From: Acuticoccus sediminis
GTDB lineage: Bacteria > Pseudomonadota > Alphaproteobacteria > Rhizobiales > Amorphaceae
Direction: 5' to 3'
Length of the DNA stretch: 64,000 nt
Assembly: GCF_003258595.1 (NCBI RefSeq)
Contig: NZ_QHHQ01000008.1
Location: forward strand, 1-64,000
The position numbers and the translations under genes are program-made. A model generated the notes under the pieces. It saw nothing but the letters and a program-made list of their open reading frames with translations. It was not told the DNA's origin and made no database searches. Positions 1 through 64,000 of this stretch are shown in pieces; within the stretch, counting starts at the first letter, position 1; the number at the start of each line of letters is the position of its first letter.

Positions 1-26
1 ACATAGTCGTACTCATAGGCGGATGC

Positions 27-1931
27 CTATGCCTTATCGGCTATGCCACCTGTCCGGTCAAAACGGGGTGCGCTCCACTCGGAATCGATGGTGATGCCGG
101 CTTGGCGCAATGCCTGATGGATCTGTTGTTGCAGGGTCGAACGGCCTAGTTGGTCGTTCTCAAACTGCAATTGCTGTGTCACACGCTGGATCGCGTCGGC
201 TTGGCGCTTGGCTGCGGCGGCATCGGCATCGCGATTGGTGTTCGGTGCCGGGTTGGCCGAAGGAATCGAAGCGCCGTTCGGCTCAACGTGCCATGGTTCG
301 TGGCTCATCCGGAAGTTCAGGCCGTAGTTGGCCGCGTTCTGGTGCGCCCATTGGCGTGCAGCATCGTTCCCGTAGCCGAGGTCAGCGGCGAGGCCGTAGT
401 TGTGCTTTGAGCCGCCGGGTGGTGCGACCCATTTCCGTGCAGCCTGTTCACTCCCGTATTTCTCGACGGCAGCCGCAAAAAGCTCCGCTTGGCGCTCGTT
501 CGAACGGAACCCGCTGTTGAGCGAGATATCATGCCCGGCTGCCTTAGCATCGGCGATCATGCGACGTAGGGCGCCTTCGAACGAGTCCTCTAGTGCGCTG
601 AAACTCTTGTTCGAACCGCCGACACCGGCACCAAGGCCAGCTTCACCCTGAAGGTAGGGCCCATACTGGTTGGGAACCGGGATAGGCTGAATATGAATCG
701 TGCCAGCGGTTTGCTCCAGAACGCGCAACTCGGCGTTCGCGTGGGCTAACTCTCGGGTCAACTCGGCAGCACGGTCGCGAAGGCCATCAAGGGTCATCAC
801 ACCGCGCTCACCGTCCGGCAACGCCATGTATCTATTCACCTCGGCAATCTCGTTTTCGAGGTACGCAACCCGTTTCCGCTGATCCTCGATAGCGCGATTG
901 CCGATGGTGCCGGCGAGGTCGTTATCAAGGATCGTCATGCCTTCCGGCACTGACATGAGCCCGTTCGCAGCCGCCCAGTTGTTGATACGCGACCAGAAGT
1001 CCGAATTGCCGAACTCTGTTGCGAGGGTGTCGAGCTTCCGAATGGCGGCATCGATCGCGTCCACAATGCCATATGCAGCGGTGCCAGCATTGATGAACGC
1101 GGTGCGCAGCTTGGTCTGAACAGCCGTGGATAGATCGGCAATGCGTTGGTCGAGAACGACGGCCTTGTCGATCAACTCGCCACTCAGGACCGCACCAACC
1201 TCATGGGCCTCCCGGCGCAGATCGCTCATCGATTGAGTCGACTGCCTGACGACGGTCATGAGCTGTTCGCCGCCAGTGCCGCCGAAAATCTCATCGAGAA
1301 CGCGAATCTGTGCGGCTGTACTTCCTAGCTGCCGAACGCGGTCAATGATTTCGTCGAAAAACTGCGCAGGGCGCTGGAGCTTCAGCGTTACATCCTCAAC
1401 GCCATAGCCGAGCCGGGCAAATGCGTCCGCCGCTGAACCCTTGCCCGTCACTGCGAATTCGTCTGCACGAAGCTGCATTTCTTTGAAGCCGTCAACAATC
1501 GCATCCTGGGACACACGGAACTTGCGCGCTACAAACGAGAATTCCTGAAAGGTCGTCGTATCGAGGCCGGCAACCGCCGCTTCCTTGTTCATTTCGGCGA
1601 CGGCTGCCGTTGCCTCCCTGACGCGACTGACCAACTCGCCAACACCGGCAGCGGCAAAGGCGCCTGCAAGCGCACCACGTACGGCACCGATGCCTTGGGT
1701 AAGATCACCGAGTGATCGGGCGCCCCTACGGCTCAGGCTTTCAAGGGCACGTTCACCGCCCTTGGCGCCGTCGCGTAGTTCCTTCTCGATGGATTTGCCG
1801 GCCTTCTCTGCGCCCTTGTCGATAGTGGCTGCGGCCTTGGCCATTCGCTTCTCCGCGCGTGCCAGAGATTTTTCGTACTCTGCCACCTTGGCCTCTAGGA
1901 GAATAGTAAGTCTTGCGTCATCAGATGCCAT
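27..1931 (-). CDS. Tail tape measure protein with embedded M15 (VanY-type) peptidase domain
   Basis: 634 residues. The first 400 are helical and alanine-rich with a coiled-coil start, as in tape measure proteins that set tail length. Residues about 440-552 form a D-Ala-D-Ala carboxypeptidase-like domain: SGFRS near 473, SKHNYG with H510, D517, and EPWHVEP with H548, the expected zinc ligands of the M15 family. Known siphovirus tape measures carry muralytic domains that act on the wall during DNA entry. Helical sequence resumes after the domain, but the frame stops at a TAG soon after residue 615, earlier than is usual for this class. The ATG has a GAGG about 9 bases upstream. It is the last gene of the operon in view; other tail genes should lie beyond the window edge. 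Confidence 0.85.
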   Translation of the reverse strand: MASDDARLTILLEAKVAEYEKSLARAEKRMAKAAATIDKGAEKAGKSIEKELRDGAKGGERALESLSRRGARSLGDLTQGIGAVRGALAGAFAAAGVGELVSRVREATAAVAEMNKEAAVAGLDTTTFQEFSFVARKFRVSQDAIVDGFKEMQLRADEFAVTGKGSAADAFARLGYGVEDVTLKLQRPAQFFDEIIDRVRQLGSTAAQIRVLDEIFGGTGGEQLMTVVRQSTQSMSDLRREAHEVGAVLSGELIDKAVVLDQRIADLSTAVQTKLRTAFINAGTAAYGIVDAIDAAIRKLDTLATEFGNSDFWSRINNWAAANGLMSVPEGMTILDNDLAGTIGNRAIEDQRKRVAYLENEIAEVNRYMALPDGERGVMTLDGLRDRAAELTRELAHANAELRVLEQTAGTIHIQPIPVPNQYGPYLQGEAGLGAGVGGSNKSFSALEDSFEGALRRMIADAKAAGHDISLNSGFRSNERQAELFAAAVEKYGSEQAARKWVAPPGGSKHNYGLAADLGYGNDAARQWAHQNAANYGLNFRMSHEPWHVEPNGASIPSANPAPNTNRDADAAAAKRQADAIQRVTQQLQFENDQLGRSTLQQQIHQALRQAGITIDSEWSAPRFDRTGGIADKA

Positions 1932-1943
1932 TGTATTGCCTCG

Positions 1944-3518
1944 TTAAATGTAAGATAGAATAGATCCGGAAATCTCGGTATAAGCTGCAGCGCGTGCAAC
2001 AGCCATTGCCGAAGCAACGGCGCCATCAATGCGGTCTTTGGACTTCTTTTTATGGAAGCTTCGGTTCTCTGCCTTGTCGTACTCAACAGCAATATTGTTG
2101 AAGTTCCACCGCAGAACCGGATGGCCACCATGAACAAACTTGCCCGACAGGATGGCGCGCTCTAACTCGCTAATCGCCGGGGACATGGTGCGCCAACCCT
2201 GAGGGAAGGCCAGAACAGGCAATCCGTCATCGTCCAGGCGCTGCATCATGGCCGACGCTCCGTAAGGATCGAAGGCAATCTCTTCGACACGGTAGCGCTT
2301 CGTTTGCTCGCGAATGAACTCCTCCACCCGCTTGTAATCGACGGCGGGGCCGGGTGTGGCTTCAATAAGCCCTTCGTCGCGCCAACGGGGGTAAGGGACA
2401 CCGTCGCGTGATGCGCGTAGCTCGATGTTGTCCTCGGGTACGAAAAAGTGCGGCTTCACGACGTACCTGTCGTCTTCGTCGCGCCAGCACATCACGACGG
2501 CGGTAAGATCCTTGTTGCTCGATAGATCGACGCCAATGAAACATGGCGCGTCGCCCATGGCTTCGGGATCAACGGGGCCGGCGCCTTTGTCGTAAACCTC
2601 CATATCGACGAATGGCGAGGTCGAGTGCTCCAGCCACATGTTCAGGTGCAGTTGGCGGAAGGCGTCACGCTTGCCGGGGTTAGTGCTGGCTTCGCGTGCG
2701 GCGATCCGCATGCCGTCCAGATCGGGGAAGCCGTAGGGCATGCCAGGATTCACACGGTGCCAAAGTTCCTCATCGGTCCAATCCTCATCGGGATCGGCCT
2801 CAAACAGGATGGGCAAAAAGGATGGGTCTTCAACCTCGCCGCTGGCCACCTTCCGGGCGTATTGGATTGTTTCCCAAGCGTGGTTGGTGTGGCCCCGTCC
2901 TGCCGTCGTGGCGATCAGCATGAGGGTGTTTGGCGTTTTGGTAAGTGAGGTCTCCATAACGTCAAACAGGTCACGTTTCGGCCATGCATGGAGTTCGTCA
3001 ACCAGAACAAATGACGGCGTACGACCATGCTGGAGGCCGGCATCTGAGGAGATGGCCTCCATGCGCGTGCGGTCTCCAAGGTGCCCAAGATAGTTTCGGG
3101 AATCCGTGATCCCGACGTAGGGCTTCAGGCGCCTGTCCGTTTGAATGATGTTGCGGGCTTCCTCGAACGCGACGCGCGCCGTGCCACGGTCTGACGCTGC
3201 GAACTGCACCAAGCCACCAATGTTGCGCTCCGGGCCGATGGTGTGCAGCAGTGCCAGGGCAGCGCAGAACGCCGTTTTGCGATTGCCGCGAGGGACCAGT
3301 AAGACAACCTTGCGAACGATCCGATTGCCGTTGGGAAGGCGCGGCCCATAGATCTGGCGAACGATACGTTCCTGCCACGGGGCCAACTCGAACCGGCGCT
3401 TTGGCGACTGGCTCATTGGGTGTTTGAACGCACCGATTGCCTGTACGGCGCGTTCGCCGTAGCCAAACGGATCATCAATGGGTGAGTCGTCAAAGACCCA
3501 ATGCGGATAGGTCTTCAT
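1944..3518 (-). CDS. terL: Terminase large subunit (ATPase-nuclease)
   Basis: 524 residues from the ATG at 3518; an open extension further upstream lies inside the small terminase gene and does not resemble terminase. The N-terminal ATPase has a Walker A-like PRGNRKT (76-82) and a Walker B VLVDE (171-175). The C-terminal RNase H-like nuclease shows acidic positions in GVDLSSNKD (about 329), FDPYG (about 416) and KDRIDGA (about 494). It drives genome packaging and cuts the concatemer. The start overlaps the small subunit by 29 bases, so the two are probably co-translated. Its position between connectors and tape measure, far from the portal, is unusual. Confidence 0.95.
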   Translation of the reverse strand: MKTYPHWVFDDSPIDDPFGYGERAVQAIGAFKHPMSQSPKRRFELAPWQERIVRQIYGPRLPNGNRIVRKVVLLVPRGNRKTAFCAALALLHTIGPERNIGGLVQFAASDRGTARVAFEEARNIIQTDRRLKPYVGITDSRNYLGHLGDRTRMEAISSDAGLQHGRTPSFVLVDELHAWPKRDLFDVMETSLTKTPNTLMLIATTAGRGHTNHAWETIQYARKVASGEVEDPSFLPILFEADPDEDWTDEELWHRVNPGMPYGFPDLDGMRIAAREASTNPGKRDAFRQLHLNMWLEHSTSPFVDMEVYDKGAGPVDPEAMGDAPCFIGVDLSSNKDLTAVVMCWRDEDDRYVVKPHFFVPEDNIELRASRDGVPYPRWRDEGLIEATPGPAVDYKRVEEFIREQTKRYRVEEIAFDPYGASAMMQRLDDDGLPVLAFPQGWRTMSPAISELERAILSGKFVHGGHPVLRWNFNNIAVEYDKAENRSFHKKKSKDRIDGAVASAMAVARAAAYTEISGSILSYI

Positions 3519-3858
3519 CGTTATCACTCGGCTCTGTACCAACCTTACTGCGCGAGGTTGGCGACAAACCAAGTTCTGCGGCTAATTGGCGTTGGATTTG
3601 CTGGGCCTGATTCAAAGTCCCATTGATGGTTTTGTCTCCGCGTCCGGACGTGATGATTTCGATATTCGCCGTAGCTACGCAGTAGCTCGCGAGCGTATCT
3701 AGATCACTCTCGGCAAGAACGCGCCGTTCAATGAGGCGCTTTGCAACGCGCCGCCACACCGATTTCGCTTCAGCCGGGAACCACGCCGGGACTGACGGCG
3801 TGCGCTTCAGAAGGCCGGATTCCGTTGATTTTGGGTTGGGCTTGCGGCCACGGCTCAT
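3490..3858 (-). CDS. terS: Terminase small subunit, P27 family
   Basis: 122 residues. The opening MSRGRKPNPK, a central helical region with LAESDLDTLASYCVA, and a short acidic tail match the P27-type small terminase that recognises viral DNA for the large subunit. The start codon overlaps the stop of the preceding small frame as TAATG (3856-3860), a typical coupling arrangement. The large subunit follows with a 29-base overlap. Confidence 0.85.
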   Translation of the reverse strand: MSRGRKPNPKSTESGLLKRTPSVPAWFPAEAKSVWRRVAKRLIERRVLAESDLDTLASYCVATANIEIITSGRGDKTINGTLNQAQQIQRQLAAELGLSPTSRSKVGTEPSDNDEDLSALGL

Positions 3859-4160
3859 TACAATATATTCCTGAAATCGTCATTGTGTGTGGTAGAGGTG
3901 CGGCAGTGCTTAGACTGATTGCCGAGCTTGCTGCCAATCGGCAGTGGGAAAATCTGCGCGAAATTTCGGAATCGCTCCAACAGTTGGGGCCACCCGACTC
4001 CGTTGAGGAAGTAAAGCTCCGGGAAGCGCTGGATAAGCTTGAGCAACGCTTCACTCCAGGCAGAATGCTTAGCATCGAAGACTCGCACGAACTTGAGCAA
4101 ATACTCACGATCGTTCGGGATCATTGCGTTGAAAAAAGGCACTAGACTCTCCCCCGACAA
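3858..4160 (-). CDS. Small phage protein of unknown function (uncertain)
   Basis: 100 residues from a TTG codon at 4160; an internal ATG (NAMIPND) is another possible start. It ends exactly in a TAATG junction with the terminase small subunit and overlaps the head-tail joining gene by 19 bases, as expected for a gene in this operon. No family recognised. The opposite strand of the same stretch also has a plausible frame, 3906-4145 with a GTG start, rich in Leu, Glu and Arg and protein-like. Only one is likely real; the leftward one fits the operon better. Confidence 0.45.
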   Translation of the reverse strand: MSGESLVPFFNAMIPNDREYLLKFVRVFDAKHSAWSEALLKLIQRFPELYFLNGVGWPQLLERFRNFAQIFPLPIGSKLGNQSKHCRTSTTHNDDFRNIL

Positions 4161-4459
4161 CGAAGCTCAAGGGCGCGACGACGGCCAAGCTCGACGACTT
4201 CAATAATTTCGAAATTGTCACCGTTGCAGGATAGGCGGTCGGCTACGGACACATCCGGGCGCCAACGAATGCGAAACGCCGCAACGGTCTCTGAACCTTC
4301 GCCGGAAGCCCTCAGGAAGTCGCTGGTACGCGTCTCGAGCCGTTGGGCATGCACGGTGGCAAACGTGGCCCAACTCTCTGAAATTGCGCCGTATTCGTCC
4401 TGTGCCTGAGTTAGCGCTTTGATCTCAATGATTTTGTCTAGCTGTCCGGAGGTGATCAT
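4142..4459 (-). CDS. Phage head-tail joining (head closure) protein
   Basis: 105 residues. Pattern of the SPP1 gp16-like head closure family: N-terminal GQLDKIIEI, a central EYGAISESWATFATVHA, and the closing VVELGRRRALELRC. This protein closes the connector under the portal so the tail can dock. The ATG at 4459 forms an ATGA overlap with the stop of the upstream gene; an alternative start 15 bases earlier gives the extension MEGDR and is less likely. Confidence 0.78.
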   Translation of the reverse strand: MITSGQLDKIIEIKALTQAQDEYGAISESWATFATVHAQRLETRTSDFLRASGEGSETVAAFRIRWRPDVSVADRLSCNGDNFEIIEVVELGRRRALELRCRGRV

Positions 4460-5382
4460 GCGGTCTCCCTCCAAACGTCGTCATCGTCCCAACGAACGAA
4501 ATCGTCCCAAACGATGATGCCGGCTTCCTTCAGCACGTTGCTGATGCGGTAGCTGACAGGCGCCCGGTCTAGCCGTCCGTCATAGATCCCAATAAAGTTA
4601 ATGTTCGCGCCGTACGTCCGTTCGCTGGCGAACACGCTGAAGGTGCCGCCTGGGAGTGTGGTCTTGTACGCCTCTAGGCCATCATTGCTGCAAACAGCGA
4701 CCCACACGTTTCGCCATTCGGTCGGCGTGGCAACCTCAACGTTCGTGGTTTCGAGGTCGAACAGGACGCTGCCGCCATCGGCGGAATGGTAGGTTGGCCG
4801 GGCGTTGTCGTCGGGCGTGACGGACAGCACGGCGGAATTCACATCGTCGATGAAGCGCCCAACAGCATCGCCTTCGCCGGGAATGTCACCGGAGCCATCG
4901 ATTGCGGTGTTCATCGTCTGCGGATCGAACAGGCGCCACTCGGCAAAAATGGTGCTGTCGGCGATCAGCAGGTGGTCGTCCGTATGGTACTCAATCAGGG
5001 CATCGAAGCTGATGAGGCCGTGGCAAAGGTCGGCGTCGGCAGCGTCGCGCATGGTTCGCTGTTGGCTGTAGCGGGTGTCCGCGCATCGCATCCAAGAGAA
5101 CTGCGGCGCCCAATTGCGCAGGGCCGTTTTGATGACAGCCAGGATGGCATTGTTTTCGGATGACCCAGGCTCACGGGTGAACACGTGCAGATCGAAGCTA
5201 AGCCGCGCGTGATTCCGATGCGTCGTGAGGTCAACGGCACCCTCGGCAAACGGACCCATCCGAACGCGGGGAAGGTCCGGGCATTTGACGCTATCGACAA
5301 TCGCAATCCCAGCAAGTTCAGGTACGTTCGAAAGGTGCTGGAATAGGGCCTTCTGGATTGTGTTTGATCCGCTCTCCATCAC
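4456..5382 (-). CDS. Tail terminator (DUF3168-like) fused to a LamG/concanavalin-like domain
   Basis: 308 residues. Residues 1-137 look like the DUF3168 tail terminator family that caps siphovirus tails (IQKALFQHL at the start, LSFDLHVFTREPGSSENN about 60-77). Family members are usually only about 130-150 residues. The extra half, about 146-300, reads like the repeated pattern of LamG/lectin-like phage domains: LFDPQTMNT, GDAVGRFIDDVNSA, ARPTYHS, SVLFDLET, then alternating strands to the end. Such domains bind carbohydrate or act as decoration modules; here that is inference from pattern only. It starts in an ATGA overlap with the gp10-like gene and ends in an ATGA overlap with the head closure gene. 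Confidence 0.72.
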   Translation of the reverse strand: MMESGSNTIQKALFQHLSNVPELAGIAIVDSVKCPDLPRVRMGPFAEGAVDLTTHRNHARLSFDLHVFTREPGSSENNAILAVIKTALRNWAPQFSWMRCADTRYSQQRTMRDAADADLCHGLISFDALIEYHTDDHLLIADSTIFAEWRLFDPQTMNTAIDGSGDIPGEGDAVGRFIDDVNSAVLSVTPDDNARPTYHSADGGSVLFDLETTNVEVATPTEWRNVWVAVCSNDGLEAYKTTLPGGTFSVFASERTYGANINFIGIYDGRLDRAPVSYRISNVLKEAGIIVWDDFVRWDDDDVWRETA

Positions 5383-5795
5383 TGCGCCTCACGCTTTACG
5401 GCGGTGGCGATGGCGCGCTTGATCCGGTTCAGGGCCTTCTTTTTCCCGAGGCGATATCCCGGTGCAAAGAACGGTTGGGCGTCGGTGTCCGACGTGCCGA
5501 ACTCGACGTGATAGGCGTAATCAACGTCGTCGCTGTAGGCGGTGATGATGGCTTGGTTCGGTTCGGCGACGGTGGCCTCGCCTTTCCGAATGGCCCCATA
5601 CGGTGTGGCTTCACCGGGCTTGGTGACATGGATGGAGTCGCGAAGATCGCCTTCATCCTCTGGCGCAAGGGATCGCTGAATGTTCGCGATGTCCTCTGCA
5701 CCTTTGATCAGTGCGGGCTGAACGGCCTCTAGGGCGCTCTTCGAAAGAGTTTTGAGTTTGCGTTGCGCCTTATCGAGGCCCTTAACCCTACCCAT
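5379..5795 (-). CDS. HK97 gp10-like neck/tail protein
   Basis: 138 residues from the ATG at 5795. The pattern LIKGAEDIANIQRSLAPEDEG, then YAYHVEFGTSDTDAQPFFAPGYR, is the hallmark of the HK97 gp10 family, which sits at the head-tail junction. The start shares a TGATG overlap with the gp6-like gene (5793-5797), which rules out the slightly longer start 12 bases upstream. Confidence 0.88.
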   Translation of the reverse strand: MGRVKGLDKAQRKLKTLSKSALEAVQPALIKGAEDIANIQRSLAPEDEGDLRDSIHVTKPGEATPYGAIRKGEATVAEPNQAIITAYSDDVDYAYHVEFGTSDTDAQPFFAPGYRLGKKKALNRIKRAIATAVKREAQ

Positions 5796-6070
5796 CAGAA
5801 GCTCCATTTGCGGTATGGAGCCAGGAAAGGGGCCATGGCGTCGCGGGGATCGAGGCCCGTTTCGCCAGCATGGTCGAACATGTGCGCGACACCAACAAGG
5901 ATCGCGTAGCGCAGATCAGCCGGGACAGGGTCGAGGTCGGTTAGCGTCGGATCGCCAGTGAACCCGAGGGCAATTGCTGTCGCAGCGGCAATGATGCCGT
6001 TGAGGTCCGTGTCATCTTCGTTGTGGTCGATCCGGAGGTGAGCCTTCACCTCTTCGAGGGTTACAAGCAT
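5795..6070 (-). CDS. Head-tail connector, gp6-like
   Basis: 91 residues. LEEVKAHLRIDHNEDDTDLNGIIAAATA is split here as LEEVKAHLRID then DLNGIIAAA, followed by a C-terminal helix LRYAILVGVAHMFDH. This is the gp6/YqbG-type connector that attaches under the portal ring. It is the first gene of a connector set (gp6, gp10, terminator, head closure) that lies downstream of tail genes here, the reverse of the common order. The 110 bases upstream (6071-6180) show no gene. Confidence 0.87.
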   Translation of the reverse strand: MLVTLEEVKAHLRIDHNEDDTDLNGIIAAATAIALGFTGDPTLTDLDPVPADLRYAILVGVAHMFDHAGETGLDPRDAMAPFLAPYRKWSF

Positions 6071-6180
6071 TGCTAAATTCCTTCGTAGTAATCATAGGGG
6101 CAAAAGCCTATTTCTGGTGAAATTTGAAGAAAGGGGGTGGTGCGGTATAGGGTTACCGTCCAAAAGTTCAGAGCCTCCCC

Positions 6181-6537
6181 CTATGCCATTGTTTCTATTG
6201 CCGCTTCTCGCTCCTTACGTCTGTCGGCCACATATGGCTCAAGGAACGCAAGGGACGCTTCCTCTTCAATATTCGCAAGGGCACAAACAAGACGATAATC
6301 CTTGCTTCTATCGATGAACCAATCCTTGGCTTCGATTACATCGCGTGAAGGAAACTTGCTCACTCGTCTCTTTGGGTTAGCTGCTCGCTTGGTGTCCTTG
6401 ATGGCTTGGACAATGACGGCACGCCACAGCGCCACACATTGGGCAGTGTGGGTGGTTGGTGCGCGGTAGTCGTCTACGTTCTCGGCCATCCAACGGGCGT
6501 GCTCCTCTGCTGTGTATGTGTGTCGGGTGGATTGCAT
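6181..6537 (-). CDS. Conserved small phage protein, function unknown
   Basis: 118 residues. The core (ALWRAVIVQAIKDTKRA, then DWFIDRSKDYRLVCALANI) resembles a family of short hypothetical phage proteins in which a WRAV helix is followed by a W-x-S-x-D-F/Y-x-x-VC-x-xA segment. No activity is known to me. Highly charged with no membrane segment or signal. It lies 9 bases after the next upstream gene and is part of the late operon. Confidence 0.7.
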   Translation of the reverse strand: MQSTRHTYTAEEHARWMAENVDDYRAPTTHTAQCVALWRAVIVQAIKDTKRAANPKRRVSKFPSRDVIEAKDWFIDRSKDYRLVCALANIEEEASLAFLEPYVADRRKEREAAIETMA

Positions 6538-6546
6538 CGTTGAATA

Positions 6547-6789
6547 TTATGGCCACTCTAGCAGTACGACGTCTACGCAATAGTAATTGTCAATGGCTTT
6601 GATGGTGCATTCCTTGAGGTGCCAAAGACGAGTCGTCGTCTCACCGGGCAAGGTGTAATCGATGCGATGGCCGATGTTTAGAGCGCGGAAAGGCGTAACA
6701 TCGTCGATATCTTGAGTATAATATTGCAGCGCCACAGTATGCTCGTCGTCGATAAAGTGTTCGCTAATATAGATTGGGTCCATGTTCAT
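6547..6789 (-). CDS. Small phage protein, function unknown
   Basis: 80 residues, or 78 from the second ATG. Acidic N-terminal half, aromatic-rich (HFIDDEHTVALQYYTQDIDD), ending in an alternating strand pattern YYCVDVVLLEWP that suggests a small beta domain. No family recognised. Its position between minor tail and connector genes and its tight spacing support it as a real operon member. Confidence 0.6.
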   Translation of the reverse strand: MNMDPIYISEHFIDDEHTVALQYYTQDIDDVTPFRALNIGHRIDYTLPGETTTRLWHLKECTIKAIDNYYCVDVVLLEWP

Positions 6790-6801
6790 TTACGTACATC
6801 C

Positions 6802-7125
6802 TCATTCGGTAATCTGTATAAAATTGGCTTCTACATCAAACAGCGGCATTGGGTACGTCGAGACCTTATAGGTGTTGCAGATCCAATGGTGCTCGTGCTC
6901 ATCGCCGGGAACGTGATAGGCGAACGGCTTGCGGTTATGCTGCTTGAAGAACCGAAGTAGCTCTCTGCCTTTGTCCTTTGGGATCATGGCCCATTTCAGG
7001 GTCAGGCTGCGGTTGAGCTTCAGTTCCGCCGGGTTGCCTTCATTAGTGCTCGTCACCGTTGGCTCATGGGATGGCGTGAAGATTGGCCGGGGTGGGTTCT
7101 GGCTGGTTAAGTAATTATTGTGCAT
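6802..7125 (-). CDS. Minor tail protein, second lambda gpM-like paralogue
   Basis: 107 residues from the ATG at 7125, which lies 11 bases inside the end of the preceding gene. The order LTLKWAMIPKDKGRELLRFFKQH, shown here only by its parts LTLKWAMI and KGRELLRFFK, then FAYHVPGDEHEHHW and FDVEANFIQI matches the minor tail M pattern (strand, helix with FF, proline-rich turn, closing strand). It looks like a diverged copy of its neighbour. A longer upstream frame exists but is translated from inside the other gene and lacks similarity. Confidence 0.7.
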   Translation of the reverse strand: MHNNYLTSQNPPRPIFTPSHEPTVTSTNEGNPAELKLNRSLTLKWAMIPKDKGRELLRFFKQHNRKPFAYHVPGDEHEHHWICNTYKVSTYPMPLFDVEANFIQITE

Positions 7126-7471
7126 TACTGAAGTCCTGTGTGAACTCGGCTGTAATGGTGCGTCGGTTGTTCTCTTGGAATGTCCTGTTCCACTTCCGGC
7201 ATGTCCACTTCTTAGCCGTGGAATCATCGGGTGCCGTATAGTAAAATGGCGTATGGCCACCTTGGGCACGAAAGAAATCTTCGATATAGTCGGCTTCGGT
7301 CACGTCGAGGAATTGCCACGTCAGGCGAAGAGTCTCCCGGATGTGGTTGGTGCCGTCTGCCGTGATTTGCGTATAGCCGTCGCCGAATTCCGCAATGAGA
7401 AGCTTTGGCGTCGTGTCCCTGATAGAATTTTCAGAGGGTGTGCGCGTGGGCGTAAACGTCGTTAGGGCCAT
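7115..7471 (-). CDS. Minor tail protein M (lambda gpM-like)
   Basis: 118 residues. AEFGDGYTQITADGTNH near residue 27, LTWQFLDVTEADYIEDFF, GHTPFYYTAPDD and the terminal RRTITAEFTQDF are characteristic of the Phage_min_tail family, tail-tip proteins assembled after the tape measure. The start codon shares a TAATG with the HNH gene stop (7469-7473), so it is translationally coupled to it. Confidence 0.88.
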   Translation of the reverse strand: MALTTFTPTRTPSENSIRDTTPKLLIAEFGDGYTQITADGTNHIRETLRLTWQFLDVTEADYIEDFFRAQGGHTPFYYTAPDDSTAKKWTCRKWNRTFQENNRRTITAEFTQDFSNAQ

Positions 7472-7800
7472 TACTTCTTTCTCTCAAATGATTGCTTCCA
7501 ACTGTTATGGCACTTGGTGCAAAGGGCCTGCCAGTTGGACCGGAGCCAAAACAGGCGACGATTGCCACGATGCGGCTTAATGTGATCGACGACGCTTGCC
7601 GGATGGCCGCAGCGGACGCATTGGGGGTGCTCGGCGAGAAAGAGCCTACGGGCGCGTTGCCATTGGGCATCGTAGCCACGCTCTTTGGCGTTCTGGCGCT
7701 GCTTATCCCTTTTGGCTTTGGCGGCCTTGATGTGTTCGCATTCCTCGCCGGGCCGTAGCAGGCATCCGCACGAACGAAGGGAACGCGGTTTTTGTGGCAT
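7471..7800 (-). CDS. HNH endonuclease
   Basis: 109 residues. A zinc-ribbon HNH core is visible: CVRCG (about 61), VVDHIKPHRG (about 70), NWQALCTKCHNSWK (about 88). An additional N-terminal CGCLLRPGEECEH may bind another metal. Phage HNH proteins of this size commonly nick DNA with terminase during packaging. This one sits among tail genes, so it could instead be a homing-type insertion; the smooth TAATG coupling downstream argues that it is integrated in the operon. Confidence 0.9.
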   Translation of the reverse strand: MPQKPRSLRSCGCLLRPGEECEHIKAAKAKRDKQRQNAKERGYDAQWQRARRLFLAEHPQCVRCGHPASVVDHIKPHRGNRRLFWLRSNWQALCTKCHNSWKQSFERKK

Positions 7801-7803
7801 GGT

Positions 7804-8406
7804 TCATCCCTTCACCGCGTTTGCGAACATTGCGGTCATTAGCGCGTCGCGGGATTTTGGGTCTTTGGCGACGTATGGCTTCTGGGCCTTGTCTTTCGCG
7901 CCGGAACCGAACAATTGGTTCAGCAGCTTGGCACGACCGCGTTGGGCAGCGAGAATCTGACCGGGCGTGCAGTCGAGGGCATCTTTCGGCGTGTAGCCAA
8001 GCCAACCCGTCGCAACCTCGAAAAGCTCGGCATAGAACCTTTTGGGGTTCGGCTTCTCGGTGCTCGTGGTGGATTTGGTGCCTTTGGTCGCCTCGGTGTC
8101 GTCGGCGTCCTCGTACAGATCGGGCGTTGCGCCAGCCAACCCGAGCACGACATTAAGGATCGCTTCGGTGAATGCCGGTGCCGGGTAGGGGCGCAACGCC
8201 AGTCTGGTTGCTTTGGCGATGTCACGGGGGTTCGCGTTGACGGCGCATGCGTGAATGACCGCTTCAATAATTGAAAATTTTTCCCTGATGACGCCATCAA
8301 GGATTGTTTCCATTCCAAACCGGTTATTAAGTGTCATTGCCGCCCGTAGGGTCGGAATCAGCGTCAGCTCAATGTCGTCTACGGTGAGTTGAACCCCGTG
8401 CATCAT
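7804..8406 (-). CDS. Tail assembly chaperone, fused two-part form
   Basis: 200 residues. The N-terminal half (VDDIELTLIPTLRAAMTLN, VIHACAVN) resembles the gene-transfer-agent type chaperone family (Phage_TAC_11-like). After a Thr/Lys/Glu linker (about 102-122) the C-terminal half LFEVATGWLGYTPKDAL and CTPGQILAA resembles the short TAC family that follows it in transfer agents. Most siphoviruses make the two parts by frameshifting or as separate genes; here they form one frame. The role is to coat the tape measure during tail assembly. It starts in a TAATG overlap with the tail tube gene, and one 14/15 copy of the dispersed palindrome lies inside (8262-8276). Confidence 0.72.
   Translation of the reverse strand: MMHGVQLTVDDIELTLIPTLRAAMTLNNRFGMETILDGVIREKFSIIEAVIHACAVNANPRDIAKATRLALRPYPAPAFTEAILNVVLGLAGATPDLYEDADDTEATKGTKSTTSTEKPNPKRFYAELFEVATGWLGYTPKDALDCTPGQILAAQRGRAKLLNQLFGSGAKDKAQKPYVAKDPKSRDALMTAMFANAVKG
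8262..8276. repeat. Dispersed palindrome, 14/15 copy
   Basis: CTTCAATAATTGAAA, one base off the consensus CTTCAATAATTGAAG. It lies inside the tail chaperone gene, where the codons read Ser-Ile-Ile-Glu. Confidence 0.7.
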
Positions 8407-8864
8407 TATGGGGCTTCAGGAGCCGGGGCCATGACGGCAATGCCCTTGTCGCGCGCCAGGATGACGTTGAGGGTCATCACGTGATCGTCGCCGTCACCGC
8501 CAGTACCGATGGCGCACTTGGGGACGTACGCCCTAAAGTAGATCGCTTCACCGTTGGTTAGGGTATATTTGAAGTTGTAGCCGCCGCCATTGTGCGCATC
8601 GATGAGTGCCTGCTGCCCTGCGTCATTGGGGTCATATGCGAACACGCAATCGATAGAACCGGGATCATACGAACCCTCAAACTTGATCATTCGACCAAGA
8701 TTGATGTCCTTAATCGACCCAATGTTGCGTTCACCGGAAATCTCACCGATCTCGTTAAGCTGACCGATGGTCTCGTAGGTATCTGCCTCAAACGCAGCTA
8801 GCCCGTTTGCCGAGGCTGTGGTTCCGATACTTAGGGTTGAAGTGTTGTGTTTAATGACTGCCAT
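8406..8864 (-). CDS. Major tail tube protein
   Basis: 152 residues. The beta-rich sequence, GEISGERNIGSIKDI in the middle, DCVFAYDPNDAGQQALIDAH and the YNFKYTLTNGEAIYFRAYV strand pair fit the phage tail tube family (lambda gpV/TP901-1 type). The tube polymerises around the tape measure. Its upstream spacer carries a weak copy of the dispersed palindrome that overlaps the AAAGG ribosome-binding region. Confidence 0.85.
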   Translation of the reverse strand: MAVIKHNTSTLSIGTTASANGLAAFEADTYETIGQLNEIGEISGERNIGSIKDINLGRMIKFEGSYDPGSIDCVFAYDPNDAGQQALIDAHNGGGYNFKYTLTNGEAIYFRAYVPKCAIGTGGDGDDHVMTLNVILARDKGIAVMAPAPEAP

Positions 8865-8874
8865 TTCAAATGCC

Positions 8875-8889
8875 TTTCAATAATTGAGA
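8875..8889. repeat. Dispersed palindrome, weak 12/15 copy
   Basis: TTTCAATAATTGAGA, in the 35-bp spacer between the capsid and tail tube genes. On the coding strand it overlaps the likely Shine-Dalgarno bases of the tail tube gene. Confidence 0.45.
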
Positions 8890-8899
8890 GAATGGCCGC

Positions 8900-10462
8900 T
8901 TATGCAGCGGCCATCGTGTAGAACGTCATCGCGTCAGGGTTGATAACAGCGCCACCGACACGACGATTGACGTGAACGACGGTCATGTTGTTGGCCGCCT
9001 TGGTGTACGGGTCGCTGAACAGCGTAAGGCCGGCACGATCCACGACGCGGAAGGTCTGGGCGAGGTCGCCGAACAGGATCGGCGTAGCGTCAGCCGCAAC
9101 GTCGTCGAGGTCGGGCAGTTCGATGATCGGGAAGCCAAGGAAGGTCGAAGGCGTCCCGGCAGCGAGGGAGTCACCCCACGCATCCGGTGCCTCGGCGAGC
9201 GCCAGCTTGCGAAGGGCGGCACGCGTCTTGCGGTTCATGAACAGCTTGGACGAGCGGGCGTACTCGTTCGGAAGCGAAACCGTGAGGTCCACAATATCGT
9301 CAATCGCGAGCGTGGTGCCGGTCGCATCCTGAACCGCAACGTTCGCATTGCGCAGAAGGCCGGTCGGCTTCTTGGTGCCGTCGCCATCGAGGAAGGCAAG
9401 GCCCTCAGCCTTCGCGGCCTGTTTGGCGAAATCGCTGGCGATGATCGACATGATATCAACCTGCGAGTCGGCAATCAGGTCGTTGGAAATCGAAACCTGC
9501 GCACCCATGCCGAACGTATCGATGGTGAGAGTGGAGAAGGCGGCATCCGTGTCGGGTCGCGTCTCATTCTCGCCAACCCACGAAACCTGAACGGCGGAGT
9601 CCTGTACCGGAAGCTCAATCGACGGGGCGCCAATGGTCATAACGGACGCAAACTGGCGGAAAGGCGATGCCTCGATCAGAAGGCGCTGCACGGTGGCCTG
9701 GAACGTTGCCGGGGCGAGTACGCCGCCCTTGCCGCCAGAGTCGCCAGTGACTGAAAGTGCCTTCTGGTCGCCTGCGACAAACGCACGGAACGCCTTGGTC
9801 TCGGTCTCGGCAGCATCTTCGGTCTTGGCCGTGATGACACCAGGGCGATTGAGGCGGGTGGCGAGCTTCTGGTGATCGGTCTTAAGGGCGTCAAATGCCT
9901 TCGTGGTCTCGGCGAGACTGGCCTTGAGTTCGCTGATGGTCTCGGCGAGGTCAACGGTCTCGGCCTCGTCTTCAATTACTTCGTTGTCCATAGGGGTAAC
10001 ATCCTGATTTGAAAGAGAATTTGATTTAATAGAGGTGATCCGGGCGTCTGCATTTGCAGGAACAGCCACGACTGAACATTCAAGAAGGTCGACGGACCTA
10101 ATCGTTCGGCCACCACCGCGAATGGGTGTGGCGGACTTGGTTTGAAAGCCGATGCTGAGGCCGGAAGCGGCGCCGGCACGAACCATGGCGTGAACTTCAC
10201 GCGCCTTGGCAACGTCATTGATCAGCAGGTGGCCTTTAAGCTCTAGGCCCTTTTGCCCTTCAATAATTGAAGTCCACACGCCGATGACTTGGCTCTGATC
10301 GTGAGCCCACAGCATCGGAAGGGACGTTGGGGCGCCAGCAAATGCGCCCTTCTCAATGACATCGCCGACGCGGTCAGCCTTGCCGAAGGGCCATGCGATG
10401 CCTTCAATATCGCCGGTATCGCCGGTTGTGAATGCTGCCTTGATTTCAATGACTTCGCTCAT
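8900..10462 (-). CDS. Prohead protease fused to HK97-type major capsid protein
   Basis: 520 residues in one frame. Residues 1-145 are an HK97 gp4/U35-type serine protease with LWAHD (H54), GLSIGF (S103) and LLECSVV (E128). From about 158 a coiled-coil delta domain (ETISELKASLAETTKAF) leads into an HK97 gp5-like capsid fold: GVLAPATFQATV, SPFRQFASVMTIG, PTGLLRN, then FRVVDRAGLTLFSDPY. The protease normally removes the delta domain. An internal ATG at 9991 (MDNEVIED) could give a separate capsid product of 363 residues, though the best purine-rich site is about 14 bases away. It starts in an ATGA overlap with the chaperone-like gene. Confidence 0.92.
   Translation of the reverse strand: MSEVIEIKAAFTTGDTGDIEGIAWPFGKADRVGDVIEKGAFAGAPTSLPMLWAHDQSQVIGVWTSIIEGQKGLELKGHLLINDVAKAREVHAMVRAGAASGLSIGFQTKSATPIRGGGRTIRSVDLLECSVVAVPANADARITSIKSNSLSNQDVTPMDNEVIEDEAETVDLAETISELKASLAETTKAFDALKTDHQKLATRLNRPGVITAKTEDAAETETKAFRAFVAGDQKALSVTGDSGGKGGVLAPATFQATVQRLLIEASPFRQFASVMTIGAPSIELPVQDSAVQVSWVGENETRPDTDAAFSTLTIDTFGMGAQVSISNDLIADSQVDIMSIIASDFAKQAAKAEGLAFLDGDGTKKPTGLLRNANVAVQDATGTTLAIDDIVDLTVSLPNEYARSSKLFMNRKTRAALRKLALAEAPDAWGDSLAAGTPSTFLGFPIIELPDLDDVAADATPILFGDLAQTFRVVDRAGLTLFSDPYTKAANNMTVVHVNRRVGGAVINPDAMTFYTMAAA
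10258..10272. repeat. Dispersed palindrome, exact copy
   Basis: CTTCAATAATTGAAG: 7-bp arms around a central base. It lies inside the protease part of the capsid gene and is read there as Ser-Ile-Ile-Glu. Confidence 0.75.
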
Positions 10463-10779
10463 GCCGGCACCTCTTCGGTGTCGTCGTCATCAACGGCGCC
10501 CATCAGGTCACTTAGCGTCACGAGCGCAATAAGTGCGCACTTCGTGAGGCCCGTTGGCAGCATGTAGGCTTCAATAATTGAAGTGGCGCGTTCAGGGTCG
10601 AGACCACCGCCGACGAGCGACAGACGAAGGATGGTCTTCACGTCCCTCGCGCGCCAGGAGTCAGCCAGCAGTGATCGCGCCAAGCTAGGCAGGCCAAGGT
10701 CGGTCTGGCGCTCAATTTCTTCAATAAGTGAAAGGGTCAGCGCAAACTCATACTCGCCGTCCCCGAAAAAGTGCTTCAT
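10459..10779 (-). CDS. Gene-transfer-agent/TAC_11-like protein between portal and protease
   Basis: 106 residues. FGDGEYEFALTLSLIEEIER, then LGLPSLARSLL, VKTILRLSLVGGGLDPERA and IEAYMLP, fit the family of short proteins found next to major tail proteins in gene transfer agents. Here it lies between portal and protease and is a second copy of the type seen in the N-terminal half of the chaperone at 7804-8406. It overlaps the portal stop and the protease start by 4 bases each (ATGA). It contains one exact and one near copy of the dispersed palindrome. Confidence 0.7.
   Translation of the reverse strand: MKHFFGDGEYEFALTLSLIEEIERQTDLGLPSLARSLLADSWRARDVKTILRLSLVGGGLDPERATSIIEAYMLPTGLTKCALIALVTLSDLMGAVDDDDTEEVPA
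10569..10583. repeat. Dispersed palindrome, exact copy
   Basis: CTTCAATAATTGAAG inside the TAC_11-like gene; coding reading Thr-Ser-Ile-Ile-Glu-Ala. Confidence 0.75.
10719..10733. repeat. Dispersed palindrome, 13/15 copy
   Basis: CTTCAATAAGTGAAA, 136 bp from the start of the neighbouring exact copy in the same gene start; coding reading Ser-Leu-Ile-Glu. Confidence 0.5.
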
Positions 10780-12068
10780 TCCTGTACCTCACTGAAATCA
10801 TTTGAATTTCCTTGTGTGTAAGGGTTGCCGAGGGCATCGGCGTCGGCGGTATCGATCCGGGGCATGTTCTCAATTGCGCGGATCTCATTGGCCGTAAGGA
10901 CGCCGGAGGACCGGGCGATCTGGTAAGCCTGCCAACGGTCCAATGTGGCGGACTTAATGAATTCATCAGTTTCGAACTCAAATAGGAAGGTGTCGCGCTC
11001 TTCAGGCGTCAGGAGCGCACGGCGGTAGGCGGATACCCATTCCCGGTGCCATGGCGCGAGGCTGTAGTCGAGGAAGGCCCTGTTCATCTCGGCAGCGTTG
11101 GACCACGTTGCGCGCGTCAGTTCGTAAGCGAGATGGGGCGGAACGTTGAAGTGCCGACAGATGGCGACATTCGTCTGAATGAGGAGCTTTTCGGCTTCAT
11201 TCTCGGCGAGCGGCTGCTGAATGGTCTCGTACTTCGCGCCGTGCTCTAGGACAGCGATGCCGCCGGCATTCTCGCCGGAAAGGGCCTGTGTCCAACTAGA
11301 TTTGATAGCAGCCCGTGTGTCATCGCCCATGGCCTTCTGAAGCAGAATGATCCCGCCGGGCCTGGAGTTATTTTTGAAGGTGCTCGCGACCGTTTGGGCC
11401 ATCACGAGTGAAAGGGCGATGTCGTCTTTGGCTTGCGAAATCACCGAAAGCCCAGTCACACCGTCGTCGGCCCTCATGCCGCTGGTGATGTGCAGAATAT
11501 TGGAAAAATGCTCGACGACCGTTCCGCCATGGGCCAGCGAAAGCCGATACGTTGGTTCAAGGGTGACGTCGTCGATTTCGATTGCTACGGCGCCAGGTGA
11601 CAGGCGGATTAGCTCGACGGGCCGGCCAGATCCATCGCGGGTGATGTGCGCGAAACCGTTGCCGAACGCGATGGCATCCCGCGTGAGGGCAGTGCGGAAC
11701 GCTGCCGCACTCATCCAGTCTGAAGCGTCACGGTGAACGAGGGTATGGGCCGGGTGGTCCGTTGCTGCTTCCTTGGCGCCGTCTACGCGCTGGTAGAGCT
11801 TCACCGGGATCGAACAGCCGTTGGCCAGGAGGGCAGTGCAGACCGCTACCATTGCGCACTTGGCGGCATTGGTTGGCGTGACCGCGATGCCGGTGTTTGT
11901 GCTGGTCGTAAACAACCAGTCCAAGCCGAACATGCCACTGGTTGTCGTAGCGGCCTTCGTTTCAATCTTTGGTGACGGAATCCGCCTGGAGAGTCTGTTT
12001 AGAATGGTCAAAATATCGCTCGTAAAATTAGTGGAGGTCCGGCGGGAAGGATTTAATGTTCGAACCAA
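10776..12068 (-). CDS. Phage portal protein, HK97 family
   Basis: 430 residues from a TTG at 12068, with an AAGG about 9 bases upstream; no ATG precedes the conserved part except at 11933 (MFGLDWLF). Conserved portal segments include CAMVAVCTALLANGCSIPVK, RDAIAFGNGFAHI, GLSVISQAKDDIAL, PGGIILLQKA and HFNVPPHLAYELTRATW. The dodecameric portal is the DNA gate and packaging motor dock. First gene of the late operon, about 60 bases after a strong promoter. The terminase genes that normally accompany it lie 7 kb downstream. Confidence 0.93.
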   Translation of the reverse strand: MVRTLNPSRRTSTNFTSDILTILNRLSRRIPSPKIETKAATTTSGMFGLDWLFTTSTNTGIAVTPTNAAKCAMVAVCTALLANGCSIPVKLYQRVDGAKEAATDHPAHTLVHRDASDWMSAAAFRTALTRDAIAFGNGFAHITRDGSGRPVELIRLSPGAVAIEIDDVTLEPTYRLSLAHGGTVVEHFSNILHITSGMRADDGVTGLSVISQAKDDIALSLVMAQTVASTFKNNSRPGGIILLQKAMGDDTRAAIKSSWTQALSGENAGGIAVLEHGAKYETIQQPLAENEAEKLLIQTNVAICRHFNVPPHLAYELTRATWSNAAEMNRAFLDYSLAPWHREWVSAYRRALLTPEERDTFLFEFETDEFIKSATLDRWQAYQIARSSGVLTANEIRAIENMPRIDTADADALGNPYTQGNSNDFSEVQE

Positions 12069-12129
12069 ACCGCCGGACCTTGCGCAATCGCTATCACGTA
12101 AAAGGATCTAAACCATGATAACTTTGCGT

Positions 12130-12158
12130 ATTATACTAAATATTTGCGGTTGATGCAA
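12130..12158 (-). promoter_or_regulatory. Sigma70-type promoter of the late operon
   Basis: On the minus strand a TTGCAT (-35, 12153-12158), a 17-base spacer and a perfect TATAAT (-10, 12130-12135). Transcription would begin near 12123 and enter the portal gene. The surrounding DNA is the most AT-rich in the prophage. Confidence 0.75.
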
Positions 12159-12312
12159 TAGATCTTATGTAGATTTGTTGCAAATTGTGCCGAATTATGC
12201 TTCGGCCCTGATTGGGTTTTGTTCTCGATGTCCCGGCGGATGTGTGTTGATACTATTTAAAGCCCTTCAGGACGACGCACAGACGCTCGTTGGTTTTTGG
12301 GGTGACAGTGCC

Positions 12313-12336
12313 TAGGGGCGCGCCGAGGCGCCCCTA
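12313..12336. other. Inverted repeat TAGGGGCGC, possible hairpin
   Basis: 9-bp perfect arms (12313-12321 and 12328-12336) around a 6-base loop. There is no T-run on either side, so a terminator is only one possibility. Confidence 0.4.
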
Positions 12337-12369
12337 CGGCCTCCTATGGGCTTCGTACGGTTCAGGATC

Positions 12370-12550
12370 GCCGGAATGTGGTGAGCGTGGTCTTGGAGGC
12401 AGCCAAATTTGAAGTATGAGTGACGTGTCACGTCACGTCACACTCTCGGGGAGTTCGGAATCGCCGGATGATGTGATGTTTCCGGAGTGTGGTGATGGTG
12501 AGCGACAGCGAACGTCACATTCCGGACGATGGTTTATGTTCCGGAGGTGT
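12370..12550. repeat. Second repeat family, CCGGAATGTGGTGA-like
   Basis: Related elements at about 12371 (CCGGAATGTGGTGA), 12482 (CCGGAGTGTGGTGA), 12512-12525 in inverted orientation (CGTCACATTCCGGA), and a partial copy at 12541 (CCGGAGGTGTTG). A run of CGTCAC half-palindromes lies at 12421-12442. Together with the neighbouring iterons they suggest multiple binding sites for one or more phage proteins. Confidence 0.5.
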
Positions 12551-12557
12551 TGTTAGA

Positions 12558-12782
12558 TGTCATGTAACGCCCATAAATCGCCCCCTTTAAGAATCCTTTG
12601 TTTTTTTGAAGTGACGTCGGTTCTCAAATCAAAAAGAGACTCTAATAGGGAAGCATTTATGGGCGTTACATGACACATGACATCGTCCGGATCGTCAGGT
12701 TGCCTGAATTTATGGGCGTTACATGACACATTCGGCTGCGCCTTCTCCGTATCGCGCGATTTATGGGCGTTACATGACACAT
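12558..12782. repeat. Iteron-like cluster of four 21-bp repeats
   Basis: Exact copies of a 21-bp unit beginning ATTTATGGGCGTTACATGAC lie at 12655-12675, 12708-12728 and 12759-12779 (direct), and at 12558-12578 (inverted). The three direct copies extend to 24 matching bases, and the first and third to about 35 with one mismatch. Spacing between direct copies is 53 and 51 bp, about five helical turns. Such arrays are typical of origins bound by an initiator protein. The putative initiator gene ends 82 bases further on. Confidence 0.75.
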
Positions 12783-12863
12783 GACATCGCCCGGAGATAA
12801 ATCAAAAAGGGGCGCCCGTAATGTGGACACCCCTTCTGAAAGCCAACGATGCGCGGTTTGATA

Positions 12864-14204
12864 TCAAAATGGCAGATCCTCCAGCGCCATCTGCTCGGAG
12901 GCTTCGGGACGACTCTTTGACGTCCAATCGTTCAGGCGATCATAGTTGTCATCGTAAACGAGAGGTTCGGCCTCAGGCTTGGGCTTTTCCAACGGTGCCG
13001 ATTTTTCATCCATCGCCGGAACGTCCAGGTAGCCTAGCAAGCTCTCCAACTCTTCATCAGCCGTAGGCGCGTCCTGTGTCAGCCACGGCGCGCCCTCAAC
13101 CGCAATTGCATTTTTCAAATCAGAATGTCGATTGGAGTTTTCGTGCGCTTCAATCTCGTCTGCACGCTCATCCCAAATCTTGTTATACACTCCCACCTTG
13201 ACCGGATCGGCGTCGGGGTCGTCGTCTAGGTCGCTTATAGCCGATATGAATTCCGCAATGTCGGTAGGGGCCTCCTTCCTGTACCGCTCGCGAAGCCGAC
13301 GACGTTGTTGATTTCGCCGGTCCGCCTCGCGTTTGGTCTCCCTCTCCGCATCAGACAGGGGCGCCTTGTTGGCGCGATGCTTCCTGACGCGTGCCGCCGA
13401 GTTGTCGTTGGGCCGGTAACGCTGCATGCGCGCAACTTTCTTGCGCGGCTTGTCGTTAGCGCCGGTCTTAGCGTTGGACGCTTCAACGGCTTCTCTGTTT
13501 TTGGCGCGCTTGCTGTCTGTGTATGGCCAAGGGGAACCGTACATTTCAGCGGTCAGGGCATCCAAGTCCGTCACGATCTCACTGCGGCGACGGTTCACAC
13601 TGACGCTTTTTGCTGCAATCTCCTCAACTTTGCGGCGCCGCTCTAGATCGTCGCGATTGAAAATTCCGGACTTTCCACCGTCAATGGCGAACTGATTGAA
13701 TGTCGCCAACTTATACATAATGCCGGTAGCGACCTTGGCCGATGATAGCTGGCTGAACTGCGGGAAGTGGGCATAATGAGCCACGTTAAGCACGTAGTCA
13801 TAAATACAATTGACGTTGGCTTCCGAGTACCGAAGCCCTAACACGTCAAAGATCTGCCTTAGCTTCCAAATGCGTTCCGCGTCGCGTGTTTGCCACCACG
13901 TCTGATATTTGGCCGCAGCGACATAGCTACACTCATGGGTTTTGCGCCACTTATTGCGCCACTCCTGATCGAGTTTGAAGAGCACCGGCATAAAGATGTG
14001 TGTACGCTCAAACGGCGTCTTTTGCCGATAATCCTTGTGGCACATCTGATTGCACCACGCATCATGTTCGATGGTGCGGCGCGTGAACAGTGCACGGGTA
14101 GCCGCCGCCTGCTGTTCCGGACCTTTTTCAAAGAGATGAGCTTGTAAGACCTTACGATTTCTCTTGTAATCCGCCTTAGGTTGCCATATAATGTTGCCAT
14201 GCAC
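12864..14204 (-). CDS. Unrecognised 446-residue phage protein, candidate replication initiator
   Basis: 446 residues from a GTG at 14204. I do not recognise the family. Residues 1-210 are a mixed helical region rich in Trp, Tyr and His. Residues 250-310 are strongly basic (KPRKKVARMQRYRP, SAARVRKHRANK), as often seen in DNA-binding replication proteins. Residues 320-446 are acidic and end in LEDLPF, which resembles the C-terminal tip of single-stranded DNA-binding proteins (DDDLPF/DDDIPF) that recruits replication partners. Iteron-like repeats lie directly downstream. No ATPase or helicase motif is visible. A replication role is inference from composition, tail and context. Confidence 0.6.
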   Translation of the reverse strand: MHGNIIWQPKADYKRNRKVLQAHLFEKGPEQQAAATRALFTRRTIEHDAWCNQMCHKDYRQKTPFERTHIFMPVLFKLDQEWRNKWRKTHECSYVAAAKYQTWWQTRDAERIWKLRQIFDVLGLRYSEANVNCIYDYVLNVAHYAHFPQFSQLSSAKVATGIMYKLATFNQFAIDGGKSGIFNRDDLERRRKVEEIAAKSVSVNRRRSEIVTDLDALTAEMYGSPWPYTDSKRAKNREAVEASNAKTGANDKPRKKVARMQRYRPNDNSAARVRKHRANKAPLSDAERETKREADRRNQQRRRLRERYRKEAPTDIAEFISAISDLDDDPDADPVKVGVYNKIWDERADEIEAHENSNRHSDLKNAIAVEGAPWLTQDAPTADEELESLLGYLDVPAMDEKSAPLEKPKPEAEPLVYDDNYDRLNDWTSKSRPEASEQMALEDLPF

Positions 14205-14256
14205 GGTTAAAGTCTTTCTTGATTTTGATCATGTTGTATACCCAAATGAAGCTCTT

Positions 14257-14291
14257 GCCCGACACGCGCCATAACGTGTCGGGCTTTTTTT
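14257..14291 (+). terminator. Rho-independent terminator reading rightward
   Basis: Perfect 10-bp stem GCCCGACACG / CGTGTCGGGC (14257-14266 and 14275-14284) with an 8-base loop, followed by seven Ts (14285-14291). It can only terminate rightward transcription, yet no rightward gene lies before it; both flanking genes run left. Confidence 0.85.
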
Positions 14292-14307
14292 ATTGAAGAG
14301 CGCGCCA

Positions 14308-14661
14308 TCAGCTATGCTGGTATTGCGTATGCAGCGCTTCGTGGTGTTCGCGCGCTTCGGCAAGGCGGGCCTGCGCTTCTGCATGGCGTTCGCGCGCTTC
14401 GGCAAGGCGCGCCTGCGTTTCGGCAACCTGCTGCTTTGCTTCTGCGATAGTTGCTAGCGCCTCCGCGTACGCCTCGACTTCGCGAAGGTCATAAAGCACG
14501 CCGCTACCGACTTTGATCACGTGCGGTCCAATCCCCAGGCGCATCCGGGCGGACAGCGTTGGATACGGCATGCCGAGGATATCAGATGCGGTTTTGCGAT
14601 CCACGTAGGGGCGCGAAGGGTCGAGTTTGCTTAGGTTGGCCGCAATATCGTTGGAATTCAT
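14308..14661 (-). CDS. HTH DNA-binding protein with repeat coiled-coil tail
   Basis: 117 residues. The N-terminal part VDRKTASDILGMPYPTLSAR followed by IKVGSGVLYDLREVEAYAE is an AlpA/MerR-like helix-turn-helix with the turn and wing pattern (about residues 20-65). The rest is a coiled coil built from imperfect copies of a 14-residue unit around ARLAEARERHAEAQ, encoded by a tandem DNA repeat at about 14336-14430. It probably dimerises through the coil. It may be a phage regulator, the only candidate in this interval. AGGAG lies about 10 bases before the ATG. Confidence 0.72.
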   Translation of the reverse strand: MNSNDIAANLSKLDPSRPYVDRKTASDILGMPYPTLSARMRLGIGPHVIKVGSGVLYDLREVEAYAEALATIAEAKQQVAETQARLAEARERHAEAQARLAEAREHHEALHTQYQHS

Positions 14662-14691
14662 GTGAAAATCTCCTCTTTTCTAAATGAGCAC

Positions 14692-14720
14692 ATTGTAGCA
14701 AATATGAATCTACCGCGCAA
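14692..14720 (-). promoter_or_regulatory. Probable promoter of the HTH gene with adjacent dyad
   Basis: On the minus strand TTGCGC (14715-14720), 17 bases, TACAAT (14692-14697), about 30 bases before the HTH gene start. Just upstream, 14732-14749 is a dyad ACAATT-6-AATTGT that could be an operator. Confidence 0.5.
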
Positions 14721-14850
14721 TCGAAAAATTCACAATTGCGTAAAATTGTTTCGCGGCCGGTCTCGCTGATGAGCGTGATCTTAGAAGCGGAGCCGGGGCT
14801 GCATCATGGAAACCCGCGAAGTTTTGCAGGGTATTCCGACGCGCCGAGCC

Positions 14851-14865
14851 CTTCAATAATTGAAG
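14851..14865. repeat. Dispersed palindrome, exact copy in the switch region
   Basis: CTTCAATAATTGAAG. This exact copy lies outside any convincing gene, 245 bases before the excisionase start and 190 after the HTH start. Confidence 0.75.
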
Positions 14866-15109
14866 ACGTAACGCAACCGGAAGTTTCGTCTTTTGAATCG
14901 CACGCGCGCACGCGAAAGAAGCGATCACGTGACATGCCTGATGGCCCGGAGCAGTGTCACTCTAGCCGAACCCTATGCCCCATTATCGCTTTGTAATTAC
15001 TGCCAAAATTCGCTTGCCCAATCGCACGCATTTCGCTAGAACAATGTCGGCGCCATTTCACGCGCCACCACAAAGGCATTTCATATGACGAATTTTCAGC
15101 GAGCGATTT

Positions 15110-15361
15110 ATGGCGAAATTCATTCCGGGACTCACCACAACCTCTAACCTCCTGTTGAAGTGCGAGGCCGCGAACTATCTGCGGATCTCACCGTCAACCT
15201 TCCGGCGACTTGAGAAGGCCGGCGAGCTACCAGAACCTGTGAAGGTTGGGCCACGAACGCTTTATCGTCGTGCAGACCTTGACGACTGGCTTGCCCCCGA
15301 TTCGCGCACTGGCGAAGATAGCGATTCCGCCGCGATCCTTGCGGCGGTTCGCTGGAGCTAG
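15110..15361 (+). CDS. xis: Excisionase / AlpA-family HTH protein
   Basis: 83 residues. CEAANYLRISPSTFRRLEKAG followed by VKVGPRTLYRRADLDDWLA is the MerR-type excisionase fold (split here: EAANYLRISPSTFRRLEK, about residues 19-36, then the wing). It lies 3 bases before the integrase gene in the same direction, the classic xis-int layout. It should bend attachment-site DNA to drive excision, and may also repress transcription. Confidence 0.8.
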   Translation: MAKFIPGLTTTSNLLLKCEAANYLRISPSTFRRLEKAGELPEPVKVGPRTLYRRADLDDWLAPDSRTGEDSDSAAILAAVRWS

Positions 15362-15364
15362 AGC

Positions 15365-16399
15365 ATGTCCAAAAAATACGTAACGTCCTCGCCCGACCGT
15401 CACGGGCGCATACGACACCGATTCCGACGAAACGGCGTCACAAGATACCTTCCCGGCGATCCGGGAAGTGATCAGTTTGAAGCGACCTATCAGGAATGCC
15501 TCAGGCTGGCCAAGGACGCTGAAACGAACCCCATCAAACGCAAGCTCACGCCACAGGAGGAGGCCGCTCCTGAGGGCTCTGTGGCTGCGCTAATTCGCGA
15601 CTATCGGGCGACGAACAAATTTCTACGCCTGAAGCCTCCGACCAAGCGTCAATATGACGGTGCGTTTGGCGCCTTCATTGATTTGTTCGGGAAGGCGCGT
15701 GTTGCCGACATCGATGTGAAGTTCGTCCTCAACATGGTCAACGACCTCAATGGGACGCCGGGTGTGGCCAACGCCTATCTCCGGTGCATGAAGCTCCTGT
15801 TGAACCATGCGGTCCTGTGCGGCGATATCCCGACCAATCCCGCTAGTCGTGTCCAACCGATCAAGTTGGGCGAAATCGACACGTGGGCCGAAGCGGACCT
15901 AGCGAAGTTTGAGAAGCGATGGCCGAACGGAACGGTGGAGCGTCGCATTTACAACCTCGCGCTCTACACGGGCCAACGTGCATCGGACCTTCGCCGGATG
16001 ATGGTGCACGATATCGAGGATGGCGTGATCTCGATTCGGCAGTCCAAGACGGGGGAGGTGGTAGTCCTACCCATTCATCCGGCGCTGCAAGCCGATCTCG
16101 ACGAATTTCCGCCCAAGGGGGAATTCCTCATCCATCGTGCAGACGGGAAGGGCTACAGTGGCGGCGTCATATCGAAGTTGCTGAGGGAAGCGCTTCGTAA
16201 GGCCAAGCTACCTGAGAACCTGAAGCTACATGGTCTCAGAAAGGCGACGTGCCGACGACTCGCTGAGGCAGGTGCCTCTGAGCGTGAGATTATGTCGGTG
16301 AGTGGCCATCGGTCTCCGCAGATGGTCTCGCACTACGTGAAGGCTGCGAGCCAACGGAAGATGGCAGCGGCGGCAATGGCCAAATTGCTCGCTGTCTAA
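15365..16399 (+). CDS. int: Tyrosine-recombinase integrase
   Basis: 344 residues. An N-terminal arm-binding region and core-binding SAM-like domain (about 70-165) are followed by a catalytic domain with R205 (GQRAS), K228 (SKTGE), H289-R292 (HGLR), H315 (GHRS) and the nucleophile Y324 (SHYVK), all present. Its stop is 72 bases from the 3' end of tRNA-Lys, which should contain the attachment core. Intact and probably functional. Confidence 0.95.
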   Translation: MSKKYVTSSPDRHGRIRHRFRRNGVTRYLPGDPGSDQFEATYQECLRLAKDAETNPIKRKLTPQEEAAPEGSVAALIRDYRATNKFLRLKPPTKRQYDGAFGAFIDLFGKARVADIDVKFVLNMVNDLNGTPGVANAYLRCMKLLLNHAVLCGDIPTNPASRVQPIKLGEIDTWAEADLAKFEKRWPNGTVERRIYNLALYTGQRASDLRRMMVHDIEDGVISIRQSKTGEVVVLPIHPALQADLDEFPPKGEFLIHRADGKGYSGGVISKLLREALRKAKLPENLKLHGLRKATCRRLAEAGASEREIMSVSGHRSPQMVSHYVKAASQRKMAAAAMAKLLAV

Positions 16400-16470
16400 C
16401 CGCTTTTGTCTAACCGCTGATTGGGTTGTGTCCAACCTTCTCCGGGCTGCTGCTAAGCCCTTGAGAAACT

Positions 16471-16546
<76 letters not shown>

Positions 16547-16674
16547 CAACCAAGGCCGGTGACATAGGCCGGATTTCCGGCGAGGTCAACCGCCGACATG
16601 CCACTTCGGGCCCGTAAAACCGGAATGGGATGCAGCCATCCACCGGCCGAGCCTCCTGGCAGCCTTTTCGCCGC

Positions 16675-17844
16675 CTACAGCCCCGATATCGCCCGGGCGA
16701 AGTCCTCCGCCTGGAAGGGGGCCAGATCGTCGATCCCCTCGCCGATGCCGATGAAATGGATCGGGAGTTTGTGCTTCGCCGCGATGGCGACGAGGATGCC
16801 GCCGCGCGCCGTTCCGTCGAGCTTCGTCATGACGAGGCCGGTGACGCCCACCGTCTTGCCGAAGATGTCGACCTGGTTCATCGCGTTCTGGCCGGTGGTC
16901 GCGTCGAGCGTCAGGAGCACGGCGTGCGGCGCGTCCGGATTGCGGCGCTTGATGACGCGGACGATCTTCTCGAGCTCGGCCATCAGCTCGGCGCGGTTCT
17001 GCAGGCGGCCGGCGGTGTCGATGAGCAGGACGTCCGCGTCGGCGGCGGCGTCGAGCGCCTCGTAGACGAGGCCGGCGGCGTCGGCCTTCGGTGCGCCCGC
17101 GACCACCGTGCAGCCGGACCGCTCGCCCCAGATCTTCAGCTGCTCGACCGCGGCGGCGCGGAACGTGTCGCCCGCGGCGAGCACGACCTTCTTGCCCGCG
17201 GCCGCCTGCTGCGCCGCGATCTTGCCGATCGTGGTGGTCTTTCCGGTCCCGTTGACGCCGACCACCAGGACGATGAACGGCGCCTCGCCGGTGATCTCCA
17301 GCGGGCGGGCGAGGGGGGCGAGCACCTTCTCCACCTCGTCGGCCAGCACCTCCTGCAGCTCGTCGGCGTCGATGCCGCGGGCGTAGCGCTGCTGCGACAG
17401 GCGGTCGGTGATCGCCATCGCGGTGTCGACGCCGAGGTCGGCCTCGATGAGGATGTCCTCGAGATCCTGGAGCGACGAGGCATCCAGCTTCTTCTTGGTG
17501 AAGAGGCCGGAGACCTGGTCGCCGAGGCGGTTGGACGACCGCCCGAGACCCTTGCGCAGGCGCGAGAACCAGCCGTCCTTCGCGGCTGTCGCCCCGGCCG
17601 TCGGTGCCGGTTCCGTCGCCGTGTCGACCGCGGTTCCGGCCGGGTCCGCGCCGGTGCCGCGAACGTCCGCCTCCCGCACCCCGGTATCGCCCGAGACCGT
17701 GCCCGGGGCGGCGGACGCGGCTGGCGCCGTGGCGGACGCGGGCGCGGTGGAATCGGGCGCGGCGGAATCGGGCGCAGGGATTTCGGGCTGGGCTTCGGCC
17801 GACTTGCGGCGGCCGAAACCCCAGAAGGAACGCCGTTCGCTCAT
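16675..17844 (-). CDS. ftsY: Signal recognition particle receptor FtsY
   Basis: 389 residues. Residues 1-110 form an acidic, Ala/Pro/Thr-rich membrane-association domain typical of the alphaproteobacterial form. The NG domain follows: GVNGTGKTTTIGK (G1, about 197), DTFRAAA, DTAGRL (G3, about 276), TKLDGTARGG (G4, about 340) and the closing GIGEGIDDLAPF. This GTPase docks ribosome-nascent chain complexes to the Sec translocon. The ATG at 17844 overlaps the mtaB stop as ATGA, so the two are coupled. Confidence 0.97.
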   Translation of the reverse strand: MSERRSFWGFGRRKSAEAQPEIPAPDSAAPDSTAPASATAPAASAAPGTVSGDTGVREADVRGTGADPAGTAVDTATEPAPTAGATAAKDGWFSRLRKGLGRSSNRLGDQVSGLFTKKKLDASSLQDLEDILIEADLGVDTAMAITDRLSQQRYARGIDADELQEVLADEVEKVLAPLARPLEITGEAPFIVLVVGVNGTGKTTTIGKIAAQQAAAGKKVVLAAGDTFRAAAVEQLKIWGERSGCTVVAGAPKADAAGLVYEALDAAADADVLLIDTAGRLQNRAELMAELEKIVRVIKRRNPDAPHAVLLTLDATTGQNAMNQVDIFGKTVGVTGLVMTKLDGTARGGILVAIAAKHKLPIHFIGIGEGIDDLAPFQAEDFARAISGL

Positions 17845-19112
17845 GCCGCCTCGGCCAGGGCTCGGATGCTGAGGCTGCCGTCGACGACGCCGTCCACGCG
17901 GCCGGTGACGAACGTGCCGGGGAGGGCCGGCCCGTCGATGCGGGCGGGGAGGTAGGTCGGGGTGCGGCCGCGCCCGTCGTCCTCCACCAGGACCTCCACC
18001 TCGGTGCCGACGGCGCCGGCGAGGGTGCGCGCCATGGCCGCCTCCGCCGCCTCGCGCAGCCGCGCGGCGCGCGCCTTGACGACCTGACGGGAGAGCTGGG
18101 GCATCCGCGCGGCCGGCGTTCCGGCGCGCGGGGAGAACGGGAAGACGTGGACGTGGCTCAGCCCACAATCCTCGATGATGGCGAGGGTTCGCTCGAACAT
18201 GGCCTCGGTTTCGGTCGGGAAGCCGGCGATGATGTCGGCGCCGAAGGTCGTCTCCGGCCGCCGGGCCCTGACGTCGGCGCAGAACTCCACCGCGTGGTGG
18301 CGCAGGTGCCGGCGCTTCATGCGCTTCAGGATCATGTCGTCGCCGGCCTGGAGCGACAGGTGCAGGTGCGGCATCAGCCGCGGCTCGGACGCGAAGACGT
18401 CGAGCAGCGCGGGGTCGGCCTCGATGCTGTCGATCGACGACAGGCGGAGGCGCGCGAGGTCCGGAACGTGCGTCAGGATGCGTCCGACGAGGTCGCCGAG
18501 GCTCGGCGCGCCGGGAAGGTCGGGGCCGTAGCTCGTCAGGTCGACGCCGGTCAGCACCACCTCGGCGTGACCCGAATCGACGAGGCGCTTCACCTGATCG
18601 ACCACGCGCCCCATCGGCACGGAGCGGGACGGGCCGCGTCCATATGGGATGATGCAGAAGGTGCAGCGATGGTCGCACCCGTTCTGCACCTCGACGAAGG
18701 CGCGGGTGCGGGCGGAGAAGGCGTCGACCATGTGCTCGGCCGTCTCCGACAGCGACATGACGTCGCTGACGACGACGCGCTCGTTCAACGACAGACCTTG
18801 CCAGAACGAGGGCGAGACCTTCTCGCCGTTGCCGGCGACGTGGTCGACCTCCGGCATGTCGGCGAAGGTGCCCGGCTCGGTCTGCGCGGCGCAGCCGGTG
18901 GCGACGATGGTGGCGTTCGGACGCTCGCGGCGGATCCGCCGGATGGTCTGGCGCGCCTGACGGACAGCCTCGGCGGTGACGGCACAGGTGTTCACCACGA
19001 CGAGGTCGTCGTGTCCGGCCGCGTGCGCGAGCGCGCGCACGTTCTCGCTCTCAAGTGCGTTGAGGCGGCAGCCGAAGGTCACGACGTCAATAGGGGCAGG
19101 GTTTGTCTTCAC
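17841..19112 (-). CDS. mtaB: tRNA t6A37 methylthiotransferase MtaB
   Basis: 423 residues from a GTG at 19112 (VKTNPAPIDVVTFGC); a TTG at 19184 would add 24 atypical residues. The N-terminal MTTase domain has three cluster cysteines (C15, C43, C74), the radical-SAM motif is GCDHRCTFC (C146, C150, C153), and a C-terminal TRAM domain is present. It adds a methylthio group to N6-threonylcarbamoyl-adenosine at position 37 of ANN-decoding tRNAs. Pairing with ftsY is common in Hyphomicrobiales. Confidence 0.93.
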   Translation of the reverse strand: MKTNPAPIDVVTFGCRLNALESENVRALAHAAGHDDLVVVNTCAVTAEAVRQARQTIRRIRRERPNATIVATGCAAQTEPGTFADMPEVDHVAGNGEKVSPSFWQGLSLNERVVVSDVMSLSETAEHMVDAFSARTRAFVEVQNGCDHRCTFCIIPYGRGPSRSVPMGRVVDQVKRLVDSGHAEVVLTGVDLTSYGPDLPGAPSLGDLVGRILTHVPDLARLRLSSIDSIEADPALLDVFASEPRLMPHLHLSLQAGDDMILKRMKRRHLRHHAVEFCADVRARRPETTFGADIIAGFPTETEAMFERTLAIIEDCGLSHVHVFPFSPRAGTPAARMPQLSRQVVKARAARLREAAEAAMARTLAGAVGTEVEVLVEDDGRGRTPTYLPARIDGPALPGTFVTGRVDGVVDGSLSIRALAEAA

Positions 19113-19225
19113 GGTGAAGATATGCGCCGGAGGACCGGCCCTTGCAACCGGATGTGAGCGCAACTCGGCTTTGTGGCAGTACAAAATGACTTGCGCGTCG
19201 CCCGATGTGACAGCACCATCACCTC

Positions 19226-19762
19226 ATGAGCACTGCGGCGATTGCTATACGAACGGCGAAACCGACCGACGCGCACGGCCTGGCGGACGTGCACGACGAC
19301 GCATGGCGGTTCGCGTATCGCGGCATTCTCCCCGGCGTCGAGCTGGAGCGAATGATCGCCCGCCGTGGCCCGACCTGGTGGCACAAGGCCATCACCCGCC
19401 GCGTGCCGATCGTGGTGCTGGAAAATGGCGGCCAAGTGCGCGGCTACGTCACCTATGGCGGCAGCCGCGTGCGCACCTTGCCCTACCGGGCGGAGATCTA
19501 CGAGCTCTACATTCACCCGGAATATTCCGGGCTCGGCTTCGGCCGGCGCCTCTTCCGCACGGTGCAGCAGCGGCTGCTCCGTCGCGGGCACGACGCGCTC
19601 GTCGTCTGGTGCCTCGCCGACAACGACCCCGCCTGCCGCTTCTACGAGGCGATGGGCGGCCGGCCGGTCGCCGGCGCGGACGAGATGTTCCAGGACGTGC
19701 GGGTCGCCAAGGTGGCCTACGGCTTCGATCAAGGGGTTCCGGATCCTGACAGCACCGAATGA
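19226..19762 (+). CDS. GNAT family N-acetyltransferase
   Basis: 178 residues. Acetyl-CoA-binding motif A is visible as IYELYIHPEYSGLGFGRRLF (about 90-109), followed by LVVWCLADNDPACRFYEAMGG, the usual N-terminal arm and closing strand. Substrate unknown; similar stand-alone proteins modify small molecules or protein N-termini. Its 3' end overlaps a second frame with no normal start codon (next entry). Confidence 0.88.
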   Translation: MSTAAIAIRTAKPTDAHGLADVHDDAWRFAYRGILPGVELERMIARRGPTWWHKAITRRVPIVVLENGGQVRGYVTYGGSRVRTLPYRAEIYELYIHPEYSGLGFGRRLFRTVQQRLLRRGHDALVVWCLADNDPACRFYEAMGGRPVAGADEMFQDVRVAKVAYGFDQGVPDPDSTE

Positions 19763-20309
19763 AACACCGGCCTTCGGCGACCTGCCCTTCGCCGTCGACC
19801 CGCCGGAGGATGTCAACGTCGTCGTCACCGCGTCGACCGGATCCCTGCCGCTCAGCCTCGTCACCGACACGTCCGGCCGTCTGACCGTCGACCAGCTCTA
19901 CCACACGACCATGCGCTGCCCCGGCAACGTCGGCCTGATCCCGCAGACGATCGGGGAGGACGGCTCTCCGGTCCACGCGGTGGTGGTCGGGGAGCATGCG
20001 CTGGCGCCGGGCCTCATCGTCGGCGCCCGGCCGATCGGCGTCCTCTATGTCAGCGGCGCCGACGCGGACGAGATGACGCTGCTGTGCGTCCCGGCCGCCC
20101 GCCTGACCACGCGCTACAACTCGGTGGTGAACTACAAGGACCTGCCGCGCGGCGACCTGCGGGCGATCGCCAACTTCTTCCTGCACTACCGCGACGTCGA
20201 GGAGACCTCGCGTCCCCGCACCTCCGGCTGGGGCGACGTTTCGGAGGCCCACCGCGTGGTGACGGAGGCCGCGGCCCGCTGGACGAAGGCGGCGAAGGCG
20301 CCGGGCTGA
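19746..20309 (+). CDS. Degenerate inorganic pyrophosphatase-like protein (start unclear)
   Basis: About 187 residues. VDQLYHTTMRCPGNVGLIPQ, DGSPVHAVVV, PIGVLYVSGADADE and AIANFFLHYRDVE follow the soluble pyrophosphatase fold in order. Several catalytic residues are changed: the DGDPxD aspartates become DGSPVH, and the downstream acidic cluster is diluted. Hydrolysis of pyrophosphate is therefore doubtful. No ATG, GTG or TTG lies in frame between the GNAT overlap and mid-domain (first ATG at 19911). CTG at 19746 is given as a nominal start. Skipping one G of GGGG (19733-19736) would fuse it to the GNAT protein. Confidence 0.6.
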   Translation: MTAPNETPAFGDLPFAVDPPEDVNVVVTASTGSLPLSLVTDTSGRLTVDQLYHTTMRCPGNVGLIPQTIGEDGSPVHAVVVGEHALAPGLIVGARPIGVLYVSGADADEMTLLCVPAARLTTRYNSVVNYKDLPRGDLRAIANFFLHYRDVEETSRPRTSGWGDVSEAHRVVTEAAARWTKAAKAPG

Positions 20310-20750
20310 CGGACGGCGCCCCGGCTGACGCTCTCCGTCAGGCCGCAGACGACCACATGCCGGACCGGTCATCTCGCCGGAGCGTCCCGCATCACATGCC
20401 GCTCGATCTCCGACCGCCGGTCCGACGTCCGGGGCAACGAGGTCCCGACTGCGGCGCTCACGCAATCCGGGGCGGGAGCCTGATCGCCGGAGCCGCCGTC
20501 GCGCCCCCCGAAGGGCGGCGTGCGGGATCCGCTGCAAGGGGCCGCAGGCCGGCGAAGCCGCTCGCCCATGCAGCGGATCCCGCACGCTGCCAGGGGGAAA
20601 GCGCGATGGTGGCTCCGGCGGTCAGGCGGGCTGATCGCTGGTGAGCCCCGAGCCCGCCGGAGGCTCCGCGCGTTCCGTTCCTGGATCTTCGCTGCGGTCC
20701 CGCATGACGCGGACCTCTCGGGTGCGGACCGGTATGCCGCCGGGCCCGGC
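20310..20750. other. Intergenic region between convergent genes, dominated by an inverted repeat
   Basis: 441 bases with no gene I can support. It holds the long imperfect inverted repeat described separately. Rightward and leftward genes converge on it, so it may also serve as a termination zone. Confidence 0.6.
20454..20651. repeat. Long imperfect inverted repeat, REP/MITE-like
   Basis: The arms match best at 20478-20536 and 20569-20627 (about 59 bases, most positions identical), with weaker similarity outward to about 20454 and 20651. The innermost 19 bases are a perfect match: GCGTGCGGGATCCGCTGCA (20518-20536) and its complement (20569-20587), separated by 32 bases. The outer part pairs GCCTGATCGCCGGAGCC with GGCTCCGGCGGTCAGGC. 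No transposase is nearby. Confidence 0.75.
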
Positions 20751-21131
20751 TCAGTCGTCGGCGTCGTCGATCGCGTACATGTCGTCGTCGCTGAGGCCGA
20801 AGTGGTGGCCGATTTCGTGGACGAGGACGTGGCGGATGACCTCTTCCACCGAATTCTCGCTGCCGCGCTGGTAGGCGAGGATCGGCAGCCGGTAGAGCCA
20901 CACGCGGTTCGGCATCATGCCGGTGTACTCCGCCCCGCCGCCGTTGCTGAGGCCGACGCCCTGGAAGAGGCCGAGGAGGTCGAGCGGGTGGTCGATGCCC
21001 ATCGACGCCAGGACGTCGGGCGAGGCCTCGTCGGCGACGCGGATCTCCACGTCCTGCGTCAGGGCGCGCACGTCCTCGGGGAGGAGTTCGTACTGCGCCC
21101 TGGCGAGGGAGGCGAAGGTCTCCGCGTCCAT
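20751..21131 (-). CDS. Zincin-like metallopeptidase family protein
   Basis: 126 residues, the usual size for this family of small putative metallopeptidases. The zinc motif HEIGHHFGLSD lies near the C-terminus (about 105-115), followed by an acidic tail. No signal peptide, so probably cytosolic. Substrate unknown. The ATG overlaps the dsbB-like stop as TAATG, which links it to the membrane-protein operon. Confidence 0.85.
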   Translation of the reverse strand: MDAETFASLARAQYELLPEDVRALTQDVEIRVADEASPDVLASMGIDHPLDLLGLFQGVGLSNGGGAEYTGMMPNRVWLYRLPILAYQRGSENSVEEVIRHVLVHEIGHHFGLSDDDMYAIDDADD

Positions 21132-21676
21132 TAGCGTGTCCCGGCGCCCGTCCCGGCGGCGGGCGCCGCTGCGGTGCGGCGGCTCGGACCGATGAGGGCG
21201 GCGAGGAGCAGGAGGAAGGCGGCGGTGCCGGCGCTGAGGACGTTCCAGCCGGCGAAGCTGAGGCCGAGGAAGCGGCCCTGCACCTCGGTGCAGCTCACGA
21301 CGTGCTCGGTGTCGAGCGCACCGAGAAGGCCGTTCGGGTTGTCGAAGATGTTGTCTCCGCCGCCGCCCGAGCAGGTGCTGGGGCCGGGCCAGAAGCCCCA
21401 CTCGGCGCCGGCATGGTAGACGCCGAGGCCCGCGCTCCACGCGACGGCGACGGCCGCGGCGAGGACCAGAAGGCGTGCCAGGCGGGGCGCCGGGCCCTGC
21501 AGCAGGAGCGCCGCCAGGGTCAGCGGGATGGCGATGTAGTAGCCGGTGCGCTGCTCGAGGCAGAGCGGGCAGGGCTGGAAGCCGCCGACGAGCTGGAAGA
21601 GCCACACCGCCGCGATGGCGAGGAGCATGACGACGAAGGCGCCGAAGGCCATCGCGGAGGAGGTGAGGGTTTTCAT
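21131..21676 (-). CDS. dsbB: Disulfide bond formation protein, DsbB family
   Basis: 181 residues with four predicted membrane spans. CPLC (about 36-39) in the first periplasmic loop would pass electrons to quinone, and the second loop has the pair in STCSGG and VSCTE that would contact DsbA. Residue order and size fit inner-membrane DsbB. ATGA overlap with the DedA-type gene before it and TAATG with the peptidase after it. Confidence 0.88.
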   Translation of the reverse strand: MKTLTSSAMAFGAFVVMLLAIAAVWLFQLVGGFQPCPLCLEQRTGYYIAIPLTLAALLLQGPAPRLARLLVLAAAVAVAWSAGLGVYHAGAEWGFWPGPSTCSGGGGDNIFDNPNGLLGALDTEHVVSCTEVQGRFLGLSFAGWNVLSAGTAAFLLLLAALIGPSRRTAAAPAAGTGAGTR

Positions 21677-22251
21677 AGGAACTTGACCGCCACGAAACCG
21701 AGCACCGCGACGACGCCGACGGCGGCGAGCACCAGCGCGAGGCGGTCCTCGATGAAGCGGCGGATCGGCGGGCCGAACACATACAGGAGCCCCGCCACCA
21801 GGAAGAAGCGGATGCCGCGGGCGAAGATGCTCGCCACGATGAAGACGGGCAAGGACAACCCTGTCGCACCCGAGGCGATGGTGATCACCTTGTAGGGGAA
21901 GGGCGTGATTCCGGCGAGGAACACGATCCAGGCCCCGTACTGGTTGAAGCGTGCCGTGAAGTCCGCGAACTTCTCGCTGTAGCCGTAGAACTCGAGGAGG
22001 GGCTGGGCGAGGGCGTCGAACAGGACCGCGCCGATGAAGTACCCGGCGAGGCCGCCGATGACCGACGCCACGGTGCACAGCGCCGCGTACCAGATCCATT
22101 TGGTCCGCTCCGACAGGACCATCGGGATGAGGAGGAGGTCCGGCGGGATGGGAAAGAAGGAGCTTTCCGCGAACGACACCCCCGCGAGGGCCGGGGTGGC
22201 ATGCCGGCTTGCCGCCAGAGCCATGGTCTTGTCGTAGAGCTTCTGGAGCAA
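21673..22251 (-). CDS. YqaA/DedA-family membrane protein
   Basis: 192 residues from a TTG at 22251 preceded by GAGG at a suitable distance; the frame stays open further upstream, but that part overlaps the previous gene. FAESSFFPIPPDLLLIPM near the N-terminus and FLAGITPFPYKVITIASG in the middle are the VTT/DedA signature with the re-entrant loop. Family members act in lipid or ion transport across the inner membrane; YqaA subgroup function is unclear. Seven bases after the transferase stop. Confidence 0.85.
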   Translation of the reverse strand: MLQKLYDKTMALAASRHATPALAGVSFAESSFFPIPPDLLLIPMVLSERTKWIWYAALCTVASVIGGLAGYFIGAVLFDALAQPLLEFYGYSEKFADFTARFNQYGAWIVFLAGITPFPYKVITIASGATGLSLPVFIVASIFARGIRFFLVAGLLYVFGPPIRRFIEDRLALVLAAVGVVAVLGFVAVKFL

Positions 22252-22258
22252 GGTCGCC

Positions 22259-23209
22259 TCAGCTGTAGTCGATATCAGGCCCGACCGGGACAATCCCCGT
22301 CGGGTTTATCGCCCTATGGCTCGTATAATAGTGCCGCTTGATGTGGACCAGATCCGTGGTGTCGCCGAACCCGTGGAGTGCGTAGAGAGCCTTCAGGTAC
22401 CGCCAAAGGTTCGGATAGTCCACGATCCGCCGGATGTTGCACTTGAAGTGCCCGTGATAGACCGGATCGAACCGCACCAGGGTGGTGTAGAGGCGGATAT
22501 CGGCCTCCGTCAGCTGGTCGCCGACGAGGTAGTCCTTGCCCTCGAGGCGCGCCTCCAGCCAGTCGAGGCTCTCGAACAGCCGCGCGACCTCCGCGTCATA
22601 GACACTTTGCCGCGTCGCGAAGCCGGCCTTGTAGACGCCGTTGTTCACCGTGTCGTAGACGCGCGCGTTGACCCGGTCGATCTCGCCCCGCAGCGCCTCG
22701 GGGTAGGTGGTCCCGGTCTCGGCGCCCGCCTGATCGAAGGCGCTGTCGAACATGCGGATCACTTCGGACGACTCGTTGTTGACGATCGTCCCGCGCTCCT
22801 TGTCCCACAACACCGGCACGGTGACGCGGCCGGTGTAGTTGCGGTCGGCAGCCAGGTAGACCTCGCGCAGATAGCGCGCGTGGTTGATCATGTCGGGGAT
22901 GACGCCCGGGCCTTCCTCGAAGGTCCAGCCGTTCTCGGCCATGTGCCAGTGGACGACCGAGAGGCCGACGATTTCCTCGAGCCCCTTGCGGCGCCGCATG
23001 ATGAGGGCGCGGTGCGCCCAGGGGCAGGCGAGGGAGACGTAGAGGTGGTAGCGTCCCGCCTCGGCCCTGAAGCCGCCCTCGCCGGTGGGGCCCGGCGCGC
23101 CGTCGGCGGTCACCCAGTTGCGGAAGGACGACGCCTTGCGCCTGAACTCGCCGTTCGCGCCGGCGAACTCGGCGCCATCATGCCATGCGCCGTCTAGCAA
23201 ATATCCCAT
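22259..23209 (-). CDS. Glutathionyl-hydroquinone reductase (Xi-class GST)
   Basis: 316 residues. SLACPWAHRALIMRRRKGL (about 60-78) contains the catalytic Cys of the Xi class. VPVLWDKERGTIVNNESSEV binds glutathione, and the C-terminal helical domain ends with LVHIKRHYY and NPTGIVPVGP, both diagnostic of the YqjG/EcmB type. It reduces glutathionyl-hydroquinones using glutathione, protecting against or recycling aromatic quinones, which may matter in this aromatic-degrading host. The ATG at 23209 is preferred over a TTG one codon earlier. Confidence 0.9.
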   Translation of the reverse strand: MGYLLDGAWHDGAEFAGANGEFRRKASSFRNWVTADGAPGPTGEGGFRAEAGRYHLYVSLACPWAHRALIMRRRKGLEEIVGLSVVHWHMAENGWTFEEGPGVIPDMINHARYLREVYLAADRNYTGRVTVPVLWDKERGTIVNNESSEVIRMFDSAFDQAGAETGTTYPEALRGEIDRVNARVYDTVNNGVYKAGFATRQSVYDAEVARLFESLDWLEARLEGKDYLVGDQLTEADIRLYTTLVRFDPVYHGHFKCNIRRIVDYPNLWRYLKALYALHGFGDTTDLVHIKRHYYTSHRAINPTGIVPVGPDIDYS

Positions 23210-23220
23210 CAAACGTCCCT

Positions 23221-24573
23221 CTATCCGAGCCTCACCAGATGGAGCGGTTCGGCCACGCCGGCTACCTCTGTCGGTGCAAGCGGGATGCCCTCGCGTGCAT
23301 GGAAGCCTTGCTTACAGGCAAGCGCATACGTGTCCGCGGTGGTGAGAGCCTGGGTGCCTGCGACCTTGTTGTGCTTCTCCAGTTTCGCCGCGAGGTTGAC
23401 CGCGCTGCCGATGACGGTGAACTCGAGGCGCCGCTCGGTCCCCACCGTCGCCGCGACGACGGGGCCTGCGACGACCGCGCCGTGGATCGGCAGGACCGGG
23501 CAGTCCTCGTCCTCGAGCGAGCGGCACCAGGCGGGGCCGACCTCCATCACGGCGCAGAGCGCGGCGAGAGCGTCGGCGGCGGCGGTCGGCGAGGGGCTCA
23601 CCGCGCCGAAGGTCGCCATCGCCCCGTCGCCGAGGAACTTGTCGATCACCCCGCCGTGCTCCTCGATGATGGGGATCACGAGGCTGTGGTAGCGCGTCAG
23701 CACCTCCACCGTCTTCGCCGTGCCGCGAAGGCTCGCGAAGGGGGTGAAGCCGCGCAGGTCCAGCATCAGGATCGCCGCGTCGCGCGCCTCCGCCTCGCCG
23801 GCCATCGCCGCGGTCCGGCGGGCGGTGATCGCGTCGGCGACGCCGGCGCCGAAGTAGCGGCGCATGTCGCGCGAGGCGACGCCCTCCCGCACGGCGGTCA
23901 GCAGCGTGAGGCGCGCGCGGTAGAGCGTGGCGCCGAGGATCGCCGTCACCGCGATGATACTGATCAGCTTGTCCGCCTCGGCGCCGATGAGGATGCCGTT
24001 GCCGCTCATGTAGGCGACGAAGGACCGGGTGATGGAGGTGGGGCCCATCTCGTCGATGGCGAGGACGACGAGGGCGACCCAGCCGAAGAAGGCGAGGAGG
24101 CCCTGCGTCAGCACGAAGCGCGGGTCGAAACGCAGCGCGCGCACGGCGATGAAGATGAAGATGTGCGTGAACGTCGGCACGCGCAGAGAGAAGGACGGGG
24201 GCTGGCCGTAGCTGGTGTGGAAGGCCCACAGCAGCGAGTAGAGCAGGATGACGTCCGCCAGCATCGACAGCATCAGGAACCAGCCCGGCAGCCACCCGCG
24301 GTAGGAGAGGGCGAGGCGCAGGAGCGTGAAGATGAAGTAGATGCCGAGCGCCCAGGGCACCGGCTCGCTGATCATCGAGGCGTCGACCGGGCGCGGCGCG
24401 AGGCTGTAGAGCGCGGCGAAGGTGACGGTCAGCGTGAGCTGGACCCAGGAGATGGCGCGTTCGGAGCGCTCCTCCTCCTGCTCCATGAGCTTGGCGATCC
24501 GCGGCGGCAGGCGGCGCATTTCGCTCGGGCGCAGCCCGAGGTGGGTGAAAAGGCTCGATCCGAGCGCGGTCAT
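23221..24573 (-). CDS. Membrane-anchored class III adenylate cyclase
   Basis: 450 residues from the ATG at 24573 with GGAGG upstream. About six membrane segments (residues 40-235) precede a cyclase homology domain: MLDLRGFTPFASL with the first metal Asp, DKFLGDGAMATFG with the second, and FTVIGSAVNLAAKLE for the dimer and substrate region. It should make cAMP in response to a membrane signal. Eleven bases before the GST gene's start side, same strand; no dedicated sensor domain other than the membrane part. Confidence 0.9.
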   Translation of the reverse strand: MTALGSSLFTHLGLRPSEMRRLPPRIAKLMEQEEERSERAISWVQLTLTVTFAALYSLAPRPVDASMISEPVPWALGIYFIFTLLRLALSYRGWLPGWFLMLSMLADVILLYSLLWAFHTSYGQPPSFSLRVPTFTHIFIFIAVRALRFDPRFVLTQGLLAFFGWVALVVLAIDEMGPTSITRSFVAYMSGNGILIGAEADKLISIIAVTAILGATLYRARLTLLTAVREGVASRDMRRYFGAGVADAITARRTAAMAGEAEARDAAILMLDLRGFTPFASLRGTAKTVEVLTRYHSLVIPIIEEHGGVIDKFLGDGAMATFGAVSPSPTAAADALAALCAVMEVGPAWCRSLEDEDCPVLPIHGAVVAGPVVAATVGTERRLEFTVIGSAVNLAAKLEKHNKVAGTQALTTADTYALACKQGFHAREGIPLAPTEVAGVAEPLHLVRLG

Positions 24574-24780
24574 GAGGCCGCCTCCGCTGGCATTCCGGCC
24601 GTACCTTCCTCGTTCCATGAAGCGAACGGTCAAGTCACGTTCGCGGCACGAAGGGGGAGGATGCCACTCTGCCGCGCACCGGGGGAAGCCAGCGAAACCT
24701 CCCCGTCCGCAGCGCGCACGACCGGCGCGCGACCGTGCGGCCCCCCGCTGCGGGCGACCGCGACCGGCCGGGCGGCGGCG

Positions 24781-25830
24781 TCAGACGAGGGCCGGGTTGC
24801 GCCAGCCCTGGACGCCGTCGACCGTGACCTCGCGGCTCGGAACGTCGAGGATCGCGGGGCGCTCGACCTCCAGCGTCCACCCCGCCGCGGCGAAAGTGCG
24901 CATCACCTCGCCCTCGATGTCGCGGCCGTGGGTGCCGACGACGACATAGGCGGCGGTGCGCGTGAGCGCCTCGATCCCGGCCGCGACGAGATCGCGCTCG
25001 CCGCCCTGGATGTCGATGTGGACGAGGTCGAAGCGCCCGTGCTCGGCGGCGAGCGCGTCGAAGGCGATCATCGGCAGCTCGGTGTAGCGGCCGGTCCCGA
25101 TGGCGGCGGCGTAGGCGGCTTCGTCGGTGGAGAAGACCGGGGCGAGGCCCCAGGTGTCCTCGCCGGCCTGCTGCTGCGGGAAGGCCGCCGTGCCGGACGC
25201 GGCGTGGGCGATGCCGTGGTGCAGCGTGAAGTCGTCGGCGGTGAAGCCGTTGGCGGCGAGCGCCTCCTCGGCGAGGCCGAAGTTGAAGCGGTCTCCCTCC
25301 ACGCCGACGAGGCGCGCGGTCTTGCCGGCGCGGCGGGCGACGACGCCGCTGATGTTCATCCAGCAGCCCCAGCCGCAGCCGAGCTCCAGCATGGTGAAGG
25401 TTTCGCCGGAGAGCTCCACCGCGCGCAGGACGGCGGCGAACTCCGCGGTATCGGCGTGCCAGTTGCTCGGGATGGGGCTCGCCTCCACCTCGGGCACGTG
25501 CTGGACGATGGCACGCGGGATCACCTTCTCCGGCACCTTCACGCCGAAGGAGTTGACCCGCATGCCGGGGGCGGCGGCGCGGGCGCCGTCGACGTGCCGC
25601 AACACCAGCGCCTCGCCGTCGAACGCCCTGTTGTAGAAGACGAACGGCGAGGGAGCCGGGGCGGGGGCCGCCCCGACCCGGGCCTGGAACTCGCCCGATT
25701 CGGACAGGATGCGCACGAGGTCCGCCACCGCCGGGACGGCACGGAAGTGCTCCACGACGTCCTCGCTCTCGGGCGGGCGTCCGAGCATGGCTTGGAACAC
25801 GCTGCGGACGTCGTCTCGTTCCAGGGTCAT
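24781..25830 (-). CDS. FkbM-family methyltransferase with DUF4214-like N-terminus
   Basis: 349 residues. Residues 5-50 (VRSVFQAMLGRPPESEDVV to LSESGEFQ) resemble the DUF4214 linker repeat. The SAM-binding motif is MLELGCGWGCWMN (about 150), with VGVEGD as the acidic loop 2, and FDLVHIDIQGGERDLV is the FkbM hallmark. FkbM enzymes O-methylate sugars or natural products. It starts 14 bases after the homospermidine synthase stop, so it is probably in that operon, though a functional link is not obvious. Confidence 0.87.
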   Translation of the reverse strand: MTLERDDVRSVFQAMLGRPPESEDVVEHFRAVPAVADLVRILSESGEFQARVGAAPAPAPSPFVFYNRAFDGEALVLRHVDGARAAAPGMRVNSFGVKVPEKVIPRAIVQHVPEVEASPIPSNWHADTAEFAAVLRAVELSGETFTMLELGCGWGCWMNISGVVARRAGKTARLVGVEGDRFNFGLAEEALAANGFTADDFTLHHGIAHAASGTAAFPQQQAGEDTWGLAPVFSTDEAAYAAAIGTGRYTELPMIAFDALAAEHGRFDLVHIDIQGGERDLVAAGIEALTRTAAYVVVGTHGRDIEGEVMRTFAAAGWTLEVERPAILDVPSREVTVDGVQGWRNPALV

Positions 25831-25844
25831 GGGTCGCGATCCGG

Positions 25845-27281
25845 TCAGCGAACGAGGACGTTCTTGAACTGCCAGGGGTCGGAGGTGTCGAGGTCGTCCG
25901 GGAAGAGGTGCGGGCGGCCGTCGAGCGGGGTCCAGTCCGTGTAGTAGCCCTTCACCGGGCCGAGGTAGGGGAGCTGGACCTCCAGGCAGCGCACGTGGTC
26001 CATCTCGTCGGCCTCGACGATGCCGGCCTCGGGGTTCTCGAGCGCCCAGACCATGCCGGCGAGGACCGCCGAGGTCACCTGCAGGCCGGTGGCGTTCTGG
26101 TACGGCGCGATGCGGCGCGTCTCCTCGACGGAGAGCTGCGAGCCGAACCAGTAGGCGTTCCGGGCGTGGCCGTAGAGGAGGACGCCGAGCTCGTCGATGC
26201 CGTCCTCGATCTCGTCCTCGTCGAGGACGTGGAAGACCGACTGCGGCTGACCCGCCTGACCGAACATCTCGTGCAGCGACAGGACCGCGTCGTTGGCCGG
26301 GTGGTAGGCGTAGTGGCAGGTCGGGCGGTACTCGGGGTCGAGACCCTCGCCGACGGTGTAGTAGTCGGCGATCGAGACGCTCTCGTTGTGCGTCACGAGG
26401 AAGCCGTACTGGGCGCCGGGCGTCGGGCACCAGGTGCGCACGCGCGTGTTGGCGCCGGGCTGGAGCATGAAGCGCGCGGCAAGGCAGCCCGAGCCTTCCG
26501 GCTGGACGCGCATGTTCTCGGGCATCCACTTCTCGTGGCTGCCCCAGCCGAGCTCGGCCGGCTGCAGCCCCTCGGAGACGAAGCCCTCGACGGACCAGGT
26601 ATTCCAGAAGGCGTCCATCGGCTTCGGGTGCTTGGTGCGCTGGGTGTCGCGCTCGGCGATGTGGACGCCCTTCACGCCGAGGCCCTGCATGAGCTTCGCC
26701 CATTCCTCGCGGCTCGTCGGCATCGCGGCGGGGTGGCCGAGCTCCTCGGCGAGGTTCATCAGCGCCTGCTTCACGAACCAGGACACCATGCCGGGGTTGG
26801 CGCCGCAGCAGGAGACGGCCGTGGTGCCGCCGGGATTGGCCCGCTTCTCGGCGCGCACGGTCTCGCGCAGGTGGTAGTTGGTGCGCGTCTCGGGCTTGGC
26901 GTTCTCGTCGAAGTAGAAGCCGGGCCACGGTTCGACGACGGTGTCGACATAAAGGACGCCGAGCTCACGGGTGAGCTTCAGGATGTCCAGCGACGAGGTG
27001 TCGACCGAGAGGTTGACGCAGAAGCCCTGGCCCTCGCCCTTGGTCAGGAGCGGGGTCAGCACCTCGCGGTAGTTGCCGGCGGTGATGGCGAGCTGGATGA
27101 ACTCGATACCGCGCTCGTCGAGCAGCCGCTTGTCGGCGTCGGACGGGTCGATGACGACCATCCGGCTCTTGTCGTACTCGAAGTGCCGTTCGATGAGCGG
27201 CAGTGTGCCTCGCCCGATGGAGCCAAACCCGATCATGACGATCGGACCGGTGATGGTGCCGTGGATCGGCCAGTCGCTCAT
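25845..27281 (-). CDS. hss: Homospermidine synthase
   Basis: 478 residues, the normal length. The NAD-binding motif IGFGSIGRGTLPLI is near the start; VVIDPSDADKRLLDERGIEF and SCCGANPGMVSWFVKQAL are strongly conserved in the bacterial enzyme. It condenses putrescine (or spermidine) into sym-homospermidine, the main long polyamine of many Hyphomicrobiales. The purine-rich AGACACTC region before the ATG gives a weak ribosome-binding site. Confidence 0.96.
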   Translation of the reverse strand: MSDWPIHGTITGPIVMIGFGSIGRGTLPLIERHFEYDKSRMVVIDPSDADKRLLDERGIEFIQLAITAGNYREVLTPLLTKGEGQGFCVNLSVDTSSLDILKLTRELGVLYVDTVVEPWPGFYFDENAKPETRTNYHLRETVRAEKRANPGGTTAVSCCGANPGMVSWFVKQALMNLAEELGHPAAMPTSREEWAKLMQGLGVKGVHIAERDTQRTKHPKPMDAFWNTWSVEGFVSEGLQPAELGWGSHEKWMPENMRVQPEGSGCLAARFMLQPGANTRVRTWCPTPGAQYGFLVTHNESVSIADYYTVGEGLDPEYRPTCHYAYHPANDAVLSLHEMFGQAGQPQSVFHVLDEDEIEDGIDELGVLLYGHARNAYWFGSQLSVEETRRIAPYQNATGLQVTSAVLAGMVWALENPEAGIVEADEMDHVRCLEVQLPYLGPVKGYYTDWTPLDGRPHLFPDDLDTSDPWQFKNVLVR

Positions 27282-27460
27282 GAGTGTCTCCCGCGTCTTT
27301 GACCGCGGGACTTATTGCATGTCGCCCGCCGATGCTACGGCGTCCGGACGCTTTTCGCGCAAGGCATGCGGCGCTGGCCCCGAAGCTGCGGACCGGCCAT
27401 GCGCTGCGCGCCCGGCTCGTCGGTCAATCCGGCCCGGCCGGAGCGCGAGGCGTCGTGGTC

Positions 27461-28774
27461 TCAGGCGGCGGCGTTGCGGCCGACCATCTCCTCGTCGGTT
27501 CCCGTGTCGGGCTCGGCGGCTTCGGCCTTTGGCGCGGCCGGCGCCGGGTCGATGGCGGCCCGTGGCGGTGTCGGCGGGGACGCGGCGGTCCCCCGGATCG
27601 AGGCCACCATCCGGCCGGACGCGTCCCCGCCCGCCGAAGCGGCGTCTGACGAGACGGGCGCGGCGACGGCGCCGGGGAAGGAGCGGACGAGGCCGTCGGA
27701 CACGGTGTCTTCCGCCGGCGCGATCACGCCGCGGCGCTGCTTCGGGCCGGCGACGGCGAGCTGGCCCTCGGCCGCCGCCTCGATGTCGTTCGGGGCCGTC
27801 GTCCCCGTCACTTCGGCGCAGCCGATCGAGACGGTGAGCTTGAGACCCGGCTTCGCCTTGTCGACGGCGGCCGCCACCGCGTCCTGCACGCGCCTTGCGA
27901 CGGGGACGGCGAAGGGGAGCGTCGCGTGCGGCAGGAGGAGGCCGAAACGATCGAGGTCGATCGCGGTGCACACGTCCGACTCCCGCGTCGCCTGGGTGAC
28001 GGCGGTGGCGACGACGGCGCGCATGCGGTCCCACTCGTCCGGGTTGAGGGCGGCCTGCGCGCGCTGCGCCTCGTCGATGGAGACGAGAAGGTAGGAGTAT
28101 TCGTGCCCGTAGCGTTCGTGGAGGCGCCACTGGTGCTCGAGCTGCTGCTGGAAGACGCTCGCCGGGACGGTGCCGGTCAGCGCGTTGAAGAGCCGCTGCT
28201 TGCGGCGGATGCGCGATCGCTGCGCCCGCCGGACCTCGTTGGTGACCGTCAGCCCGAAGATCACCGTGCCGACGGCCGTCCAGATGGCGAGCGTGCGCAG
28301 CGCCGCGCCGTCGAAGTCGGCGAACGGCAGGAGCGTCGTGACGAGGGTGAGCGGGGAAAGGCACGCCGCGACGAGGACGGCGCGCCGGTCGACGCGCCAG
28401 CCGAGCGCGGACCAGACCGCCAGCACCGTGAGGCCGATGAGGACGGGGACCACGAGGGCGAGGAGGTCCGCCACCATCGCCGCGTTCTCGGTGAGGATCG
28501 CGGCGGCCATCGGCGCGACGAGCACGACCGCCGCGGTGACCGGACCGCCGTAGAGGGTGGCGACGAGGAGGAGGGGGGTGTCGACGTCGACGACGAACGA
28601 GCCCAGCTCGAGCGGGGCGAGCTGGAGGGAGGCGACGACCAGCCCGACGACGATGCCGCAGCCGGCGTCGCGCCACGGTCCTCCGCTCACCCGGTCGAAC
28701 ACGAGCCCGAGCGCGAAGGCGCACAGGATGTAGATGCTGGCCGACAGCATCAGTTGCTGGAACGCGCCGATCAT
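27461..28774 (-). CDS. Membrane protein with degenerate GGDEF domain
   Basis: 437 residues. Five or six membrane helices in residues 5-180 resemble the 5TM receptor type (DVDTPLLLVATLYGGPVTAAV). A GGDEF-like domain follows (about 195-330): LFNALTGTVPASVFQQQLE at its start and LKLTVSIGCAEV near its end. The catalytic GG[D/E]EF is replaced by IDLDRFGLLL, so diguanylate cyclase activity is unlikely. A Pro/Ala-rich tail of about 90 residues ends the protein. Probably a c-di-GMP-network sensor without synthesis, or a protein-protein platform. Confidence 0.8.
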   Translation of the reverse strand: MIGAFQQLMLSASIYILCAFALGLVFDRVSGGPWRDAGCGIVVGLVVASLQLAPLELGSFVVDVDTPLLLVATLYGGPVTAAVVLVAPMAAAILTENAAMVADLLALVVPVLIGLTVLAVWSALGWRVDRRAVLVAACLSPLTLVTTLLPFADFDGAALRTLAIWTAVGTVIFGLTVTNEVRRAQRSRIRRKQRLFNALTGTVPASVFQQQLEHQWRLHERYGHEYSYLLVSIDEAQRAQAALNPDEWDRMRAVVATAVTQATRESDVCTAIDLDRFGLLLPHATLPFAVPVARRVQDAVAAAVDKAKPGLKLTVSIGCAEVTGTTAPNDIEAAAEGQLAVAGPKQRRGVIAPAEDTVSDGLVRSFPGAVAAPVSSDAASAGGDASGRMVASIRGTAASPPTPPRAAIDPAPAAPKAEAAEPDTGTDEEMVGRNAAA

Positions 28775-28865
28775 CGCCCACCTCTCGCGGGGTCGCTAAC
28801 AGGTCGGCGATGATAGTGCCGGGCGGCGCTGGGCCCTGGCTGGCCTGAGGGCCGGCCGCCGTCGA

Positions 28866-29603
28866 TCAGTAGCCGTAGGGCGGATTCGGGATCGACAGGT
28901 GCGCCTCACGCAGCGCGTTCGACCACGAGTCGCGCACGTGGCCGAAGTAGGGGTCCGACTCGGTGATGCGCACGTTGACGGTGCAGGCCAGCGCGTCGCG
29001 CGGCAGGACCATCGCGTCGAGCGGCATCCCCACCGCGAGGTTGGAGCGGATGGTGGAGTCCATCGAGATGAGGGCGATCTTCAACGCCTCTTCGAGCGGG
29101 GTGTGGAAGGTCACCGAGCGGTCGATGATGGGCTTGCCGTACTTGTGCTCGCCGATCTGCAGGAAGGGCGTGTCCTCGGTGCTCTCGAGGAAGTTGCCGG
29201 CGCGGTAGACCATGAAGAGGCGCAGCCGCCGCTCGCCGATCTGCCCGGCGACGAGGAGGGCGCAGTCGAAGCCGTTGCCGTCCTGGGCGAGGGCCTCGGC
29301 GTCGCGTTCGCGCACCGTGCGTACGGCGCGGCCCGCGAACTGCGCCATCTCGAACATCGAGGGGACGGTGTAGAGCGTCTGGATCTCGCCGTCGGTGCCG
29401 GGAAGGCCCTCCAGCATGTGGTTCACCACGGCCTGCGTCACGGCGAGGTTGCCGGCTGTGGCGATGGCGATGACCCGTTCGCCGGGGACCTCGAAGATCT
29501 GCAGCTTGCGGAAGGTCGCGATGTTGTCGACGCCCGCGTTGGTGCGCGTGTCGCCGACCATCACGAGGCCTTTGTGGAGCAGGAGACCGACACAGTAGGT
29601 CAT
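28866..29603 (-). CDS. anbu: Anbu, ancestral-beta proteasome-type protease
   Basis: 245 residues. MTYCVGLLL exposes Thr2 as the N-terminal nucleophile after Met removal; GDTRTNAGVDN provides the catalytic Asp (D18) and TFRKLQ the Lys (K33), so the proteasome triad is complete. The C-terminal extension ending RDSWSNALREAHLSIPNPPYGY is the Anbu-specific part (given here as two pieces, RDSWSNALREAHL and IPNPPYGY). Anbu assembles into open rings rather than closed barrels. It is the last of four genes that travel together (ATP-grasp, alpha-E, transglutaminase, Anbu), suggesting a peptide-ligation and cleavage pathway. Confidence 0.95.
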   Translation of the reverse strand: MTYCVGLLLHKGLVMVGDTRTNAGVDNIATFRKLQIFEVPGERVIAIATAGNLAVTQAVVNHMLEGLPGTDGEIQTLYTVPSMFEMAQFAGRAVRTVRERDAEALAQDGNGFDCALLVAGQIGERRLRLFMVYRAGNFLESTEDTPFLQIGEHKYGKPIIDRSVTFHTPLEEALKIALISMDSTIRSNLAVGMPLDAMVLPRDALACTVNVRITESDPYFGHVRDSWSNALREAHLSIPNPPYGY

Positions 29604-29786
29604 CGCGTGGGTCCAGTTGGGACTTGGGGCGGTGATCTAACCGAAGTTGCGCCCCGAACCCTAGCTGTTTCGCGTCTCGGCCGGAGGGAAGATCGCCGCG
29701 TGTCGCGTCCCGGCCACGCTGCAGCCACGCTCCGGCCGCAATCGGCGCCGGGTTGATGCGGCGCCACGCGGAGGCCGCCGGCGGCC

Positions 29787-30656
29787 TCAGTCCATCGACT
29801 GGGACTGGCCGCCCTGGCTCTGGCGCTGCCGGCCGCCCGGTCCGCCCGGGGCGCAGTCCACCGTGACGGTGACGTCCAGCACTTCGCCGAGGCCGCCGTA
29901 AATCGCCCCGCGCAGCGGGGAGGCGCTCATCGTGTCGAGGCCGACGGCGACGCGCACGTAGTGGTCGGTGCCGCACAGGCCCATGGTCGGGTCGAACGCG
30001 ATCCAGCCGAGGTCCGGCAGGTGGATCTCGGTCCACGCGTGCGCCTCGTGCGAGGTGCGCGGGCGGCCCTCGACGTACTGGTAGCCGGAGATGTAGCGCG
30101 CCGGGAGGCCGTCTGCCCGGGCGGCGGCGATGAGGATGTGGGCGAGGTCCTGGCAGACGCCGTGTCCCGCCTCGAGGGCCGCCGCGGCTGTCGTCGCGAC
30201 GCCGGTGCGCCCGGTCTCGTAGCGCATGGTCTCGAAGACCATCGTGTTGAGGGCGTGCGCGCGGTCGAGCGGCGTGTCGCTGGACTTGGCGCGGGCCGCC
30301 GCGGCGAGGTCGCGGATCGCGTCGTCCGGCTCGGTCAGCGGGGTGTGGCGCAGGAAGACGCCCACCGGGAGGCGCTCCGGCGTTCCGGTGACGACGCCGT
30401 TGGTCGGCTCGGTGTCGACGGTTCCGGTGGCGGTGATCGTCAGGCTCTCGCCCGGCGAGCTGACCGAGAAGGTGTGGACGAGGTTGCCGAACGCATCCTC
30501 CGAGCGGCGCAGCACGGCGTCGCCCGAGACGTCGATGCGCCAGGAGCGCACGGTCTGCGTCGCGGTGGAGGCGGGCGTCAGGCGCAGGAGCTCGATGACC
30601 GAGTTCGGGGCCTGCTCGTAGCGGTAGTCGGTTTCGTGACAGATCGAGAGTCTCAT
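29787..30656 (-). CDS. Transglutaminase-like protein of the Anbu cluster
   Basis: 289 residues. An N-terminal beta domain (Bact_transglu_N, about 1-150) precedes the core with C168 (GHGVCQDLAH), H206 (EAHAWTE) and D222 (FDPTMG), a full catalytic triad. No signal peptide. Cytosolic transglutaminase-like enzymes in this cluster are thought to act as peptidases or amide-forming enzymes on a small substrate. Six bases after the alpha-E gene; a 183-base spacer separates it from Anbu, leaving room for an internal promoter. The C-terminal tail is Gln/Gly/Ser-rich. Confidence 0.9.
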   Translation of the reverse strand: MRLSICHETDYRYEQAPNSVIELLRLTPASTATQTVRSWRIDVSGDAVLRRSEDAFGNLVHTFSVSSPGESLTITATGTVDTEPTNGVVTGTPERLPVGVFLRHTPLTEPDDAIRDLAAAARAKSSDTPLDRAHALNTMVFETMRYETGRTGVATTAAAALEAGHGVCQDLAHILIAAARADGLPARYISGYQYVEGRPRTSHEAHAWTEIHLPDLGWIAFDPTMGLCGTDHYVRVAVGLDTMSASPLRGAIYGGLGEVLDVTVTVDCAPGGPGGRQRQSQGGQSQSMD

Positions 30657-30662
30657 AGGCCT

Positions 30663-31607
30663 TTAACGCAGGTACTGAGCTTCGATGGTCTCGGACAGCG
30701 CGTTGTTCTCGCGAATGGCGCGCTGCAGGAATTCGTGCAGTCCCTCCCGGTAGACGTCGTCGACGGACGAGTTGGCGAGCCGAGCGTGGTAGGCGCGCGC
30801 GGCGCGCTGGGCGGGTCCCTGCCGCCCGTAATCGTTGGCGAGATCGTCGAGGAAGTCGAGCGTGAACTTGGCGCAGTTGGCGATGGAGCGGGGGAGCTCC
30901 TTGCGCAGGGTCAGGAGCTCGGCCACCCGCCAGGGCCGCAGGGCGTCGCGGAAGACCCACTGGTAGGCGCCGAGCGCGGACGCGCCGCGCAGGATCGAGG
31001 ACCACTGGAAATAGTCGAGGCCGCCGCCGACCGGATCCGTCTCGGGCAGCAGCACGTGGTACTTCACGTCGAGGATGCGGGCGGTGGCGTCGCCGCGCTC
31101 GATGTAGGTGCCGAGGCGGAAGAAGGCGTGCGCGTCGGTGCGCAGCATGGTGCGGAAGGCCGAGCCGTCGAACTTCAGGCAGGCCGACTTCACACCGTCG
31201 AGGAACTCGGTGAGCTGGCGGGGCGACAGGCTCTCGTTGTTGTAGCGCCGCAGGTCCAGCCAGGCGTCGTTGATCGCCTCCCACATCTCGCGGGTGATCG
31301 CGGTGCGGACCGCGCGGGCGGAGCGGCGCGCGACGGCGAGGCAGGAGTAGATCGAGGACGGGTTGTCCGGGTCGAAGGCGAGGAACTGGATGACGTTGCG
31401 CCGGCTCGCCTCGTCGTAGCGCTCGCGGAAGAGATACTCGCCGCCGGTGGCGATCATCGCCGATTCCCACTCGTTGGTGGTGCCGCCGTAGTTGGAGGGA
31501 AGGGCGGCGAGGCGGGAGGCGACGTCGAGGATGCGGGCGGTGTTCTCGGCGCGTTCGGCGTAGCGGGCGAGCCAATAGACGTCGTTGGCAACGCGGGAGA
31601 GAAGCAT
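30663..31607 (-). CDS. Alpha-E domain protein of the Anbu cluster
   Basis: 314 residues, all alpha. MLLSRVANDVYWLARYAERAEN is here in two parts (MLLSRVANDVYWLARY, then AERAENTARILDV), the invariant start of the alpha-E family. Further motifs are NARAVRTAI-like ARAVRTAITREMWEAIND and FFRLGTYIERGDATARILD. No catalytic activity is known; it is always found with circularly permuted ATP-grasp and transglutaminase genes and is thought to be a partner subunit. Confidence 0.92.
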   Translation of the reverse strand: MLLSRVANDVYWLARYAERAENTARILDVASRLAALPSNYGGTTNEWESAMIATGGEYLFRERYDEASRRNVIQFLAFDPDNPSSIYSCLAVARRSARAVRTAITREMWEAINDAWLDLRRYNNESLSPRQLTEFLDGVKSACLKFDGSAFRTMLRTDAHAFFRLGTYIERGDATARILDVKYHVLLPETDPVGGGLDYFQWSSILRGASALGAYQWVFRDALRPWRVAELLTLRKELPRSIANCAKFTLDFLDDLANDYGRQGPAQRAARAYHARLANSSVDDVYREGLHEFLQRAIRENNALSETIEAQYLR

Positions 31608-31707
31608 CAGTTCAGCTCCGAAAGTTCACGGGCGCAGCGGTGGGAGCGTGGCGTGATGCTCCGACGGACGGCGCCCCTTGTGCGAGCACCCCTCGTGCCA
31701 GTCCCGG

Positions 31708-33123
31708 TCATGCCAGCACCCAGGTGTCTTTGGTGCCGCCGCCCTGGGACGAGTTCACCACCAGCGAGCCTTCCTTCAAGGCCACGCGGGTGAGGCCGCC
31801 GGGGACCGTCTTGATGCCCTTCGAGCCGGTCAGCACGAACGGGCGCAGGTCGACGTGCCGCGGCGCGATGCCGTCCTGCACAAAGGTCGGGCAGGTGGAG
31901 AGGGCGAGCGTCGGCTGGGCGATGAACTCGTCCGGATCGTGCTTCAGCTTGGCGCGGAACTCCTCGATCTGCTCCTTGGTGGAGGCCGGGCCGACCAGCA
32001 TGCCGTACCCGCCGGAGCCGGAAACCGTCTTCACGACGAGGTCGGGGAGGTTGTCGAGGACGTGGGCGAGCGAATCGGGCTCGCGGCAGCGCCAGGTGGG
32101 GACGTTGTTGAGGATCGGCTCCTCGCCCAGGTAGAATTTGATGATGTCCGGAACGTACGTATAGACCGCCTTGTCGTCGGCGACGCCGGTGCCCATCGCG
32201 TTGGCGACGGTGACGTTGCCGGCGCGGAATGCCGACAGCAGGCCCGGCACGCCCAGCACCGAATCGGGACGGAAGGCGAGGGGGTCGAGGAAGTCGTCGT
32301 CGAGACGGCGGTAGATCACGTCGACCCGCATCGCGCCCTCGGTGGTGCGCATGTAGACGACGTCGTCGCGCACGAAGAGGTCGCGCCCCTCCACCAGCTC
32401 GACCCCGAGGCGGTCGGCGAGGAAGGTGTGCTCGTAGAAGGCGGAGTTGTACTGGCCGGGGGTGAGAATCACCACGGTCGGCTCGCGCGGGGCCGTGCGC
32501 GGGGCGAGCGACTGCAGCGTGTCGAGCAGCTCGTTCGGGTACTGCTCGACCGGCTGGATGACGTGCTCGTTGAAGAGGTCGGGGAAGATGCGCATCGTCA
32601 CCTCCCGGTTCTCCAGCATGTAGGAGACGCCGGAGGGCGTGCGCAGGTTGTCCTCCAGCACATAGAAGGTGTCGGCGTCGACGCGGACGATGTCGATGCC
32701 GCAGACCGGGGTGTAGATGTCGTGGGGGACGCGGACCCCGACCATCTCCGGCCTGAAATATGTGTTCTGGTAGATGAGCTCCTGCGGAATGATGCCGGCC
32801 TTGATGATCTCGCCGGTACCGTAGATGTCGGCCAGGAACATGTTGAGCGCGCGGACCCGCTGCTCGAGGCCCCTGGACATGGCCGTCCACTCGGCGGCGG
32901 TCAGCACGCGGGGGATGATGTCGAAGGGGATCAGGCGCTCTTCGGCGTCCTTGTCACCATAGACGGCGAACGTAATTCCAATTCGCCTGAACAACATTTC
33001 CGCTTCACGCGAGCGCGCCCTCAGCGCCTCGGGCGTGACCCCATCGAGCCACGACTTGATGATCTCATAGGCCGGCCGGGTGGAGCCGTCCGTGCCGTTC
33101 ATCTCGTCGAAGAAATCAGCCAT
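31708..33123 (-). CDS. Circularly permuted type 2 ATP-grasp protein
   Basis: 471 residues. RALNMFLADIYGTGEIIKAG, DLFNEHVIQPVEQYPNELL, YVLEDNLRTPSGVSYMLENR and VVKTVSGSGGYGMLVGPAS are the invariant blocks of this ATP-grasp subtype, which forms amide bonds using ATP. It ends HVDLRPFVL and GTKDTWVLA. First gene of the Anbu cluster, with a 256-base upstream spacer for a promoter. It is the probable ligase that builds the substrate or product of the cluster. Confidence 0.94.
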   Translation of the reverse strand: MADFFDEMNGTDGSTRPAYEIIKSWLDGVTPEALRARSREAEMLFRRIGITFAVYGDKDAEERLIPFDIIPRVLTAAEWTAMSRGLEQRVRALNMFLADIYGTGEIIKAGIIPQELIYQNTYFRPEMVGVRVPHDIYTPVCGIDIVRVDADTFYVLEDNLRTPSGVSYMLENREVTMRIFPDLFNEHVIQPVEQYPNELLDTLQSLAPRTAPREPTVVILTPGQYNSAFYEHTFLADRLGVELVEGRDLFVRDDVVYMRTTEGAMRVDVIYRRLDDDFLDPLAFRPDSVLGVPGLLSAFRAGNVTVANAMGTGVADDKAVYTYVPDIIKFYLGEEPILNNVPTWRCREPDSLAHVLDNLPDLVVKTVSGSGGYGMLVGPASTKEQIEEFRAKLKHDPDEFIAQPTLALSTCPTFVQDGIAPRHVDLRPFVLTGSKGIKTVPGGLTRVALKEGSLVVNSSQGGGTKDTWVLA

Positions 33124-33379
33124 ATGTCTTTCGCGTCAAGGATGGAATTGAACCGTGGCTGTGGCCGTTTGTTAAATCAAGTGTAGTGCGTGTTTCATTC
33201 TTGTGCAGTGGTTTGGTGCGATTTCGGGCTTTGACAGACGAAGTTGACGAGAGCCCGATGGCGGTGGGGCGGTCGCAAGGCAGACACGAAGCGGACGCAC
33301 TTCACATCGAGTTTCATTGGCGTAGTTGGCAGCATGAACCCGCGAGGCACAACGCCTCGGAATTCTAGGAGTTGCAGCT

Positions 33380-33979
33380 ATGGTAAAAGTTCTCGTCCTT
33401 TATCATTCGGCCTATGGGCACGTTGAAACGATGGCCGAAGCCGTGGCCGAGGGGGCCCGCGGCGCGGGCGCCGACGTGGTCGTGAAGCGCGTGCCGGAGA
33501 CGGTGCCGGAGGATCTGGCGAAGGCGTCCGGCTTCAAGCTCGACCAGGCCGCCCCCATCGCCACCGTGGAGGAGCTGCCCGAATACGATGCCATCATCGT
33601 CGGCACGGGCACGCGCTACGGGCGCATGCCGTCGCAGATGGCCGCCTTCTGGGACCGCACCGGCGGCCTTTGGGCCAACGGGGCGCTGATCGGCAAGGTG
33701 GGTGCCGCCTTCGGCTCGACCGCCTCGCAGCACGGCGGCAACGAGATGAACCTCTTCTCGACGATCACCATGCTGCTGCACCACGGGCTCGTCATCGCCG
33801 GCCTGCCGTACAGCTACCCCGGCCTCACGGCCCTCGACGAGGTTGCCGGCGGCACGCCCTACGGCGCGACGACGATCGCCGGCGCCGACGGCTCGCGCCA
33901 GCCGACCGCGAACGAACTCGGCGGCGCGAAGGCGCAGGGCAAGATCGTCGCCGAGGTCGCGGCCAAGCTCGCCGCCTGA
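33380..33979 (+). CDS. wrbA: NAD(P)H:quinone oxidoreductase WrbA
   Basis: 199 residues. Flavodoxin-like: [20 protein letters not shown] binds the FMN phosphate, [18 protein letters not shown] and TASQHGGNE are WrbA-specific FMN loops. It carries out two-electron quinone reduction, limiting redox cycling. A strong AGGAG precedes the ATG by 8 bases. Oriented away from the Anbu cluster, so the 256-base spacer probably holds divergent promoters. Confidence 0.95.
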
Positions 33980-34129
33980 GGCGTCCGGCAGGCGTCGCGG
34001 CCGGGCGCCGCGATGCCTCCGTCCCGGCCTCCGCCCTTATTGCGCGGAACGGCTCTTGTCTCGGTGCGGGCGCCGATGGATCTTCCGCCGGACTGCGGCG
34101 TTCTTGGCGAGACACCAGAGACGAGGCCT

Positions 34130-34858
34130 ATGGAACTTCTGACCGACCCCGCCGTTTGGGCGAGCTTTGCCACTCTCGTCGTGCTCGAGATCGTCCTCGG
34201 GGTCGACAACGTCATTTTCCTCTCGATCGTCTCCAACCGCCTGCCGGAGGCGCAGCGTGCCCGGGCAAGGCAGGTCGGGCTCATCGGCGCCCTCGTCCTG
34301 CGCATCCTGCTGCTCGCCTCGATCGCGTGGATCGTGTCGCTGTCGCAGCCGTTCGTGACGGTCGCCGGCTTCGGCCTCTCCTGGCGCGACGTGATCCTGA
34401 TCGCCGGCGGCCTCTTCCTGATCTACAAGGCCGCCACCGAGATCCATGCCGAGGTCGAGGGCGAGGAGCCGGAGGAACACGCCTCCGGTGCGGCTTCGGC
34501 CGGGATGGCGAGCGTGATCGGACAGATCATGCTGCTCGACCTCGTCTTCTCCATCGATTCCGTCATCACGGCGGTCGGCGTGGCGGACCACCTCGAGGTG
34601 ATGATCGGGGCGGTGGTCATCGCGATCATGGTGATGATGGTGGCGGCGGCGCCGATCGCGAACTTCGTGGCGCGCCATCCGTCCACCAAGATGCTGGCGC
34701 TGGCGTTCCTCGTGATGATCGGCATGGCGCTGGTGGCCGACGGCTTCCACTATCACGTGGAGCGCGGGTTCATTTACGCCGCGATGGTGTTCGGCGGCTT
34801 CGTCGAGGTGCTGAACCTGATGCGCGGCCGCCGGGTGAAGCGGCTGCGCGGCATCTGA
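34130..34858 (+). CDS. TerC family integral membrane protein
   Basis: 242 residues from the ATG at 34130, with GAGG just upstream; a longer frame back to 34013 has no conserved residues. Typical TerC segments: VVLEIVLGVDNVIFLSI in helix 1, LLDLVFSIDSVITAVG in the middle and the closing GGFVEVLNLM. The acidic residues within membrane helices are conserved in this family, linked to Mn2+ export during metallation of exported proteins. Single gene; the wrbA link is by position only. Confidence 0.9.
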   Translation: MELLTDPAVWASFATLVVLEIVLGVDNVIFLSIVSNRLPEAQRARARQVGLIGALVLRILLLASIAWIVSLSQPFVTVAGFGLSWRDVILIAGGLFLIYKAATEIHAEVEGEEPEEHASGAASAGMASVIGQIMLLDLVFSIDSVITAVGVADHLEVMIGAVVIAIMVMMVAAAPIANFVARHPSTKMLALAFLVMIGMALVADGFHYHVERGFIYAAMVFGGFVEVLNLMRGRRVKRLRGI

Positions 34859-34895
34859 GACGGCCCGGACCGCGGGCGGCCCGCCGCCCGGAAGG

Positions 34896-34919
34896 GGCGC
34901 CGGCGGAGGGGCCGGCGCC
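34896..34919. terminator. Hairpin between convergent genes
   Basis: Perfect 9-bp arms GGCGCCGGC / GCCGGCGCC with a 6-base loop, between the terC-like gene and the META gene that converge on it. No T-run, so termination is plausible but unproven. Confidence 0.4.
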
Positions 34920-34961
34920 GCGGTGTCGTTTGCCGGGCGCCGCGGGAGGGCGCCGGCGGTC

Positions 34962-35558
34962 TCAGTAGCGGCGCAGGCGCAGCCGCGCGGTGCCCTTCGA
35001 GCTGAGGACGATCGTCTGGTTCTCGCCGGTCTCGACCCGGTCGACCTGCTCCAGCGCCTTGAAGATCCTGTTCTCGTACTCGGCGCTCCGGTCGCAGAAT
35101 TTGCGCGTGGAGGCGACGCCGTCGATGATGATGTCCGAGCCGCGGCGGTTGTAGCGGCCGGAGAACGTGTTGCAGACCGCCTGACCGGAGACGCGCCCGT
35201 CACGGTCGAAGTTCATCGTCGCGTCCTTGCGCGCCCACTCGGGGAGCACCTCGCGGTCCACCGCGATGATGCGCCACGCCCCATCCACCTCCACCGGGCC
35301 GGAAGCGGGGCCGGGACCACCCGGCTTGCCGGGACCGCCTGGGCCGCCGGGCTTGCCGGGGCCGCCGTGGGACGGAGGCGGGCTGCCGCCGCCACCGCCG
35401 TACTGGGCGAGGTGGACCTGCCCGGCCGCGCCGACCGCCGCGCCGGGGAACGTCGCGACGGTCTGCGCAGCGGAGGGGCCGGTGCCGACGAGGGGGGCCG
35501 CCGCGAGGAGGAGGGCGGCCGCCGCGATCGCGAACGGGCGAGCGGAAAATTTGCTCAT
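34962..35558 (-). CDS. Exported META-domain protein with collagen-like linker
   Basis: 198 residues. Signal peptide (about 1-32, ending PSAAQ). Residues about 60-88 are Gly/Pro-rich with GKPGGPG repeats, then a META (HslJ-like) domain: GAWRIIAVDREVLP, MNFDRDGRVSGQAVCNTFSG and RKFCDRSAEYENRIFKAL, with the two Cys able to form a disulfide. META proteins are periplasmic or outer-membrane and tied to stress or heat; the precise role is unknown. Convergent with the terC-like gene. Confidence 0.85.
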   Translation of the reverse strand: MSKFSARPFAIAAAALLLAAAPLVGTGPSAAQTVATFPGAAVGAAGQVHLAQYGGGGGSPPPSHGGPGKPGGPGGPGKPGGPGPASGPVEVDGAWRIIAVDREVLPEWARKDATMNFDRDGRVSGQAVCNTFSGRYNRRGSDIIIDGVASTRKFCDRSAEYENRIFKALEQVDRVETGENQTIVLSSKGTARLRLRRY

Positions 35559-35807
35559 GGAACTGTCTCCATTTATCGAGCGCCTATGAACCGAATCGGC
35601 GCCGGCCACGTCATCGGCTGCGCGGGTCCCCTTGGCAAGCAATGGCGGCACGTGGCGTCCCGGCGGCGATCGTTCCCTTCGACGAGCTCCAGTTTGGGCT
35701 TGTTTCAATGTGGAAGGCGTTGCCGTGGCGAGCAATTTGGGTGATGACGTGCTACGCGCAAGGGCATGGCGCCCCGGCGCGGCGGCGACCCTGTGGTGTG
35801 AGGACCT

Positions 35808-37898
35808 ATGGCCAATCTGATCATCGACGGTGAAGAGATCGAGGTGCCCGATCACTACACGCTGCTCCAGGCGTGCGAGGCGGCCGGCGCTGAGATCCCC
35901 CGCTTCTGCTTCCATGAGCGGCTGTCGATCGCTGGCAACTGTCGGATGTGTCTCGTCCAGGTGGTGGGCGGTCCGCCCAAGCCGGTCGCGTCCTGCGCGA
36001 TGGGCGTGAAGGATCTGCGTCCCGGCCGCGACGGCACCCCGCCGACCATCAACACGAAGACCGACTTCGTGAAGAAGGCGCGCGAGGGGGTGATGGAGTT
36101 CCTCCTCATCAACCACCCGCTGGACTGCCCGATCTGCGACCAGGGCGGCGAGTGCGACCTGCAGGACCAGGCGATGGCCTACGGCGTCTCCGGCTCGCGC
36201 TTCACCGAGAACAAGCGCGCGGTCGAGGACAAGTACATCGGCCCGCTGGTCAAGACGATCATGAACCGGTGCATCCAGTGCACCCGCTGCGTGCGCTTCG
36301 TGACCGAGGTGGCCGGCGTTCCGGACCTCGGAGCCATCGGCCGCGGCGAGGACATGGAGATCACCACCTATCTCGAGACCGCGATGCGCTCCGAGATCCA
36401 GGGCAACGTGATCGACCTCTGCCCCGTCGGCGCGCTGACCTCGCGTCCGTACGCTTTCCAGGCCCGCCCCTGGGAGCTGACGAAGACCGAGACCGTCGAC
36501 GCGATGGACGCGGTCGGCTCCAACATCCGCGTCGACGTGCGCGGACGTGAGGTGATGCGCATCCTGCCGCGCGCCAACGACGCGGTGAACGAGGAGTGGA
36601 TCTCCGACAAGTCCCGCTTCATCTGGGACGGCCTCAAGACCCAGCGTCTCGACCGCCCGTACGTGAAGGAGAACGGCCGCCTGCGCCCGGCCTCCTGGCA
36701 GGAGGCCTTCTCGGTGATCGCCGCGAAGGTGAAGGGCGCCGGCAAGGACCGCATCGCGGCCCTCGGCGGCGACCTCGCCACGGCCGAGGAGCTCTTCGCG
36801 CTGAAGGACCTGATGAACCGCCTGGGCGTCGCCTCGGTGGACTGCCGGACCGACGGTGCGCCGCTCGATCCGGCCAACGGGCGCGCGTCGTACCTCTTCA
36901 ACCCGACGATCGCCGGCATCGCCGACGCGGACGCCGTCCTCATCATCGGTGGCAACCCGCGCTGGGACGCGCCGATCCTCAACACCCGCATCCGTCAGGC
37001 CTGGGCGCGCAACGGCGCCAAGGTGGGCCTCGTCGGCGAGCGCGTCGACCTCACCTATCCGTACAGCTACCTCGGTGCCGGCGGCGCCTCGCTGAAGGAC
37101 CTCGGCGAGTTCCGCGACGTCCTGGCCAATGCCGAGCGCCCGGCGATCATCGTCGGCCAGGGCGCGCTCACCCGTGAGGACGGCGCCGCCGTGCTCGCCG
37201 CCGCCGCGGCGCTGGCGGACGAGGTCGGCGCCGTCAAGGACGGCTGGAACGGCTTCGGCGTCCTGCACACCGCCGCCTCGCGCGTCGGCGGTCTCGACGT
37301 CGGCTGCGTGCCGGGCAAGGGCGGGAAGACGGGCAAGGAAATCCTTTCCGCCGGCCGCACCTTCGACCTCGACGTCCTGTTCCTGCTGGGCGTGGACGAG
37401 ATGGACGAGCGCAACCTCGAGGCTCCGTTCATCGTCTACATCGGCACCCACGGCGACCGCGGCGCCCATGTGGCCGACGTGATACTCCCGGGCGCGGCAT
37501 ATACCGAGAAGTCGGGCACCTACGTCAACATGGAAGGCCGCCCGCAGCGGCTGACCCGCGCCGCCTTCGCTCCGGGCGAGGCGCGCGAGGACTGGGCGAT
37601 CCTGCGTGCCCTGTCGGCCGAGCTTGGCGCCAAGCTCCCCTACGACAGCTTCGCCGCGCTGCACCGTGCGATGATCCAGAGCGTCCCCGTGCTCGGCCGC
37701 TACGACACGGTGACGGCGGCGGATCCGGCGGACGTCGGCAAGCTGACGGCGGCCTCCGGCGGCGTCGACGACGGCCCGTTCGTCAACCCGATCCAGCAGT
37801 TCCACCTCACCAACCCGATCGCCCGCGCCTCCAGGGTGATGGCCGAGTGCGCGAAGCTGTGGGCGGAGCAGCAGTTCGTGAGCGTGGCTGCCGAATAG
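35808..37898 (+). CDS. nuoG: NADH-quinone oxidoreductase subunit G
   Basis: 696 residues. [2Fe-2S] ligands C34, C45, C48 and C63; then [17 protein letters not shown] (the His/Cys cluster N3) and [11 protein letters not shown] with the later CPVGALT for N4; then a molybdopterin-like domain without active-site features, as in all NuoG. It is the electron-relay subunit of complex I. A good GAGG lies before the ATG. It starts a transcription unit here: the gene before it runs the other way, so nuoA-F are not adjacent. Confidence 0.97.
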
Positions 37899-38471
37899 TG
37901 CGCGTCGCGGCTCTCCCGTCCGGCGCGACGGCGGCGCATCGCGCCGCCGCGTCTTCCGTACCGCCGTCCCCGGGTCCGTCCCGGACGGTGGCGGGGCGGC
38001 GCCGGGGCGAGGGAGGGGAGGCGAACGGGCGGTCGACGTCCGACGCAGTACAGGAATTTCGGTGCCGGTATTTCAATCAAAGGGTGAAATACCGTCACTT
38101 TTATGCAGAACCGATCGCCGTCCAGCCTCAGCGTTCAAGCGGAAATCGATGTGTCACGGCCGAGAATCCTGAATTATGCGAGCCTCTCGCCGAATCCGGG
38201 AATGTCGTGTATCATTATTCCGGCAACGCGGCGGGCGATGGGTTCACTGTCTCGTTGCATGGCCGGGGCTGTCGTGGCTCCAGCGCTGTCGGCGAGGTTC
38301 GTGGTGCCGACGTCCAGCACGTCGCCGGGGCATGATGTCCCGGGCGATGCGGCTGCGGACGGTGGCTCCGCGTAAGGGATCCGGTTCGTCCACGCCCGTG
38401 GGCGAGCCGACTTGCAAGATCAGCGCGCAAGGTTCAGGAGTTCTGCGACCGCGCCGGCCGATTAGGGATCG
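37899..38471. other. 573-bp gap between nuoG and nuoH
   Basis: No supportable gene. The first 150 bases are GC-rich with palindromes around 37920-37950; the middle (38040-38230) is much more AT-rich and has a dyad at 38066-38094. Complex I genes normally touch each other, so a separate promoter for nuoH is likely here. Confidence 0.6.
38066..38094. promoter_or_regulatory. Dyad CGGTATTTCA-9-TGAAATACCG
   Basis: Perfect 10-bp arms (38066-38075 and 38085-38094) with a 9-base spacer in the AT-rich part of the nuoG-nuoH gap. Size and symmetry fit a dimeric regulator site; a transcript hairpin is also possible. Confidence 0.5.
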
Positions 38472-39524
38472 ATGATGCCAGACTTTTGGAGCACCTACGT
38501 ACTGACGCCACTCATCATCGCGCTGCAGAGCGTGGTGCTGATGGTGGTGCTGCTCATTATCATCGCCTACGCGCTGCTCGCCGACCGCAAGATCTGGGCG
38601 GCCGTGCAGCTTCGCCGCGGGCCCAACGTGGTCGGCGCCTTCGGCCTCTTCCAGTCCTTCGCCGACCTCATCAAGTTCGCGCTGAAGGAGCCGGTCATCC
38701 CCGCCGGCGCGGACCGCGTCGTCTTCCTCCTCGCACCGCTGGTGACGACGGCGCTCGCGCTGTCGGCCTGGGTGGTGGTGCCGGTGGCGGACGGGTGGGT
38801 GATCGCCGACATCAACGTCGGCATCCTCTTCGTCCTCGCGATCTCGTCCCTCGGCGTCTACGGCGTCATCATGGGCGGCTGGTCGTCGAACTCGAAGTAC
38901 CCGTTCCTCGGTGCGCTGCGCTCCTCGGCGCAGATGATCTCCTACGAAGTCTCCATCGGCCTCGTGATCATCAGCGTGCTCCTGTGCGTCGGCTCGCTGA
39001 ACCTCACCGACATCGTGAACGCGCAGGCGACCGGCCTCGCGACGATGCTCGGCGTTCCCTGGCTGTCGATCCTCAACTGGTACTGGCTGCCGCTACTGCC
39101 GATGTTCGGGATCTTCTTCATCTCCGCCCTCGCCGAGACGAACCGTCCGCCGTTCGACCTTCCCGAGGCCGAGTCGGAGCTCGTGGCCGGCTTCATGGTC
39201 GAGTACGGCTCCACCCCGTACATGATGTTCATGCTGGGCGAGTACGTCTCCATCGGCCTGATGTGCGCGATGACGACGATCCTCTTCATGGGCGGCTGGC
39301 TGCCCCCGCTGGCGATCGCGCCCTTCACCTGGATCCCGGGCGTCATCTGGTTCGCCCTCAAGTGCTTCTTCGTCTTCTTCATGTTCGCCATGGTGAAGTC
39401 GATCGTGCCCCGGTACCGGTACGACCAGCTCATGCGCCTCGGCTGGAAGGTCTTCCTTCCCATGTCCCTGGCCGCGATCGTGGTCGTCGCGCTGGTGCTG
39501 AAAGTGACGGGCTGGCGGGGGTGA
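38472..39524 (+). CDS. nuoH: NADH-quinone oxidoreductase subunit H
   Basis: 350 residues with about eight membrane helices. Conserved quinone-chamber segments: [35 protein letters not shown]-type loop, [20 protein letters not shown], and [20 protein letters not shown]. It links the peripheral arm to the membrane pumps. An adjacent second ATG (38475) is an equal start. Its TGA overlaps a GTG start of the next gene (GTGA). Confidence 0.97.
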
Positions 39525-39949
39525 AGTCGCTGACGGGAGAGTGCCCCTGCGGATCTCTCTCGTTCGGTGCCTCCGGTCCTGCCGTCTGGACCGTCTTCTG
39601 CCATTGTACGGAGTGCCGCGACTGGAGCGGCTCTCCTCTCTCGCTCTGGGTCGGCTTTCCCTCGGAGAGCGTCGTCTTCGGCGGCTGGATCCTCTGGCGG
39701 CCGGGCAAGTCCATCGACGTGATGCGCGGCTTCTGTGGGAAATGCGGGGCTGCGGTGATTTATCGCGACCGCTCGATGCTGCAGGAAGAGACCTACGTCA
39801 ACGGGCTTCTCGTGCATGAACCCGACCGGGTGAAACCCGCGGGACATGCCTTCTGGCGCGAGCGAATCTCCTACATCGCCTGCTCCGACGACCTGCCGCG
39901 GTGGGAGGGGTATTCCCGCGCGCGGCGGCTCCGGCTCGTCGAGTCCTGA
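39521..39949 (+). CDS. GFA/CENP-V-fold zinc protein
   Basis: 142 residues from a GTG at 39521 that overlaps the nuoH stop. Zinc-binding Cys sets: [20 protein letters not shown] and [11 protein letters not shown], the GFA fold. Family members were named after a glutathione-dependent formaldehyde-activating enzyme, but most lack proven activity. Its translational coupling to nuoH inside a complex I locus is the odd part; no complex I role is known for the family. Confidence 0.85.
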
Positions 39950-40038
39950 ACCTCACAATCGCTTGATCGCCCCGTGACTGGCTTGGGGCTCTCGATAATC
40001 ATCCTATCTCGGCGGGATGATGACAGGGGATCACGGCT

Positions 40039-40224
40039 ATGTTCCTGAGGTTGCATGTTCTTTTTCTGGCGCTCGCGCTGGTTGCTCCCAGCGTCGCCTG
40101 GGCCAGCGTCGTGACGCCGGTCCCGTCGCAGGACATCGTCGACCGGCGCTGCCCGCGGATCGACGTCGGCCCGCCGGGCAAGCCGATCCTGGTGCCGGAT
40201 CCCGCCTGCGGCTCGGGCCGCTAG
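40039..40224 (+). CDS. Small exported protein, function unknown
   Basis: 61 residues. A clear signal peptide (about 1-22, FLALALVAPSVAWA) leaves a mature peptide of about 39 residues with two Cys and PPGKPILVPDP. A GGGGA lies ahead of the ATG. Sits between the GFA gene and nuoI. No family recognised. Confidence 0.55.
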   Translation: MFLRLHVLFLALALVAPSVAWASVVTPVPSQDIVDRRCPRIDVGPPGKPILVPDPACGSGR

Positions 40225-40378
40225 GGCGGGGGGCGTGGGTGTGCCGCACCGTACGCCACGCCCCGAAAAAAATTGGGCTTTCGGTCCTGCGGGACGGCCT
40301 CGGGACGTCTTGGGCGTTGCAGCCGCGCGCCAATCGCGCAATTAGAAAGGGTCTACGTCCGAACGGATCGAGTTGATC

Positions 40379-40870
40379 ATGACCACGCTTCAGGGCACCG
40401 CGAAGTCCGTCTTCCTGGCGGAGTTCGTCTCCGCGTTCTTCCTGGGAATGAGGTACTTCTTCAAGCCGAAGGCGACGGTGAATTACCCGTTCGAGAAGAA
40501 CCCCATCTCCCCGCGCTTCCGCGGCGAGCATGCGCTGCGCCGCTATCCGAACGGCGAGGAGCGTTGCATCGCCTGCAAGCTGTGCGAGGCCGTCTGCCCG
40601 GCGCAGGCGATCACCATCGAGGCCGGCCCGCGCCGGAACGACGGCACCCGCCGCACCACGCGGTACGACATCGACATGGTGAAGTGCATCTACTGCGGCC
40701 TCTGCCAGGAGGCCTGCCCGGTGGACGCGATCGTCGAGGGACCGAATTTCGAGTTCTCGACCGAGACGCGTGAGGAGCTTCTCTACAACAAGGAAAAACT
40801 GCTGGCGAACGGCGACCGCTGGGAACGCGAGATCGCGGCCAACATCGCGGCGGACTCGCCCTATCGCTGA
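40379..40870 (+). CDS. nuoI: NADH-quinone oxidoreductase subunit I
   Basis: 163 residues from the ATG at 40379 (a TTG two codons earlier is possible). Two ferredoxin motifs, [15 protein letters not shown] and [15 protein letters not shown], bind clusters N6a and N6b; the N-terminal [17 protein letters not shown] is typical. It passes electrons toward N2. Separated from nuoH by about 850 bases holding two unrelated genes, and not followed by nuoJ. Confidence 0.97.
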
Positions 40871-40923
40871 GCCGGTCGTGCACCGCGGGTGTGCCGCCTG
40901 CGCCTTGGTCGCGGGGTAAGCGC

Positions 40924-41052
40924 ATGGACGAGGAATCCGACCGTCCCTCCCGGAACGTCCGGCGGATCAGTGCCGCCTGGGGGATGACCCTCGGCGCCGT
41001 CGGCATCGTCGTCGTGCTGGTCCTCGCCATCATCGGCTGGATCACCGGCTGA
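40924..41052 (+). CDS. Small single-pass membrane protein
   Basis: 42 residues: a charged N-terminus (MDEESDRPSRNVRR) and one hydrophobic helix LGAVGIVVVLVLAIIGWI. It follows nuoI by 53 bases in the same direction. Similar small proteins are often annotated only as hypothetical. A function with complex I is speculation. Confidence 0.5.
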   Translation: MDEESDRPSRNVRRISAAWGMTLGAVGIVVVLVLAIIGWITG

Positions 41053-41114
41053 GCAGACGGCAGCAGGCACAGGCCCGGCGGTCCCATCCGCCGGCCGTCT
41101 TATCGAACAATGAG

Positions 41115-41145
41115 TAGAGCCCGGCCGCATGGCGGCCGGGCTCTA
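41115..41145. terminator. Bidirectional terminator hairpin
   Basis: A 14-bp perfect stem, TAGAGCCCGGCCGC and its complement (41115-41128 and 41132-41145), with a 3-base loop, followed rightward by TTCGTTT. It separates the rightward nuo genes from the leftward catabolic operon and could stop both. Confidence 0.75.
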
Positions 41146-41247
41146 TTCGTTTCGAGGAGCGTCGCGGTAGAGCGCATCCACGTCTGCCGGCGCCGAGGCG
41201 GGCCGCGCCCGCCGATGACCCCGGCCGGTGCCGGCAATGGCCGGGCG

Positions 41248-42102
41248 TCAGGGCGTCCAGGTGAGGGCTTCGACGACGGTGCTGTCCGGGTCGCGCAATG
41301 CGTCGACGATGTCGAAGTGGTGCCGGCCGGGGGCCTCCAGCGCGACGGTGCGCACGCCGAAGCCATGCCACACATTGGCGAGAAGGGCGTTCTGCCGGCG
41401 GAATTCGGCGAGCTCCGCGCCACCGACGATGCAGGTCAGGTCGATCCCGTCGCGCGGCTCCAGCAGCGCCGGGCTCTCAGCGCGCGCGCTCTCGAGGGTC
41501 AGGCCGAGGATCTCGTTCATCGACGCCGGGATCAGGCAGCGCAGGTCATGGACGCCGCTGATCGAGACCACCTTGCCGATCCGCTCGATGGTCGCCTCGC
41601 AGATCGGCGCGTCGCGGCACAGCATGCGCGAGACGAGATGGCCGCCGGCGGAATGGCCGGAGAGGTTGATGGGCCCTTCGATCTGCTCGGCGATGTCGTC
41701 CAGGAAGGCGCCGATCTCGCGGGTGATCTCCGGGACCGTCGCCTCGGGGCAGAGCGTGTATTCCGGCATCGCCACGGCGAAGCCGCGGGCAAGGGGCCCT
41801 TCCGCGAAGCGCGACCAGTTGCCGATCACGTGCGCCTTCCAGTAGCCGCCGTGGACGAACACGGCGAGGCCCTTCGGCGCGCCCTCCGGGAGGAACAGGT
41901 CGTAGTGCTGGCGGGGCGAATCGCCGTAGGGGACGCCGATGCGGGCGCGGCCGGCGGCGAGGAGCGTCTCGCGGAACGTCTTCGCCTCGGCGGCCCAGCG
42001 GGGCGTGTAGGCGGCCGCGCCTTCGATGGAGGCGCCGTTGTCCCACGCCGCGTCGATGTCGGTGACGGGGTCGCCGCCGGTCCAGATCAGGTTCTCGGTC
42101 AT
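41248..42102 (-). CDS. Alpha/beta hydrolase, kynurenine formamidase-like
   Basis: 284 residues. HGGYWKA provides the oxyanion turn seen in arylformamidases; GHSAGGHL carries the nucleophile Ser; RHHFDIVDAL supplies the catalytic His. Kynurenine formamidase makes kynurenine, whose cleavage gives anthranilate, so a tryptophan-to-anthranilate link fits this locus, but esterase activity on another substrate is equally possible. Last gene of the operon, in an ATGA overlap with the RidA-family gene. Confidence 0.75.
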   Translation of the reverse strand: MTENLIWTGGDPVTDIDAAWDNGASIEGAAAYTPRWAAEAKTFRETLLAAGRARIGVPYGDSPRQHYDLFLPEGAPKGLAVFVHGGYWKAHVIGNWSRFAEGPLARGFAVAMPEYTLCPEATVPEITREIGAFLDDIAEQIEGPINLSGHSAGGHLVSRMLCRDAPICEATIERIGKVVSISGVHDLRCLIPASMNEILGLTLESARAESPALLEPRDGIDLTCIVGGAELAEFRRQNALLANVWHGFGVRTVALEAPGRHHFDIVDALRDPDSTVVEALTWTP

Positions 42103-42533
42103 GTGTCGGGTACGATCGCTGTGGCTTCGATTTCGACGAGGGCTTTGGGCTCCACCAGATCGGAGACCTCCACCAGCGCCATCGCCGGATAGTGACGTCC
42201 CATAACGTTGCGGTAAATGGCGCCCATCTCCGCGAGCGACCTGCGGTAGCCCTCGACCGAGCGCACGTACCAGGTGAGGCGGGCGATGTGCTCCACCTCG
42301 CCGCCGGCTTCCGCCACCACGGCAACGACGTTCCTGAGCGCCTGCTCCACCTGCGGGACGAACCCCTCGGGGAACTCCTCGTTCTCGTCCCAGCCGATGA
42401 GGCCGCCGGTGAGGACGAGTGTGCCGCGCCCGGCCATTCCGTTGGCGTAGCCCTTAGGCTTCTTCCATCCGGGGGGCTGCAGGACGGTCAGCGCGGCCGG
42501 CGCCGTCGCGGCCTCGTCGCGGGATTGGCTCAC
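42099..42533 (-). CDS. RidA/YjgF-family protein lacking the catalytic arginine
   Basis: 144 residues from a GTG at 42533 (GTGA overlap with the ligase stop). The fold is clear: GMAGRGTLVLTGGLIGWD, QVEQALRNVVAVVAEAGG and LVEPKALVEIEATAIV. The position of the enamine-deaminase Arg (PAR in RidA) reads PAMALVEV, so Met replaces Arg. Rid subgroups without this Arg are common in aromatic and amino-acid catabolic operons and include aminomuconate deaminase relatives. It may process an enamine intermediate of the pathway, but by a different mechanism. Confidence 0.82.
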   Translation of the reverse strand: MSQSRDEAATAPAALTVLQPPGWKKPKGYANGMAGRGTLVLTGGLIGWDENEEFPEGFVPQVEQALRNVVAVVAEAGGEVEHIARLTWYVRSVEGYRRSLAEMGAIYRNVMGRHYPAMALVEVSDLVEPKALVEIEATAIVPDT

Positions 42534-44173
42534 AGGACGTCTCCTTGGGTCTCGGGCTCGGCTTCGGCGTGCTTGCGCAGGGCAAAGCGCTGCAACTTGC
42601 CGGACTCCGTCTTGGGTAGCGCGTCGACGAACTCGATGGCGCGGGGGTACTTGTAGGGGGCGAGCTCGGCCTTCACGTGCTCCTGCAGCGTCTTCACCAG
42701 GGCGGCGTCGCCGGTGAAGCCGTCGCGCAGGACCACGTAGGCCTTGACGATGTGGCCTCGGTCCGCGTCGGGAGCGCCGACGACGCCCGTCTCCGCCACG
42801 GCCGGGTGGGCGAGGAGGGCGGCTTCCACCTCCGGCCCGGCGATGTTGTAGCCGGAGGAGACGATCATGTCGTCGTTGCGGGCCTGGAACCAGAAGTAGC
42901 CGTCCTCGTCCTCGACGAAGGTGTCGCCGGTGATGTTCCAGCCGTTCTCGACGTAGTTCCTCTGCCGTTCGTCGGCGAGGTAGCGGCAGCCGATCGGCCC
43001 GCGCACGGCGAGGCGGCCGGGAACGCCCGGCGGGCAGCGCTCGCCCTTCGCGTCGACCACCTTGGCCTCGTAGCCGGGGACGGGCTTGCCGGTGGCGCCG
43101 GGGCGGATGTCCTCCTCGCGTGCGGCGATGAAGATGTGCAGCATCTCGGTGGCGCCGATCCCGTCCATCAGCCGGATGCCGGTCGCCTCCAGCCAGGCGT
43201 CGTAGGTCGGGCGCGGCAGGGTCTCGCCGGCGGACACGCCCTTGCGCAGCGAGGAGAAGTCGTACTCGCGCGCCTTGGGGATCATCGCCCGATAGGCAGT
43301 CGGCGCCGTGAAGGTGATGGTGGCGCGGTATTCTTCTATGGCGGCGGCGAGGTCCGGCGGACCGGCCTTCTCCAGCAGCACCGCGGAGGCGCCGACGCGG
43401 AAGGGGAAGAGGACGAGGCCGCCGAGGCCGAAGGTGAAGGCGAGCGGCGGGGAGCCGATGAACACGTCCGTCGGTTCCGCGCGCAGGATCTCCTTTGCGT
43501 AGCAGTCGCAGATGACGAGGAGGTCGCGATGATAGTGGATCGTCGCCTTCGGCATCCCGGTCGTGCCGGAGGTGAAGCCGAGGAGGCACGGGTCGTCGGC
43601 GCGGGTGGGGGCGGCCTCGAAGGTGTCCGGCACGCCCTCCAGCAGGTCGCCGAGCTCGCCGCCGGCGGTGCCCTCCCAGGTCACGATGCGGCAGGGTCCG
43701 GCGGCCATGGCGGCGGCGCGCCGCATCTCGCCCTCGAGCTTCGCGTCGCAGAGGGCGAGGCCGATCTCGGCCTTGTCCAGCGCCTTGACGATCTCTCCGG
43801 CGCGCAGCAGCGGCATGGTCGCGACGACGATGCCGCCGGCCTTGATGATGGCGAGGTAGAGGGCGACCTTCGTGGGGTTGTTGGCCGAGCGCAGCAGCAC
43901 CCGGTTGCCGGGCACCATGCCGAGCTTGCCTGTCAGCACGTTGGCCATCCGGTCGATCATGCGGGCGAGATCGGCGTAGGTCCAGCGCACGCCCGGCGCC
44001 ATCAGCGCGACGCTGTCGCCGCGGCCCTCCGTGACGTTCCTGTCGACGAGCTCGACCGTGGCGTTCAGCATCTCGGGGTAGCCGAGGCGGTCGAGGTTGA
44101 TGAAGTCGGGCTGCTCACCTTCGGGCGGCAGGTTGTCGATGACGAAGGTGTCGACGTGGCACGAAGACGGCAT
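42530..44173 (-). CDS. 2-aminobenzoate-CoA ligase (benzoate-CoA ligase family)
   Basis: 547 residues from the ATG at 44173, preceded by GGGAGG; a GTG at 44185 would overlap the previous stop. AMP-forming signature LGFTSGTTGMPKATIHYH (about 190) and the C-terminal YKYPRAIEFVDALPKTESGKLQR with the catalytic Lys (in parts: PRAIEFVDALPKTESGK). It activates the aromatic acid to its CoA thioester, the first committed step. Assignment to 2-aminobenzoate rests on the neighbouring monooxygenase/reductase; benzoate-type substrates cannot be excluded by sequence reading. Confidence 0.85.
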   Translation of the reverse strand: MPSSCHVDTFVIDNLPPEGEQPDFINLDRLGYPEMLNATVELVDRNVTEGRGDSVALMAPGVRWTYADLARMIDRMANVLTGKLGMVPGNRVLLRSANNPTKVALYLAIIKAGGIVVATMPLLRAGEIVKALDKAEIGLALCDAKLEGEMRRAAAMAAGPCRIVTWEGTAGGELGDLLEGVPDTFEAAPTRADDPCLLGFTSGTTGMPKATIHYHRDLLVICDCYAKEILRAEPTDVFIGSPPLAFTFGLGGLVLFPFRVGASAVLLEKAGPPDLAAAIEEYRATITFTAPTAYRAMIPKAREYDFSSLRKGVSAGETLPRPTYDAWLEATGIRLMDGIGATEMLHIFIAAREEDIRPGATGKPVPGYEAKVVDAKGERCPPGVPGRLAVRGPIGCRYLADERQRNYVENGWNITGDTFVEDEDGYFWFQARNDDMIVSSGYNIAGPEVEAALLAHPAVAETGVVGAPDADRGHIVKAYVVLRDGFTGDAALVKTLQEHVKAELAPYKYPRAIEFVDALPKTESGKLQRFALRKHAEAEPETQGDVL

Positions 44174-44184
44174 GACGCCTCCCA

Positions 44185-45339
44185 CTAGGTCGGCTGCGAC
44201 AGCAGCTGGCGGGCAATGATGAGCTTCTGGACTTCCGTGGCGCCCTCGTAGATCCGCAGCGCGCGGATATCGCGGTAGAGCGTCTCGGGAATGGAGCCGG
44301 ACCGCACGCCCTCGCCGCCGTGGAGCTGGACGGCGCGGTCGATGACCTTCTGGGCGTTCTCGGTGGCGACCATCTTGGCCATGGCCGCCTCGCGGGTGAT
44401 GCGCGGGGCCCCGGCATCGCGCGTCCAGGCGGCGCGGTAGACGAGGAGGGCGGCCTCGTCGATCTCGGTGGCCATCTCGGCGAGCGCGGCCTGGGCGAGC
44501 GGCAGGTCGGAGAGGGTGCCGCCGAACATCGCGCGCGAGCGGGCCCGGTCGAGGGCGGCGTCGAGCGCGCGGCGGGCAAATCCCAGCGCGGCGGCGCCGA
44601 CCGTGGTGCGGAAGACGTCGAGCGTCGCCATCGCCACCTTGAAGCCCGCGCCCGGCGCGCCGATGCGGTGGGCGGCCGGGATGGTGACGCCCTCGAAGGC
44701 GAGGCGGGCGAGGGGGTGGGGCGAGATGGTGTCGAGCCGCTCGGCCACCGTCAGGCCCGGCGTGTCGGCGGGGACCCAGTAGGCGGAGAGGCCGCGCGCC
44801 CCCGGGGCCTCGCCTGAGCGGGCGAACACCACGTAGGAGTCGGCGATCCCGCCGTTGGAGATCCAGATCTTCTCGCCGTCGAGCCGAACGGCGTCGTTGC
44901 CGGCCGGCGTGGCGGAGAGCGCCAGCGCGGCGACGTCGGACCCGGCATCGGGCTCGGTGAGGGCGAAGGCGGTGATGGCGGTGCCGGCCCGGGCGCGCGG
45001 CAGGATCGCGGCCTTGACCGCCTCGTCCGCGAAGAGCGTGACCGAGCCGGTGCCGAGGCCCTGCATCGCGAAGGCGAAGTCGGCGAGCGCGTCGTGCCGG
45101 GCGAACGTCTCGCGCAGGATCGACAGGGCGCGCACGTCGAAGACGCCGGATTCCGGAACGGCGTAGGCGAGGAAGCCCGCCGCGCCGAGCGCGGCGACGA
45201 GACGCCGGCAGGAGGCGTCGGCGTCGTGGTGGTCGACGAGCGCCGGCACGTTCCCGGCGGCCCAGGCGTCGGCCTCGGCGGCGAGCGCCTTGTGGCGCGG
45301 CTCGAAGAAGGGCCAGTCGAGGAACGTGGTATCGGCCAC
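44185..45339 (-). CDS. Acyl-CoA dehydrogenase
   Basis: 384 residues. FAD and substrate motifs: [20 protein letters not shown] and [11 protein letters not shown]; the C-terminal [18 protein letters not shown] closes the active site. In the hybrid aromatic route it would oxidise a ring-reduced CoA thioester. Two bases after the hydratase-like gene, so translated from one message. Confidence 0.92.
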
Positions 45340-45340
45340 C

Positions 45341-46171
45341 TCAGTTGCCCTCGAAGACAGGCTTCTGCTTCGCAGCGAAGGCGTTGAAGGCGCGGGTGAA
45401 GTCGCCGGTCGTCATGCAGAAGGCCTGCGCCATCGCCTCGGCGTCGATCGCCTCGTCGATGCCCATGGCCCATTCCATCTGCAGCATCTTCTTGGTGATG
45501 CCGTTGGCGAAGGTCGGCCCCGCGACGATCCCGGCGGCCATCTCCCGCGCGGCGTCGAGCGCGGCGCCGCCCTCCACGACGCGATTGAAGAAGCCCCAGC
45601 GCTCGCCCTCCTCGGCGGGGAGGAAGCGGCCGGTATAGAGAAGCTCCGACGCGCGGCCCTGGCCGATGATGCGCGGCAGCATCGCGCAGGCGCCCATGTC
45701 GCATCCGGCGAGCCCGACGCGGTTGAACAGGAAGGCGACCTTGGCCCCGGCGCCGGCGACACGCAGGTCCGATGCCATGGCGACGATCGCGCCGGCGCCC
45801 GCGCACACGCCCTCGACGGCGGAGACGATCGGCTGCGGGCAGGCGCGCATCTCCTTCACCAGGTCGCCGGTCATGGTGGTGAAGGTGTGGAGGTCCGCCG
45901 CGCCCATCTTCGTCAGCGGCTCGATGATCTCGAAGACGTCGCCGCCGGAGGAGAAGTTGCCGCCCGCGCCGGTGATGACGACGGCCTTGATGGACCGGTC
46001 GTGGCGCAGGGCGTGGAAGGTGTCGCGCAGCTCGGCGTAGCTCTCGAACGTCAGCGGGTTCTTGCGCTCGGGGCGGTTCAGCGTGACGGTGGCGATGCCG
46101 TCCGCGACATCCCAGCGGAAGTGGGCCGGGGCGAACCCTCCGAGGGGGGCTGCGATAGCGTTCTGGTGCAT
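45341..46171 (-). CDS. Enoyl-CoA hydratase/isomerase family protein
   Basis: 276 residues. The crotonase core is present ([13 protein letters not shown] oxyanion loop, [32 protein letters not shown]). The usual first catalytic Glu is replaced (AGAIVAM) and the second region reads [13 protein letters not shown], so the chemistry may be hydrolysis or ring opening rather than simple hydration. It starts in a TGATG with the MarR stop. Confidence 0.87.
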
Positions 46172-46701
46172 CAGGCGTCTCCTGTCCGCGTTTTGGCCTT
46201 GCCTTCGGTGGCGGACGTGACCGAGGCCTTGAGGTCGCCGAGGCGGTGGTAGAGCTGGTCGAGCTCGGCGGCGCCGAGGCCGCCGAGGAGCTCGCCGACC
46301 CAGTCGGAATGTTCCGCCGCCATCTCCGCGAAGGCGGCGCGGCCGGAGGGGGTGAGGCTGACGCGCACGGCCCGGCGGTCGGTCTCGGGCGTCTCGCGGA
46401 CGATGAGGCCTTCCTGGACCAGCCGCTCGACGAGGCCGGTGACGTTGCCGTTGGAGACCATCATGCGGCGCGACAGCTCGCCGAGCAGGATCCCTTCGGG
46501 CGCCCGCTCGAGCTGGGCGAGGAGGTCGAACCGCGGCAGCGTCGTGTTGAACCGCTCGCGCAGGCGGCGCCGGATCTCCGCCTCGATGAGGTTGCTGACC
46601 GCGAGGAGGCGCAGCCAGAGGCGGAGGTCGGCGCTGTGGTCCTCGTGCGCGGCGGGCTCGCCGAGGGCGGAATCCATGTCGTCGGACGCGCGCGCGCTCA
46701 T
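46171..46701 (-). CDS. MarR-family transcriptional regulator
   Basis: 176 residues. Winged helix: [40 protein letters not shown] (as [20 protein letters not shown]), then [18 protein letters not shown] in the wing. Repressors of this type in catabolic operons respond to the aromatic CoA ester. Encoded inside the operon between SDR and hydratase-like genes. Palindromes before the three transcription units of the locus are its likely targets. Overlaps the SDR stop by ATGA. Confidence 0.92.
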
Positions 46702-47465
46702 GTTTCGCCTCCTGAAACGGCGATCGCCTGCCCGGTGACGGCGGCCGCGGCAGGGCTCGCGAGCCAGAGGACGGCGGCCGCGACCTCGTCCGGGTCGATC
46801 AGGCGGCCCATCGGGTTGACCTTTGTGAACTCGGCGAGGAGATCGGCCCGCTCGCGTCCGGTCTTCTGTTCCAGCGCGTCGATGGAGCCGGCGACGAGGT
46901 CGGTATCGGTGAAGCCGGGGCAGACGGCGTTGACCGTGATGCCGGTGCGGGCGAGTTCCAGCGCGAGCGCCCGCGTGAGGCCGACCGCGGCGTGCTTGGC
47001 CGCGCAGTAGGCGCCGACATAGGCGTATCCCTTCAGCCCGGCGGTGGAGGCGATGGCGATGATGCGCCCCGAGCCCTGCGCCTTCATGGCCGGCACCACC
47101 GCCTTCGCCGCGACGAGAAGCGGCTCGACGTTGAGGGCCATCATGGTGCGCAGGGCGCCGGTGGTGGTGCGGGCGAGCGGGGCGGTGTCCGCGCCGCCGG
47201 CATTGTTGACGAGGACGTCGACGGGGCCGTGCGCCTCCGCGGCGTCGTGAAGAGCGGCGGCGAGAGCCTCTTCGTTGGTGACGTCGGCCGCGACATGGCC
47301 GGCGGCATGGAGCGCTTCGGCCGCGGCGCGGGCGCTTTCGGGCGTCCGGCCGAGAACCGTGACGCGGTCGCCGGCCGTGACGAACGCTGCCGCGATCGCG
47401 CGCCCGATGCCGCGGGTGGCACCGGTGACGAGGACGTGGCGAGGGGCGGTATCAGGCGAACTCAA
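46698..47465 (-). CDS. Short-chain dehydrogenase (beta-hydroxyacyl-CoA type)
   Basis: 255 residues from a TTG at 47465. NAD(P) motif [17 protein letters not shown], catalytic Ser-Tyr-Lys in [22 protein letters not shown] (as STAGLKG and YCAAKHA) and the PG motif [11 protein letters not shown]. In the anthranilate hybrid route a dehydrogenase oxidises the hydroxy intermediate; this SDR is the obvious candidate. First gene of the 41.2-47.5 kb unit, with a palindrome 21-44 bases upstream. Confidence 0.88.
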
Positions 47466-47485
47466 GGCGTATGCTCGACGGCTCG

Positions 47486-47509
47486 TGATGTTTGAAGCTT
47501 AAACTATCA
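47486..47509. promoter_or_regulatory. Palindromic operator candidate before the SDR gene
   Basis: 24-bp dyad with 3 mismatched pairs, centred at 47498/47499. The core TTGAAGCTTAAA (47492-47503) matches the consensus TTTANGCNTAAA with one change. Position 21-44 bases before the start codon suits repression. Confidence 0.6.
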
Positions 47510-47559
47510 GGGCGAACGCAGGCAACCGCGGTCGCTCCATCGGCCCGGGATGGTCGCCG

Positions 47560-48846
47560 CTATTTGGCGGCGACCGGGGTCGGGGTGGCGGCGGAACTTG
47601 TGGCGCCGCCCTGCCTCTGGCCGGCGGCGGCGAAACCGGCCTTGCCGGCGTACCCGCCGACGATGGCGGCCCGCTCGGCCTTGGTCATGACGTCCTCGAT
47701 GCTCTCGAAGCCGCCGGGGGCGCGCTTCTCCGCCTCGTCGATGACGCGCTCCGGGCCGCCCTTGCGGTTGAGCCGGACGACCTCGGCGGTCTTCGGCCGA
47801 CGATCGGCCTCGTAGGCGTGGAGCGCCTGACGGGGGTGCTCGGCCTTCTGCAGCGCGTCGGCGAGCGCCCTCGCGTCGAGGATCGCCTGCGACGCGCCGT
47901 TGGAGCCGACAGGGTACATCGGATGCGCGGCGTCGCCCAGCAGCGTCACGCGGCCGAAGGTCCAGCGCGGCAGCGGATCGCGGTCGCACATCGGGTACTC
48001 GAACGCCTGCGGGGTCGTCTCGACGAGGGCGTAGACGTCGTAGTCCGGGATGTTGAAACGTCTGGCGTAGGGCAGCACCATCGAGCGCTGCGCGGGACGC
48101 GACCAGCTCTCCTTGGGGGGCGGCGAGGCGGCCCCGTCGGCCATCTTGATGTTCACCACCCAGTTCATGAGCTGCCTGCCGCCCTCGGGGTGGGCGATCG
48201 GGTAGAGCACGAACTTGGCGCCCATGCCGCCGCCGATCGCCATCGAGCGGCCATCGCGCCAGGGCGTGAACTCCGTCGCGCCGCGCCACATGAGGACGCC
48301 GTTCCACTTCGGCGGCCCTTCGTTCGGGTAGAACGTGCGGCGGCCGACCGAGTGGATCCCGTCGGCGCAGATGAGGACGTCGCCGCGCGCGGTGAGGCCG
48401 GGCCCGCCGGTGACCGAATCGATGAAATGCGCGGTGACGCCGCCCTCGTTCTCGATGAAGCCGGCGAGGCCGAGGCCGGTCTTGACCGCGTCCGGGCCGA
48501 GGCGGGCGATGACGGCGTCGTAGAGCACCTTCTGTAGCCGGCCGCGATGGATCGAGAACTGCGGGACCGCGTGCCCGGCGTCGAGGCCGCGCAGCTCGCG
48601 CCACACCTCCTGGCCGTAGCGGTTGTAGTAGAAGAGTTCGCGCGTGCGCGGCGCGGCGTCGTCGAGCGCCGGCAGGAGGCCGATCTCGGCGAGCTCGCGG
48701 ATCGCGTGGGGGAGGGTGTTGATGCCCACCCCGACCTCGCGCACCGAGGGCGACTGCTCGTAGATCGTGGCGCGGATGCCGCGGCGGTGCAGCATCAGGG
48801 CCGTGGTCAGCCCACCGATGCCCGCGCCGGCAATGAGAACCTTCAT
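47560..48846 (-). CDS. FAD-dependent aromatic monooxygenase
   Basis: 428 residues from the ATG at 48846, with AAGGAGG before it. LIAGAGIGGLTTALMLHRRG is the FAD dinucleotide fold; DVLICADGIHSVGRR is the DG motif; VTLLGDAAHPMYPVGSNGAS the GD motif. It is related to salicylate and hydroxybenzoate hydroxylases. It is separate from the large monooxygenase/reductase and may handle a related substrate. The C-terminal 25 residues are Ala/Thr/Pro-rich and untypical. Confidence 0.87.
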   Translation of the reverse strand: MKVLIAGAGIGGLTTALMLHRRGIRATIYEQSPSVREVGVGINTLPHAIRELAEIGLLPALDDAAPRTRELFYYNRYGQEVWRELRGLDAGHAVPQFSIHRGRLQKVLYDAVIARLGPDAVKTGLGLAGFIENEGGVTAHFIDSVTGGPGLTARGDVLICADGIHSVGRRTFYPNEGPPKWNGVLMWRGATEFTPWRDGRSMAIGGGMGAKFVLYPIAHPEGGRQLMNWVVNIKMADGAASPPPKESWSRPAQRSMVLPYARRFNIPDYDVYALVETTPQAFEYPMCDRDPLPRWTFGRVTLLGDAAHPMYPVGSNGASQAILDARALADALQKAEHPRQALHAYEADRRPKTAEVVRLNRKGGPERVIDEAEKRAPGGFESIEDVMTKAERAAIVGGYAGKAGFAAAGQRQGGATSSAATPTPVAAK

Positions 48847-48856
48847 GTCCGCCTCC

Positions 48857-49315
48857 TTATGCGGCCTCGTCCGGCGGCGGCAGGAAGTCCACTTCGTGCT
48901 TGGCCGACACGGCGACGACTTCGGCCGGATCCGCCTCGGGCCCAAGGTTGTGCAGCGCCCAGAAGAGATCGTAGAGCCGCGCCGCCGGGGTCACCCAGAA
49001 GACGCACTTCACCGGCGCGTCGGACTTGTTGAAGAGCCCGTGCGGCAGGCCGCGGGGCAGGCGGATGAGGTCGCCCGGCTCGGCAAAGCCCTCGCTGCCC
49101 TCGAGGACCGTCGTGAGGCGGCCCTCCAGCATGTAGATGAACTCGTCCTGCGTCGGGTGGATGTGCGGCGGCACGAAGGTCCCCGGGGGGAAGGTCGCGT
49201 GCCACGAGAACGAAGCGTCCGTGAGCTGCTTGGGCACGTAGGTCTGGCCCAGGATGTTCCAGACGATCCCGTCCATGCCCTCGCCGTGCCTGGTGATGCC
49301 GGCGGTCATTGTCAT
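48857..49315 (-). CDS. Cupin-domain protein
   Basis: 152 residues. Metal site: PPHIHPTQDEFIYMLEGRL (HxH and Glu, motif 1), GDLIRLPRGLPHGLFN (His, motif 2). Single-domain cupins of this type in anthranilate or aromatic operons have been proposed as dioxygenases or ligand-binding partners. Ten bases before the FAD monooxygenase gene, so the two probably act together. Confidence 0.87.
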   Translation of the reverse strand: MTMTAGITRHGEGMDGIVWNILGQTYVPKQLTDASFSWHATFPPGTFVPPHIHPTQDEFIYMLEGRLTTVLEGSEGFAEPGDLIRLPRGLPHGLFNKSDAPVKCVFWVTPAARLYDLFWALHNLGPEADPAEVVAVSAKHEVDFLPPPDEAA

Positions 49316-49333
49316 TGGGGCGTTCTCCTTCGC

Positions 49334-50029
49334 TTACACATGCAGGAAGCGGTCTTTGATGTCGGGGGTCGCCCTCAGCTCGGCGGTCGAGCCCTGCCAG
49401 GCGATGCGCCCCTTCTCGATGACGACGTGCCGGTCCGCGAACCGGGCCAGCGCGTCGACGTTCTTGTCGATCACGAGGATCGCCTCGCCGGCGGACTTGA
49501 TCGCCTTGAGGCAGTCCCAGATCTCCTCGCGGATCAGGGGCGCCAGCCCCTCCGTCGCCTCGTCGAGGACGACGAGGCGCGGGTTGGTCATCAGCGCGCG
49601 GCCGATGGCGAGCATCTGCTGCTCGCCGCCCGAGAGCTGGTTGCCCATGTTGCGCCGCCGCTCCTGGAGCCGCGGGAAGAGGCTGTAGACGCTGGAGAGC
49701 GTCCAGCGCGCCGACCCCTCGTTGCGGTGCGTCGCGACGAGGTTCTCCTCGACGGTGAGCGTCGGGAAGATCTGCCGCCCCTCGGGCACGAGGCCGAGGC
49801 CGTGGCGTGCGATGATGTGGGGCGGCCTGCCGGTGACGTCGTCGCCGTCGATGGTGATGCGCCCGCCGGTCGGCTTCAGCAGGCCGAAGATTGACTTGAC
49901 GGTCGTCGTCTTGCCCATGCCGTTGCGGCCGAGCAGCGTGACCACCTCGCCGGCGGCGACCGAGAGGTCCACGCCGAAGAGGATGCGGGACTGTCCGTAG
50001 GCGGCTTCGAGCCCTTCGACGACGAGCAT
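49334..50029 (-). CDS. livF: Branched-chain amino acid/aromatic ABC transporter ATPase (LivF type)
   Basis: 231 residues. Walker A LLGRNGMGKTTTVKS, signature LSGGEQQMLAIGRALM, Walker B RLVVLDEATEGLAP. This is one of two ATPases of the importer. Starts in a TGATG with livG. The import substrate is inferred from context to be an aromatic acid. Confidence 0.94.
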   Translation of the reverse strand: MLVVEGLEAAYGQSRILFGVDLSVAAGEVVTLLGRNGMGKTTTVKSIFGLLKPTGGRITIDGDDVTGRPPHIIARHGLGLVPEGRQIFPTLTVEENLVATHRNEGSARWTLSSVYSLFPRLQERRRNMGNQLSGGEQQMLAIGRALMTNPRLVVLDEATEGLAPLIREEIWDCLKAIKSAGEAILVIDKNVDALARFADRHVVIEKGRIAWQGSTAELRATPDIKDRFLHV

Positions 50030-50775
50030 CAGGCCTCCTCCCCCAGGTAGGCGGCGCGCACTTCCGGGTCGGCGCGCACCGTGGCGGCGTCCCCGGTGGC
50101 GATGAGGCGGCCGTAGACGAGGACGCTGACGCGGTCGGCGAGGGCGAAGACGGCCTCCATGTCGTGTTCGATGAGGACGACGGTGTGGGTCGACTTGAGC
50201 TGGCGCATCAACTCGACGAGGACGGCGCCTTCCTCGTGCCCGGTCCCGGCGAGCGGCTCGTCGAGAAGGAGCATCTTCGCGCCGGTGGCGAGGGCGATGG
50301 CGATCTCGAGCTGCCGCTTCTCGCCGTGGGAGAGGTCGCCGGCACGCCGGTGGGCGCGGTCGGCGATGCCGACGCGCGAGAGCGTTTCCATCGCCGCGTC
50401 GTTGAGGGCGCGCTCGGCCGCGGCGGGACCGAAGAAGCGGAACGAGGAGCCGGAGCGGGCCTGGACCGCGGTCGCCGCGTTCTCCAGCACGGTGAAGCCT
50501 TCGAGGATCGAGGTGATCTGGAAGGACCGAGCGAGGCCGCGGCGCACGCGGGCCACCATCGGCAGCCGCGTGATGTCCTCCCCGGCGAAGTGGACCGATC
50601 CGGAGTCGCTCTTCAGCGAGCCGGAGAGCTGGTGGATCAGCGTCGTCTTGCCGGCGCCGTTGGGGCCGATGATCGCGTGCAACTCGCCCTCGGGGACGTC
50701 GAGGGAGATGCCGTCCGTGACGGCGAGCGCGCCGTACGCCTTGCGCAGGTCGCGGATGGACAGGAGGGCGCTCAC
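50029..50775 (-). CDS. livG: ABC transporter ATPase (LivG type)
   Basis: 248 residues from a GTG at 50775 in a GTGA overlap with livM. Walker A IIGPNGAGKTTLIHQ, LARSFQITSILEGFTVLENA typical of LivG, signature LSHGEKRQLEIAIAL, Walker B MLLLDEPLAGTG. The signature LSHGE is the common LivG form. Confidence 0.94.
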   Translation of the reverse strand: MSALLSIRDLRKAYGALAVTDGISLDVPEGELHAIIGPNGAGKTTLIHQLSGSLKSDSGSVHFAGEDITRLPMVARVRRGLARSFQITSILEGFTVLENAATAVQARSGSSFRFFGPAAAERALNDAAMETLSRVGIADRAHRRAGDLSHGEKRQLEIAIALATGAKMLLLDEPLAGTGHEEGAVLVELMRQLKSTHTVVLIEHDMEAVFALADRVSVLVYGRLIATGDAATVRADPEVRAAYLGEEA

Positions 50776-51788
50776 GGGCGGGCTCCGAAGATGCGGCCGA
50801 CGAGGCCGGCGATGCCGCCGCGGGTGTAGAGCACGAGGAGAATGATGAGCGCCCCGAACGGCAGGTGCCAGTGCTCCCACATGGACGAGAGCACGTTCTC
50901 CAGCGCGAGGTAGCCGACGGCGCCGGCGATGGCGCCCGTCAGTGTGCCCATCCCGCCCAGCACGACCATGACGATGAGCTCGCCCGAGCGCTGCCACGTC
51001 ATGTACGCGGGCGAGACGAACTCGGTCTGGTTCGCGAGGAGGACGCCGGCGATGCCGCAGAGCGCCCCGGCGATGACGTAGGCGGTAAGCTGGTAGGGGA
51101 AGGGGGCGAAGCCGATCGCCTGCATGCGCACGGCGTTGTCGCGCGTTCCCCGCAGCACGCGGCCGAAGCGCGAGGCGACGACGGTGCGCAGTAGGAAGAA
51201 GGCCGCCACGAGCACGACGAGCGCGGTGTAGTAGAGCCCGACGTCGCTCTCCAGCGCGGACGTGCCGAGGAGCGTGGAGCGGCTGTAGAGCGTCACGCCG
51301 TCATCGCCGCCGTAGGCCGACAGCGAGACGAAGAAGAAGAACGCCATCTGCCCGAAGGCGAGCGTGATCATGATGAAGTAGACGCCCTTGGTCCGGAGCG
51401 AGATCGCCCCGGTGAGGAGGGCGAAGAGGGCCGAGACCGCCACCGCGACCACCGCCTGGAGGACGACGTCGCCGATGCCGAGGCTGGCGAGGATCGCCAC
51501 CGAGTAGGCGCCGATGCCGAGGAAGGCGGCGTGGCCGAAGGAGACCATCGCCCCGTAGCCGAGCACCAGATCGAGCGAGAGGGCGGCGATGGCGTAGATG
51601 ACGATGCGCGTCGCCGTCACCACCAGGAAGGGGTCGCCCGCCGCGGTCGCGGCCGGCGGCAGCGCGGCGAAGATCGCGAAGAGGATCAGCGCGGCGACGA
51701 GGGCGCCCCGGCTCGCGAGGCGGGGCTGGCGCGCGTCGGCGGCGACGGCCGGGTCTACGGCCGGATCGGAGACGGCGGACTGGCTCAC
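50772..51788 (-). CDS. livM: ABC transporter permease (LivM type)
   Basis: 338 residues, about nine membrane helices; LDLVLGYGAMVSFGHAAFLG and VVLGGMGTLTGAIAGA are the LivM hallmarks. Starts in an ATGA overlap with livH. It forms the heterodimeric membrane channel with LivH. Confidence 0.94.
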   Translation of the reverse strand: MSQSAVSDPAVDPAVAADARQPRLASRGALVAALILFAIFAALPPAATAAGDPFLVVTATRIVIYAIAALSLDLVLGYGAMVSFGHAAFLGIGAYSVAILASLGIGDVVLQAVVAVAVSALFALLTGAISLRTKGVYFIMITLAFGQMAFFFFVSLSAYGGDDGVTLYSRSTLLGTSALESDVGLYYTALVVLVAAFFLLRTVVASRFGRVLRGTRDNAVRMQAIGFAPFPYQLTAYVIAGALCGIAGVLLANQTEFVSPAYMTWQRSGELIVMVVLGGMGTLTGAIAGAVGYLALENVLSSMWEHWHLPFGALIILLVLYTRGGIAGLVGRIFGARP

Positions 51789-52708
51789 GCTGCGCCCTTC
51801 TTCGGGAAGAGGCCGGAGGGGCGCGCGAAGAGCACGACGGCCATCAGGATGTAGATGAGCATCGGGGCGAGGGTGCGGCCGGTCTGCGCGGCGGCGGCGG
51901 GCTCCATGAGGCTCCTCAGGACGATCGGCCCGAAGGTGCGCCCGACGGTGTCGACGACACCGACGAGGATGGCGGCGACGAAGGCGCCGCGGATGGAGCC
52001 GACCCCGCCGATGACGATGACGACGAAGGTGAGGATGAGGATGCTGTCGCCCATCCCCGGCTCGACCGAGAGGATGGGCGCGACCATGGCGCCGGCGAAC
52101 CCCGCCAGCATCGCCCCGAGGCCGAAGACCAGCATGAAGAGCCGCTTCACGTCGACGCCGAGCGCGGAGACCATCGGCGCGTTGGTGGCACCGGCGCGCA
52201 GCAGCATCCCGACGCGGGTGCGGGCGACGAGGACCCAGAGGCCGAGCGCCGTCAGGAGGCCGGCGACGATGATGATGATGCGGAAGACGGGGTAGCGAAG
52301 CGGGCCCACCAGCGGCACGGAGCCCGACAGGATGTCCGGGACCGGCACCGACAGCGGCGCGGCGCCCCAGATCATCTTCACCCCCTCGTTGAGGATCAGG
52401 ATGAGGCCGAACGTGGCGAGCACCTGCTCGAGGTGGTCGCGGTCGTAGAGCTGGCTGAAGATCAGCCGCTCCAGCACGATGCCGAAGACGAGCGCGGTGG
52501 GAAGCGCCAGGGCGAGGCCGAGGAAGAAGTCGCCGGTGACGGCGGTGAACGTCGCCGTGAGATAGGCGCCGACCATGTAGAGGACGCCGTGGGCGAGGTT
52601 GATGAGGTCCATGATCCCGAAGATCAGGGTCAGTCCCGCGGCGACGAGGAACAGGAGGATGCCGAACTGCAGCCCGTTCAGCGCCTGGAGGAGGAGGAGG
52701 TTGGTCAT
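51785..52708 (-). CDS. livH: ABC transporter permease (LivH type)
   Basis: 307 residues, about eight membrane helices; LTLIFGIMDLINLAHGVLYM and VVIGGVGSIRGAFVAAILVG are typical LivH segments. 83 bases after the binding-protein gene, a spacing that often holds a hairpin allowing more binding protein than permease. Confidence 0.94.
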   Translation of the reverse strand: MTNLLLLQALNGLQFGILLFLVAAGLTLIFGIMDLINLAHGVLYMVGAYLTATFTAVTGDFFLGLALALPTALVFGIVLERLIFSQLYDRDHLEQVLATFGLILILNEGVKMIWGAAPLSVPVPDILSGSVPLVGPLRYPVFRIIIIVAGLLTALGLWVLVARTRVGMLLRAGATNAPMVSALGVDVKRLFMLVFGLGAMLAGFAGAMVAPILSVEPGMGDSILILTFVVIVIGGVGSIRGAFVAAILVGVVDTVGRTFGPIVLRSLMEPAAAAQTGRTLAPMLIYILMAVVLFARPSGLFPKKGAA

Positions 52709-52791
52709 GGTCCTCGGTGTCGGTCCCGGATCCTCGGGCGGGTCGGTCGAAGGGGCCGGCCGGATGGCTCCGGCCGGCCGTCAGGCGGCGT

Positions 52792-53964
52792 TTATTTCGC
52801 CATCTTGCACTGGTCGGCGTAGTTGTCGGCGTAGTCGTCGAAGATCTTCTCTTCGATCTGCGTCTCGAACTTGCCGTCGTCGCGCTTGGCGACCTTCACC
52901 AGGTAGAAGTCCTGGATCGGGTAGTTGTTGGGGCCGAACTTGAAGTCGCCGCGCAGCGAGGTGATGTCGGCGGCGCGCAGACCCTCGCGGATCGCGTCCG
53001 AGTTCGAGACGTCACCGTCGGCGTGCTTGATGGCGCTGTCGATGAGCTGGGCCGCGTCGTAGGCCTGCATGGCGTAGGTGCCGGGGACCGCGCCGAACTT
53101 CTCCTCGTAGGCCTTCACGAACGCCTTGGAGGCCTCGTTGTCGAGGTCGGGAGCCCAGTTGGCGCCGCCGAAGAAGCCGACCGCCGCGTCCTGCTGTGCC
53201 GGCAGCGTCGTCTCGTCGACGGTGAAGGCAGAGAGGAAGGGGATGTTCTCGAGGCCGGCCTGGCGGTACTGCTTGACAAGGTTCACGCCCATGCCGCCGG
53301 GCATGAAGGTGTAGATCGCGTCCGGCTGGTAGGCGGCGATCTGCGCGAGCTCGGCGGAGAAGTCGAGCTGGCCGAGCGGCACGAACACCTCGCCGACGAC
53401 CTCACCCTTGTAGGAGTGCTTGAAGCCCGCGAGCGCGTCCTTGCCGGCCTGGTAGTTCGGCGCCATCAGGAACACGCGGGCGAAGCCCTTGTCCTGCGCG
53501 TATTTGCCGAGGACCTCGTGCACCTGGTCGTTCTGGTAGGACGCGACGAAGAGGTTCGGGTTGCACCCCTCGCCGGCGAAGGTCGAGGTGCCGGCGTTGG
53601 GGCTGACGAGGAAGGCCCCGGCGTCGGTCACCGGCTTGGCGATCGCCATCATGATGTTGGAGAAGATCGGTCCGACGACGAAGTTCGCGCCGTCGCGCTC
53701 GACGAGCTCGCGGGCCTTCGTCGCGGCGACGTCCGGCTTCAGCTCGTCGTCGACGACCACGACCTCGGTCGGGATGCCGCCGAGCTGACCGCCGAGCTGC
53801 TCGACCGCGAGTTCGAAGCCGTTCCGGGCCTGCTCGCCGAGCACGGCCGGCGGACCCGACAAGGTCACCATGACGCCGACCTTGACGCCGTCTTGCGCGG
53901 CCACCGGGCCAGCGATCATCGTCGTCGCCAGGGCGGCGGCGGCGAGCTTAGCGATAGTCCTCAT
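52792..53964 (-). CDS. ABC transporter substrate-binding protein
   Basis: 390 residues with a signal peptide (about 1-23, TMIAGPVAAQ). Periplasmic-binding-protein type 1 fold: VMVTLSGPPAVLGEQARNGF, VVGPIFSNIMMAIAKPV, FGGANWAPDL. Related to binding proteins for aromatic acids in Rhodopseudomonas-type importers. First gene of the transporter-cupin-monooxygenase unit; a 32-bp palindrome lies 92-123 bases upstream. Confidence 0.92.
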   Translation of the reverse strand: MRTIAKLAAAALATTMIAGPVAAQDGVKVGVMVTLSGPPAVLGEQARNGFELAVEQLGGQLGGIPTEVVVVDDELKPDVAATKARELVERDGANFVVGPIFSNIMMAIAKPVTDAGAFLVSPNAGTSTFAGEGCNPNLFVASYQNDQVHEVLGKYAQDKGFARVFLMAPNYQAGKDALAGFKHSYKGEVVGEVFVPLGQLDFSAELAQIAAYQPDAIYTFMPGGMGVNLVKQYRQAGLENIPFLSAFTVDETTLPAQQDAAVGFFGGANWAPDLDNEASKAFVKAYEEKFGAVPGTYAMQAYDAAQLIDSAIKHADGDVSNSDAIREGLRAADITSLRGDFKFGPNNYPIQDFYLVKVAKRDDGKFETQIEEKIFDDYADNYADQCKMAK

Positions 53965-54375
53965 CCTCGTCTCTCCACGCAGTTGTTCTTGTCCGACTGT
54001 ACGGCTTGTTGACGGTGAGCGCCTCAGACGTTGCGTGCCGAGAGGCGGCGTCCGCTGCCAATTACTTTACGCATAAAATAATTGGCAGCAACAGGGTTGT
54101 TGGGCCTTATCGAACGTCTGAGCCCGGTTGCCGCGATAACCAGCCTCTTGCTGCCGGACTGGGCGAATTCTGCCCATTGAACAGGCGAATGCATGCCATT
54201 TCAAGCCATTAAACGGCGCTTTCCTGCCGCGCCCACGAGCCCGTCGGCGCCCGGACGGCAGGTCCGGGACGAGGCGCACACGGCGGGCACGCCGGCGCCG
54301 CCGGGAGGGCGCGGCGCGGCGGTCGGAACGGGGCCAACGCGGGCCGCGCCTCCGGAAGGATGGGCCCGCGGGGCG
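53965..54375. other. Regulatory gap between binding protein and monooxygenase genes
   Basis: 411 bases. Holds the strongest palindrome of the locus (54056-54087). The rest is without a supportable gene; a GGGC-GCCC mini-hairpin lies near 54160-54175. Confidence 0.6.
54056..54087. promoter_or_regulatory. 32-bp palindromic operator before the transporter genes
   Basis: Arms TGCCAATTA (54056-54064) and TAATTGGCA (54079-54087) are perfect; between them TTTACGCATAAA (54066-54077) is a second, inner dyad. Only two pairs of the 32 bp are mismatched. The inner core matches TTTANGCNTAAA, shared with the sites before the SDR and monooxygenase/reductase genes. Confidence 0.75.
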
Positions 54376-56745
54376 TTATTCGGCCGCCTTCTGCGTGGGG
54401 GAGGCGGGGGTGTGCGGCCGCGGGCGCGCCTTGCGGCGGAGCTCGATCTCCTGCTCGCGGCGTTTCTTCATCTCCCGGTGGACCTGGTCGCGGCCGGCGG
54501 TGTACTGCCTCGGCCAGTGCTGGTTGCGCGTGTCGTACCAGGCGGCCGCCTCGCGGCTGAAGTAGGGCGACCACATGTGCGGCCGGCCGAGCGCGACGAG
54601 GTCGGCGCGGCGGGTGTGGATGATCGTGTTCACCTGCGCCGCCTCGGTAATCGCGCCGACCGCCATCGTCGCCATCCGCGGCACGTTCCGGATCGCCTCG
54701 GCGAACTTCACCTGGAACATGCGCCCGTAGACCGGCTTCTGGTCCGGCACGGTCTGCCCGGCCGAGACGTCGATGAGGTCGCATCCGGCCGCGGCGAACG
54801 CCTCGGCGATCGCGAACGTCTCGTCCTCGCTGATGCCGCCGTCCTTCCAGTCGGACGCGGAGATGCGCACCGACATCGGCCGCTCGGAGGGCCAGACCTC
54901 GCGCACCGCGGCGAACACCTCGAGCGGGTAGCGCAGGCGATTGGCGATGGATCCGCCATACTCGTCCGCCCGGCGGTTGGTGAGCGGGGACAGGAACGAG
55001 GCGAGGAGATAGCCGTGCGCGCAGTGAAGCTCCAGCATGTCGAAGCCCGCCCGCGCGGCCCGCTCGGCGGCCTGCACGAAGTCGGCCTTCACGCGGTCCA
55101 TGTCGGCCCGGTCCATCGCCTTGGGCGCGGCGCTGACGCCGGAGAAGTAGGGGATCGAGGAGGCGGAGAAGAGCGGCCAGTTCCTGGCCTCGTCCTCGAT
55201 CGGCATGTCCATCTTCTCCCAGCCGAGCTGGGTGGAGCCCTTCCGGCCGGCGTGGCCGAGCTGCATGGCGACCTTGGTGCGGCTGTTGGCGTGCACGAAG
55301 TCGACGATCCGCTTCCACTGCGCCTCGTGCGCGTCGGTCCACATGCCCGGACAGCCGAGCGTGATGCGCGCGTCCGCCGACGGGCACGTCATCTCGGCGA
55401 AGACGATGCCGGGGCCGCCGAGCGCGTGGCTCGTGTAGTGGACGAAGTGCCAGTCGGTGAGGTTGCCGTCCTCGTCGGCCGAGTACTGCGCCATCGGGCT
55501 CATGACGACGCGGTTCTCCAGCTCCATCCCGCGGAGGCGGAACTTGGTGAACATCGGTGTCGGCCGCGTCTTGCGGTAGTCGTAGCCCGACTCGCGGAAG
55601 TAGCGTTCGTAGAAGGCGGTATCGACCTTCTCCACGAAGGCGGGGTCGCGCACGATGAGGTTGTCGTAGGTGATCGACTTCGCCCGGCACATGACGACCA
55701 TCGCGAACTGCTCCGGACTCATGTCCCAGGACCGGTTCATGTGCTCGAACCAGGCGAGCGAGACGTCGGCGTTGTGCTGGATGATCTCGCAGGCGGTGCG
55801 GCGCGTGTCGTCGTAGTACTTGAACGCGGCCTCGATGCTCGCCTCGCCGTTCTCGACGACGCCGTCCGACAGCGCGATGGCGCACTCCATGGCGAGCTTC
55901 GTGCCGGACCCGATGGAGTAGTGGGCGGACGCCTTCGCGTCGCCGAGAAGGACGATGTTCCGGTGCCACCAGCGCTGGCAGTAGATCCGCGGGAACTGGC
56001 GCCAGTTCGACCGGTTGAGGAGCAGCGGGTGCCCGGCGAGCTCCTCCGCGTAGAGGGCGGACAGCTTGTCGGCCGAGGCCTGTTCGTCGAGGCCGTCGAA
56101 GCCGTGGCCGGTCCAGCAGGCGTCGTCCATCTCGAAGATCCAGGTCGAGAGGCCGGCCTCGTACTGGTAGGTGTGGGCGCAGATGATGCCGTGCGCCGTC
56201 TCCTTGAAGAAGTAGTTGAACTCGTCCATCGGCCGGGTGGAGCCCATCCAGCAGAAGCGGTTCGACTTGATCGCCACCTCCGGCTGGAAGGCGTCGCGGT
56301 AATGCTCGCGGATGCGCGAGTTGACGCCGTCGGCGGCGACGATGATGTCCGAATTGGCGAAACGCGTGGCGACCTCGTCCGCCGGGATCGCCTCAGAGAA
56401 GTGGAGGCCGACGCCTTCCTGCCGGCAGCGGTGCTGGAGGATCGACAGCAGCAGCTTGCGGCTCATGCCGGCGAAGCCGTTGCCGGAGCAGCGCATCTCC
56501 ACCCCGTCCTTATGGACGGCGACGTCGTCCCAGTACTCCATCTCGGCGCGGATGTGCTGGAAGGAGCGGCGGTCGCGCGAGAGGAACTCGTGCAGCGTCT
56601 CGTCCGAGAAGACCACGCCGAAACCGAACGTGTCGTCGGCGCGGTTCTGCTCGTAGACGTCGATCTGCCAGTCGGGCCGCCGCTTCTTGGTGAGGAGCGC
56701 GAAGTAGAGCCCGCCGGGTCCACCGCCGATCACCGTGATCCTCAT
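54376..56745 (-). CDS. 2-aminobenzoyl-CoA monooxygenase/reductase-like flavoprotein fusion
   Basis: 789 residues. Residues 1-380 are a class A flavin monooxygenase: VIGGGPGGLYFALLTKKRRP, DDTFGFGVVFSDETL and IVLLGDAKASAHYSIGSGTK. From about 390 to 770 an old-yellow-enzyme domain follows: FRLRGMELENRVVMSPMAQY, AMQLGHAGRKGS, LELHCAHGYLLASFLSPLTN, VGAITEAAQVNTII. This architecture is that of the bifunctional enzyme that hydroxylates 2-aminobenzoyl-CoA and then reduces the ring, and of its salicylyl-CoA 5-hydroxylase relatives. GGAGG precedes the ATG at 56745. It is its own transcription unit with a palindrome at 56784-56803. Confidence 0.92.
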   Translation of the reverse strand: MRITVIGGGPGGLYFALLTKKRRPDWQIDVYEQNRADDTFGFGVVFSDETLHEFLSRDRRSFQHIRAEMEYWDDVAVHKDGVEMRCSGNGFAGMSRKLLLSILQHRCRQEGVGLHFSEAIPADEVATRFANSDIIVAADGVNSRIREHYRDAFQPEVAIKSNRFCWMGSTRPMDEFNYFFKETAHGIICAHTYQYEAGLSTWIFEMDDACWTGHGFDGLDEQASADKLSALYAEELAGHPLLLNRSNWRQFPRIYCQRWWHRNIVLLGDAKASAHYSIGSGTKLAMECAIALSDGVVENGEASIEAAFKYYDDTRRTACEIIQHNADVSLAWFEHMNRSWDMSPEQFAMVVMCRAKSITYDNLIVRDPAFVEKVDTAFYERYFRESGYDYRKTRPTPMFTKFRLRGMELENRVVMSPMAQYSADEDGNLTDWHFVHYTSHALGGPGIVFAEMTCPSADARITLGCPGMWTDAHEAQWKRIVDFVHANSRTKVAMQLGHAGRKGSTQLGWEKMDMPIEDEARNWPLFSASSIPYFSGVSAAPKAMDRADMDRVKADFVQAAERAARAGFDMLELHCAHGYLLASFLSPLTNRRADEYGGSIANRLRYPLEVFAAVREVWPSERPMSVRISASDWKDGGISEDETFAIAEAFAAAGCDLIDVSAGQTVPDQKPVYGRMFQVKFAEAIRNVPRMATMAVGAITEAAQVNTIIHTRRADLVALGRPHMWSPYFSREAAAWYDTRNQHWPRQYTAGRDQVHREMKKRREQEIELRRKARPRPHTPASPTQKAAE

Positions 56746-56783
56746 GGGCGCCTCCATCGTCCGGCCATAAGCTGCGTCGCCAG

Positions 56784-56803
56784 TTAGTTTAAGCCTAAAA
56801 TTT
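56784..56803. promoter_or_regulatory. Palindromic operator before the monooxygenase/reductase gene
   Basis: TTAGTTTAAGCCTAAAATTT; the core TTTAAGCCTAAA (56788-56799) fits TTTANGCNTAAA exactly. Lies 39-58 bases upstream of the start codon, over the likely promoter. Confidence 0.7.
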
Positions 56804-56831
56804 CTCCGGTCCAGAGGATTTTCGGGGTCCG

Positions 56832-58115
56832 CTACATCGTCTGCGGCAGGAACAGCGCCAGGGCGGGGACCGCGATCAGGAGCGCGATCCGTACCAGGTC
56901 GACCAGCACGAACGGCACCAGTCCCCGGAACACCGTGCCGAGGCTGAGGTTCGGAACCACCGACGTGAGGACGAACGCGTTCATCCCGACGGGCGGCGTG
57001 ATGTAGCTGATCTCGGTCGCGACGACGACGAAGATGCCGAACCAGACGAGGTCGAACCCGGCCGCCTGCGCGACCGGGTAGAAGATCGGCACCGTCAGCA
57101 CGATCATCGAGAGACTTTCGAGGACGCAGCCCAGCACGATGTAGATCGCGAAAATCGTCAGGATGATGGCGAGCGGGCTGTCGAGTCCCCCGAGTGCGGA
57201 GCGGAGGTCCGTCGTCATGCCGGACAGGGTGACGTAGTTGGCGAAGGTGAGCGCGCCGAACAGGATGAAGAACATCATCGCGGTCATCTTCGCCGTCTCG
57301 AAGAGGGTGGCGAAGGTGTCCCGCCAGGCGAGCCGCCCGCGCAGGATCGTCAGCAGGAACGCGCCCGCCGCGCCGCAGCCCGCCGCCTCCGTCACGGTGA
57401 AGACGCCGAAGTAGATGCCGCCCATCACGAACGCGAAGAGGACGAGTGCGCCCGAGACGCCGCGCAGCGCGACGATGCGCTCGCGCAATGGCAGCGGCGC
57501 CTCGCGCGGGATCTCGGTCCGGCCGAGCGCGATCGAGATGCGCACGGCGACCATATAGAAGAGAACGCCGATGATCCCCGGGACGACGCCGGCAAGGAAG
57601 AGGGCGCCGATGTCCTGGCTTGTCATGATCCCGTAGAAGATGAGGATCACCGACGGCGGGATCAGGATTCCGAGGGTGCCGCCGGCGGCGATGGAGGCGG
57701 TCGACAGCCCGTCCGGGTAGCCGTAGCGGCGCATCGAGGGGAGCGCGATCTTCGACATGGTGGCCGCCGTCGCCAGCGACGATCCGCACACCGAGGAGAA
57801 ACCGCCGCACGCCACCACGGTCGCCATCGCGAGACCACCGCGGCGATGGCGCAGCCAGGCGTTGGCCGCGCCGTAGAGGTCCTCGGCGATGCCCGACTGC
57901 ATGACGAAGTTGCCCATCATGAGGAAGAGCGGCAGCACCGACAGCGAGTAGTTGCGCGCGTTGTCGAAGTAGGTCTGGCCGAGCAGCGACAGTGCCGGGC
58001 CGAAGCCGAGGATCGTGGCGCTGCCGACGACGCCGACCAGCATCATCGCGAAGGCGATCGGCACGCCCGCGAACATGAGAGCGAGAAGGATCGCCATGCC
58101 GTAGGGCCAGTCCAT
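56832..58115 (-). CDS. dctM: TRAP transporter large permease
   Basis: 427 residues, about 12 membrane helices. GGFSSVCGSSLATAATMSKI, GTLGILIPPSVILIFYG and TPPVGMNAFVL are the DctM signature. With the small permease it imports an organic anion using a sodium gradient. It starts 31 bases after the small-permease stop. Lies downstream of, and same direction as, the aromatic locus, but with a normal operon of its own. Confidence 0.94.
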   Translation of the reverse strand: MDWPYGMAILLALMFAGVPIAFAMMLVGVVGSATILGFGPALSLLGQTYFDNARNYSLSVLPLFLMMGNFVMQSGIAEDLYGAANAWLRHRRGGLAMATVVACGGFSSVCGSSLATAATMSKIALPSMRRYGYPDGLSTASIAAGGTLGILIPPSVILIFYGIMTSQDIGALFLAGVVPGIIGVLFYMVAVRISIALGRTEIPREAPLPLRERIVALRGVSGALVLFAFVMGGIYFGVFTVTEAAGCGAAGAFLLTILRGRLAWRDTFATLFETAKMTAMMFFILFGALTFANYVTLSGMTTDLRSALGGLDSPLAIILTIFAIYIVLGCVLESLSMIVLTVPIFYPVAQAAGFDLVWFGIFVVVATEISYITPPVGMNAFVLTSVVPNLSLGTVFRGLVPFVLVDLVRIALLIAVPALALFLPQTM

Positions 58116-58146
58116 CGCTAGCGGCTCCGGGAACGGGGTGAGGGCA

Positions 58147-58683
58147 TCAGACGGAGGTCGCCGTGCCGCCGCGCCCGGCGCGCATCGCGACGAGCGTGAG
58201 TGTCAGGAGGGCGGAGACGGTGCACAGGGCCGCCGCAGTGTAGGCGATCGGGCCGACGGGCAGGCGCAGGTAGGTCGTCACTTCGCCGTAGCTCGCCGTG
58301 CGCATCCCCTGGATGGCGAGGCGCCAGGCGATGACGCCGAGCGCCGCCGCCGTGATGAGCCGGGCGATGGCGAGCTCCACCGCCTTGCCGCGCGGGCCGA
58401 GCCGCGCGGTGAAGAGGCGGACCGTGACGTGCCCGTCGTCGAGGCAGACGGCGGGCAGCCCCGAGAAGATCACCGCCGCCAGCACCAGCTCGGTCAGCTC
58501 CGTGGCGCCGAAGACGGGGCTGTTGAAGAGGTAGCGCCCCGCGACGTCGACGACGGTGATTCCCATCAGCGCCATGAGGAGCACGGCGGAGAGGGCGGCG
58601 AGGGCGATCCGGATCGGGCGCAGCGCGAGCGTGCCGCCGGCCTCGACCGCCATCCCCGGCTCGTCGGCGGCGGCGCCGCTCAT
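58147..58683 (-). CDS. dctQ: TRAP transporter small permease
   Basis: 178 residues with four membrane helices; VVDVAGRYLFNSPVFGATEL and LDDGHVTVRLF (E and D/H positions) are typical DctQ. The ATG at 58683 overlaps the dctP stop as ATGA; a longer upstream frame lies inside dctP and is not expected to be translated. Confidence 0.92.
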   Translation of the reverse strand: MSGAAADEPGMAVEAGGTLALRPIRIALAALSAVLLMALMGITVVDVAGRYLFNSPVFGATELTELVLAAVIFSGLPAVCLDDGHVTVRLFTARLGPRGKAVELAIARLITAAALGVIAWRLAIQGMRTASYGEVTTYLRLPVGPIAYTAAALCTVSALLTLTLVAMRAGRGGTATSV

Positions 58684-59693
58684 TCGGCGGCGACGGCGGC
58701 GATCTCGGCCTTCAGCGCCTCGAGCGCAGCCTTGGCGTCGATGCCGGTGGACGAGGCCTCGGCGAGCTTCGCGTCGATCACCGGCTGCAGCGCCTTGGTG
58801 AAGGCGGCGACTTGCGCGTCGGCGGCCGCGCTCAGCGTGATGTGGCCCTTCATGGCGTCGCGTCCGGCGGCGTCCGCCGCGTCCCACGCGGATCCGGCCA
58901 TGCGCGCCAGGGCCTCGCCGGAGACCTGGTCGATGGCGGCCTTGTCCTCGTCCGACAGCGACTCCCACCGCGCCTTGTTCATGACGACGAAGAAGGACGT
59001 GTTGTAGAGGCCGCCCGGAACGGTGAGCCCCGCGTCGAGCAGGCTGTCCAGCTTGAAGAAGGTGACCGATTCGAACGGGAAGAGGATCCCGTCCGCGACC
59101 CCGCCCGACAGGAGTTCGTAGGACTTCGACGAGGGCGCCAGCACCGGCGCGGCGCCGAGCGCGGCCGCCACGTCGCCGGCGATGCCGCCGCCGACGCGGA
59201 TCTTCGTGCCCTGCAGCGGCATCTCGGCGGAGAGGTCGACACCCTCGGTGAAGATCTCGCCTGGGCCGTGGGTGAAGACGGCCAGCACATGGACGTCCTT
59301 CGCCTCGCCGGCCGCCGCCAGCATCTTCTCGTAGATGCGCCAGTAGGCGACGGAGATGTCCTCCGCGCTGTCGCCGAGGAACGGCATCTCGGCGATCGAG
59401 ACGGTCTTGAAGCGGCCCGGATTGTAGCCGTGGACGCCGTAGGTGATATCCGCCACGCCGTTGACGGCGAAGTCGTAGTGCGCCGGCGGCGGGCCGAGCG
59501 GAGCGTCGAGGATCTGCACCGTGACGCGCCCGTCCGTCGCCTTCTCGATGGCGGCGGCGTAGGGGACCATGACGTCCTTCATCAGCGGATGGCTGGGCGG
59601 CAGCCAGTTGGCCATCCTCAGCGTGGTCTGCGCGCTGGCCTCGCCGGTGAAGAGCGCAGCCAGCAGGGGGACGGCAAGGGCCAAGGATCTCAT
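58680..59693 (-). CDS. dctP: TRAP transporter substrate-binding protein
   Basis: 337 residues from the ATG at 59693 (signal peptide SLALAVPLLAALFTGEASAQ). LRMANWLPPSHPLMKDVMVP and GLYNTSFFVVMNKARWESLS (as YNTSFFVVMNKARW) are usual in the DctP/TAXI-like binding proteins; the ligand pocket Arg is in KIRVGGGIAGDV. Substrate not deducible; neighbours suggest an aromatic or keto acid. First gene of the TRAP operon. Confidence 0.92.
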   Translation of the reverse strand: MRSLALAVPLLAALFTGEASAQTTLRMANWLPPSHPLMKDVMVPYAAAIEKATDGRVTVQILDAPLGPPPAHYDFAVNGVADITYGVHGYNPGRFKTVSIAEMPFLGDSAEDISVAYWRIYEKMLAAAGEAKDVHVLAVFTHGPGEIFTEGVDLSAEMPLQGTKIRVGGGIAGDVAAALGAAPVLAPSSKSYELLSGGVADGILFPFESVTFFKLDSLLDAGLTVPGGLYNTSFFVVMNKARWESLSDEDKAAIDQVSGEALARMAGSAWDAADAAGRDAMKGHITLSAAADAQVAAFTKALQPVIDAKLAEASSTGIDAKAALEALKAEIAAVAAE

Positions 59694-59906
59694 GATCCGA
59701 TCTCCATCATCGAGCCGGTGGGAGTGGGAGGCGAAGTGCCTGGCCGTTCGGGCGCAATGGGCCCGGGACCGGCGCGGCGAGGAGAGTGCACGCTCCTCGA
59801 AGCGTTGCCAAGCGGGCACTGGCGTGACGCCCGCGCCTCCCCCGGCAACCGGACGAGCGGCGGGCGGCGGTGCGTAGGGGCGGCCGGCCGGTGGCGCGCG
59901 GCCACG

Positions 59907-59935
59907 AAAAAAGCCGGCCCCGAGGGACCGGCTTT
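59907..59935 (-). terminator. Rho-independent terminator after the aminotransferase gene
   Basis: On the minus strand AAAGCCGGTCCC, a short loop, GGGCCGGCTTT and a run of Ts (59907-59912 on the plus strand read as As). It lies 26-54 bases past the aminotransferase stop and insulates the TRAP operon from it. Confidence 0.85.
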
Positions 59936-59960
59936 CGGCAGCTCAATCCGGGCGCTGGCC

Positions 59961-61127
59961 TCAGATCGAGGCGATCGCGTCCGCGACCGCGTCGACCACG
60001 CGCAGGGCCTCCTCGTCGGTGAGGTCGGGGCCCATCGGCAGGCTGAGGACCTCGTCGGCGAGCGTCTCGGAGACCGGCAGGTGCTCGCTGCCCGTCAGCG
60101 TCGCGGCGAACGCCGGGTGGCGGTGCAGCGGCACGCGGTAGAAGAGGCCCGTGCCGATCTGGCGGTCGGTCAGCGCCGCGCGCACCGCGTCGCGGTACTT
60201 CACGCGCACGGTGTAGAGCGCCCAGGCCGAACGGACGCCGTCGCTGTCGGCCGGCGGCAGGGTGCAGATGTCGCCGAGCTCGGCCTGGTAGATCGCGGCG
60301 AGTTCGGCGCGGCGGTTCAGCTCCGCCTTGAAGACGGTGAGCTTCGACAGGAGGATCGCGGCCTGGATGGTGTCGAGACGGCCCGTCATGCCGATGCGCA
60401 TCGCCTCGTCGCCGTCGCCCTGGCGGCCGTGCGTGCGGATCTGGCGGACCGCGGCGGCGAGGTCGTCCTCGTCGGTCATCACCGCGCCGCCGTCACCGAA
60501 CGCGCCGAGCGGCTTCGTCGGGTAGAAGGAGACGCAGGAGATCGGCGCCAGCGAGCCGACCCGGTTGCCGTCCAGCGCGCCGCCGAAGGACTGCGCGGCG
60601 TCGGAGATCAGCGGCAGGCCGTGCGCGTCGGCGGCGGCCTTCAGCGCCGGGTAGTCGGCGGGGCGGCCGAAGAGGTCCACCGGCATCACCGCGCCCGGCG
60701 TCAGGCCGCGCGACTTCGCCGAGGCGACCGCTTCGTCGAGGCGGGCGGCGTCCATGTTGTAGGTGGCCTCGTCGACGTCGACGAAGACCGGCGTCGCGCC
60801 GACCGCGATCACCACCGCGGCGGTCGCCGAGAAGGTGAAGGCCGGGACGAACACCGCGTGGCCGGCGCCGATCCCCATGGCCATCAGCGCCATGATCAGA
60901 GCGTCACGCCCGGAGGAGACGGCGATGCAGTGCTTCACGCCGGAGAAGGCCGCGAGGTCCTGCTCCAGCTCGGTCACTTCGGGGCCAAGGATGTACTGGC
61001 CGTGGTCGAGCGCCTTGGCGATGCGGCGGTCGATGTCGAACCGCAGACGGGCCTGCTGTCGCTTCAGGTCGAACAACGGGATCGGTGCGTGGGTAGTGAC
61101 CGGGGCCCGTGCAAGAATGGCAGTCAT
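59961..61127 (-). CDS. DegT/DnrJ/EryC1-family sugar aminotransferase
   Basis: 388 residues from the ATG at 61127. PLP-Lys in SCVSFYPTKPLGAFGDGGAV (as SFYPTKPLGAFGDGG, about 195), the conserved RDALIMALMAMGIGAG, SDAAQSFGG and FYRVPLHRHPAF. It aminates a keto-sugar nucleotide, using Glu as donor. Paired with the adjacent Gfo/Idh oxidoreductase, which would provide the 3-keto sugar, as in 3-amino-sugar pathways for lipid A or surface polysaccharide. Confidence 0.93.
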   Translation of the reverse strand: MTAILARAPVTTHAPIPLFDLKRQQARLRFDIDRRIAKALDHGQYILGPEVTELEQDLAAFSGVKHCIAVSSGRDALIMALMAMGIGAGHAVFVPAFTFSATAAVVIAVGATPVFVDVDEATYNMDAARLDEAVASAKSRGLTPGAVMPVDLFGRPADYPALKAAADAHGLPLISDAAQSFGGALDGNRVGSLAPISCVSFYPTKPLGAFGDGGAVMTDEDDLAAAVRQIRTHGRQGDGDEAMRIGMTGRLDTIQAAILLSKLTVFKAELNRRAELAAIYQAELGDICTLPPADSDGVRSAWALYTVRVKYRDAVRAALTDRQIGTGLFYRVPLHRHPAFAATLTGSEHLPVSETLADEVLSLPMGPDLTDEEALRVVDAVADAIASI

Positions 61128-61137
61128 GTTCGACCTT

Positions 61138-62049
61138 TCAGGCAGACAACTGGAACGAGGGAGAGGCAATCGCCGCGCGGATACGCTCGGCCACCGCCAG
61201 AGCGGCGGCGCCGGCACGTCCCGTGACGGTCGGGTGCGGCCCACCGAGCACGGCCCGAACAAACTCGTCGAGCTCGGTGAAGAGGTTGTCGCGCGGGGCG
61301 ATCGGCTCGTCGGAGACGATCGCGCCGTGCGCGGTGCGGGCGAGACGCCCGGCTGCGAGGTCGGCGCGCCACACACCGTCCGCGTCGTGGACGGTGAGGA
61401 CACGCTCGGTCACCGGCGAAAGGCGGCTGGCGGAGAGGTCCGCCGTGATGCCGTTCGCGAAATGGAGCGAGGCGACGGCCGATTCGGCGCCGCCGTCTGG
61501 GGCGAACGCGTTGACGGTGCGCGGCATCTGGCCGGCGAGCGTCAGCGCGAGGTCGATGTCGTGGATCATCAGGTCGAGAACGACATCGGCGGTGGGCGGA
61601 GTCGGCCGCGGCGGGTTGTGCCGGCGGGCGGCGATGTGAGTGACCCCGTTGGCGCCCTCGGCGATCACGGCGAAGGCGGGGTTGAAACGTTCGATGTGGC
61701 CCACCTGGAGCACGACGCCGGCGCGCTCGGCGGCGGCGACGAGGGCGGCCGCGTCGGCGTCCGACCCGGCGATGGGCTTCTCGATGAAGACCGAGGCGCC
61801 GCGGCCGATCAGCGGCTCGGCGATGGCGCGGTGCGCCTCCGTCGGAACCGCGATGACGGCGGCGTCGGGAGAGATGGAGGCAATGTCGCTCGTCCACGCG
61901 GTGCCGTGCTCGGCCGCAAGGCCAGCCGCGCGCGCCTCGTCCTGGTCGACGATCGTGACCTTCCCGACGAGGGGATGCTGGCTGAGGTGCCTGGCGTGGT
62001 GGCGTCCGAACGACCCGGCGCCGATGGAGGCAATGTGGAGCGCTTGCAT
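61138..62049 (-). CDS. Gfo/Idh/MocA-family sugar oxidoreductase
   Basis: 303 residues. IGAGSFGRHHARHLSQHP is the NAD motif; EKPIAGSDADAA carries the conserved EKP; HIERFNPAF and DVVLDLMIHDIDLAL contain the substrate His. Oxidises a nucleotide-sugar hydroxyl. It lies 10 bases before the aminotransferase gene. The combination resembles GnnA/GnnB (UDP-GlcNAc3N for lipid A) and Wlb-type pathways; which one cannot be told here. Confidence 0.9.
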   Translation of the reverse strand: MQALHIASIGAGSFGRHHARHLSQHPLVGKVTIVDQDEARAAGLAAEHGTAWTSDIASISPDAAVIAVPTEAHRAIAEPLIGRGASVFIEKPIAGSDADAAALVAAAERAGVVLQVGHIERFNPAFAVIAEGANGVTHIAARRHNPPRPTPPTADVVLDLMIHDIDLALTLAGQMPRTVNAFAPDGGAESAVASLHFANGITADLSASRLSPVTERVLTVHDADGVWRADLAAGRLARTAHGAIVSDEPIAPRDNLFTELDEFVRAVLGGPHPTVTGRAGAAALAVAERIRAAIASPSFQLSA

Positions 62050-62398
62050 GCCGCGTGAAGTAGCATGCGGATTCGTACTTGCGAGTTACCAGGACCGCCG
62101 AAAACGGCCTATCGCACTCAAATGGTGTTGCAGCATGTTACCAAATTGCGCGTTTGCCACACGTCAGTACGCGGGTGTTGCAGAATTGTCAGCCCCGCCA
62201 TGCGTCAGACGCGCGGCTTGACCCTTCGACAACTGACTTCGGCCTCTGTGCTGCTGCCGAATCGGGGGAACGGTGTCGCCTTATCCCTAGAACTGCGAAT
62301 CGTTTACTTGCGTTCCGACCGCAAGACATCTCTATGTCGCTCCCCAATTGGTTAATCGTGGAGCCGTCCGTGATCGGATGCCAGCGGGGACAATCGGC
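62050..62398. other. Divergent promoter region
   Basis: 349 bases between the leftward oxidoreductase gene and the rightward kinase gene, much lower in GC than its surroundings. A CTTGCG-7-CGCAAG dyad lies near 62305-62325. No gene seen. Confidence 0.55.
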
Positions 62399-63319
62399 GT
62401 GATCGTGTCGTGCGGCGAGGCGCTCGTGGACCTGATGCCGGAGCGGCAGGACGGCGGCCTCGTCTACCGCCCCGTGCTCGGCGGCTCGGCCTACAACGTG
62501 GCGCTGGGAATCGCGCGCCTCGGCGGGGCGTCCTCCTATCTCTGGGAGCTCTCCACCGACGAGCTCGGCTGCGCCTTCGCCGCGGCCCTCGAGGAGGAGG
62601 GGGTCGACATCGCGTCCGTGCGGCGCAGCGCCCGGGCGACGCCGGTCGGGATCGTCGACCTCTCCGGGCCCGAGCCGCGCTACAACATCGCCGATCCGGA
62701 CCGGGTGATGCACGACACGGTGCCGCCGCCGCTGCCGGAGCGGGCGTCCATCGTCGTCGTGGGCTCTGCGGTGCTCGCGCAGGAGCCGGTCGCGACTGCG
62801 CTGGAGGCGCTCGCCGCGAGCGCGCCGCTGGTCGCCATGGACTATAATGTGCGACAGCCGAGCATCAGCGATCTGAAGACCTACCGCGCCCGATTGGAGC
62901 GGATGTCATCGCGGGCGGGGATAGTGAAGGCCAGCGAGGCAGATCTTCACATGATCGGGGTAGACGTCCCCGAGGCCTTTCTGCACCGTATGTTAGAAGC
63001 CGGCGCCGCCATGGTTGTATTGACCAAGGGCGCCGACGGGGTTTCGGCCACGACATCGGCCGGCACCGTCAGCGTTGCGGCACGCCGGGTCGACGTGGTC
63101 GATGCGGTCGGAGCTGGAGATGCGTTCATGGCAGGTTTATTGGCTGCATTGCAGTTTGAGGGATTGTTGTCCGGACCCGCCTTGCGCCAATTGACGGCGC
63201 CGCGGCTCACGGACGCGCTGGACGCGGCGCAGTCGGTCGCTGCGGCAGCCTGTACCAAGCGAGGGGCCGTTATGCCGAAATGCTCGGAAATCGGCGGTCG
63301 CTTCCGGCGCTTGGCCTGA
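62399..63319 (+). CDS. PfkB-family carbohydrate kinase
   Basis: 306 residues from the GTG at 62399 (VIVSCGEALVDLMPE), with GCGGGGA upstream; an ATG 21 bases earlier is possible. GGSAYNVALGIARLG is the first PfkB signature, and DVVDAVGAGDAFMAGLLAAL the second, with the catalytic Asp. Closest in pattern to fructokinase or sugar kinase. Downstream half has slightly higher AT content. Substrate unknown. Confidence 0.9.
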   Translation: MIVSCGEALVDLMPERQDGGLVYRPVLGGSAYNVALGIARLGGASSYLWELSTDELGCAFAAALEEEGVDIASVRRSARATPVGIVDLSGPEPRYNIADPDRVMHDTVPPPLPERASIVVVGSAVLAQEPVATALEALAASAPLVAMDYNVRQPSISDLKTYRARLERMSSRAGIVKASEADLHMIGVDVPEAFLHRMLEAGAAMVVLTKGADGVSATTSAGTVSVAARRVDVVDAVGAGDAFMAGLLAALQFEGLLSGPALRQLTAPRLTDALDAAQSVAAAACTKRGAVMPKCSEIGGRFRRLA

Positions 63320-63470
63320 GGCGTCCGCCTTTGTTGCTTGGATTACGCCGATCGCCTATGCGTCTTTGTCGCCCTGACGATACGGTTTTCGTAGCGATCG
63401 GGCGATCTCACTCGCGTGTGCGTCGCGTCGGCTTCCCACCGATCGCCAGTTGGACTGAAGGATCGCCAGT

Positions 63471-64000
63471 ATGACGGTTACGGACTCGCGTGTAGCTCTT
63501 GTCGGGTCCGCCTGCCGTTTGCCTGAAGCCGAAGGGCTCGAGGCGTTCTGGGAGGTTCTCGTCAACGCGCGGTGCGTGATCTCCTCGCTGGACGAGGAGC
63601 GCTTCGGCACGGCCCCCTACCTGCATCCGGACAGGAACAAGGCCGGCCGTTCGGTGACCTTCGCCGCCGGGCAGATCGCCCGACCGTACCACTTCGACCC
63701 GGGCTACTTCGGCATCTCCCCGCGCGAGGCGGCGACGATGGACCCGCAGCAGCGCGTCCTGCTCGAGGTCGCGGTCGAGGCGCTGGAGAACGCCGGCATC
63801 CCCGCAGACCGCCTCGCGGGGCAGGAGGTCGGCGTCTACGTCGGCGCGTCGTCATTGGATTATTCCAACGAGGCGCAGCTCGACCCCATGTCGATCGAGC
63901 CGCAGTCGATGACCGGCAACACGCTGTCGATCGTCGCCAACCGCATCTCCTACGTCTTCGACCTGCGCGGGCCGAGCTATACGGTGGACACCGCGTGCTC
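63471..64000 (+). CDS. Type I polyketide synthase, ketosynthase start (runs off the window)
   Basis: The first 176 residues are visible. VALVGSACRLPEAEGLEAFWEVL is here in two parts (VALVGSACRLPEAEG, then LEAFWEVLV), followed by FGISPREAATMDPQQRVLLE, VGVYVGAS and PSYTVDTACS with the ketosynthase active-site Cys. No loading module precedes it; the protein starts directly with the KS. The ATG at 63471 has AAGGA upstream. It begins 151 bases after the kinase gene. Domains beyond KS are not visible. Confidence 0.93.
   Translation, partial: MTVTDSRVALVGSACRLPEAEGLEAFWEVLVNARCVISSLDEERFGTAPYLHPDRNKAGRSVTFAAGQIARPYHFDPGYFGISPREAATMDPQQRVLLEVAVEALENAGIPADRLAGQEVGVYVGASSLDYSNEAQLDPMSIEPQSMTGNTLSIVANRISYVFDLRGPSYTVDTAC

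Follow-up and report, generated by a model that had tools for sequence, protein, structure and literature searches.

A palindromic word preserved within late genes of a small Acuticoccus prophage: a dispersed array of putative protein-binding sites

Six copies of a 15 bp palindrome are scattered through a prophage of Acuticoccus sediminis, and the word is preserved at the DNA level within coding sequence. Together with related cores in a second Acuticoccus prophage, these copies almost certainly form a dispersed array of putative sites at which a protein would bind the DNA, probably as a dimer, as judged from the sequence patterns described below. The DNA analyzed (the window) consists of the first 64,000 nucleotides of contig NZ_QHHQ01000008.1; since window base 1 is also contig base 1, the prophage is truncated at that point and probably lacks its left end.

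The coordinates and mismatch counts that the preliminary description gave for the palindrome, CTTCAATAATTGAAG, are correct (Table 1). Four of the six copies lie within late genes, one lies directly upstream of a tail gene, and one occupies a gap between divergent genes. The copy upstream of the tail gene (site 5) is non-coding: it falls in the gap that separates the capsid ORF, ending at 8900, from the major-tail gene, whose ATG is at 8864. The central base is oriented identically in all six. A seventh place that matches at up to three mismatches, at 14284, is the T tract of a terminator. No array sites were found between 10734 and 14850, although a late-block promoter would be expected there.

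Table 1. Palindrome copies, the genes around them and candidate binders in the window prophage
Feature	Position	Strand	Description
Marginal site	about 4198..4212		13.6 bits, AATAATT core intact; head-closure gene
Late protein, 200 aa	7804..8406	-	phrog_7493 (function unknown), by family scan; carries site 4
Site 4	8262..8276		14/15 (one mismatch); within ORF 7804-8406; reading F-S-I-I-E-A
Major tail protein	8406..8864	-	phrog_158, by family scan; site 5 directly upstream
Site 5	8875..8889		12/15 (three mismatches), perfect 11 bp core TCAATAATTGA; 11-25 bases upstream of major-tail ATG
Protease-capsid fusion	8900..10462	-	prohead protease (Peptidase_S78) fused to HK97-type capsid, by family scan; carries site 1
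Site 1	10258..10272		exact CTTCAATAATTGAAG; within protease-capsid gene; reading W-T-S-I-I-E-G
Tail tube/GTA-gp10-type protein	10459..10779	-	PF11836 (TAC), by family scan; carries sites 2 and 6
Site 2	10569..10583		exact CTTCAATAATTGAAG; within TAC gene; reading A-T-S-I-I-E-A
Site 6	10719..10733		13/15 (two mismatches); within TAC gene; reading L-S-L-I-E-E
Portal protein	10776..12068	-	first gene of the late block, by family scan
Protein of 446 aa	12864..14204	-	candidate binder; phrog_2500 (E 5e-5), function unknown; distant homologue in A. yangtzensis prophage
Protein of 117 aa	14308..14661	-	candidate binder; winged helix with a long helix in the model; HTH_17 match below threshold
Site 3	14851..14865		exact CTTCAATAATTGAAG; divergent intergenic gap between leftward 117-aa gene and rightward xis-int genes
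Protein of 83 aa	15110..15361	+	candidate binder; HTH_17 excisionase type, by family scans
Tyrosine integrase	15365..16399	+	by family scan; adjoins tRNA-Lys (16471-16546)

It had been proposed that chance would give essentially no such copies, and this holds: dinucleotide shuffles of the window (n=100) contain a mean of 0.23 and a maximum of 2 matches at up to three mismatches, compared with 12 strand-wise matches at seven places in the real sequence. A motif scan places the six sites at 21.5–25.1 bits, the next at 13.6 and the best of five shuffles at 12.6, a separation that is partly by construction because the matrix was built from those same six sites. In the host genome (44 contigs, 7,759,911 bases; 7.76 Mb), the 15-mer at zero to one mismatch is confined to the prophage (four places, seven strand-wise matches), and the reversed word, used as a control, gives no match at up to one mismatch. 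The bare core, AATAATT, occurs seven times in the window prophage, whereas 200 order-2 simulations averaged 0.755 and never exceeded 3; another A/T-only 7-mer reached seven in the same simulations, so in the window the bare core does not settle the matter by itself. These seven are among 57 genome copies (clustering by chance, 5e-11), and in the related prophage (G007, below) the share is 18 of 68 (2e-28); for both probabilities the motif was chosen beforehand from the data, and the G007 size was rounded.

That relative, the closest found, is an 18.8 kb prophage of Acuticoccus yangtzensis (genome G007), in which AATAATT, the centre of the motif, is the top 7-mer by z-score (18 copies vs. 0.54–0.56 expected). 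Thirteen of the 18 cores lie in coding sequence, where they overlie different peptides in three codon phases, and 14 of the 18 are oriented alike at the central base. The two prophages have the core in common, while the flanks and most of the positions differ; the marginal site at about 4198 is an aligned position with an AATAATT core in both (F-E-I-I-E). The A. yangtzensis flanks pair with each other, at 29 of 51 positions vs. 19.1 in permutations (p 0.0014; 17 sites, with 19795 left out as it overlaps 19792). In neither prophage does a core fall inside xis or the integrase gene.

Preservation at the DNA level was assessed by a codon shuffle in which protein sequences are fixed and synonymous codons permuted (20 ORFs in A. 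yangtzensis and 21 in the window, hand-picked using ORF lists and tblastn; some of their start codons are guesses). The window palindrome, TTCAAT[AT]ATTGAA, has three coding copies against 0.006 expected, and the A. yangtzensis prophage has 13 coding cores against 0.92; neither count was attained in any of 2000 shuffles. The bare core in window coding sequence stands at 5 vs. 1.08, attained in 7 of 2000 shuffles. As described earlier, the coding copies share a codon phase, reading Ser-Ile-Ile-Glu at 8262, 10258 and 10569 and Ser-Leu-Ile-Glu at 10719. This is partly forced, since the 15-mer can be read in six ways and three of them hit a stop codon; the three phases used in A. yangtzensis make the cleaner argument. 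The accompanying claim of rare Ile codons is wrong: the codon used is ATT, and the counts are ATT 113, ATC 143 and ATA 11. No aligned relative (out of 17 regions supplied) keeps Ser-Ile-Ile-Glu without the site: 0/16 for the capsid, 0/10 for TAC and 0/10 for ORF 7804–8406. A homologous-codon check of the A. yangtzensis sites covered 10 of the 13 coding ones. Overall, preservation of the DNA site as such, and its specificity to the prophage, are strongly supported, and neither of the outcomes that the preliminary description had named as refuting was seen.

Beyond this pair of prophages, no comparable array was found in 18 remoter relatives whose portal and capsid genes are homologous. AATNATT occurs 0–3 times in each of 16 distant prophage regions (largest ratio, 2 vs. 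0.74 expected), and two and one times in two late-gene relatives carried by circular replicons (17.5 and 23.4 kb), of which one has a MipZ ATPase; a single mechanism for all relatives was rejected on these counts. Nor is there an excess in two further prophage regions of this host (0 and 0 vs. 0.7 and 0.3 expected). When 15 other regions were scanned for gapped palindromes, the best uncorrected p was 4e-6 (L053), compared with 8e-11 in the window; the scan misses the A. yangtzensis array because its fixed arms (AAT) fall below the four bases required. An excess of GTAGCAC in one region (G134) proved to be a local tandem cluster rather than a dispersed array. Searches for further close relatives returned A. 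yangtzensis only among genome contigs and, among viral contigs, the same prophage and otherwise relatives of at most 43% identity. The exact 15-mer occurs in at least 120 viral stretches; 80 among the matches listed are single-copy each, with no second array there.

Which protein would bind these sites? DNA-binding candidates present in both prophages, setting aside packaging proteins and an HNH endonuclease, are (i) the 446-aa protein (21% identity), (ii) an HTH_17 protein beside the integrase, and (iii) the integrase. We call the first rep-like, from its position beside repeats and not from any database name. It turned up in 2 of 297 genomes of the order (its own among them), and a profile of the two proteins matched its own copy alone in 385 genomes of the class. 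Being common to both prophages, it looks like the obvious binder, but two other phrog_2500 regions, in otherwise unrelated elements (G236 and G183), show no AATNATT excess; its AlphaFold model is too poor to use (mean pLDDT 45), and it stays a candidate that we do not favour. The 117-aa protein, put forward in the preliminary description, is a plausible DNA binder by its model (a winged helix plus a 58-residue helix, mean pLDDT 85). Excisionases lead its PDB fold matches (best E 1.6e-3), which also include MerR proteins, BldC and, weakly, RacA–DNA complexes (E 0.3–0.4). Yet the A. yangtzensis prophage, although it has the same core, yields no homologue of this protein by tblastn (E 1e-4). The 83-aa xis-like protein matches the HTH portion of partition RepA below threshold (E 0.016–0.049). 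In the ORFs put through family scans, no repressor family was recognized for either prophage; the A. yangtzensis prophage carries a Bro-N antirepressor-like protein, which hints at a repressor there.

The best single functional guess, by analogy, is stoperator-like silencing in the lysogen, for which we put the chances at about even. One DNA-binding protein, probably dimeric and tied to this prophage, would bind the copies specifically. It would be phage-encoded, present in the lysogen, and seated at many sites along the leftward late genes, which it would silence in stoperator fashion, either obstructing RNA polymerase or linking sites to one another. A fixed core with altered flanks would then reflect diverged immunity specificity. 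Counting against this reading are the failure of the family scans to recognize a repressor, the short list of DNA-binding candidates common to both prophages, the phrog_2500 regions that show no AATNATT excess, the site-free stretch where the late promoter would be expected, and the distant relatives in which no comparable array was seen. The stoperators of Cluster A phages (L5, TipsytheTRex, Trixie) are many short repressor sites across a temperate phage genome; they are 13 bp long, asymmetric and oriented with transcription, lie in promoters and short intergenic spaces, and bind a monomeric repressor (PMC9283540, PMC6550527). The likeness lies in the many short dispersed sites: six in the cut window prophage, and 18 cores in A. 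yangtzensis where about 0.5 are expected. Core retention with flank drift also resembles Cluster A, where motifs are similar but non-identical between relatives (PMC6550527). Stoperators remain the best guess as to function, while the form differs: here, the site is a 15 bp palindrome about one central base with flanks that pair in A. yangtzensis, and about two thirds of sites overall are intragenic (4/6 in the window, 13/18 in A. yangtzensis). Cluster A stoperators follow transcription; in our prophages 6/6 and 14/18 sites point one way, which codon constraint predicts for coding copies but not for the non-coding cores (6/7 one way). The Cluster A repressor has HTH and Stoperator domains and stops transcription in the lysogen; annotated repressors went unmatched in our family scans. 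Unlike operators of the lambda CI type, the sites are spread over late genes and not clustered at early promoters, and no CI-like gene was recognized among the ORFs scanned.

By form, the best analogue is the 17 bp repeat of Cluster O mycobacteriophages, TGTTCGGNNNCCGAACA, a dispersed palindrome with an odd spacer that has 34 copies in Corndog, with about one third lying in coding regions, one site having been lost through a synonymous change, and little evidence that orientation matters (PMC4351075). It counts against silencing, since the repeat was reported in 2015 without function and in phages not obviously temperate (PMC4351075). The likeness—a dispersed palindrome that is also intragenic—is of kind only, as the motif sequences are unrelated, and in our pair of prophages the flanks have drifted around a retained core. 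Cluster O phages are about four times larger. In phiC31, dispersed conserved inverted repeats are bound by a phage repressor; they lie mostly between genes and in the early genes of this actinophage. A search of one literature collection returned no paper linking stoperators with Alphaproteobacteria, or Acuticoccus with prophages.

Other explanations were weighed against silencing. It is unlikely that the 117-aa winged-helix coiled-coil protein bridges the palindromes so as to condense, position or partition phage DNA. Its modelled architecture resembles RacA, a MerR-type winged helix with a coiled coil whose sites are dispersed inverted repeats, and some late-gene relatives are circular replicons; but RacA is a bacterial chromosome-anchoring protein, both prophages look integrated at tRNA genes, the A. 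yangtzensis prophage yielded no homologue, and the circular relatives have few cores. ParA and ParB families are below threshold in all ORFs scanned, unlike in ParB–parS systems, though the window element probably lacks its left end; the SeqA/ParB-like marking suggested earlier is unsupported, neither partition nor methylation genes being recognized in family scans of the ORFs. Less likely still, a host nucleoid-associated protein or xenogeneic silencer reads AATAATT-centred sites, the phage having adapted to silencing or organization by its host. The core may have genus-wide meaning, as AATAATT exceeds its reversed control in all eight genus genomes searched (57 vs. 16 in G000, 68 vs. 13 in G007; prophage copies counted), although a control word containing a stop and rare codons makes its low count weak evidence. 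The lack of a recognized phage repressor also fits a host protein. Against it stand the absence of the 15-mer (at most one mismatch) from the host genome outside the prophage, the lack of an AATNATT excess in this host's two further prophage regions, and the unlike flanks of the two arrays.

We give slightly less weight to polar genome signals, i.e., replication, recombination (Chi-like), packaging or uptake marks. These would fit the one-way central base, above all in the non-coding cores (both in the window and four of five in A. yangtzensis), which codon constraint cannot explain. In coding copies a bias is expected: AATTATT on the coding strand contains no stop in any of the three phases; AATAATT creates a stop in one phase and requires the rare ATA in another (ATA 8 and 11 uses). 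The sites are moreover palindromic save for the central base, and clustered in part of the element. A role for the 15-mer as an RNA element, folding into a small hairpin in late mRNA, is improbable: a window copy can be drawn with a 3-base loop, and site 5 falls in a translation-initiation region, but site 3 lies outside late genes and the A. yangtzensis sites, AATNATT with loose flanks, look by eye too weak to fold. Chance or codon bias is very improbable, even with only six window sites and a bare coding core that some shuffles attain, since the full palindrome and the A. yangtzensis array exceed every shuffle and the same core ranks first among the words of an independent relative.

Dispersed phage operators are known mainly from actinobacterial phages. 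We suggest only tentatively, and with some doubt, that the arrays represent a new class of lysogeny control in ~18 kb alphaproteobacterial prophages, in which a non-classical repressor would silence late genes via intragenic palindromes, altering capsid and tail residues, and in which flanks drifting around a fixed AATAATT would give rise to new immunity types. The DNA-level signal coincides with capsid and tail residues that are absent from aligned relatives. With about 20 genes, a short list of DNA-binding candidates and two matched sets of sites built on one core, the two related small prophages are compact enough to make a search for the binder, and a test of late-gene silencing by dispersed intragenic sites, practical.

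Within the host genome, the 15-bp palindrome CTTCAATAATTGAAG is confined to the window prophage. All six positions assigned to it in the preliminary description were borne out by a motif search of the window, and a count across the whole host genome (7,759,911 bases; at most one mismatch) found no place outside this prophage. Among the seven other genomes of the genus, the exact 15-mer with any centre base occurs in none (0/7). Within the window, TTCAAT[AT]ATTGAA is observed three times against 0.006 expected, a count reached in 0/2000 shuffles in which the proteins were fixed and the synonymous codons of 21 ORFs shuffled. AAT[AT]ATT, the core by itself, departs less from expectation (5 vs 1.08 expected; reached in 7/2000 codon shuffles), so that in the window the signal lies in the full palindrome. 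AATAATT itself has 57 copies in the host genome, seven of them inside the prophage. In 8/8 genus genomes (G000–G007) AATAATT is commoner than its reversed control, TTAATAA, a surplus that may come from stop codons and rare codons within TTAATAA.

The prophage covers bases 1 to ~16,470 at 57% G+C, while host G+C is 0.64 to 0.74 (1-kb windows, base 17,001 onward). Window base 1 is base 1 of contig NZ_QHHQ01000008.1, and the left end of the prophage is cut off by the contig start; its integrase adjoins tRNA-Lys. The leftward genes encode a portal, a GTA-gp10 type tail protein, a fused protease-capsid, a major tail protein, an HNH endonuclease, connector proteins, a terminase (two subunits) and a VanY-domain tape measure protein. 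To the right of these late genes lie the rep-like gene (the name is our label) and the 117-aa HTH gene, followed by a rightward excisionase-like gene and integrase. The tape measure protein has 634 aa vs 882 aa in its homologue in the closest relative; the window gene ends near the contig start, and the difference is possibly an assembly edge effect.

Coordinates of features in the window and in related regions
Feature	Position	Strand	Remark
Palindrome, exact copies	10258, 10569, 14851
Palindrome, degraded copies	8262, 8875, 10719
Tape measure gene	27-1931		encodes VanY peptidase domain
AATGATT, head-closure gene	4427	+	aligned to a G007 site
ORF with coding site	7804-8406
TAC (tail gene)	10459-10779	-
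ATTTATGGGCGTTACATGACA, three direct copies and one inverted	12551-12795		just 3' of rep-like gene
Rep-like gene	12864-14204	-	446 aa; phrog_2500
Sigma70-like promoter with terminator	14164-14285	+	promoter TTGTAA-17-TATAAT (10/12)
Folded stretch	14199-14290		z -5.3
Strong terminator	14257-14284	+
117-aa gene	14308-14661	-
HTH_17 (xis-like) gene	15110-15361	+	83 aa
G007 inverted repeat (L047)	2459-2491 / 2540-2572		33 nt, 97%; same place as ATTTATGGGCGTTACATGACA copies
G007 large-terminase match (L046)	12370-13686		begins at residue 104
TGTAGCACC-like repeats, distant relative G134 (L054)	1382-1485		tight cluster upstream of portal gene, iteron-like

The closest relative found is a prophage of Acuticoccus yangtzensis JL1095 (G007; contig NZ_MJUX01000001.1), which spans 18.8 kb between 39-bp repeats of tRNA-Ser sequence. 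Fifteen late proteins align with those of the window, 13 at 43-76% identity and two more weakly (28%, 38%). The integrases share 29% identity, and the early region otherwise has in common an HTH_17 gene (31%) and a remote homologue of the rep-like protein (21%, E 1e-7). The first 103 residues of the G007 large terminase were not found in frame, which may point to damage in this prophage or a fault in its assembly.

In the G007 prophage, AATAATT is the top 7-mer by z-score, with 18 copies (of 68 in that genome) vs 0.54-0.56 expected under an order-2 model; across 200 simulations it never exceeded 4, and no A/T-only 7-mer exceeded 6. Thirteen of the 18 cores fall within coding sequence, where they use each of the three phases and encode Asn-Tyr, Asn-Asn, Ile-Ile or Gln-Leu-Phe; shuffled codons give 0.92 expected for these, and at most 5 in 2000. 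At these G007-type sites (CAAAATAATTGTG), the three bases on each side of the core pair at 29/51 positions vs 19.1 in permutations (p 0.0014). The flank preference, approximately CANAATAATTNTG (column counts 10-12 of 18), is unlike that of the window, CTTCAATNATTGAAG.

The individual sites lie mostly at different places in the two prophages. Where the window has its four coding sites, G007 has none (0/4). Ten G007 coding sites were aligned to the window. One of them, in the head-closure gene (Phe-Glu-Ile-Ile-Glu), keeps AATAATT; at a second in the same gene the window has AATGATT, and at two others the peptide is kept while the codons, and hence the core, differ (TerL S-R-N-Y-L; TerS E-I-I). 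Judged from these alignments, single sites come and go but sites of this kind remain, the pattern expected of a bound DNA site. A comparison with relatives (17 regions given, fewer aligned per site) bears on the encoded peptide. At the three Ser-Ile-Ile-Glu sites this peptide is found in 0/16 relatives (capsid), 0/10 (TAC) and 0/10 (ORF 7804-8406); Thr-Ile-Ile occurs at the last in 3/10 aligned relatives, and one relative's capsid has Ser-Leu-Val-Glu. At the fourth coding site (10719), 0/10 aligned relatives have a site, and G007 has Pro-Leu-Ile-Glu. Since relatives carry other residues, it is not the peptide that is conserved; the sites fall where the window prophage has residues of its own. 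The situation that the preliminary description had named as contrary to a DNA site, a conserved peptide with sites lost in related phages, is therefore not the one found.

Beyond these two prophages, AATNATT occurs 0-3 times in each of 16 prophage regions that are less closely related but have a homologous portal and capsid (L057 and L058 come from the window's own host), with no comparable excess, and twice and once, respectively, in circular relatives from Paracoccus marcusii (17.5 kb) and Methylorubrum populi (pMPOP02, 23.4 kb). Only two prophages, both from a single genus, show the array here. The circular replicons (L201, NZ_CP157016.1; L202, NC_010721.1) are annotated as plasmids. Beside the late-gene homologues they bear a replication initiator or a MipZ ATPase, a combination suggesting that phage-plasmids occur in this group of small phages. 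In L201 another word, TAATTAA, is in slight excess (5 vs 0.24).

Among the ORFs scanned in the window and G007 prophages, no repressor family was recognised. The 117-aa protein is modelled as a winged helix plus a 58-residue helix (mean pLDDT 85); its nearest fold matches are excisionases (best E 1.6e-3), with weaker matches to MerR, BldC and RacA, and tblastn finds no homologue in G007. The HTH_17 proteins adjoining the integrase are present in both prophages, as is the rep-like protein, whose model is unusable; two unrelated regions with wider-family rep-like members have no array. None of these three candidates is favoured strongly. G007 encodes a Bro-N antirepressor-like gene, hinting that a repressor exists there.

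Around the rep-like gene, the repeats 3' of it in both prophages may mark an origin of replication or an element of control. The promoter, weak alone (2 sigma70-like promoters found vs 2.9 in shuffles), would give with the terminator a ~87-base RNA antisense to the start of the gene, a candidate antisense control RNA; its Rfam match, to anti-hemB, is far below threshold (21.7 bits).

A dimeric protein would bind the palindromes, and the bound sites would silence the late genes in the lysogen; we infer both from placement (late genes and the divergent gap, xis and integrase being free of cores) and from analogy. This silencing reading has two weak points: there is no site at 10734-14850, the expected place of a late promoter, and no repressor was found among the ORFs scanned. 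All six window sites (6/6) and 14/18 G007 cores are oriented one way. Codon constraint would lead to such a bias in coding copies; it does not explain that 6/7 non-coding cores point the same way, a number too small to decide polarity.

The preliminary description compared the array with the stoperators of temperate phages. As described in the portions of the literature cited (PMC9283540, PMC6550527), Cluster A stoperators are asymmetric, oriented and monomer-bound, and are sited in promoters and in short gaps between genes; the window array differs in symmetry and placement, and so is not filed there. What stands of the comparison is the dispersed character of the sites. Closest in form is the 17-bp palindrome of Cluster O mycobacteriophages, which has no known function in the account cited (PMC4351075). 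The palindromes are prophage-specific, above chance and maintained at the DNA level, with a core common to two prophages, and the array may work like Cluster A stoperators.
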